Assembly: GCA_902767365.1 (NCBI GenBank)
Contig: CACXGX010000051.1
Coordinates: 1-32,273, forward strand
Length of the DNA: 32,273 bases
Direction of reading: 5' to 3'
DNA from: an uncultured Erysipelotrichaceae bacterium
Lineage (GTDB): Bacteria > Bacillota_I > Bacilli_A > RF39 > UBA660
The position numbers were made by a program, and so were the translations under genes. Under the pieces are notes generated by a model, which did no database searches, had not been told where the DNA came from, and saw only the letters and a program-made list of their open reading frames with translations. Below, piece by piece: positions 1 to 32,273 of the stretch (the first letter of the stretch is position 1; the number at the start of each line of letters is the position of its first letter).

Positions 1-1
1 A

Positions 2-756
<755 letters not shown>

Positions 757-757
<1 letters not shown>

Positions 758-779
758 GGGAGTGTAAACTCTCTTTTTT
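757..779 (+). terminator. Intrinsic terminator after lysS
   Basis: A 7-bp stem (757-763 with 768-774, one G-U pair) closes a GTAA loop and runs into a T tract ending at 779. The stem starts on the last base of the lysS stop codon. Confidence 0.8.
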
Positions 780-783
780 AGTG

Positions 784-789
784 TATAAT
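784..789 (+). promoter_or_regulatory. Candidate -10 box for the HlyIII-rluA-vanZ operon
   Basis: A perfect TATAAT follows directly behind the lysS terminator. I see no good -35 box at 17 bp. Transcription would begin near 796, leaving only about 15 bases before the ATG at 811, just enough for the Shine-Dalgarno AGGTGAGG. Confidence 0.5.
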
Positions 790-810
790 TTATATTAGGT
801 GAGGTGTGAT

Positions 811-1467
811 ATGTCATTAAAAGAAAAAATAGAAGTACCAAAATATTCTTTAGGTGAAGAGATAATGAGTGCTGTAACTCATGGTGTAGGTGCTTTATTA
901 TCAATTGTAGCATTAATACTTTGTGTTGTTGTAAGTGCAGGACATAGTAGTTTTATAGGGGTATTAAGTAGCATTATATATGGAGTTAATTTAATAATAC
1001 TATATACTATGTCAACTCTATATCATTCTTTGGCTGTAAACAATGCAAAAAGAGTATTTAGAATAATTGATCATTGTAGTATTTATTTATTAATTGCAGG
1101 AACTTATACTCCATTTACATTAATAGCTTTAGAAAAACCTTTAGGATATATTTTATTTGCTATTATTTGGTCTATTGCAATACTTGGAATAGTTTTAAAT
1201 GCGGTTAATTTAAAAAAGTATAAAAAAATATCATTTTTAAGTTATTTAGTTTTAGGTTGGGTAATAGTTTTTGCTTATCAGCCTTTAAAAGAAAGTGTTG
1301 ATTGGAGTGGAATCCTTTTATTAATTGCTGGTGGAGTAGTGTATACAGTGGGAGCCATATTTTATGCATTTGGTAGGAAAATAAAATATTTTCATTCAGT
1401 ATTCCATTTATTTGTTTTAGCAGCATCAGTTCTTCACTTTTTATCAATATTATTATATGTACTATAA
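811..1467 (+). CDS. HlyIII/PAQR family integral membrane protein
   Basis: A 218-residue polytopic membrane protein of the hemolysin III/PAQR family. About seven hydrophobic segments are visible. The family's metal-site residues are in place: H72 in YHS, D87 in IDH, and H195 and H199 in HSVFH near the C-terminus. The family probably binds zinc in the membrane and some eukaryotic members are receptors or ceramidase-like; the bacterial role is not settled, and the hemolysin name comes from early work. I chose ATG 811 over the in-frame GTG at 799 because AGGTGAGG lies at the right distance before 811. First gene of a three-gene operon; rluA-type and vanZ-like genes follow with short gaps. Confidence 0.88.
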   Translation: MSLKEKIEVPKYSLGEEIMSAVTHGVGALLSIVALILCVVVSAGHSSFIGVLSSIIYGVNLIILYTMSTLYHSLAVNNAKRVFRIIDHCSIYLLIAGTYTPFTLIALEKPLGYILFAIIWSIAILGIVLNAVNLKKYKKISFLSYLVLGWVIVFAYQPLKESVDWSGILLLIAGGVVYTVGAIFYAFGRKIKYFHSVFHLFVLAASVLHFLSILLYVL

Positions 1468-1481
1468 TTTAAGGAGAAATT

Positions 1482-2321
1482 ATGAAAGAAATAATTGTAG
1501 ATAAAGAAGAAGAATTATTTACTTTTTTAAGAAATAATTTATCTGGCAGTAAAAATAATATTAAATCTTTTTTAACAAAAAAGATGATTTCAGTTAATAA
1601 TAAAATAGTAACAAAATATAATTATATGTTAAAACAAAATGACGTTATTACAATAGGTGCTAAAACAATAAATAGTTTTTTAGGTAATATAAAAATAATA
1701 TATGAAGATGATGATATTTTAGTAGTAGATAAACCAAGTGGAATGCTTACTATTGCAACAGAAGAAGACAAAGATAGTTCAAATAATTTATATGATGTTT
1801 TATCTAAATATGTTAAAAAGAAAAATAGTACATGTAAATTATATGTTGTTCATAGACTTGATAAAGACACATCAGGTGTATTGTTGTTTTCAAAAAATGA
1901 AAAAATAAAAAATTATTTACAAGATAATTGGAATGATTTAGCAATAAGAATTTATTATGCTGTAGTAGTAGGTAAAACAAAAGATAAAGATATATTAAAA
2001 TCATATTTAAAAGAAGATGACAAGTTAGTTACTTTTTCATCTAAATCAGGAAAACTTGCTATTACTGAATATAAAAGAATTAAAACAAATGATACATATT
2101 CTTTATTAGAAATAAATATAAAAACAGGAAGAAGAAATCAAATTAGAGTTCAACTTAAAGAAATAAATCATCCTATCGCTGGAGATGCAAAATATGGTTT
2201 TAAAGATAAAACAATAAAAAGAATGATGTTACATGCTTCAAAACTAATAGTTAAATTAAATAATAAAGAAATGGTATTCGAGTCTCCATTAAGTAATATT
2301 TTTTATAAAATGGTTGAATAG
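1482..2321 (+). CDS. RluA-family RNA pseudouridine synthase
   Basis: Converts uridine to pseudouridine in rRNA or tRNA. Residues about 1-60 form an S4-like RNA-binding segment, followed by the RluA catalytic domain. The signature HRLDKDTSG is at 124-132 with the catalytic aspartate at D127, and NQIRVQL and HPIAGDAKYG follow in the usual order. At 279 residues it is slightly shorter than many RluD/YlyB proteins (about 300). The ATG is preceded by AAGGAG. It sits 14 bases after the HlyIII gene and its stop is 7 bases before the VanZ-like start, so the three are probably cotranscribed. The exact target base cannot be told from sequence. Confidence 0.92.
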   Translation: MKEIIVDKEEELFTFLRNNLSGSKNNIKSFLTKKMISVNNKIVTKYNYMLKQNDVITIGAKTINSFLGNIKIIYEDDDILVVDKPSGMLTIATEEDKDSSNNLYDVLSKYVKKKNSTCKLYVVHRLDKDTSGVLLFSKNEKIKNYLQDNWNDLAIRIYYAVVVGKTKDKDILKSYLKEDDKLVTFSSKSGKLAITEYKRIKTNDTYSLLEINIKTGRRNQIRVQLKEINHPIAGDAKYGFKDKTIKRMMLHASKLIVKLNNKEMVFESPLSNIFYKMVE

Positions 2322-2328
2322 AGGAGTT

Positions 2329-2769
2329 ATGATAAAAAAAACAATATTAACAACAATAACAATAATATGGATGATTATAATATTTTTATTTTCTAATCAA
2401 AGTGCATCTATTTCATCAAATAATAGTCATTCAATTATAAAAAATACAATTGTAAGGGTATATAAACTATTTAATAGTAATCCTAGTGAAGAAGAAATAT
2501 CTAATATTATAAAAAAATATGATTATCCAATAAGAAAATTGGCTCATTTTTTAGAATATTTTATATTAGGTTTATTAATATTTTTAACTTTAAAAACATA
2601 TAAAATTAATAATATTTATATAATGATTTTAATATGTTTTATATATGCTTGCACTGATGAATTTCATCAATTATTTATAATTGGTAGAAGTGGAAATTTT
2701 AAAGATATTTTATTAGATAGCACGGGAAGTATATGTTCAATATTATTTTTTAATAAAAAAAGAAAGTAA
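2329..2769 (+). CDS. VanZ-like family membrane protein
   Basis: A 146-residue protein with four hydrophobic segments. Two conserved VanZ-like blocks are visible: RKLAHFLEYFILG in the middle and DEFHQLF followed by GRSGNFKDILLDSTG near the end. VanZ is named for a gene in a teicoplanin-resistance cluster; most chromosomal relatives have no defined role, though an envelope function is often assumed. An in-frame TTG at 2314 would overlap the preceding gene; ATG 2329 with GAGGAG just upstream is the better start. The stop codon lies in the loop of the terminator hairpin that follows. Confidence 0.85.
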   Translation: MIKKTILTTITIIWMIIIFLFSNQSASISSNNSHSIIKNTIVRVYKLFNSNPSEEEISNIIKKYDYPIRKLAHFLEYFILGLLIFLTLKTYKINNIYIMILICFIYACTDEFHQLFIIGRSGNFKDILLDSTGSICSILFFNKKRK

Positions 2770-2783
2770 ACTTTCCTTTTTTT
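2762..2783 (+). terminator. Intrinsic terminator overlapping the vanZ-like stop
   Basis: GAAAG (2762-2766) pairs with CTTTC (2771-2775) around a TAAA loop that contains the stop codon, then a T tract to 2783. The stem is short (5 bp) but the T run is strong. Confidence 0.65.
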
Positions 2784-2791
2784 ATTCTATA

Positions 2792-2800
2792 TGCTAAAAT
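2792..2800 (+). promoter_or_regulatory. Extended -10 promoter for the zinc-ribbon gene
   Basis: TGcTAAAAT matches an extended -10 element (TGnTATAAT). No clear -35 box is visible. It lies between the vanZ-like terminator and the AGAAGG Shine-Dalgarno at 2811-2816. Confidence 0.55.
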
Positions 2801-2823
2801 CTATATAGAAAGAAGGTAACAAA

Positions 2824-3507
2824 ATGAAGTGTAAATATTGTGGAAAAGAATTAAGTAATACAGCTAAATTTTGTGATGAGTGTGGTGCTAAAACAGATTA
2901 TGAAGAAAAGACTGCTGTTAAAACGGAAATAGTATATAACTATCCTAAAAATAATAATTCTCTTTTAAAGTCGGTTGTAATTTTTCTTGTATTAATAATA
3001 GCAGCAGGAGTTGGGTTTGGAATGTGGTATTTAAATTCTAATGAGGAAGAAAATACACCTGTTGAAGAAAAAAAAGATGAGAAAAAAGATGATAAAAAAG
3101 AAGAAAAAAATAATATTGTTAAAATAGATAAATACAGTGTAACCTTACCACCTACATTTAGTTATTATAGTTTTGAAAATAATAATTACATTCAAAACGA
3201 AGACTGTATTATTACATATATGAAATATAATTTATCATATGCTCAAATGATAAATAGTAAGGATTCAATAATTAATGAATTTAATGCTAAAGGTTTTAAT
3301 GTTACATCTTTTGAACCTAAAAATATTGATGGATTTGATTGTATTTTAGTAACAGGAAATATAAATGAGATAGAATATGGATATTTATTTACTGATATTA
3401 AAAATGAAACGCCAATATTTTTCACTATTAGTTCAAGTACATTAGGTAGTTTCAATTCTGAATGGTTTAACTATCCAATCGAATTATTAAAAAATATCTC
3501 AAATTAG
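2824..3507 (+). CDS. Zinc-ribbon membrane protein with extracellular C-terminal domain
   Basis: A 227-residue protein with three parts. An N-terminal zinc ribbon has four cysteines in two CxxC pairs (C3, C6, C17, C20). A single membrane segment spans about residues 48-69. After a Lys/Glu-rich linker (about 75-97), a roughly 130-residue domain should lie outside the cell. The arrangement resembles the many zinc_ribbon_2 or DUF-type membrane proteins of Bacillota, which have no settled function. It is probably cotranscribed with the next gene, 8 bases downstream. The outer domain contains no motif I recognise. Confidence 0.75.
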   Translation: MKCKYCGKELSNTAKFCDECGAKTDYEEKTAVKTEIVYNYPKNNNSLLKSVVIFLVLIIAAGVGFGMWYLNSNEEENTPVEEKKDEKKDDKKEEKNNIVKIDKYSVTLPPTFSYYSFENNNYIQNEDCIITYMKYNLSYAQMINSKDSIINEFNAKGFNVTSFEPKNIDGFDCILVTGNINEIEYGYLFTDIKNETPIFFTISSSTLGSFNSEWFNYPIELLKNISN

Positions 3508-3515
3508 GAGGATTT

Positions 3516-3947
3516 ATGAATGATTTAATTAAGACTTCTATCGAAAGTAGAAGAAATGCACTTTTTTCAGCATATGATATAAAAGACTCTGGGAATTTAA
3601 AAACAATAGATGATTATTTTGTTAAATTAGAAGAATTTGCCAAAGATTGTAAAGACGTAACTGATTTTGAAACAAAATTTATGTCATCTCCACTTTCTAA
3701 AGAATATACTGATTTATTTGTCCAAATATCTCAAACAGAATGCACAACAGAAGGTGTTGCTCCAACTATAACTGAAAATGATGAATATACATTACAAGAT
3801 GAATTAAAAGATGATGCAGAAAGATTAATGAGAAGAAAAGCAAGACAAAAAGCATATGATGTTGCAAGAGATATTCCTGTATTGGATGAAGCATTAACTG
3901 CTAAACAACACTTTGATTTCTTTTCAAGATTTAGAAAGAAAAAATAA
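3516..3947 (+). CDS. Conserved-looking cytoplasmic protein of unknown function
   Basis: A 143-residue soluble protein with no signal peptide or membrane segment. It is predicted to be mostly helical, acidic in the first two thirds and basic at the end (RRKARQK near 110 and FRKKK at the C-terminus). TAGGAGG stands 8 bases before the ATG. It follows the zinc-ribbon membrane protein in the same operon and is closed by a bidirectional terminator. I do not recognise the family. The basic tail could contact nucleic acid or membrane phosphates, but this is only a composition argument. Confidence 0.7.
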   Translation: MNDLIKTSIESRRNALFSAYDIKDSGNLKTIDDYFVKLEEFAKDCKDVTDFETKFMSSPLSKEYTDLFVQISQTECTTEGVAPTITENDEYTLQDELKDDAERLMRRKARQKAYDVARDIPVLDEALTAKQHFDFFSRFRKKK

Positions 3948-3968
3948 AAACCTAATTAGGTTTTTTTC
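3946..3968. terminator. Bidirectional terminator between convergent genes
   Basis: A perfect inverted repeat centred on CCTAATTAGG carries an A run on the left and a T run on the right, so it can terminate both the plus-strand operon and the minus-strand ATPase gene. It overlaps the last codons of the ATPase gene. Confidence 0.8.
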
Positions 3969-6513
3969 TTTTTATAATTATTTTCCTTAATATATCTACA
4001 GGTATTACTGTAGAAGAAAGTAAAATCATTATTTCTAGTTCTTTTAAATTAAGACCAATTGTTCTAAATGTATTACCACCATAATAAATCATCAATAATT
4101 GCATTACTATAATAAAAATAACAATAATAATATAAAATTTATTCTTTAAGATATTTGCAAAAATATTAATTCTTTCAGTTCTTGCATTTAAACTATTAAA
4201 AATATCTATGAATATAAATAAACCAAAAAAAGCAGACATTAAATAACTATAATTATTTCTATAAATATTTAAGATAATATTTGATTTAAGAAAAAATATA
4301 CATAAAAGAAATGAGTATATTCCTGTAAAAAATATTTCACTAAACATATAACTATTAATAATTGGTTCTTCTTTATTTTTAGGGAGTTCATTCATATATT
4401 CTTTTAATGGTGGCTCATATGCAAATGCAAGCCCTGTTAAAGTATCCATAACCATATTAATCCAAAGCATTTGTATTACAGTAACTGGAGTATCTATTCC
4501 AATAAATGTACCAATTATTGATAAACCAATAGCACATAAATTAATAGATAATTGACATATTATAAACTTTCTAATACTTTTAAAAATAGTTCTTCCATAT
4601 AAAATAGCATTTGATATTGATTTAATATTATTATCCAAAATAACAATATCAGATGCTTCTTTGGCAATTTCCGTTCCACTTCCCATAGAAAAACCTATAT
4701 CAGCATTTTTTAAAGCAGGAGCATCGTTTACACCATCACCAGTCATTCCTACAATCATTCCCATATTTTGAGCAATTTTTATTAATTTTGTTTTATCACT
4801 AGGCAATGCTCTAGCGACAATTCTTAATTTTGGAAGAATACTTCTTAATTCTTCTTCACTTTTTTCATGAAGTTCGTTAGATGTTATTGCTATATCACTA
4901 TCATTTATTAAATCTAACTCTTTACCAATAGAAATTGCAGTATTAATATTATCACCAGTTAACATCACAACTTGAATACCAGCATTTTTAATTAACTCAA
5001 TTCCTTCTTTGGTATTTTCTCTTATTTCATCTTTAATTGAAATAAGAGAAACAAGAATTAACCCATCATAAAAAGCTTCTTTTTGAGCAACACATATAAC
5101 TCTAATTCCACATTTAGCCAAATTATCTGAATATTTATCTAATAAACTAATATCTTTAATTTTATTTACTTTTCCATATTCGTTATAATAATATTTACAT
5201 TTAGGTAATATTATTTCTTTAGCACCTTTAATTAAATCTATTTTTCCATTTAAATCAATAGTAGTCATAGAATATTTATTACTACTATTAAAATGTTTTC
5301 TCTTTATAATTTTAACTTTATTATCTTTTTCTTTTTTAAAAAAGGAAAAAAGAGTTCTATCTGTGATATTACCACCAATAATAGATCCATTATCATAATA
5401 GCAATCGCTATTATAAATAATATTATTAGATAATATATTATAATAATCATTATATTTTTTTATTTCATATAAATTATTAAATTTTTTATTATTTCCAAGA
5501 CAAATATCTACTATTTCAAATTTACCATTTGTTAAAGTACCAGTTTTATCTGTAAAAAGAATATTTATATTCCCAGCTGTCTCTATACCTGTCATTTTTC
5601 TTACTAAAACATTTTCTTTGATCATTTTTTTCATATTTTTAGATAATACTAGGGTTATCATCATAGGTAATCCTTCAGGAACAGCAACAACAATAATTGT
5701 AACAACTAGTGTTAGTGCATATATTATATAATTCATCATTAACGGAAAATTAGTAATAGTACTAATAATTAAATCTTTATTAAAATGATTATCTATTACT
5801 ATTTTAGAAAACAAATATGAAAACGATACTAAAAATGCTCCAAAGTATCCAATTTTACTAATCATTAAAGCTAGTTTTTTTAATCTAAATTTTAAAGGAC
5901 TTTCGGGACTATCTTCCTGTAGTTCTTTGTTTAACTGACCATACATTGTATTATTTCCAACAGCTGTAACAAGCATAATCGCTTTTTTATCATTAACTGT
6001 TGTTCCACGAAATACTTTGCTATTTACTATTTTTTCAATTTCTTTAGTTTCTCCACTTAAAACAGATTCATCCACTATAACAGATCCATCTATAATTATT
6101 CCATCAGCTGGTATTTTGTCACCTTGTTCAAGAATTACTATATCGTTGCACACTATATCATCAATACTGATTTCAACAACAGAATTATTTCTTTTAGCTT
6201 TAACTTTAATTAAAGAAGCTTCTTCTTGCATTTTTATAAATGATTTTTGACTACCATATTCAGAAATAGAAGAGATAAAAGAAGAAATAAAAATTGCAGA
6301 TAATATGCCAATTGTTTCAAAAATATCAACACTTTTTATTAAAAAAAATATTTTTATTCCTAATGCTACTAAAAGAATTTTTATAATTGGATCTCCTAGT
6401 GATTGAATGAATAGTTGTAGTATTGAATCACTTTTTATTTTAGATAAAGTATTACTACCATTTTTTTTACGACTTTCAATTACCTCATTATCATTTAGTC
6501 CAAAAGTATTCAT
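3952..6513 (-). CDS. P-type calcium-transporting ATPase, PMCA-like (P2 type)
   Basis: An 853-residue ATP-driven cation exporter in the cytoplasmic membrane. Landmarks in order: actuator motif SGET (153-156), TM4 motif PEGLP (279-283), phosphorylation site DKTGT (D322), nucleotide-domain KGA (429-431), hinge TGDGVNDAP (591-599) and TM6 NMVMDT (686-691). PEGLP and the TM6 motif are typical of calcium pumps. In TM5 the asparagine is kept (N658), but the SERCA glutamate three positions later is alanine (A661), as in PMCA, which moves one calcium per cycle. The ATG is preceded by AGGAGGAT. It is transcribed divergently from the kinase-like gene. Calcium is the best guess; manganese is possible. 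Confidence 0.93.
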   Translation of the reverse strand: MNTFGLNDNEVIESRKKNGSNTLSKIKSDSILQLFIQSLGDPIIKILLVALGIKIFFLIKSVDIFETIGILSAIFISSFISSISEYGSQKSFIKMQEEASLIKVKAKRNNSVVEISIDDIVCNDIVILEQGDKIPADGIIIDGSVIVDESVLSGETKEIEKIVNSKVFRGTTVNDKKAIMLVTAVGNNTMYGQLNKELQEDSPESPLKFRLKKLALMISKIGYFGAFLVSFSYLFSKIVIDNHFNKDLIISTITNFPLMMNYIIYALTLVVTIIVVAVPEGLPMMITLVLSKNMKKMIKENVLVRKMTGIETAGNINILFTDKTGTLTNGKFEIVDICLGNNKKFNNLYEIKKYNDYYNILSNNIIYNSDCYYDNGSIIGGNITDRTLFSFFKKEKDNKVKIIKRKHFNSSNKYSMTTIDLNGKIDLIKGAKEIILPKCKYYYNEYGKVNKIKDISLLDKYSDNLAKCGIRVICVAQKEAFYDGLILVSLISIKDEIRENTKEGIELIKNAGIQVVMLTGDNINTAISIGKELDLINDSDIAITSNELHEKSEEELRSILPKLRIVARALPSDKTKLIKIAQNMGMIVGMTGDGVNDAPALKNADIGFSMGSGTEIAKEASDIVILDNNIKSISNAILYGRTIFKSIRKFIICQLSINLCAIGLSIIGTFIGIDTPVTVIQMLWINMVMDTLTGLAFAYEPPLKEYMNELPKNKEEPIINSYMFSEIFFTGIYSFLLCIFFLKSNIILNIYRNNYSYLMSAFFGLFIFIDIFNSLNARTERINIFANILKNKFYIIIVIFIIVMQLLMIYYGGNTFRTIGLNLKELEIMILLSSTVIPVDILRKIIIKRKKPN

Positions 6514-6545
6514 AAATCCTCCTGTTTAATATATGATTATTTACA

Positions 6546-6574
6546 TTGATTTATTCAATCTTATATGTTACAAT
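6546..6574 (+). promoter_or_regulatory. Sigma-A-type promoter for the kinase-like gene
   Basis: TTGATT (6546-6551), 17 bases, then TACAAT (6569-6574) with an extended TG one base before it. The intergenic stretch is only 90 bases and must also hold the promoter of the divergent ATPase gene, which I could not place. Confidence 0.7.
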
Positions 6575-6603
6575 TATGCCTGTTTTACAAAAGGAGAGAA
6601 ACA

Positions 6604-7479
6604 ATGAAGACAATAGCACTACAAGAAGAAACAATTAATGGTTTAAAATCAATAAAATTATCTAAGAATGTTTTTAATATTGAATCACATATTAAACTAT
6701 TTAATTATCATGGTGAACTAAAAATAATTAAACAATTAGATGAATTAGAAGGCCCAAAATATGATAATAAAATGTATACCATTGATTTATTAGATAAAAA
6801 TAGATCTTTATTTCCAAAATCATTATGTGTTCCAGAAGCATTAATAAGAGTATCTAATATTAATGTTGGATTTTTAATGCCATACATAGTAGGAATTAAT
6901 TTAGCAGATATTATTAATGATGTAAAATATCCACTTGATGAAATAAAATCATATTTACAAGGGATTGGGAAAATACTTGATCAATTGAAATTAATAAGAG
7001 AAAATACATCTTTAAAAACATTTTACATTGCTGATCTTCATTCATCTAATTTTATAGTTAATCCGTCTACTAAAGAAATAACTGTAGTAGATTTAGATAG
7101 TTGTAAAATAGAAAATAATACAGAACCAATTTCATTTTACTTATATCCGCATGGATTAATTAGTAATGTTAAAGAAAAATATAGAATAATAAGAGAAAGT
7201 GCAATAGTAAAAGTAGATGAAAATACAGATTTGTTTTGCTATACTTGCATAATTCTTTCTTATTTGTATGGGAAAAATGTATCACATTTATCTTTAAACG
7301 AATATTACGGATATCTTGATTACCTATCTTCAATTGGAATAGATAAAAATCTAATTAATTCTTTTGAAAAACTAGTAACAAAAGAAGATAATGTAAATCC
7401 TGGACCATATATTCAAAGCCTTACAGAAGAACAAGTTTGTCTATCTAAAAAAAGTGTATACGACATATTAAAGAAATAA
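6604..7479 (+). CDS. Protein kinase-like fold protein of unknown substrate
   Basis: A 291-residue soluble protein whose middle looks like a kinase: a hinge-like stretch LMPYIVG (91-97), a catalytic-loop-like ADLHSSNFIV (D144, H146, N149) and a metal-site-like VVDLDS (D163, D165) about 15 residues later. This order fits the protein kinase/aminoglycoside phosphotransferase superfamily, but the canonical HRD and DFG are altered and no glycine-rich loop is obvious in the first 60 residues. ATG 6604 with AAGGAGAG upstream is preferred over an in-frame TTG at 6565 that lies in the promoter. It stands alone between a calcium pump and a flippase gene. It could be an active kinase, a sugar or antibiotic kinase, or a pseudokinase. 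Confidence 0.6.
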   Translation: MKTIALQEETINGLKSIKLSKNVFNIESHIKLFNYHGELKIIKQLDELEGPKYDNKMYTIDLLDKNRSLFPKSLCVPEALIRVSNINVGFLMPYIVGINLADIINDVKYPLDEIKSYLQGIGKILDQLKLIRENTSLKTFYIADLHSSNFIVNPSTKEITVVDLDSCKIENNTEPISFYLYPHGLISNVKEKYRIIRESAIVKVDENTDLFCYTCIILSYLYGKNVSHLSLNEYYGYLDYLSSIGIDKNLINSFEKLVTKEDNVNPGPYIQSLTEEQVCLSKKSVYDILKK

Positions 7480-7498
7480 TATAATTAATACTAAAATA

Positions 7499-7507
7499 TG
7501 ATATAAT
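7499..7507 (+). promoter_or_regulatory. Extended -10 promoter for the flippase-rlmI operon
   Basis: TGaTATAAT is a perfect extended -10 element. No -35 box is apparent. The Shine-Dalgarno GGCGGTGAT and the ATG at 7539 follow. Confidence 0.65.
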
Positions 7508-7538
7508 CATTATAGTAATTTATTTTGGCGGTGATAAA

Positions 7539-9074
7539 ATGTCTAGAACCAAAAATAGCGTTAGAAACCTTATAACTGCAATAATAGGACAAGGTATAGG
7601 TTTCATTATAAGTTTTATTGCAAGAATATTTTTTATAAGAACATTGGGAAGAGAATACTTAGGGTTAAATGGTTTATTTACTAATATTTTAACAATACTA
7701 TCTTTGGCAGAATTAGGTGTTGGAGAAGCAATAACCTTTAGTTTATATAAACCACTTGCAGAAAATAATACAAAGAAATGCACAATGTTAATGCAAGTAT
7801 ACAAAAAAGTTTATACAATTATAGGTGTTACAATTCTTTTAATAGGAATATCTTTAACACCATTTCTATCATTAATAATAAAAGATATGCCTGATATACC
7901 ATATATCAGTTTAATATATGTTTTATTTGTTGTTAATACATCGGTATCATATTTCTTCTCATATAAAAGAAATTTAATAATAGCAGATCAAAAAAGATAT
8001 ATAGTTACATTCTATAGATATGTAGCTCATGCAGTATTTACTTTTTTAGAAATTGTATATTTAATATTATTTAAAAATTATATTGGATACTTATTAATAA
8101 TGATTGCAGCAACTCTTGCTGATAATTTAATGGTTTCTAGAAAAGCTAATAAGATGTATAGTTTTTTAAATAACAATGAGAAAATACCATTAGATGAAGA
8201 ATCAAAAGATAGCATTATAAAAAATACTAGAGCAATGATGATGCATAAAGTGGGAGGAGTTGTTGTAAATTCTACAGATAATATTCTACTATCAATGCTA
8301 GTATCTCTTGATGCAGTTGGATTATATTCTAATTACTTCTTTATAACGAATGCAATTAATAGTGTTACAACTCATGTATTTAATTCAGTAACAGCAAGTG
8401 TAGGTAATTTATTTGCTACTTCAGATAATAAAAAAGCCTATAGTATATTTAAAGATATTTATTTTTTAGATTATTTAATGTATTCATTTATTTCAGTATC
8501 TTTAATATGTTTATTTAATCCATTTATAGAGTTATGGATTGGTAAAGATTATTTATTTAGTTTTGATATAGTTTGTATAATAGTAATAAACTTTTATATA
8601 GCGGGTATGAGAAAATCAGTTTTAACATTTAGAGAAGCTAGTGGTTTATTTTATAAAGATAGATGGAAATCAGTTTTTGAAGCAATTATCAATTTAGTCA
8701 CATCAATTATTCTCGCTATTAATTTTGGGACATTTGGAGTATTTTTAGGAACATTAATAAGTTCAATTACAGTATGTATTTGGGTTGAACCTTTAGTACT
8801 TTATAAATATGGATTTAAAGAAAAATTAAGAGAATATTTTAAATTATATATCACATATGCCATAATCACTATTATATGTTGTACTTTAACATATTTCTTA
8901 TGTAGCTTAATTAATTTTGGAAGAGTCATTTCGTTTATTATAAAAGCATTACTTTGTCTATTAATTCCTAATATAGTTAATAGCATTATATTTGGTAGAA
9001 AAGAAGAATATAAATATTTCAAAAATTTAATAAAAAGAATAATATCAAAAATTAGAAGGAAAAAAACAATATGA
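7539..9074 (+). CDS. Polysaccharide flippase (MOP superfamily, Wzx-like)
   Basis: A 511-residue integral membrane protein with a dozen or more hydrophobic segments, the size and pattern of MOP-superfamily flippases that move lipid-linked oligosaccharides across the membrane. The N-terminal IARIFFIRTLGREYLGLNG and the ELGVGEAITFSLYKPLAE block are typical of Gram-positive capsule flippases. The C-terminus is strongly basic (IISKIRRKKTI). GGTGAT precedes the ATG. Its stop overlaps the start of the methyltransferase (ATGA), so the two are translationally coupled. It lies outside the main glycan operon, which has its own flippase, so this one may serve a different glycan. Confidence 0.88.
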   Translation: MSRTKNSVRNLITAIIGQGIGFIISFIARIFFIRTLGREYLGLNGLFTNILTILSLAELGVGEAITFSLYKPLAENNTKKCTMLMQVYKKVYTIIGVTILLIGISLTPFLSLIIKDMPDIPYISLIYVLFVVNTSVSYFFSYKRNLIIADQKRYIVTFYRYVAHAVFTFLEIVYLILFKNYIGYLLIMIAATLADNLMVSRKANKMYSFLNNNEKIPLDEESKDSIIKNTRAMMMHKVGGVVVNSTDNILLSMLVSLDAVGLYSNYFFITNAINSVTTHVFNSVTASVGNLFATSDNKKAYSIFKDIYFLDYLMYSFISVSLICLFNPFIELWIGKDYLFSFDIVCIIVINFYIAGMRKSVLTFREASGLFYKDRWKSVFEAIINLVTSIILAINFGTFGVFLGTLISSITVCIWVEPLVLYKYGFKEKLREYFKLYITYAIITIICCTLTYFLCSLINFGRVISFIIKALLCLLIPNIVNSIIFGRKEEYKYFKNLIKRIISKIRRKKTI

Positions 9075-10288
9075 AACCAAGAGAATTAAAAAAAGTATAT
9101 ATTACAAAAAAGGGTGAAAAACAAATTGAATTAGGCCATCCTTGGATATACGAAGGTGAATTAACAAAAATAGATTCTTCTATTGAAAATGGTGAAATTG
9201 TAGATGTAATAAATGAAAAAGAGAAATATCTTGGAAGTGGTTTTTATAATAATAATTCAAAAATAACTGTAAGACTATTAAGTAGAAATGCAAATGATAA
9301 ATTTGATAATGAATTTTTTAGAAGAAGAATAAGATACTCAATTGATTATCGATTAACAGTAATGCAAAATGAAACTAATGCTTTTCGCGTAATATTTGGA
9401 GAAGCAGATGAAATGCCTGGTTTAACAGTAGATAAATTTAATGATATTTTAGTAGTACAAATATTATCACTTGGAATCGAATTAAGAAAAGAATCTATAT
9501 TAAAAATTTTAGTAGAAGAAATGGAAAAAAGTGGTTTTATTATTTCTGGAATATATCTACGAAATGATGTCGATATTCGAGAAAAAGAAGGAATGAAACA
9601 ATATAAAGGATGGTTTGATTTTGGAAAAGATATTCCAAATACAACATCTACAGAAATTATAGAAAATAATATAAAATATATTGTAGATTTTGAAAATGGT
9701 CAAAAAACAGGCTTTTTCTTAGATCAAAAATATAATAGACTTGCTATTAGAAAAATAGCTAAAAATAGAACAGTTCTTGATTGCTGTACTCATACTGGAT
9801 CATTTGCTATGAATGCATATTTAGGTGGCGCTAAAAAAGTTGTTGCTATGGATATATCTGAAAAAGCATTAGAAGATTCAAAAAACAATTTTAAAATAAA
9901 TAATATGAAAATAGAAACAGAATGTGCAGATGTTTTTGATAAATTAGAAGAGTTAGCAAAGAATAATAAAAAAGAATATGATTTTATAATACTTGATCCT
10001 CCGGCATTTACTAAATCTAGAAAAACTATAGATAAAGCATTAAGAGGATATCAAGAATTAAATTATTTAGCTCTTAAATCATTACCAAGAGGTGGATATC
10101 TTGCAACTGCATCATGTTCACATTTCGCAACAAATGATTTATTTGTAAATGCTATTTTTAAAGCAAGTCAATTAGCAGGTGTAAAATTAAAAGAAGTGTC
10201 ATATACTGGTGCAAGTTTTGATCATCCTGTATTATTAGGAGTAGAGGAGACAAGATATTTGAAGTTTTATATATTTCAAGTATTTTAG
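9071..10288 (+). CDS. Class I SAM-dependent 23S rRNA methyltransferase (RlmI/YwbD type)
   Basis: A 405-residue enzyme with an N-terminal PUA domain (about 1-75; GHPWIYEGEL at 22-31), a linker, and a Rossmann methyltransferase domain. QKTGFFLDQ (211-219), the SAM-binding LDCCTHTGSF (236-245), the acidic AMDIS at 259-263 and the substrate loop ILDPPAF (307-313) are all present, and ASCSH (347-351) follows as in RlmI. RlmI of E. coli makes m5C1962 in 23S rRNA; the target here is inferred. The start overlaps the flippase stop by four bases with AGAAGG upstream. The pairing with a flippase looks positional rather than functional. Confidence 0.9.
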   Translation: MKPRELKKVYITKKGEKQIELGHPWIYEGELTKIDSSIENGEIVDVINEKEKYLGSGFYNNNSKITVRLLSRNANDKFDNEFFRRRIRYSIDYRLTVMQNETNAFRVIFGEADEMPGLTVDKFNDILVVQILSLGIELRKESILKILVEEMEKSGFIISGIYLRNDVDIREKEGMKQYKGWFDFGKDIPNTTSTEIIENNIKYIVDFENGQKTGFFLDQKYNRLAIRKIAKNRTVLDCCTHTGSFAMNAYLGGAKKVVAMDISEKALEDSKNNFKINNMKIETECADVFDKLEELAKNNKKEYDFIILDPPAFTKSRKTIDKALRGYQELNYLALKSLPRGGYLATASCSHFATNDLFVNAIFKASQLAGVKLKEVSYTGASFDHPVLLGVEETRYLKFYIFQVF

Positions 10289-10297
10289 TAAAAAAAT

Positions 10298-11080
10298 ATG
10301 AAAAAAAGAATTATATTGTATGGGTTGATGGTGTTATTTTTATCTTTATTTTTAATCTTTTTAATATTAGATATTTCAATATTTAAAATGTCCTATATAA
10401 CATCAAAATTAGACGAAAATTTATATTACAAGACACTTTACACTCAAATTAATGATAAGTTTGATACAGAGTTAAAAGAATTAAATATTGAAATTGATGT
10501 TAAAAAAATAATTGATATAGATATGATAAAAAATGATATAAATAATTACTTAGAAGGTTATTATAAAAAAGAATCATATATAATACATTCAGTAGAAATA
10601 GAAACAAAATCAAATAAACTAATTGATGATTATTTAATTAAAAATAATATAGAAATAGAAAATAGAGAAATAATTAATCAAAAAATAAAATCATTAATAA
10701 GTTATTATGAAAAAAAAGTAAAAGCTTCAAGTATTTTAGATAAGATGCCTAACTCTTTTATTATATTTAAAAATTTATGTGTTCCAATAATGGTTATTTC
10801 ACTAATATCTATATTTGCTATATATTTATATATGATATTTAAAATGCAGTCAAAACCTCTAGGAAGAGTATTTATGATGACGAGTTTATCAATAATAATG
10901 ATTCAGTTTATTATTCAAAAATTTGTCTCTTTAAAGAAATTATATACAAATGATTTGATTAGAATATCATTAGATTCAATAAAAAATGATGTACTATATA
11001 AATTTGATATCGTATGTATTTTATTATTTGTAGGAGGATTAATATTTTTAATATTTGAAAAAATGTTTGAAAGAAAGTAA
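10298..11080 (+). CDS. Membrane protein of unknown function
   Basis: A 260-residue protein with one N-terminal membrane segment (about 5-28), a charged loop of about 120 residues probably outside the cell, and three more hydrophobic segments near 153-182, 190-210 and 237-255. I do not recognise the family. It starts 9 bases after the methyltransferase stop with no Shine-Dalgarno that I can see (the spacer is A-rich), so translation probably depends on ribosomes ending at the upstream gene. Its last codons form the left arm of the terminator that follows. Confidence 0.7.
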   Translation: MKKRIILYGLMVLFLSLFLIFLILDISIFKMSYITSKLDENLYYKTLYTQINDKFDTELKELNIEIDVKKIIDIDMIKNDINNYLEGYYKKESYIIHSVEIETKSNKLIDDYLIKNNIEIENREIINQKIKSLISYYEKKVKASSILDKMPNSFIIFKNLCVPIMVISLISIFAIYLYMIFKMQSKPLGRVFMMTSLSIIMIQFIIQKFVSLKKLYTNDLIRISLDSIKNDVLYKFDIVCILLFVGGLIFLIFEKMFERK

Positions 11081-11094
11081 ATCTTTCTTTTTTT
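11070..11094 (+). terminator. Intrinsic terminator after the membrane protein gene
   Basis: AAAGAAAG (11070-11077) pairs with CTTTCTTT (11083-11090), loop TAAAT, followed by Ts to 11094. The stem overlaps the stop codon. Confidence 0.75.
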
Positions 11095-11099
11095 ATATA

Positions 11100-11108
11100 T
11101 GATATAAT
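11100..11108 (+). promoter_or_regulatory. Extended -10 promoter for the lipoprotein gene
   Basis: TGaTATAAT, identical to the element at 7499-7507. Transcription would begin near 11115, where the AGGAGG Shine-Dalgarno itself starts, so the leader is nearly absent. Confidence 0.65.
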
Positions 11109-11127
11109 CATATTAGGAGGATAAGAT

Positions 11128-11760
11128 ATGAAAAAAACAATATTTATTTTATTAATTACTATAGTAAGTTTAACTTTAGCGGGATGTGGTTCTGACAATA
11201 ATAAGAAAGAAAATACTAACAAAGGAAATGAAAGTTATATTGAAAGATCCAAAAAGAGTGCATATGTTGATATTGCTGCTTCATATGTTGATGCAATAAG
11301 AACAAAAGTAAATGAAGGTAAAGATTTAAGACTATATGAAAATGGTATTCTTTATATGATACCAGTAGGAGATGATATTTCAAAATCTTGTGTTGAAGTA
11401 GAAGTAGGAGGAAATCCAGTATTTGGAGATAAATGGAATTATGCTTATGTTGGTGTAACATTTGAAGGCACAGGGTACAATTATTATTTCATTAGTGAAG
11501 ATAACAATGGAGTAGGAATACCAATGTTAACTTATAAGGATTTAGCAGATAATGGAAGAGAGTATATTTACAAAAATTATGGATCAAGCTTATCACAAAG
11601 AAGTATTACAAAAGATTTTTCTAATACACTAAAAAATAATTATGGTAAAAAAGTTGAATCAAGAACTCTTACAAACAATGAAGAAATAGCATTTGATATA
11701 GTATTAAAAAATAGTTCAAATATTACAAAAATTACTTATTTTGACAATAATTGCAAATAA
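11128..11760 (+). CDS. Small lipoprotein of unknown function
   Basis: A 210-residue exported lipoprotein. The signal peptide ends in the lipobox LAGC with the lipidated cysteine at C20, followed by an Asn/Lys-rich tether. The mature part (YVDIAASYVDAIRTKV, then a block around MIPVGDD, GDKWNYAYVGV and a YYF segment) reminds me of the beta-rich C-terminal domain of pseudopilin-like proteins in AT-rich gut Bacillota, but there is no prepilin cleavage motif here. That resemblance is from memory and is weak. It has its own promoter and terminator, so it is monocistronic. Confidence 0.75.
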   Translation: MKKTIFILLITIVSLTLAGCGSDNNKKENTNKGNESYIERSKKSAYVDIAASYVDAIRTKVNEGKDLRLYENGILYMIPVGDDISKSCVEVEVGGNPVFGDKWNYAYVGVTFEGTGYNYYFISEDNNGVGIPMLTYKDLADNGREYIYKNYGSSLSQRSITKDFSNTLKNNYGKKVESRTLTNNEEIAFDIVLKNSSNITKITYFDNNCK

Positions 11761-11787
11761 AAAAGGCTTACTATTAAGCCTTTTTTT
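11761..11787. terminator. Strong terminator between convergent genes
   Basis: A perfect 10-bp stem (AAAAGGCTTA with TAAGCCTTTT) closes a CTAT loop and runs into Ts; the A run on the left lets it serve the minus-strand aquaporin gene as well. Confidence 0.88.
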
Positions 11788-11792
11788 GTGAA

Positions 11793-12428
11793 TTATTTTG
11801 TTTTTAAAACATATTTGTAGAATAAACCTGCAAGTAATGCTCCAACAAGTGGTGCTAAGATAAATACCCAAACTTGAGCGATTGCATCACCTAATTGAAA
11901 TAGAGCAGGACCAAAACTTCTAGCTGGGTTAACTGAAGTACCTGTAAATGGAATTCCAAATAAGTGTACTAGAGTTAAAGTAAGACCAATAACTATTCCT
12001 GCTGCATGAGCATTTTCTTTCTTTTCTGTAACTCCAAGAATAACTGTTACAAAAATAAAAGTTAAAATAATTTCAACTAATAGTGCAATCCATACTTTGC
12101 CATCAGCATATCCATTAGCGCCTAATTTTTCGAAATCTTCTAGAATTACTCCTAATAAAAGAGATCCACAAATAGCTCCTAAAAATTGAGCAACAACGTA
12201 CTTCCATAGTTCATTTAAACTCATTTTTCCAGCAATAAACATTCCAAATGATACTGCAGGATTAATATGACATCCAGATACGTTTCCAATTGAATAAGCC
12301 ATAGCAACTATAACTAATCCAAATGCTAAAGAAGTAGCTAATAAGTCAGCTCTTGTAATTACTGCAACTCCACAAGCAATTAATGTAAGAACTAAAGTTC
12401 CAACAAATTCTGCAACATATTTTTTCAC
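11793..12428 (-). CDS. aqpZ: Aquaporin Z-type water channel
   Basis: A 211-residue MIP-family channel with six membrane helices and both NPA motifs (56-58 and 167-169). The four selectivity-filter residues of E. coli AqpZ are all present: F36, H155, T164 and R170. A His/Phe filter points to a narrow water channel rather than a glycerol channel (GlpF has Gly in place of His). I place the start at GTG 12428, giving MKKYVAEF, because AGGAGG then stands 8 bases away; the in-frame GTG at 12437 would touch the Shine-Dalgarno. An out-of-frame ATG followed at once by TGA overlaps the chosen GTG. Monocistronic. Confidence 0.9.
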   Translation of the reverse strand: MKKYVAEFVGTLVLTLIACGVAVITRADLLATSLAFGLVIVAMAYSIGNVSGCHINPAVSFGMFIAGKMSLNELWKYVVAQFLGAICGSLLLGVILEDFEKLGANGYADGKVWIALLVEIILTFIFVTVILGVTEKKENAHAAGIVIGLTLTLVHLFGIPFTGTSVNPARSFGPALFQLGDAIAQVWVFILAPLVGALLAGLFYKYVLKTK

Positions 12429-12451
12429 ATAATTCACCTCCTAGTATCTTA

Positions 12452-12480
12452 ATTATACAATAAATAATAATATATTTAAA
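12452..12480 (-). promoter_or_regulatory. Candidate promoter of the aquaporin gene
   Basis: On the minus strand TATAAT (12457-12452) lies 14 bases before AGGAGG; TTTAAA at 12480-12475, 17 bases upstream, is a poor -35. Confidence 0.5.
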
Positions 12481-12482
12481 CT

Positions 12483-12515
12483 ATTAAAAAGGATCTCTAT
12501 TTAAAAAGACCCTTT
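12483..12515 (-). terminator. Terminator of the DUF853 ATPase gene
   Basis: On the minus strand a 9-bp stem (12515-12507 with 12496-12488, one G-U pair) is followed by TTTTTAAT. The 5' arm is made from the last sense codons of the gene. Confidence 0.7.
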
Positions 12516-14149
12516 AATACTTTATTTAATCCTCTATCTATAACTTTATTAGTAGCTTTATTTACTACTTTTTTACCAAGTTTATATCCAACTGTATTTT
12601 TTCTTGCTTTTTCTTCTTCTTTTCTTTTTCTTTCTTCTTCTTTTTCCTTAGCTTTTCTTTCTCTTTCTTCTTCTTTTAATTTTCTTTCTTGTTCTTTTCT
12701 TTCTTTTTCAGCAATTCTTTCTTCTTCTTTTCTTTGACGTTCTTCTTCTTTTCTTTTCTTTTCTTCTTCTTTTTCTTCTTTTTCTCTTTGTTTTTGTGCT
12801 AAAGCTTCTTCCTTTTCTTTTAATTTTTCTTCTTCTAATTGCTGTTTCTTTTCTTCTTCCTCTTTTTTAACTTTTGTTAATTTTTCGTGAGCAGTTTCAT
12901 CATCAATAACATATTCATATTTTCCATATAAATAACTTCTTTTAATTAATTCATCACGTATTTCATCATCAATAGCACCCATAGCACTTTGTGGAGGAAG
13001 AATAGTTACTTTTTCAACAATTTCTGGATTTCCTTTTTCATCTTGGAAAGATACAAGAGCAACACCAGTACCTAAATTTTTAATCTCTTCAACAATATCC
13101 ATATTAGGATTTAATCTAAATGAGTTAGCAGCTGCTTTAATTGCTTTTTCATCATTCTTTGTATAATATCTTAAAACATGTTGAATTCTATTACCTAATT
13201 GTGAAAGTATCTCATCAGGTATGTCACTAGGACTTTGTGATATGAAATATAATCCAACTCCTTTAGATCTAATTAATTTAACTATTTGGATGATAGAATT
13301 TAAAAGTGGCCTTGAAATATTATCGAATAATAGATGTGCTTCATCTATAAAAAATACTAATTTAGGCTTATCTAAATCTCCAACCTCTGGCATTGAATTA
13401 TATAAATAAGTTAGTAACCATAATAAGAAAGTAGAGTATAGATTTGGCTTTTGAAATAGAATAGAAGCATCTAGAATATTTATCTGACCATTACCAGTAT
13501 CTCCATCATAGTGAATAAAGTCTTTAATTTCAAAATCAGGTTTTCCAAAGAAATAATCTCCGCCTTCTTCTTGCAAAGATAAAATATTTCTTTGTATTGA
13601 TCCAACGCTTTGTACAGTTATATTACCATATGAAAGAGAATAATCTTTCCTTTTATCACCAATATAACTTAAGATACTTCTTAAATCTTTTAAATCTACA
13701 AGCTGTAATCCTTCGTCTTCTGCAATTTTAAATGCTATTGTTAATATTCCTTCTTGTGCATCTGATAAATCTAACATTTTAGAAAGTAGTTTAGGACCAA
13801 CTTTAGCAACAGTAGTTCTAATAGGATGACCATATTTTCCATATACATCCCAAAATGTAGTAGGATATTTTTTTAAATTAAAATTTTCAAGTTTTAAATT
13901 ATCAATACGAGTTTCTATATTTGAATTCATTGTACCATTTAGGGCAGTACCTGCTAAATCACCTTTAACGTCTACAAGGAGTACAGGAACTCTTGCATCG
14001 CTGAAACTTTCTGCTAATACTTTTAAAGTGATTGTTTTACCACTACCACTAGCACCACTTATAATACCATGACGATTAGCCATTTTTGGTAAAATATATG
14101 CTTCTTTATTATCGCTTTTTCCGACTAAAATTTTTTCATTAAAATACAT
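12497..14149 (-). CDS. DUF853/HerA-like ATPase (YjgR type)
   Basis: A 550-residue P-loop ATPase of the HerA/FtsK superfamily. The N-terminus ILPKMANRHGIISGASGSGK matches the start of E. coli YjgR closely. Walker A is GASGSGKT (32-39), Walker B with the catalytic acid is FFIDEAH (266-272), and an RYYTKND block follows near 327. Residues about 423-520 form a long Lys/Glu/Arg-rich coiled coil ending in a short basic tail. HerA itself resects DNA ends with NurA in archaea; the bacterial DUF853 group has no clear role, and there is no nuclease neighbour here. GGAGG stands 6 bases before the ATG. The C-terminal coil is longer than I would expect for YjgR. Confidence 0.88.
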   Translation of the reverse strand: MYFNEKILVGKSDNKEAYILPKMANRHGIISGASGSGKTITLKVLAESFSDARVPVLLVDVKGDLAGTALNGTMNSNIETRIDNLKLENFNLKKYPTTFWDVYGKYGHPIRTTVAKVGPKLLSKMLDLSDAQEGILTIAFKIAEDEGLQLVDLKDLRSILSYIGDKRKDYSLSYGNITVQSVGSIQRNILSLQEEGGDYFFGKPDFEIKDFIHYDGDTGNGQINILDASILFQKPNLYSTFLLWLLTYLYNSMPEVGDLDKPKLVFFIDEAHLLFDNISRPLLNSIIQIVKLIRSKGVGLYFISQSPSDIPDEILSQLGNRIQHVLRYYTKNDEKAIKAAANSFRLNPNMDIVEEIKNLGTGVALVSFQDEKGNPEIVEKVTILPPQSAMGAIDDEIRDELIKRSYLYGKYEYVIDDETAHEKLTKVKKEEEEKKQQLEEEKLKEKEEALAQKQREKEEKEEEKKRKEEERQRKEEERIAEKERKEQERKLKEEERERKAKEKEEERKRKEEEKARKNTVGYKLGKKVVNKATNKVIDRGLNKVLKGLFK

Positions 14150-14179
14150 GTTTAACCTCCAAATAAATCTTACATTTAA

Positions 14180-14208
14180 ATTATAAAAAAAAATATAATA
14201 AAAGTAAA
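14180..14208 (-). promoter_or_regulatory. Promoter of the DUF853 ATPase gene
   Basis: On the minus strand TTTACT (14208-14203), 17 bases, TATAAT (14185-14180). Confidence 0.55.
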
Positions 14209-14219
14209 GAAATCTAATT

Positions 14220-14247
14220 TTGAAAAAAGTTATTTTTATAATATAAT
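14220..14247 (+). promoter_or_regulatory. Promoter of the metallophosphoesterase gene
   Basis: TTGAAA (14220-14225), 16 bases, TATAAT (14242-14247). A second TATAAT at 14237-14242 is too close to that -35. Confidence 0.65.
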
Positions 14248-14263
14248 TAAAAAGGTGATTAAT

Positions 14264-15079
14264 ATGAGAATAACAAAGAAAAAGTATTTTATTAATACAA
14301 ATATCGATAAAGAAGTGACAATTGTAGTTCTAGCAGATGTTCATTATTATTCAAAAAGAAATATAAAAAAATTAAATAAAGTATTAAATACAGTAGAAAA
14401 AATAAAACCAAATTATATTTGTATTCCTGGTGATTTAATGGATTCGTATTATGTTAAGGATGAAGAATGTGTTATTGATTGGATAAAAAGATTATCTATA
14501 ATATCACCAGTTTTAATATCAATAGGGAATCATGAATTTATAGCTAAAAAGAAATCATATAACTTAGAATTATTTTCTAAAATACAATTAATTAATAATT
14601 GTTATGTATTAGACAATGAATCGATTAGTTTTGAAAACATTTCATTTTTAGGTATTACTATTCCAGGAGAATATTTTGAACAAAAAAAAGATGATAGTTA
14701 TATTATATCGAATCTTAAAAATATTAATTATAATCCTAATAAATATAATATTATGTTGTGTCATTCTCCAATAGATTTTTATAAAGAAAAAATCTTTAAT
14801 AATTTAGAATTTACTAAATCATTTGATTTACTAATTTGTGGACATATGCATGGAGGTATAACTCCTAATATTTTAAAACCATTACTAAAAGGAAGAGGAT
14901 TTATAAGACCAGATGGTAAATTGTTTGCTAATATGTGTTATGGACTTTATGATAATTTAGGTACAAAATGCATTATTTCTAGTGGAGTTACTAAATCATC
15001 TCACACTAATAAGTTTGAATATTTAGATTTTTTATTTTCACCTGAAGTAACGGTAATTAAACTTAGACCAAAACCTTAA
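14264..15079 (+). CDS. Calcineurin-like metallophosphoesterase (YkuE-like)
   Basis: A 271-residue two-metal phosphoesterase. The metal ligands appear in order: D25 and H27 in ADVH, GD in PGDLMD near 60, GNHE near 92, the later histidine in LCHSP, and GHMHGG near 206. This order is that of the YkuE/metallophosphoesterase group, whose members cleave phosphoesters, some of them of lipids such as UDP-diacylglucosamine. There is no signal peptide or membrane anchor, so it should be cytoplasmic. ATG 14264 after AAGGTGAT is preferred over the in-frame GTG 14255, which lies inside the Shine-Dalgarno. Single gene just before the glycan operon promoter. Confidence 0.88.
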   Translation: MRITKKKYFINTNIDKEVTIVVLADVHYYSKRNIKKLNKVLNTVEKIKPNYICIPGDLMDSYYVKDEECVIDWIKRLSIISPVLISIGNHEFIAKKKSYNLELFSKIQLINNCYVLDNESISFENISFLGITIPGEYFEQKKDDSYIISNLKNINYNPNKYNIMLCHSPIDFYKEKIFNNLEFTKSFDLLICGHMHGGITPNILKPLLKGRGFIRPDGKLFANMCYGLYDNLGTKCIISSGVTKSSHTNKFEYLDFLFSPEVTVIKLRPKP

Positions 15080-15084
15080 AAAGT

Positions 15085-15113
15085 TTGACATTTAATATAT
15101 AAAATGAGATAAT
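15085..15113 (+). promoter_or_regulatory. Near-consensus promoter of the surface-glycan operon
   Basis: TTGACA (15085-15090), exactly 17 bases, then GATAAT (15108-15113) preceded by an extended TG at 15105-15106. It is the best promoter in the window and the only clear one I see before the terminator at 26029. Confidence 0.85.
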
Positions 15114-15138
15114 TTTCATAGCAAGTGAAGGTGATAAA

Positions 15139-16650
15139 ATGAGGGCTAAAAAGAGTTTTATTAATTTATTTTTTAATTTAGTTCAACAATTTATTGGAAT
15201 TATCATTGGCTTTGTTTTACCACCACTTATAATTACTAACTATGGTTCTGGTATTAATGGACTTGTTCAAACAATAAAACAAATAGTGACTTATGCTCAA
15301 ACAACTGGGGCAGGAATTGCTAGTGCTAGTACATATGTAATGTATGAACCACTTGCCAAAAAGAATTATAAAAAATTAAGTGGGATTTTTGCAGCAACGA
15401 AAAAAATGTTTATAAAAGCTGGAAATTATGCTTCATTAATTATGTTAATGGTTGCATTTATATATCCTATTTTTGTAAGCAAAGATGTTAATCCAATAAT
15501 ATCTGTTTCATTAGTTATTCTCTTAGGAATGTGTGGAGTTTCAGAGTTTTATTTTATTGGAAAATATCAAGCACTTTTTAGCGCTGATCAAAAAAATTAC
15601 TTAGTTTCAATTGCTCAAGCCTTGGGAAATATTTTCAATATAACTATTTCTGTTATATTAATTAAATTAAAATGTAATATTGTTCTTGTTGAATTTGGAG
15701 CAATGGCAGTATATATCACAAGAGTTATTTTTTTGTGGGGGCATTTTAGAAAACACTATACATTTATTGATAAAAATGCAAAACCACTTGATGGATCAAT
15801 TTCCCAAAGAAAAGATGCTGTTGTTCACGAGATTACAGCCTTAGTAGTTAATAATAGCTCTGTAGTATTAATATCACTTTTATTAGGCCTTACTAATGCA
15901 AGTATTTTTTCAATATATCTTTTAGTTTTCTCTGGATTAAATATGATTTCAAGTATTGTTTCAAATGGAATCTATGCATCATTTGGAGACGTAATAGCAA
16001 AAAACGAAAAAGAAGTATTAGATAGAACATATAATATCTTTGAATGGGCATTTTTAATTGGAGAATTTATAATATACACAGTAACATTCATTATGATAAT
16101 GCCATTTATATCTATATACACAAGAAATATGACAGATGTTAATTATTCATTACCACTTCTTGGATATCTATTTGTATTATTAGGAATAGTAAATTGTGTT
16201 AAAACACCTCCTAGAATGCTTGTAGTAGCAAGTGGAAAGTTTAAAGAAACAAAAAAATATACATTAACAGAAATGCTTATATGTATAATTGGACAATTAA
16301 TTCTCATTCCTATTTTTGGAATATATGGAGCAATATTAGGTAATTTACTTGCATATATATATAGAACAATTAATTTCTTTTGGTATTCGAACAAATTTAT
16401 ATTAAACATTAGTAGTAAAAGAGTGATAAAAAGATTAATTGCTTTAACAATTCCATCAGTACTTATTTGTTTTAGTTCAACTTTTATTAATATAACTGCA
16501 ACTGGATATTTAGAGTGGGTTTTAATAGCAATAATAGTATTTACTCTTTCAAGTTTATTAATAGGAACAGTAGGAATTTTAGTAGATAAAGAAACTTTTA
16601 AAGATTTTCTTAAAGTATTTAAGAGCATAATAAAAAGTAGTAAGGAGTAG
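15139..16650 (+). CDS. Polysaccharide flippase (MOP superfamily) of the glycan operon
   Basis: A 503-residue membrane protein with a dozen or more hydrophobic segments, like the flippase at 7539 but clearly diverged. FVLPPLIITNYGSGINGLV at the N-terminus and YVMYEPLAKKNYKKLSG are typical of Bacillota Wzx-like proteins. It should move the lipid-linked product of the following glycosyltransferases outward. First gene of the operon, with AAGGTGAT before the ATG and a strong promoter just upstream; its stop is 2 bases from the next ATG. The substrate cannot be told from sequence. Confidence 0.88.
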   Translation: MRAKKSFINLFFNLVQQFIGIIIGFVLPPLIITNYGSGINGLVQTIKQIVTYAQTTGAGIASASTYVMYEPLAKKNYKKLSGIFAATKKMFIKAGNYASLIMLMVAFIYPIFVSKDVNPIISVSLVILLGMCGVSEFYFIGKYQALFSADQKNYLVSIAQALGNIFNITISVILIKLKCNIVLVEFGAMAVYITRVIFLWGHFRKHYTFIDKNAKPLDGSISQRKDAVVHEITALVVNNSSVVLISLLLGLTNASIFSIYLLVFSGLNMISSIVSNGIYASFGDVIAKNEKEVLDRTYNIFEWAFLIGEFIIYTVTFIMIMPFISIYTRNMTDVNYSLPLLGYLFVLLGIVNCVKTPPRMLVVASGKFKETKKYTLTEMLICIIGQLILIPIFGIYGAILGNLLAYIYRTINFFWYSNKFILNISSKRVIKRLIALTIPSVLICFSSTFINITATGYLEWVLIAIIVFTLSSLLIGTVGILVDKETFKDFLKVFKSIIKSSKE

Positions 16651-16652
16651 TT

Positions 16653-17348
16653 ATGAAAAATAATAAAAAAGTATTAGTAATTATACCTGCCTATAATGAG
16701 GCATTGAATATTGAAAAAACTGTAGAAGATATAAGAAAGAATGCTAAAGGTGTAGATTATTTAGTAGTAAACGATGGATCTCGCGATGATACTTTAGATG
16801 TTTTAAAAAAGAATAAATATAATTACATAGATTTGATTCAAAATTTAGGATTATTTGGGGCAGTTCAAACTGGTCTTAAATATGCAGTTGAAAAAGATTA
16901 TGATGTTGCTATTCAATTTGATGGAGATGGACAACACCAAGCAAAATATATTAAATCTTTAGTAGACGAAATAGATAATAACAGCATTGTAATTGGTTCA
17001 AGATTTGTAACAAAAAGGAAACCATTTACTATGCGTATGTTGGGATCAAGATTAATAGGTTTTGCTATATTATTAGTAGCAGGAATTAGAATTAAGGATC
17101 CAACTAGTGGAATGAGAGCTTATGATAAATCAACAATGGCTGATTATGCAAATGATATTAATAACCCTCCAGAACCAGATACATTAGCATATATGAAATT
17201 AAGAGGGAAAAAAATAAAAGAAGTACAAGTTGAAATGAATGATAGAGAATTTGGAGAATCATATTTAAATCTTTCTCATACTATAAAATACATGACAAGA
17301 ATGTTAACTTCTATATTCTTTATTCAACCATTTAGAAAAAGAAAGTAG
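16653..17348 (+). CDS. GT2 glycosyltransferase, polyprenyl-phosphate-sugar synthase type
   Basis: A 231-residue GT-A fold enzyme close to dolichol-phosphate-mannose synthases. VLVIIPAYNEALNIEKT opens it, NDGSRDDT (40-47) and QFDGDGQH (88-95, the metal-binding D90 and D92) follow, and VIGSRF and DPTSGMRAY are the usual later blocks. Members transfer a sugar from a nucleotide to polyprenyl phosphate on the inner face of the membrane. No C-terminal membrane helices are present; the DUF2304 protein 8 bases downstream may provide the membrane part. The lipid-linked sugar would feed GT-C enzymes outside, which fits the two large membrane proteins further on. Confidence 0.88.
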   Translation: MKNNKKVLVIIPAYNEALNIEKTVEDIRKNAKGVDYLVVNDGSRDDTLDVLKKNKYNYIDLIQNLGLFGAVQTGLKYAVEKDYDVAIQFDGDGQHQAKYIKSLVDEIDNNSIVIGSRFVTKRKPFTMRMLGSRLIGFAILLVAGIRIKDPTSGMRAYDKSTMADYANDINNPPEPDTLAYMKLRGKKIKEVQVEMNDREFGESYLNLSHTIKYMTRMLTSIFFIQPFRKRK

Positions 17349-17356
17349 GTGTTAAT

Positions 17357-17698
17357 ATGAGATTACAAATAATACTTATAGTTGCAAGTTTAGCAACATT
17401 TATCTATGTAATATTAAGAATAAAAAAACATCAATTAAATATTGATGATTCTATTGTATGGATAATATGGTCAATATTATTACTAATACTAAGTGTTTTT
17501 CCAGGACTGCCAACGTATTTATCTAAATTATTAGGTTTTGAATCAACAAGTAACTTTATTCTAACTGGATTTATATTTGTAATATACATAATGGTATTTT
17601 TACAAAATATTAAAATATCAGAACTAAAAGAAAAAAATAAAAAATTAATACAAAGATTAAGTATAGACAAGAAAAAAGAAGAAGAAAATAATAAGTAA
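17357..17698 (+). CDS. DUF2304 family small membrane protein
   Basis: A 113-residue protein with three hydrophobic segments and a charged C-terminal helix (about 90-113). The pattern RIKKHQLNIDDSIVWIIWS and VFPGLP is that of DUF2304, a family almost always next to a DPM-like GT2 gene, as here. It is presumed to anchor or assist the soluble GT2; I infer that it plays that part for the gene just upstream. GTAGGTG overlaps the preceding stop codon and serves as the Shine-Dalgarno. Confidence 0.85.
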   Translation: MRLQIILIVASLATFIYVILRIKKHQLNIDDSIVWIIWSILLLILSVFPGLPTYLSKLLGFESTSNFILTGFIFVIYIMVFLQNIKISELKEKNKKLIQRLSIDKKKEEENNK

Positions 17699-17721
17699 TA
17701 CTATAAATTGGAGGCTTTTGG

Positions 17722-19854
17722 ATGATTATATTCAAGTTGATAATTATATTACTTTTTTTGCTTGCATCATCAAAAAGTTTAGGTTTGATAATTAGTAAAA
17801 AAAGTAAACTATCTTATGAAATATCATTAAGTTTAGGCTATCTACTTAACATAGCCATCTTTTTTATATGCTCTTTTATTCCAATGTATTTTAGATTATC
17901 TACGGATTATTTAATCTTCTTTGGTACAATTTATTCTATAATTTGCTTTTTAAGTATTTTTTATTCTATCAAGCTAAAAGAATTATTTAAATTTACAAAA
18001 AAAGAATTATTAAGTTTAACAATAGGTCTTATTTTTACAATTTTATTTTTCCTTTTTATTGACTTTGGAAATGCAGAAATGTATGATTCATACTTTTATA
18101 GTATTTATACAAATAGTGCAAGTAGAGCTGATAGATTATCAATTATTAATCCTTACAATGGAATTTCTGATTTACAAAATTTTTATAAATATATGTCGTT
18201 TTACCTACAGTCAAGTTATTTTGCCGATATTTTAAATATTAGACCAGCATATTTAGTATTAATTTGGCCATTTACTTATATGACATATTATTTTTTGAGT
18301 ATTACAGCATTAGGCATAGCAAGAATATCTAAAAAGAATTATATAAATAATATAATTAGCATATTTGTATTAACATTTTTTGGAAGTATTTTTAGAGCAC
18401 CATTCAATTCATTATATTTAGTAAATATATTAATACCAATTTATCTATTTTATTTTACCTTTAGAGCATTTCGAGAAAAGAAATTCGTTTGTGTTTATTA
18501 TATTGTATTTGTTGCAGCAGCTGCTTGTACATCTGCAATATTATATACTTCAGCAGCCTTTATTTTGACTTTATTTGTATCTAGCTATTTAAAGAAAAAT
18601 TATGATAAGTTAGATATTATTTTTAAACTTGCAATACCAACATATTGTTTAGGTATGCTTTATATTTTGGAAAGTAAAAAAACAATTGTTTATATATCAA
18701 TTGCTATATTAATATTAATATTTATTTGGTATATTATTAGATTTAAATTAATTAAAAGATTTGCTAAAGATGTAGCTATATTTTTAATGGTTGTAATTCC
18801 AGTTGCATTTATTGTTACTCCTAAAGATAAAACAATCTCAAACTTTTCTAATGCTTTTATGAAACAAGGAGTGGTTTCAGATAAACAAGCTACAAAAGCT
18901 GCAAATCTTTGTATTAATGACAAAATAAAAATTGAAAATTTAGACTATAAAATTGACTATGATATGTTTGGAACATCTATGAAATACATATATCAAAATC
19001 CTCATACTTTATTAAATACCTGGATGATAGCAATTACTCATTCAGTACTTATGTATGGTGGAATGTTGTTTTTTGCCATATATGGTTTGTTTATGAAAAG
19101 GAAAGAACATGTTTATAAAATATTTCTAATATACATTTTATTTTTCTTTAATCCGTTTGTAACTGAAGGTTTAGCTATAATTACTTTAGACTTGAATAGT
19201 AGAATTTATCTATTCTTTAATACATTCTTTGCTATTTATGGAATTATGTGGTTCTTTGAATGGATAGAGGAATTTAATATCAAAATGATTAATAAATCTT
19301 TGAAATATTTGTACATTCCATATGCAGTATTACTTGCTATTTCGGTTTATTCATATGTTGATTTATTAAAAATACCAAATTTTAAAAAAAATGATCTTCT
19401 ATATAAAGTTCCAAAAAATTTAGTAGATGCTAACTATGAAGTAAATTCTTTAGTAGCAACTAGAATTCATGAAAATGAAAAACCAATAGTGCTATACACA
19501 ATTGATACTTTATCTCTTTCAATGATTGATGAAAATCCAAATAATAAATATAAATTAATAGATAGTAAAGAATATAAAACGTTTTATAGTGATACAACAT
19601 CTATAAGTAACAAAATGTTAATGAATTTATATTTTCAAAGTGCTGGAGAATATGATTTCAATTATCTTGAAAAATTAATAACAGAAGGAAAATATAATAA
19701 AAAATATTGTTATATTAATAGTCTTCTTAAAGAAAACAATGTCTCTTATATAGTCGTAGGTAAAAAATATAAAAATAGTTATGACAAAATAAGTGGAGAA
19801 TATGAAATAATATATGACAAGAACGATGTTCTAATATATAAAAGGAGTGTATAA
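17722..19854 (+). CDS. Large polytopic membrane protein, GT-C-like glycosyltransferase
   Basis: A 710-residue protein with at least twelve hydrophobic segments followed by a soluble C-terminal part of about 170 residues. An acidic first outer loop (NAEMYDSYFY, D122) is where GT-C enzymes keep their catalytic aspartate. I believe it belongs to the DUF6077 group, but that is from memory. It shares layout with the gene at 23394: acidic loop, an INPYNG or IDPRVG motif, a late NPFVTE or NPIVEP motif, and a C-terminal domain ending in IIYDKN or IIYENK. It probably uses lipid-linked sugars on the outer face; a polymerase role is the main alternative. GGAGG precedes the ATG. Confidence 0.7.
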   Translation: MIIFKLIIILLFLLASSKSLGLIISKKSKLSYEISLSLGYLLNIAIFFICSFIPMYFRLSTDYLIFFGTIYSIICFLSIFYSIKLKELFKFTKKELLSLTIGLIFTILFFLFIDFGNAEMYDSYFYSIYTNSASRADRLSIINPYNGISDLQNFYKYMSFYLQSSYFADILNIRPAYLVLIWPFTYMTYYFLSITALGIARISKKNYINNIISIFVLTFFGSIFRAPFNSLYLVNILIPIYLFYFTFRAFREKKFVCVYYIVFVAAAACTSAILYTSAAFILTLFVSSYLKKNYDKLDIIFKLAIPTYCLGMLYILESKKTIVYISIAILILIFIWYIIRFKLIKRFAKDVAIFLMVVIPVAFIVTPKDKTISNFSNAFMKQGVVSDKQATKAANLCINDKIKIENLDYKIDYDMFGTSMKYIYQNPHTLLNTWMIAITHSVLMYGGMLFFAIYGLFMKRKEHVYKIFLIYILFFFNPFVTEGLAIITLDLNSRIYLFFNTFFAIYGIMWFFEWIEEFNIKMINKSLKYLYIPYAVLLAISVYSYVDLLKIPNFKKNDLLYKVPKNLVDANYEVNSLVATRIHENEKPIVLYTIDTLSLSMIDENPNNKYKLIDSKEYKTFYSDTTSISNKMLMNLYFQSAGEYDFNYLEKLITEGKYNKKYCYINSLLKENNVSYIVVGKKYKNSYDKISGEYEIIYDKNDVLIYKRSV

Positions 19855-19856
19855 AT

Positions 19857-21671
19857 ATGGATGACATTACTATTATTATAAAAACACTTGATAGATATGT
19901 ATGCTTAAAGCCATTAATAAAATCAATATTAAAAAAATATAAAGATATTCCAATACTTATTGGAGATGATAGTTTAATAAGCTGTAAAAAACGAATTGAA
20001 AAGGATTTCCCAAATAAAAAGAACATTATAGTATACAATCTTCCATATGATTGTGGATTATCTTATGGTAGAAATTATCTTGTTAATAAAGTAAAAACAA
20101 AATATTTTTGTCTGTGTGATGATGATTTTGTTTTTGATAAAAAAACAAATTTAGAAGCAGCTTTAAATATATTAAAAGAGAACAACTTGGATATATTAGG
20201 TGGATATCTAAGAAATTATAAAATTATTAATTCAAAAAAAGATTATCTTATTAGATTTGCTCAAAAAATACTTCATTATGAACTTCCTACAAATTATATA
20301 GCTACATTAAATGAGAAAGACAATATTCTACATGCTAATTATCAAATAAAAGAATTTCCTGATTATAAAGAAGTTGATGTTGTAATTAATTTCTTTATAG
20401 CCAAAACAGAATCAATAAAAAAACATCCATGGGATGAAGACTTAAAATTACAAGAACATACTGCTTTTTTCTATAGTGCGAAGAAAAAAGGACTTAAAAT
20501 TGGTTTTACTAATAAATTATCAATAAGACATTGTCCAATTCAAAATTTTAAATACAAGAATTATAGAACAAGAAATTATACTCATGTATTTATGGAAAAA
20601 AATAATCTTAAAAAAATAGTATCAAACTATGATAACAAACCAACACAAGAAATTACCATACCTACAGTAGATAATATTTTTATAAGTGTAATTGTTCCAG
20701 TATATAACGTAAATAACAAAGCAGATTTACTTATTAAATCTTTAAAAGAACAAACATATAAAAATTTTGAAGTTATACTTGTTGATAATAATTCAACTGA
20801 TGGATCTAAAGAATATTTAAAAAAATTAATTAATGATGATAAACGTTTTACAATACTTTCTGAGAAAAGACAAGGACCTAATTATGCAAGGCAAAAAGGT
20901 TTTTCTAAGTCAAAAGGGGAATATATTTATTTTGCAGATGCCGATGATTACTTAGAAGATGATACTTTATATCACTTTATATGTGAAATTACAAAGAATA
21001 AAAGTGATATAGTAATCGGTGATTATATAGAACATAGCGGTGAAGATAGAAAACTAATGAAAGGAATAAATAAGGATTATAAAGATAACTTAAAAGATCA
21101 TAAAGACATTATGCTTATCAAACTTCCTTTATGGAATAAGATCTTTAAAAAAGAATTTATAACTAATAATTCTTTCATTTATACTTTTATATCAGAAGAT
21201 ATTTTAATAACAGCATTAGCCATGGCAAAATGTAATAAGATAACGTACATATCTAAGCCAATATATCACTATATTTTCGCTGAAGGTGGTCTAACATCTA
21301 CAATTACATATGATAAGTTAGTTAATATTATAGAATCTCATAAATTAATTAAAAGAAAATTTGAAGAAGAAAAATTATATGATAAATATAAAGAAGAACT
21401 AGAATATATATTTATAACTCATACTATTTATCGTATGTTTAGAATAACAATGTTAAAAAATAAAAAAGATAAAGAAAAAGCATATGAAGAGTTTTTAATA
21501 CATTTAAAAAAGTTTAATAAGAAAAATAAATATTTAAAGAAATCTAAATCATTTAAGTTTGCTTATAAAGTAGTATCTCACAAATCTTTATTTAAATTGT
21601 TTTCACCATCAATTAAAATGTTATTTACAAATAAGAAAATGAATAAAATATTTAAAAAATTAGATAGGTGA
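19857..21671 (+). CDS. Two-domain glycosyltransferase, GT12-like plus GT2
   Basis: A 604-residue fusion of two GT-A domains. Residues about 1-265 resemble animal beta-1,4-N-acetylgalactosaminyltransferases (GT12): IIIKTLDRY at the start, IGDDS, LSYGRNYLVNKVKTKY, the metal motif CDDDFVF (D88-D90), and VVINFFIAKT near 175. Residues about 275-604 are a standard GT2 (ISVIVPVYN, VDNNSTDGS, and DADD at 361-364). Both metal sites are intact, so both halves should be active, probably adding two sugars in turn. No membrane segments. The gene ends in TGA, which forms part of the AGGTGA Shine-Dalgarno of the next gene. Confidence 0.85.
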   Translation: MDDITIIIKTLDRYVCLKPLIKSILKKYKDIPILIGDDSLISCKKRIEKDFPNKKNIIVYNLPYDCGLSYGRNYLVNKVKTKYFCLCDDDFVFDKKTNLEAALNILKENNLDILGGYLRNYKIINSKKDYLIRFAQKILHYELPTNYIATLNEKDNILHANYQIKEFPDYKEVDVVINFFIAKTESIKKHPWDEDLKLQEHTAFFYSAKKKGLKIGFTNKLSIRHCPIQNFKYKNYRTRNYTHVFMEKNNLKKIVSNYDNKPTQEITIPTVDNIFISVIVPVYNVNNKADLLIKSLKEQTYKNFEVILVDNNSTDGSKEYLKKLINDDKRFTILSEKRQGPNYARQKGFSKSKGEYIYFADADDYLEDDTLYHFICEITKNKSDIVIGDYIEHSGEDRKLMKGINKDYKDNLKDHKDIMLIKLPLWNKIFKKEFITNNSFIYTFISEDILITALAMAKCNKITYISKPIYHYIFAEGGLTSTITYDKLVNIIESHKLIKRKFEEEKLYDKYKEELEYIFITHTIYRMFRITMLKNKKDKEKAYEEFLIHLKKFNKKNKYLKKSKSFKFAYKVVSHKSLFKLFSPSIKMLFTNKKMNKIFKKLDR

Positions 21672-21675
21672 TTTT

Positions 21676-22446
21676 ATGAAAGTAGAAATGTTAATATCTT
21701 CTTGTAAGTTAAATAAAATTAAAGAATTATCTCTTGAGAAAAAAAATATAACAAATGCAATAATAGTAAATCAATTTATGCCTAAAGAAAGTGTTCAAAA
21801 AGAGAAAAATTATATAATGTATTCTTATAATGAAAAAGGTATTGCTAAATCAAGAAATAGACTTTTAGAACATATGACTGGGGATATTGAAATAATTACA
21901 GATGACGATATTTCTTTTAATAAAAACTCGGTTGAAATAATTGAGAAAGCATATAAAGAAAATGATGCAGATATTATTATTTTTAATTTAAAAAAAGGTA
22001 ATGAAATAATAGGGAAAAATAAAAAAATGATATATAATTCTCTTTCTATAATGTCTATTTGTTCATGCCAAATAACATTTAGAAGTGAATCAATTAGAAA
22101 AAATAATATTAAATTTGATGAAAAATTTGGAATTGGCTCTACATTTATTAGTGGAGAAGAAAATATATTTTTAGATGAATGTTTAAAACATAATTTAAAA
22201 ATAATACATATTCCATTAGTAATAAATAATCATCCTGAAGAAGAGACTACTGGGGAAATATGGAATGATAAAGTAATAAAATCTAAAGGTGCTTTAATGT
22301 ATAGATTACATAGAAAAACCTATATTATTTTTCTTATGTATTTTGCAATTTTAAAACATAAACAATATAAGAAGAATTATAGTTTCTTCAAATTTATTAA
22401 AATATTTAATAAAGGTAAAAAAGAATATAAAAATCTTAATAAATAA
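21676..22446 (+). CDS. GT2-like glycosyltransferase
   Basis: A 256-residue GT-A-type enzyme. The first strand is unusual (VEMLISSCKLNK rather than VSVIIPVYN), but YNEKGIAKSRNRLLEH and the metal motif ITDDDI (D76-D78) match the core, and an FGIGSTFISGEENIFLDE segment gives the acceptor-side acidic residues. It resembles small capsular glycosyltransferases of Bacillota. The DDD triplet and the KSRNRLL block also echo the first domain of the preceding gene, so the two may be related. Cytoplasmic, no anchor visible. Starts 4 bases after the preceding stop. Confidence 0.8.
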   Translation: MKVEMLISSCKLNKIKELSLEKKNITNAIIVNQFMPKESVQKEKNYIMYSYNEKGIAKSRNRLLEHMTGDIEIITDDDISFNKNSVEIIEKAYKENDADIIIFNLKKGNEIIGKNKKMIYNSLSIMSICSCQITFRSESIRKNNIKFDEKFGIGSTFISGEENIFLDECLKHNLKIIHIPLVINNHPEEETTGEIWNDKVIKSKGALMYRLHRKTYIIFLMYFAILKHKQYKKNYSFFKFIKIFNKGKKEYKNLNK

Positions 22447-22456
22447 TGGAGGATTT

Positions 22457-23389
22457 ATGGATGTTTCAGTAATTGTGCCAGTATATAATAACGAACTTTA
22501 TTTAAAAAAATGCATAGATAGTCTTTTAAATCAAGATACTAAATACAAATATGAAATAATAGCAATTAATGATGGTTCAACTGACAAAAGCTTAGAAATA
22601 CTTAAGAGTTATGGGAAAAAAATAATAGTTATTGATAAAGAAAATACAGGACCAGGGGATACAAGAAACGTTGGAATTAAAAGAGCTAGAGGTAAGTATA
22701 TAATGTTTGCTGATAGTGATGATTATGTTACAAATAATTTTATTGATAAAATGCTTTCTACTTTAATAAAAGAAAAAGCTGATATTGTAATATGTGATTT
22801 TTATCGTGTAATAAATGATAAAATTTTTCATCAAAATAAAGGAAAAGCTGGAACATATTATAAGGGTAAAATAAATGAAGTATTACTTATGGAATTTCAT
22901 TCAGTTAATAAGATATTTAAAAAAGAATATTTTAATAACTTATTATATCCTAAAGGAATGTTTTTTGAAGATGTAGCATTTATTCCAAAACTATTACTAA
23001 AAGCAGATAAAATAGTTAAAATAGATGATCCACTTTATTATTATAGATATAATGAAAAGGGTACTACAAATGTTATTAATTTTACTAATTATGATTTATA
23101 TACTGCCACAAATATGTTAGAAGAAGATTTTTGTAATAATGGATATAAAGATGAAATTGAATATTTATATATAAATGGAATATTAGTAGATTTATTAATA
23201 AAAATAATTAAATCAAAGGATCCAAAAAAACAAGAAAAATTTGAAAAAATTAGAAAAGAAATAATAGATAAATATCCTAAATGGTATAAAAATAAATATA
23301 TAAAAAGGTTTAAGATTACTAAAAGATTATATTTATATTGTTTGAAAAAAAATTATTATAAAATAATAAATAAAGTATTTAGCAGGTGA
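22457..23389 (+). CDS. GT2 glycosyltransferase
   Basis: A 310-residue family 2 enzyme with all core motifs: VSVIVPVYNNELYLKKCIDS at the N-terminus, NDGSTDKS, GPGDTRNVGIKRARGKY and the metal site FADSDDYV. The C-terminal half (HSVNKIFKKEYF, FFEDVAF) is that of CpsI/WcaA-like enzymes that add hexoses or hexosamines to lipid-linked oligosaccharides. Preceded by GGAGG. The TGA stop lies inside the AGGTGAT Shine-Dalgarno of the next gene, giving translational coupling. The sugar is unknown. Confidence 0.9.
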   Translation: MDVSVIVPVYNNELYLKKCIDSLLNQDTKYKYEIIAINDGSTDKSLEILKSYGKKIIVIDKENTGPGDTRNVGIKRARGKYIMFADSDDYVTNNFIDKMLSTLIKEKADIVICDFYRVINDKIFHQNKGKAGTYYKGKINEVLLMEFHSVNKIFKKEYFNNLLYPKGMFFEDVAFIPKLLLKADKIVKIDDPLYYYRYNEKGTTNVINFTNYDLYTATNMLEEDFCNNGYKDEIEYLYINGILVDLLIKIIKSKDPKKQEKFEKIRKEIIDKYPKWYKNKYIKRFKITKRLYLYCLKKNYYKIINKVFSR

Positions 23390-23393
23390 TATT

Positions 23394-25271
23394 ATGTTTA
23401 TGTTTATTATATATGTATTAATACTTTTTATATCATCTATTGGTTGTGGAAATATTATAAAAAAAGATAATAAATTATATCCATTAAAAAGTATTATTGG
23501 TTTTTGTATACTTCTAGGTATATCACAAATAATTTATTATCCAATGCAATACTTTAAAGTATCATCAAATATTACTAATATAACAACTTTAATTATTTTG
23601 TTAACATCTTTTATTTATGGATTAACTAAAATAACAAAAGAAGACTTCAAATTCTTAAAATCATATGAATTTTGGATTATCTTTTTAATGGTATTTATTA
23701 TAATAAAAATAATACCAGGAGTAGAAGTAGGAGATGATTTATTCTATTTCAGTTTATTTAAAGATAATGCTTATGCAAATAGTATAAATACAATAGATCC
23801 AAGAGTAGGAATTGTTGGAGAAATAGATGAAGTATATCTTTACCAAGGATTTTACTTGTTAATGAGTTTTCTATATCGAGTTCAAAATACACTATTTAAT
23901 GGTAATCTAAACAATATTTTTGTATCTTATAGAACAACGATGTCTTTATTTTCAATAATTTTAACATCAATTATGTTCTTATATATTAAAGATATTTTTA
24001 AAAATAAAAACAATAAAAAGGTATTTTATTTAATACAACTATTATCTTTATTATTAATTGCAATACCAGAATGGGAACATATTTATTGGGGATCATTTAT
24101 GTTAATCCAAATATATGTACCACTTGCAATGATATTAATGAATGACTATTTAAAAAACAATAATACCAAATATTTAATAATGGTAGTTAACTTTGGAATG
24201 CTTTCCTTATCATCTACAATGTTATTTATATTTGCAATAATTGCCTTTTCATATTTTGTATACGAATTATTTAAAAAAACTGCAAAATTTAAAGATTACT
24301 ATCTAATGCTTATACCTCTTATGATATATGCTTCATTTATATTAAATAAAATCTTTCTACTACCAATTATATTTATTTTATTCTTAGTAGCATATAAACT
24401 TGATAAACCAATTAATATAATAATAAATAAATACTTAAAATATTTTGTTTTTGTACTACCAATTATATTTGTTTTAGTAGCATTAAAAATGCATTACAAA
24501 TTTAGAATAGAACCACATAGAGTAAGCAAAGTAACAATTCTCTATACACTTGCTATTGCAGTATATACGTTATATTTAATTATAAAAAAAGAGAAAATAA
24601 ATCCAACTTTGTATGTAGCAATGATTATTGCGTTATTATTTTTTAATCCGATTGTAGAACCTTTCGTGTCACATTTTTTAACATCTACATATGTTTACTA
24701 TAGATTATTTTATCTTACAAAAAATCCATTTATTGTGACAATATTATTTTTAAGTATATATGAACAATGTAAAAAACATAAATATAAAACATATTTAAAA
24801 CCAATATACTATTTTGGAATAATTTTATTAATTTTAAATTATAGTAAGAACTTTCTATCTACAGCAGTTTTTGTTAAAAATTATGATATTGATTATAACT
24901 ATATACTAAGAGAAGACAAATACTCTAGAGAATTAGGAGAAGAAGTAATGAAACTAGAGCCAAATTCTAAAGTATTCTCTGTATATTTTGCACCAAGAAT
25001 GTACAATGATAAATTAATAACAAGAGTCGCAAGACATCCTGATCCAGGACTATATAATGAATGGGAAACCAATATAACAGTTGGAGCATTATATAGAGAA
25101 AGTGAAATGAGTAAAGAAGAATTTGCATTATTTGAAAAAAGAGTAGAAGAAATGGGATATAACTATTTAATAACATATAATAATAAAGAAAAATTAAATA
25201 AATTTAATAATACAAAATATGATATAATATATGAAAATAAGTTATTTGTTTTAATAAAAGTGGGTGAATAG
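23394..25271 (+). CDS. Second large polytopic membrane protein, GT-C-like
   Basis: A 625-residue relative of the protein at 17722: many hydrophobic segments, an acidic first outer loop (GVEVGDDLFYFS, D114 and D115), an IDPRVG motif, and a soluble C-terminal domain of about 120 residues. The D-D/E in this loop is the expected catalytic position of GT-C enzymes, which use polyprenyl-phosphate sugars outside the cell. Two such genes in one operon with one DPM-like GT2 suggest two different linkages from a shared donor, or one enzyme acting as polymerase. Function is inferred from architecture only. Confidence 0.7.
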   Translation: MFMFIIYVLILFISSIGCGNIIKKDNKLYPLKSIIGFCILLGISQIIYYPMQYFKVSSNITNITTLIILLTSFIYGLTKITKEDFKFLKSYEFWIIFLMVFIIIKIIPGVEVGDDLFYFSLFKDNAYANSINTIDPRVGIVGEIDEVYLYQGFYLLMSFLYRVQNTLFNGNLNNIFVSYRTTMSLFSIILTSIMFLYIKDIFKNKNNKKVFYLIQLLSLLLIAIPEWEHIYWGSFMLIQIYVPLAMILMNDYLKNNNTKYLIMVVNFGMLSLSSTMLFIFAIIAFSYFVYELFKKTAKFKDYYLMLIPLMIYASFILNKIFLLPIIFILFLVAYKLDKPINIIINKYLKYFVFVLPIIFVLVALKMHYKFRIEPHRVSKVTILYTLAIAVYTLYLIIKKEKINPTLYVAMIIALLFFNPIVEPFVSHFLTSTYVYYRLFYLTKNPFIVTILFLSIYEQCKKHKYKTYLKPIYYFGIILLILNYSKNFLSTAVFVKNYDIDYNYILREDKYSRELGEEVMKLEPNSKVFSVYFAPRMYNDKLITRVARHPDPGLYNEWETNITVGALYRESEMSKEEFALFEKRVEEMGYNYLITYNNKEKLNKFNNTKYDIIYENKLFVLIKVGE

Positions 25272-25272
25272 T

Positions 25273-26043
25273 ATGGGAAAATTAATTACAAAAATAAAAA
25301 GTTCGAAAATAGTTAATAAAGGAATTATTAAAAAAGTAAAAGATAAAATATATTTTAAATATATTAGTCCTAAAGAAGAGAAGAAAACAGATAAACATAG
25401 AGAAATAATTTTTGAAAAATTTAATAATGTGTTTAAAGATAGTAAATATGCTTTAATGTGTGGATCACTTTTAAGATATCATAGAGATAATACAATGGAT
25501 GGACAAGATCTAGATTTCTTTACTTTTAGAGAAGAATTTGAAAAAGTATGTGATAGATTTATTAATGAAGGATTTGTTATAAAGCAAGTATTTCTTGATG
25601 AAAAAGGAACAATATATGAATATAAATTAGGATATAAAGATTGTGACGTTGATGTATTTTTAATTTATACAAAGAAAAAACAAGAATATTTTAGATTTAC
25701 AATGGAAAATAATGATTCAAAAGATATTTCAAAAAAAGTTGTTGGAGATATTCAAATTATTAGTGGTAATGATTTAGTAGGATATGAAAGAGCAATAAGT
25801 GGAATGACTGAAATTAAAAATTATGAATATAAAAATACAACATTTATGGGGCCAAAAAATGTAGAAACATCATTATATGAATTATATGGAGAAAACTGGA
25901 CAATATATGACCCATCTTATGATCCAAGATATGATCCTAAAACAAATTTACCAAAAAGTTATAATGATGCAAAATCTATTGTCTTCATAAAACCATTAAC
26001 TAAATTTGAAGATGTTAAAAAAATCATTAAAGAACTTAAATAG
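25273..26043 (+). CDS. LicD/fukutin-like nucleotidyltransferase-fold transferase
   Basis: A 256-residue protein. MCGSLLRYHR (62-71) followed by MDGQDLDFF (75-83, acids D79 and D81) is the signature of the LicD/fukutin group: a GS/GT-x-L block and then two aspartates of the nucleotidyltransferase fold. CDVDVFLIY near 118 supplies a third acid. LicD proteins add phosphocholine to teichoic acids; fukutins add ribitol phosphate. Here the group is likely a phospho-alcohol attached to the glycan made by this operon. I prefer ATG 25273, one base after the preceding stop, over an overlapping GTG at 25264. Last gene of the operon. Confidence 0.82.
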   Translation: MGKLITKIKSSKIVNKGIIKKVKDKIYFKYISPKEEKKTDKHREIIFEKFNNVFKDSKYALMCGSLLRYHRDNTMDGQDLDFFTFREEFEKVCDRFINEGFVIKQVFLDEKGTIYEYKLGYKDCDVDVFLIYTKKKQEYFRFTMENNDSKDISKKVVGDIQIISGNDLVGYERAISGMTEIKNYEYKNTTFMGPKNVETSLYELYGENWTIYDPSYDPRYDPKTNLPKSYNDAKSIVFIKPLTKFEDVKKIIKELK

Positions 26044-26055
26044 TTCTTTTTTTTT
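26029..26055 (+). terminator. Terminator closing the glycan operon
   Basis: AAAGAACT (26029-26036) pairs with AGTTCTTT (26042-26049) around TAAAT, then Ts to 26055. The stop codon lies in the loop and 3' arm. Confidence 0.85.
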
Positions 26056-26085
26056 ATAATAAAAATATATATTATTGGTGATAAA

Positions 26086-27990
26086 ATGTTTCAAAAAAGC
26101 ATTGATAAAAGAATTAGAATATTTTTCTTATTACTTATTTTTTTCTTATTAATAATAGTATTAAGAGTTTTTTATATTCAATTATTTGAATACGATAAAT
26201 TAAATGAAAAAGCAAATGATTTATGGAGTAGAAACCTACCTTTAAAAGCTGATAGAGGATTAATATTAGATAGAAATGGAATAGTACTTGCTAATAATAT
26301 TACAACTACAAGTTTAGTGATAATACCATCACAAATAGATGATAAAGAATATGCTTCAAAAGTACTTGCTAATATACTAAATATTTCAAAAGAACAAATG
26401 GATAAACATATTTATAAGAAAGTATCAATAGAAAGAGTTCATCCAGAAGGAAGACAATTATCTTATAAAATAGCAAATGAAATAGAAAAACTTAATTTAA
26501 AGGGAGTATATCTCGTTAAAGAATCAAAAAGATACTATCCAAATAATGAAATGTTATCACATGTTTTAGGCTATGTTGGAATAGATAATCAGGGATTATC
26601 TGGAATAGAATTACAATATGATTCTTATCTAACAGGCGTTGATGGTGCAATAAAATATTTTAGTGATGCCAAAGGAAATAGTTTAAAACTATCAGATATT
26701 TATGTTGCCCCTCAACAAGGAATGAATATATCTTTAACAATAGACTACAATATTCAAGTATCATTAGAAAGAGAATTAAATAATGTTGTATCAATGTTTA
26801 ATCCAGATATGGCTCTTGCAATAGTTATGGATCCAAATACAGGAGAAATACTAGCAATGAGTTCAAGACCAACGTATGATTCTAATAATTTTAAAAATGC
26901 AGACACAACAACAATTAATAGAAATCTTCCAATATGGGCATCATACGAGCCTGGTAGTACATTTAAAATAATAACAACTGCAGCAGCAGTAGAAGAAAAA
27001 GTAGTAGATTTATTTAAAGATACGTTCTATGATTCAGGAAGCGTAAGAATAAATGGAACAAGAATAGGATGTTGGAAACCGAGTGGTCATGGCCTTCAAA
27101 CATATTTACAAGTATTAGAAAACTCTTGTAATCCAGGATTTGTAAAATTATGTCTATTACTAGGAAAAGAAAAATTATTTTCTTATATTAATCTTTTTGG
27201 ATTTGGTAAAAAAACAGGAATCGATTTAAATGGAGAAAGCAAAGGAATAATTTTTCCTCTAGATAAAGTAGGGGATCTAGAACTTGTTACCACAGCATTT
27301 GGGCAAGGAGTAAGTGTAACACCAATACAACAAGTTTGCGCTGTAAGTGCAATTGTAAATGGAGGTAATCTATATAAACCCTATATTGTTAAAAGCATTC
27401 AAGAACCAGAAACCAATAGTATTATTAAAAGTAATGATAAAGAACTAGTAAGAAAAACAATAAGTAAAGAAACCAGTAATATAATGAAATATGCTCTTGA
27501 AAGCGTTGTTGCACGTGGAGGAGGAAAATATGCTTATATTGATGGATATAGAATTGGTGGAAAAACAGGGACAGCTCAAAAAGTAGAGAATGGTAAATAT
27601 TTAGTTAATAATTATATAATGAGTTTTATGGCAGTTGTACCTTCAAATGATCCTAAAGCAGTACTATACCTTGCAATTGATAATCCTAAAAATACAGCTC
27701 TTTTATCAGGTCATACAACAGCTCCAATTGCTAGAAAAATATTATTAGACATTATCGATAGTTTACAAATAAAAAAACAACCAAACGGAATAGAAAAGGA
27801 AAGACAATGGGATGATATAAAATATATGGAAGTACCAAACTTAATTGGTATGAGTATAAAAGAAGCTATTAATAAAGCATATCCTTTAGAAATTGATATA
27901 ACTGGTAATGGAGATGTAATTATAGAACAATCTCCAAATCCATACGAAAAAATAGATATAAATAGTAAAATAAGAGTATTATTAGAATAA
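26086..27990 (+). CDS. Class B penicillin-binding protein with one PASTA domain (SpoVD/PBP2 type)
   Basis: A 634-residue peptidoglycan transpeptidase. One N-terminal membrane segment (about 10-32) is followed by the dimerization domain (DRGLILDRNG near 57, and GYVGIDNQGLSGIE) and the transpeptidase domain with S291-T-F-K294, S347-C-N and K493-T-G-T. A single PASTA domain (VPNLIGMSIKEAINKAYP) ends the protein from about residue 580. Size and PASTA resemble B. subtilis SpoVD (about 645 residues), and mraY and ftsW follow, as in a dcw cluster. ftsL, mraW and mur genes are not adjacent. GGTGATAAA precedes the ATG. A TATAAT at 26055-26060 could be its -10. Confidence 0.93.
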   Translation: MFQKSIDKRIRIFFLLLIFFLLIIVLRVFYIQLFEYDKLNEKANDLWSRNLPLKADRGLILDRNGIVLANNITTTSLVIIPSQIDDKEYASKVLANILNISKEQMDKHIYKKVSIERVHPEGRQLSYKIANEIEKLNLKGVYLVKESKRYYPNNEMLSHVLGYVGIDNQGLSGIELQYDSYLTGVDGAIKYFSDAKGNSLKLSDIYVAPQQGMNISLTIDYNIQVSLERELNNVVSMFNPDMALAIVMDPNTGEILAMSSRPTYDSNNFKNADTTTINRNLPIWASYEPGSTFKIITTAAAVEEKVVDLFKDTFYDSGSVRINGTRIGCWKPSGHGLQTYLQVLENSCNPGFVKLCLLLGKEKLFSYINLFGFGKKTGIDLNGESKGIIFPLDKVGDLELVTTAFGQGVSVTPIQQVCAVSAIVNGGNLYKPYIVKSIQEPETNSIIKSNDKELVRKTISKETSNIMKYALESVVARGGGKYAYIDGYRIGGKTGTAQKVENGKYLVNNYIMSFMAVVPSNDPKAVLYLAIDNPKNTALLSGHTTAPIARKILLDIIDSLQIKKQPNGIEKERQWDDIKYMEVPNLIGMSIKEAINKAYPLEIDITGNGDVIIEQSPNPYEKIDINSKIRVLLE

Positions 27991-28306
27991 AAAAATGAAA
28001 TCTTCAATTAGATTTCTATTTTTTACTAAAAGAGTTTAATTATTTCAATTTTATTAAAAATACTGCATCATCTAATATAGATTATGTGTCTTTAATTAGA
28101 TGAGTATAAGATTATCTTTACAATTATGTGCATTATTCTGACTAATATCAAGAAATGGATTTTTATTGTTATCATTTTTGTTGACTTTATTTTTATGATA
28201 GATGTATATTTATATTGGTGATGTTTCATCTATTTTAATTGTAATAAAATTAAAAGAAAAGATTATTATATATATAGATGATGTAAAATGAGCATGAGGT
28301 GAAATA
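27991..28306 (+). other. Noncoding gap between the PBP gene and mraY
   Basis: A gap of 316 bases, long for this window. It begins with the PBP terminator. It then holds two inverted-repeat pairs built on the same word, TCATCTA/TAGATGA (28068-28076 with 28095-28103, and 28226-28233 with 28274-28281). A promoter candidate is TTGACT (28181-28186), 18 bases, TATATT (28205-28210). An open frame of 31 hydrophobic codons (28126-28221) has no Shine-Dalgarno and I do not call it a gene. I see no tRNA or known riboswitch. Confidence 0.6.
27997..28025 (+). terminator. Terminator after the PBP gene
   Basis: GAAATCT (27997-28003) pairs with AGATTTC (28010-28016), loop of 6, followed by TATTTTTTT. Confidence 0.75.
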
Positions 28307-29293
28307 ATGGGAATATTATTACTTACAAAATCTGTTTTTGCAATAATGATAGGTTTTTTAGCAGCAATTATTTTAGGACTAATTTTAATTCCTATATTAA
28401 GAAGGAAAAAAATTGGACAAAGAATTAGTATATTTGTTGGAGATAATCATAAAAAGAAAGAAGGAACTCCTACAATGGGAGGACTTATTTTTGTTATTCC
28501 AACGGTACTGGCAACGATTGCCTTACTTTTAACAAATAAATTAGAACTGACTCCTAATTTGGTAATTATCTTATTTGTTTTTGTTGGTTATTCATTTATT
28601 GGATTTCTCGATGATTTTTTATCAATAAAAAAGAATAATAATGAAGGCTTAACAACTTTTTCAAAATTGTTTTTACAACTAATTATTGCTTTAGTATTCT
28701 TTTATTTATATATGGATAAAGGTGGAGAAACAGCTCTTATTTCTACAACATTAGGAATAAATATAGAAATGGGATGGTTTTATGGAGTATTTTTGTTATT
28801 CATCTTAGTAGGAGCTTCTAATGCTGTCAATCTAACAGATGGTCTTGATGGTTTAGCAGGAGGATTATCTGCTATATCATTTATTGCTTTTGGATTGATA
28901 TCAATTGCTGTAGGTTTTGAAGAAATTGGCTTATTTACTTTTATTTTAGTTGGATCATTAATGGGATTTTTAATATTTAATACACATCCTGCAAAAGTAT
29001 TTATGGGAGATACTGGTTCTCTTGCTCTAGGAGCAGTAATGGCCGCAATTGCTATATTAACACATAGAGAAATAACTTTATTAGTGGTAGCAAGTATATT
29101 TGTAGTAGAAACATTAAGTGTAATAATTCAAGTATTATGGGTATTCTTATTTCATAAAAAATTATTTTTAATGACACCACTTCATCATCATTTTGAAAAA
29201 TTAGGATGGTGTGAAACAGATATAGTAAAATTATTTTGGGTTATTGGTTTAATATTAACGATGGCCGGAATATACTTTGGTGTATGGTTATAA
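28307..29293 (+). CDS. mraY: Phospho-N-acetylmuramoyl-pentapeptide transferase
   Basis: Transfers phospho-MurNAc-pentapeptide from UDP to undecaprenyl phosphate, making lipid I on the inner face of the membrane. At 328 residues it has the normal length with about ten membrane helices. Signatures: GTPTMGGLIF (53-62), the paired aspartates D102-D103 in FLDDF, NLTDGLDG (175-182), FMGDTGS (232-238) and PLHHHFE (291-297). All catalytic residues are present. GAGGTGA precedes the ATG. Its product is used downstream by the FtsW and PBP pair encoded on either side, which supports the dcw reading of this region. Confidence 0.96.
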   Translation: MGILLLTKSVFAIMIGFLAAIILGLILIPILRRKKIGQRISIFVGDNHKKKEGTPTMGGLIFVIPTVLATIALLLTNKLELTPNLVIILFVFVGYSFIGFLDDFLSIKKNNNEGLTTFSKLFLQLIIALVFFYLYMDKGGETALISTTLGINIEMGWFYGVFLLFILVGASNAVNLTDGLDGLAGGLSAISFIAFGLISIAVGFEEIGLFTFILVGSLMGFLIFNTHPAKVFMGDTGSLALGAVMAAIAILTHREITLLVVASIFVVETLSVIIQVLWVFLFHKKLFLMTPLHHHFEKLGWCETDIVKLFWVIGLILTMAGIYFGVWL

Positions 29294-29294
29294 T

Positions 29295-29316
29295 GAACTT
29301 TATGTTCTTTTTTTTT
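29295..29316 (+). terminator. Weak terminator-like hairpin after mraY
   Basis: GAAC (29295-29298) and GTTC (29304-29307) form only 4 bp around TTTAT, followed by nine Ts. It probably lets part of the transcripts through into ftsW, which starts 55 bases after mraY. Confidence 0.4.
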
Positions 29317-29347
29317 GAAAAAAATATAAGATATATTAGGTGATTCT

Positions 29348-30091
29348 ATGAACAAAAAATATGGAATATATTTATTTATTACTTCACTACTTTTAATAAT
29401 ATTTGGAATAATTATGATATATTCTTCATCTAGTATATGGGCAAATTATAAATTTGGAGATTCTTTTAAATATGTTAAACATCAGGTCTTCTTTTTTTTA
29501 ATTGGAATAATACTAGTTTTAATTTTAAATAAAATAAATTCAAAATTTTACTATGAAAAATCAACATTCATTTTTATCGTATGTATTGTTTTATTATTAC
29601 TAGTACTCATACCTGGAATAGGTAGTGTAAGAAATGGAAGTAGAAGCTGGTTTGGAATTGGTTCTTTTGGCATCCAACCAAGTGAATTTGCAAAAATTGG
29701 CCTAATAATAATTACAAGCAAATATTTATCTAAAGCAAATAATAATACAAAAAATATAAAAGAAGTATATCCTATACTTTTTATTATGTTATTTGTTTTC
29801 GCCTTAATTATGCTTCAACCAGATTTTGGAACTGGTATGATAATTGTATTAAGTATACTTGCTATGCTTTATATTTCAGGTGTTAATTTAAAATTTTTTA
29901 TTATATTAGGACTATTAGGAACATTAGGAATTATTGTCTTAATAATAATTGCACCATATAGATTAGCAAGAATAACATCTTTTTTAGATCCGTGGACTGA
30001 TCCACTTGGAACAGGATTTCAAATTATTCAATCTTTATATGCAATAGGGCCAGGTGGCTTTTTTATTTTAGGATATAAATCTCAAAAATAG
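29348..30091 (+). CDS. ftsW: FtsW/RodA/SpoVE SEDS protein, 5' fragment cut off by an insertion
   Basis: SEDS proteins polymerise lipid II into glycan strands at the septum. The 247 residues match the family from the start through NGSRSW (96-101), QPSEFAK (110-116), LQPDFGTG (156-163), SFLDPWTDP (211-219) and IIQSLYAIGPGGFF (226-239). The frame then gives eight unrelated-looking residues and stops. A full protein has about 370-400 residues. The missing part starts just before the QK...LPEPHTDFIF loop, which holds the catalytic aspartate (D297 in E. coli FtsW), and the last helices. I searched the following 2.1 kb in all plus-strand frames and did not find it. As it stands the product should be inactive. 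Start: ATG after AGGTGAT. Confidence 0.9.
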   Translation: MNKKYGIYLFITSLLLIIFGIIMIYSSSSIWANYKFGDSFKYVKHQVFFFLIGIILVLILNKINSKFYYEKSTFIFIVCIVLLLLVLIPGIGSVRNGSRSWFGIGSFGIQPSEFAKIGLIIITSKYLSKANNNTKNIKEVYPILFIMLFVFALIMLQPDFGTGMIIVLSILAMLYISGVNLKFFIILGLLGTLGIIVLIIIAPYRLARITSFLDPWTDPLGTGFQIIQSLYAIGPGGFFILGYKSQK

Positions 30092-30115
30092 AGAATTAAA
30101 TTCTCTTAATTTGAG
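30081..30115. repeat. Nested palindrome next to the ftsW break
   Basis: A perfect 17-bp palindrome (AGAGAATT, centre A at 30098, AATTCTCT) is flanked by CTCAAA (30081-30086) and TTTGAG (30110-30115) after 3-base mismatches on each side. It could be a recombinase or regulator binding site, or a weak terminator; the T tract after it is poor. Confidence 0.6.
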
Positions 30116-30178
30116 GTAGTTTTTCAATATTTAATTTGTTATCTTAGAATAAACGCTAGAAAGAAAGGTGGTGAAAAA

Positions 30179-30361
30179 ATGAGTTCAGATTATTATAATC
30201 ATTTTGATAAAGAAAGATTAAAAGTTTGTGTGTTACTAACTAAAAGTACAAATATAATTAAACATACATCTTATGTTGATAAAGTGCCTGAAACTTTTAA
30301 AAGAAGAGAATATATTATTGATAAAATATATGAACCTAGAAAAAGTGTTGAAATAAAATAA
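30179..30361 (+). CDS. Small basic protein of the putative element
   Basis: A 60-residue basic protein, rich in Lys, Arg and Tyr, with no membrane segment and no motif I recognise. It has a good Shine-Dalgarno (AAAGGTGG) and is followed by the strongest terminator of the region, so it is a real monocistronic gene rather than a chance frame. It is the first gene inside the proposed element, about 115 bases from the ftsW break. Small charged proteins in that place are sometimes excision factors of serine integrases, but no homology supports this here. Confidence 0.6.
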   Translation: MSSDYYNHFDKERLKVCVLLTKSTNIIKHTSYVDKVPETFKRREYIIDKIYEPRKSVEIK

Positions 30362-30383
30362 TTTCAGCACTTTTATTTTTTAA
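30343..30383 (+). terminator. Strong terminator after the 60-residue protein gene
   Basis: A 14-bp stem (30343-30356 with 30363-30376, one G-U pair) closes the loop AAAATA and is followed by a T-rich run to 30383. Its left arm is the end of the coding sequence. Confidence 0.88.
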
Positions 30384-30460
30384 AGGTATGCTAAAAGTTA
30401 ACAAAAACATAGAATAACCTCAAAAGTAGTATATTAAAATAATTAAAGAATGGTGAATTT

Positions 30461-31147
30461 ATGAGCAGTAGAACAAATTTAAAGGATATGGGTAAACATA
30501 TTGCTGAATTAAGAAAAGCAAAAGGATATACCCAAAAAGAACTAAGTGAATTATTGGATGTCAGTGATAAGACAATATCTAAGTGGGAATGTGGTGACAT
30601 AGCACCAGACATTACAATTCTACAATTATTAGCAAAAGAACTAAATACAACAATAGAAGATATTTTATGTGCTGGAATGGTTAATAAAGAAGAAAAAAAT
30701 AAAAGTATCAATAATAAAAAGAAATTAATTAAAGAAGTAATAATATGTATTTTATTAATTTTATCAACAATAATATTCATTATTAATATTGAAGGATATT
30801 ACAAATGGGATGTAACAAGATTAAGAAATAATAAGGAAGTGTTAATAGATGGTTATTTAATTACTAATAAAAAAGAATCGAAAATAATTATTCAAAAGTT
30901 ATTAATAACTAATTCAAATATAGGTTATGAAACTCAAAAAGAAATAGAAGAATATAGAATAATTATATATAATGAAGAAGAAGCTATTTATTCAAAAACA
31001 TTAAAAAATGATATCAATAATGAAATAATAGAAAAAGAAAATATAATAATAGACAATTTAAAAAGGATAAATAAAAAAGACTTAAAAATAAAAATTGAAC
31101 TAAAGAATAATAAACAAACAAAAATGTTATATAAAATAGAATTCTAA
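30461..31147 (+). CDS. Membrane-tethered XRE-family transcription regulator
   Basis: A 228-residue protein. Residues about 12-66 are an XRE/HTH_3 DNA-binding domain (IAELRKAKGYTQKELSELL, then VSDKTISKWECG, the recognition helix). A single membrane segment spans about 91-110, and the C-terminal 115 residues, rich in Lys, Ile and Glu, should lie outside. Such one-piece membrane regulators sense an outside signal and act on nearby genes; the secreted-protein gene just downstream is the obvious candidate target. Start: ATG with GGTGA upstream. One coding line (30961-31020) is only 15 percent G+C by hand count, far below the next gene. Confidence 0.85.
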   Translation: MSSRTNLKDMGKHIAELRKAKGYTQKELSELLDVSDKTISKWECGDIAPDITILQLLAKELNTTIEDILCAGMVNKEEKNKSINNKKKLIKEVIICILLILSTIIFIINIEGYYKWDVTRLRNNKEVLIDGYLITNKKESKIIIQKLLITNSNIGYETQKEIEEYRIIIYNEEEAIYSKTLKNDINNEIIEKENIIIDNLKRINKKDLKIKIELKNNKQTKMLYKIEF

Positions 31148-31179
31148 ATCTAAATATTTGAGAATAGAGTTATTCTATG

Positions 31180-31211
31180 ATAAAGCACTTTAATTTGCTT
31201 TATTTTTTTTT
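31180..31211 (+). terminator. Terminator after the XRE gene
   Basis: ATAAAGCA (31180-31187) pairs with TGCTTTAT (31196-31203), loop of 8, then Ts. A small hairpin, AGAATA with TATTCT (31161-31176), precedes it. Confidence 0.8.
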
Positions 31212-31235
31212 AAAATAAAATTGAAAGGAGGAAAT

Positions 31236-32024
31236 ATGAAGAAAACAATAATTGGATTATTTTTACTACTATCTTTATTAATGATTACAAATATAACAAA
31301 AGTAAAAGCTTTAGAAGGTGATGATGAATTTACACCAGTTTCAGAAACTACAAAATATTATAAGACAATAACACAATATAATAATGGAAATCATTATAGC
31401 CCTGATAGTCTTGAACCAGTATCAACTCAAACAATAGAAATAACTGAAGCAGAATATTTAAATGTAGGAACAACACCAGAAGTATATTCACCAAATCTTT
31501 TTACAACTGTAGAAACAGCATATAAAAAGATGACAACTTCTATTGAAACAAACGGAAGTACTTATCGTTATAAAAACGTTTTGATATGGAAAAACTTTCC
31601 ATCCGTTCGAAGTAACGATATAATTGGTATTGGCTTTTTTGGATCAGTTCAACCAGTAGCAAATACCAGAACTTTTGAATTGGTTTATTGTAGAAATTCA
31701 AATGGGTGTCACGCAACTTCTGCTATGGCTGTAAAACAAACATTTACATATGGATCAAGTGCAGTCTATAGTCTTCCAAGTTTCACTGATCTTATTTCGT
31801 TAAAAGCGACATATTATTTTGATGTTTCAAAGACAAATAGTAGTCTAACAATCGTTCATCAAGGTGCATTTGGAGACTATTCTCATGCTATTACTTCTGT
31901 TACACCACTTCAAGCTATTAATCATGAGGTTGTACAAAATGCAGGGATTTATTTAGATGATAGTATTGTTGACAAGTATGATGCAATCGATGAAGCTGAT
32001 GTCCATTGGTATGGTAGTTGGTAA
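31236..32024 (+). CDS. Secreted protein of unknown function, element cargo
   Basis: A 262-residue protein with a classical signal peptide (basic start, hydrophobic core at about 5-21, likely cleavage after KVKA near residue 25) and no anchor, so it should be released. The mature part is rich in Ser, Thr and Tyr and looks like beta structure; two cysteines in YCRNSNGCH (about 153-162) could form a disulfide, and it ends in WYGSW. I do not recognise a named family. ATG 31236 after AAAGGAGG is preferred over the in-frame TTG 31221. Two lines counted by hand (31561-31620 and 31681-31740) are 32 and 37 percent G+C against 15-20 in neighbours, which suggests separate ancestry. Confidence 0.75.
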   Translation: MKKTIIGLFLLLSLLMITNITKVKALEGDDEFTPVSETTKYYKTITQYNNGNHYSPDSLEPVSTQTIEITEAEYLNVGTTPEVYSPNLFTTVETAYKKMTTSIETNGSTYRYKNVLIWKNFPSVRSNDIIGIGFFGSVQPVANTRTFELVYCRNSNGCHATSAMAVKQTFTYGSSAVYSLPSFTDLISLKATYYFDVSKTNSSLTIVHQGAFGDYSHAITSVTPLQAINHEVVQNAGIYLDDSIVDKYDAIDEADVHWYGSW

Positions 32025-32044
32025 TAATTTAAAGTAATCATAAT

Positions 32045-32081
32045 AAACCTCTAATAATAAATATTATTAGGAGGTTTTTTT
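32045..32081 (+). terminator. Terminator-like hairpin holding the recombinase Shine-Dalgarno
   Basis: A 15-bp stem (32045-32059 with 32062-32077, one bulged G at 32070) and a run of seven Ts (32075-32081). The descending arm contains AGGAGG (32069-32074), the ribosome binding site of the recombinase, and the T tract is the spacer before its ATG. So the same element can stop transcription and hide the start site. Confidence 0.75.
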
Positions 32082-32273
32082 ATGCAACAAAATAGTAATT
32101 ATTATGCAGGGTTATATATAAGATTATCAAAAGAAGATGAAAATAAAGATATTATAGATAATAGTGAAAGTGTTGAAAATCAAAAACAATTATTACTTAA
32201 ATATATACGTGAGAATAATTATAATTTATTTGATATTTATATAGATGATGGATATACTGGGACTAATTTTAAT
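32082..32273 (+). CDS. Serine recombinase (resolvase/invertase family), N-terminal part
   Basis: The first 64 residues of a site-specific serine recombinase, cut by the window end. AGLYIRLSKED (9-19) holds the conserved R14 and the nucleophile S16, which attacks DNA and forms a phosphoserine link; SESVENQKQLLLKYI and DDGYTGTNF are the next blocks of the resolvase domain. The sequence style (LSKEDE..., SESVENQ) is that of the large recombinases of Bacillota conjugative and mobilizable elements such as TndX/TnpX relatives. The length of the protein, and so the large-recombinase call, cannot be confirmed here. The start lies 7 bases after AGGAGG. Confidence 0.93.
   Translation, partial: MQQNSNYYAGLYIRLSKEDENKDIIDNSESVENQKQLLLKYIRENNYNLFDIYIDDGYTGTNFN

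Follow-up and report, generated by a model that had tools for sequence, protein, structure and literature searches.

A putative sporulation gene-intervening element inside spoVE of an uncultured Erysipelotrichaceae bacterium and its relatives

What becomes of a SEDS gene that breaks off in mid-sequence and is followed, on the same strand, by the genes of a serine-recombinase element? The window analysed here, a stretch of 32,273 nucleotides from an uncultured Erysipelotrichaceae bacterium, ends in such an arrangement and, as it corresponds to contig C51 in full, stops before the element does. The ORF at 29348-30091 shows SEDS likeness up to about residue 239, followed by eight unrelated residues and a stop. 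This shape, already described in the initial annotation, was found again in six further genomes with the same junction and gene order. Which gene has been cut? Where is the rest of it? And would the cell ever put it together again?

The interrupted gene and its neighbourhood

The locus comprises the following genes:

26086..27990, + strand: spoVD, class B PBP with PASTA domain (TIGR02214, 695 bits, cut-off 688)
28307..29293, + strand: mraY (TIGR00445, 310 bits, above cut-off)
29348..30055, + strand: 5' part of spoVE, 236 codons, up to IGPG (top NCBIfam model TIGR02615 spoVE, 244 bits)

The split gene had been called ftsW, but the SpoVE model scores best. Within NCBIfam, the fragment reaches 244 bits with SpoVE versus 228 with FtsW, and an intact relative 429 versus 395, although these 429 bits, with SpoVE as the best model, fall just below the curated cut-off of 448.8. 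The first half is 68-75% identical to its relatives, and the gene order is spoVD-mraY-spoVE, so that the locus can be recognised by its upstream neighbour spoVD, in which the PASTA domain was found. Sporulating Bacilli have spoVE as the SEDS gene of their dcw cluster and encode ftsW separately, at another place in the genome (PMC10693644). Model score and the spoVD-mraY neighbourhood favour the spoVE of the dcw cluster over ftsW as the cut gene. SpoVE pairs with SpoVD, is sporulation-specific in B. subtilis and is not needed for growth in C. difficile (PMC10693644), and spoVE, spoVD and spoIVA are, in B. subtilis, mother-cell sigma-E genes required for cortex formation (PMC517825). By this assignment, the element interrupts the reading frame of a sporulation gene of the mother cell, whose expression in this genus we infer.

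The claim that an essential division gene has been broken does not survive this assignment. A search of the window's genome for other SEDS genes, as the initial annotation had suggested, yielded two complete ones, one FtsW-like (C20, with FtsW as its best-scoring model) and one RodA-like (C56), which rules out that the interrupted gene is a dcw-encoded or sole division FtsW. Since the gene is spoVE and two other SEDS genes are complete, the essential-gene puzzle disappears. For the same reason, the two possibilities originally set against each other, namely another SEDS protein for division or a gene rebuilt by excision, can each be retained, but not as exclusive alternatives, and would be true together.

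The element, its ends and the missing half

Behind the break, the window contains:

30053..30055, + strand: attL core GGT (core shared by attL and attR in six relatives, and centre of the palindrome)
30056..32273, + strand: left part of the spoVE-intervening element, cut by the contig end
30080..30115, no strand assigned: TCTCAA/TTGAGA-type repeats behind the left end (sequence comparison; in most of the elements)
30179..30361, + strand: small ORF of 60 aa with a strong ribosome site (counterpart in relatives)
30461..31147, + strand: XRE-type HTH regulator with a membrane segment (Pfam HTH_3, 56 bits; same place in all seven elements)
31236..32024, + strand: predicted secreted protein (alignment A1)
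32082..32273, + strand: serine recombinase, first 64 aa (PF00239, 25.5 bits; rest lost at the contig end)

The regulator, the secreted protein and the serine recombinase are as first described, but the 60-aa ORF at 30179-30361 had been missed. All seven elements follow one order, from the left end through the small ORF, the XRE membrane regulator, the secreted protein and the serine recombinase to the right end, and in five relatives they measure 3.39-3.67 kb. An ORF of 47-60 aa with a ribosome site stands at the same place in all seven (clearly so in six), with weak likeness among the copies; that of the window has no PHROG match, and it may be regarded as a candidate for the recombination directionality factor. 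The XRE membrane regulator probably controls the element, and the TCTCAA/TTGAGA-type repeats constitute a possible operator. No match to the secreted protein was obtained in Pfam, NCBIfam or PHROG, its structure model is beta-rich and of low confidence with weak fold matches, the viral contigs searched hold no relative of it, and the named genomes in which its family occurs are uncultured Bacillota MAGs. A full-length homologue of the recombinase contains Resolvase, Recombinase and Zn-ribbon domains; the match to a PHROG integrase reaches 347 bits. With four ORFs only, none of which matched phage structural genes, a prophage or defective prophage (as skin and SPbeta are) was rejected. Sigma-E or sigma-K promoters were not recognised in the element, whose AT-rich 5' regions align too poorly.

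Among the 12 genomes of the genus, spoVE is cut at the same codon (IGPG^G) in seven. The initial annotation had suggested looking for an intact gene in related genomes: it is whole in G006 and G008, and in G004 it is whole at this site and split further on; no spoVE was found in the remaining two (G007, G009). It had also suggested reading downstream for the remainder in frame, and in six relatives the rest of spoVE indeed lies behind the recombinase, on the same contig in five of them. In these five (G011, G003, G001, G010 and G002) it runs from GGLLGMGF and follows on the same strand at a distance of 3.4-3.7 kb; that of G005 is on another contig, which overlaps the first by 141 identical bases, and begins at the same codon as in the other relatives. 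The Asp of the catalytic loop, expected in the lost part, is found there too (LPEPQTDFIF, six relatives). For the window's own genome, contig C36 has at its extreme end the codons of the last 22 SpoVE residues, and the genes behind them are those of the relatives; the rest of the recombinase and about 100 spoVE codons are unassembled. The second half in G001 is cut again near its end. As a separate observation, the spoVE tail of G000, G002, G003 and G011 has an ORF6N-type gene behind it, and past that gene G002 carries a decayed second copy of the last spoVE codons (L050:4859-4933), possibly the scar of an earlier insertion.

The comparison with relatives also refines the break point. Homology does stop near residue 239, as had been noted, but the crossover is placed in the GGT codon at 30053-30055, so that the last shared codon belongs to IGPG and the subsequent GFF is encoded by the element. 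The sites attL and attR have the common core CAGGTG (CTGGTG on both sides in G005 and G010), with GG at 30053-30054 (+) as the predicted crossover dinucleotide; the attR of the window's own genome is absent from the assembly, and its core is taken from the six relatives. The predicted attP, the joint of the circle, is an inverted repeat with its best centre at the GG of the core in six of six genomes (summed score 100, versus 33-59 at other centres), and genome by genome it beats shuffled sequences in five of the six (P 0.03 or less), G010 being the exception. A scan of viral contigs with a loose attP pattern gave many matches, all unspecific. When the flanks are joined, the frame is restored in the five relatives with both junctions on one contig, reading IGPGGLLGMGF or close variants, which matches unsplit relatives. 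Site-specific insertion by a serine-recombinase element, as originally proposed, is therefore well supported.

Excision during sporulation and its alternatives

The likely explanation, in which we place considerable though not full confidence, is that spoVE hosts a skin/gin-type sporulation gene-intervening element, which would be excised in the mother cell; rebuilding as in the skin elements had been proposed from the start and, with the missing half in frame behind the recombinase in six relatives, it remains the best account. During growth, the element would be silent and spoVE split without harm to the cell, since division and elongation would be in the charge of other SEDS proteins. During sporulation, the serine recombinase, turned to excision by a directionality factor (for which the 47-60 aa ORF is the candidate), would join attL and attR at the GG of CAGGTG and release the element as a circle; full-length SpoVE would then be made in the mother cell and act with SpoVD on the spore peptidoglycan, while the forespore chromosome would stay split. 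We infer the excision as well as its timing, the directionality factor and the role of the regulator. Thus, the switch for wall synthesis suggested initially stands as a proposal, but would act on the wall of the spore and not on growth.

Are these bacteria able to form spores at all? The window's genome encodes SigK (above the NF004471 cut-off), SigE-like, SigG-like and SpoIIGA-like proteins and SpoIVA, and both SpoIVA and SigK are kept across nearly the whole genus, so that spore formation is predicted for these uncultured bacteria, from their genes only. A split sigK was considered and rejected, the gene being whole in all twelve genomes.

The closest described case is gin in the gerE gene of Bacillus cereus ATCC10987 (PMC5595907). 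Both gin and the spoVE element are non-phage elements with a serine recombinase inside a mother-cell sporulation gene, and each has a short shared core, an imperfect inverted repeat at the joint and a frame that excision restores in gerE and would restore in spoVE (PMC5595907). However, gin measures 28.6 kb and has three serine recombinases, and both its factor (GirX) and its excision in sporulation are proven (PMC5595907), whereas the spoVE element has 3.4-3.7 kb, one recombinase, another target gene and predicted excision. In sigK, skin of Bacillus subtilis and skinCd of Clostridioides difficile likewise split a mother-cell gene that is rebuilt by the element's serine recombinase, and leave the forespore genome alone; they are prophage-like and rebuild a sigma factor (PMC5025042, PMC5595907), unlike the spoVE element, which lacks phage structural genes and whose excision would restore a SEDS glycosyltransferase. 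Mother-cell genes also harbour SPbeta (spsM), vfbin (spoVFB) and vrin (spoVR), but these are phages or remnants of phages; SPbeta excises precisely during sporulation and has a separate directionality factor (PMC4191935). The named NCBIfam model closest to the recombinase is XisF of the fdxN element of heterocyst cyanobacteria (132 bits, cut-off 375), which is likewise concerned with developmental excision, although in a different organism and development. In the limited collection of literature searched, there was no report of a split spoVE or spoIVA, and neither is among the targets named there. Known interruptions of spore genes rebuild sigma factors, regulators, coat or polysaccharide genes; the gene rebuilt here would encode a peptidoglycan glycosyltransferase.

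A first alternative is that a selfish serine-recombinase element inactivated spoVE, that SpoVE (or sporulation altogether) was abandoned, and that the two halves are relics. It gains some weight from the second spoVE site described below, where mobile, ICE-like elements also insert, their ends being identical across five genera, and from a related element that appears to split a transporter gene (L149), but the split relatives have kept both halves whole and conserved, apart from the renewed cut in G001. The second halves of G005 and G010 are 95% identical, with a dN of 0.048 and a saturated dS, and the comparison indicates that the second half of spoVE is under purifying selection while split, with dS near saturation. 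Furthermore, the split genomes group as a single clade, with moderate support (78/75), in a phylogeny built from the first half, and the element proteins differ more between species than SpoVE does, the closest pair being the same for host and element. The insertion looks, from these sequences, old and vertically inherited, with moderate support for a single origin, and older than the split clade. Together with the retention of SpoIVA and SigK nearly throughout the genus, this makes decay to relics unlikely. If the split state is inherited through the genus as it looks, spore formation there may include programmed DNA excision as a fixed step.

Rated lower than the relics is a reversible excision and re-integration in growing cells, a phase switch of wall synthesis unlinked to spore formation. 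In its favour, the att sites have been preserved, and a signal other than sporulation could conceivably be sensed by the XRE regulator. Nonetheless, SpoVE is the partner of SpoVD, with its sporulation-specific role in B. subtilis and its dispensability for C. difficile growth (PMC10693644), and the close precedents are all linked to sporulation. No rejoined spoVE or excised joint was found in the assemblies of the split genomes of the genus, which would be expected if excision is confined to the mother cell, though it is not evidence for excision.

Could SpoVE instead consist of two separately translated pieces that assemble in the membrane, so that the element need never leave? Both halves are conserved, and in G003 an ATG overlaps the recombinase stop (ATGA) and could permit coupled translation. 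However, no conserved start codon or ribosome site precedes the second half in the five species compared, which makes separate translation unlikely; in addition, GGL(L/I/M)G before the first common ATG is kept through synonymous changes, and the attL and attR cores are kept identical. Of these three alternatives, this one seems the least probable.

An assembly or binning artefact deserves hardly any credence. The MAG is fragmented (134 contigs, 74% complete), and the window, one of its contigs, ends inside the recombinase, but six other genomes, independently assembled, share the junction and gene order, and in five of them a single contig carries the downstream half as well. Absence of the remainder, a short gene common to the relatives and an assembly error, the outcomes that the initial annotation had foreseen as speaking against it, are all contradicted by the downstream halves of the relatives.

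The preferred reading, mother-cell excision of the element, has practical consequences. Annotation pipelines would score spoVE or spoIVA as missing and the bacteria as non-sporulating. Moreover, a compact four-gene element with clear att sites would be a handy system for studying how a mobile element turns into a developmental switch.

Further insertion sites in spore genes and related elements

A second site in spoVE, directly after GTNACNGG (VTG), is occupied in 13 other genera (sequence-checked), as well as in G004 and G001. The occupants are of several kinds, one of which has identical ends in five genera. The G004 insert, of 46,863 bases, resembles a conjugation-type element when its ORFs are judged by eye; it contains a serine recombinase, behind which the spoVE tail is preserved in frame at the far end. 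The loci concerned are L098, L169 and L170 (G004), L152-L164, and L047 (G001).

In several genera, the spoIVA gene is split in turn by a different serine-recombinase element. The break lies at CPW^YDE in G008 and G136, with the matching arms GTGATACCC and GGGTATCAC. A serine recombinase stands directly before the second half of spoIVA in G077, G118, G071 and G136, and contigs of G004 and G013 end exactly at the CPW^YDE point. The corresponding loci are L131 and L132 (G008), L171 and L172 (G136), L174 (G077), L176 (G118) and L178 (G071), plus the contig-end loci L133 (G004), L134 and L135 (G013). Where enough of the spoIVA element is assembled, an ORF of 60-73 aa is seen just before the recombinase.

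Are the mother-cell spore genes of these uncultured gut Bacilli standing docking sites for mobile DNA? In such a scenario, whose chances we judge to be even, spoVE would offer two sites and spoIVA one to at least three kinds of serine-recombinase elements, ranging from a domesticated remnant of 3.5 kb to a conjugative type of 47 kb, and the completion of the spore would need their excision. If this were true, sporulation would require one excision or more in almost all members of the window's genus, and two in the same gene in G001.

Relatives of the element's parts also occur elsewhere. At L149:3543-10586, an ABC-transporter substrate-binding gene appears to be interrupted by an element that likewise combines an XRE regulator, a secreted protein and a serine recombinase; as this is a non-sporulation gene, the element family is not confined to spore genes. 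The pair of XRE membrane regulator and secreted protein (30461-32024 in the window) recurs outside the spoVE element in related Bacilli (L095, L096, L097, L147, L148 and L151). Within the window's own genome, contig C128 has a serine recombinase and two further genes between an ABC permease gene and a seemingly end-shortened ATPase gene (L104:3104-7999), and contig C105 has three tandem serine recombinase genes (518, 537 and 595 aa) among polysaccharide-type genes (L102:5249-10196).
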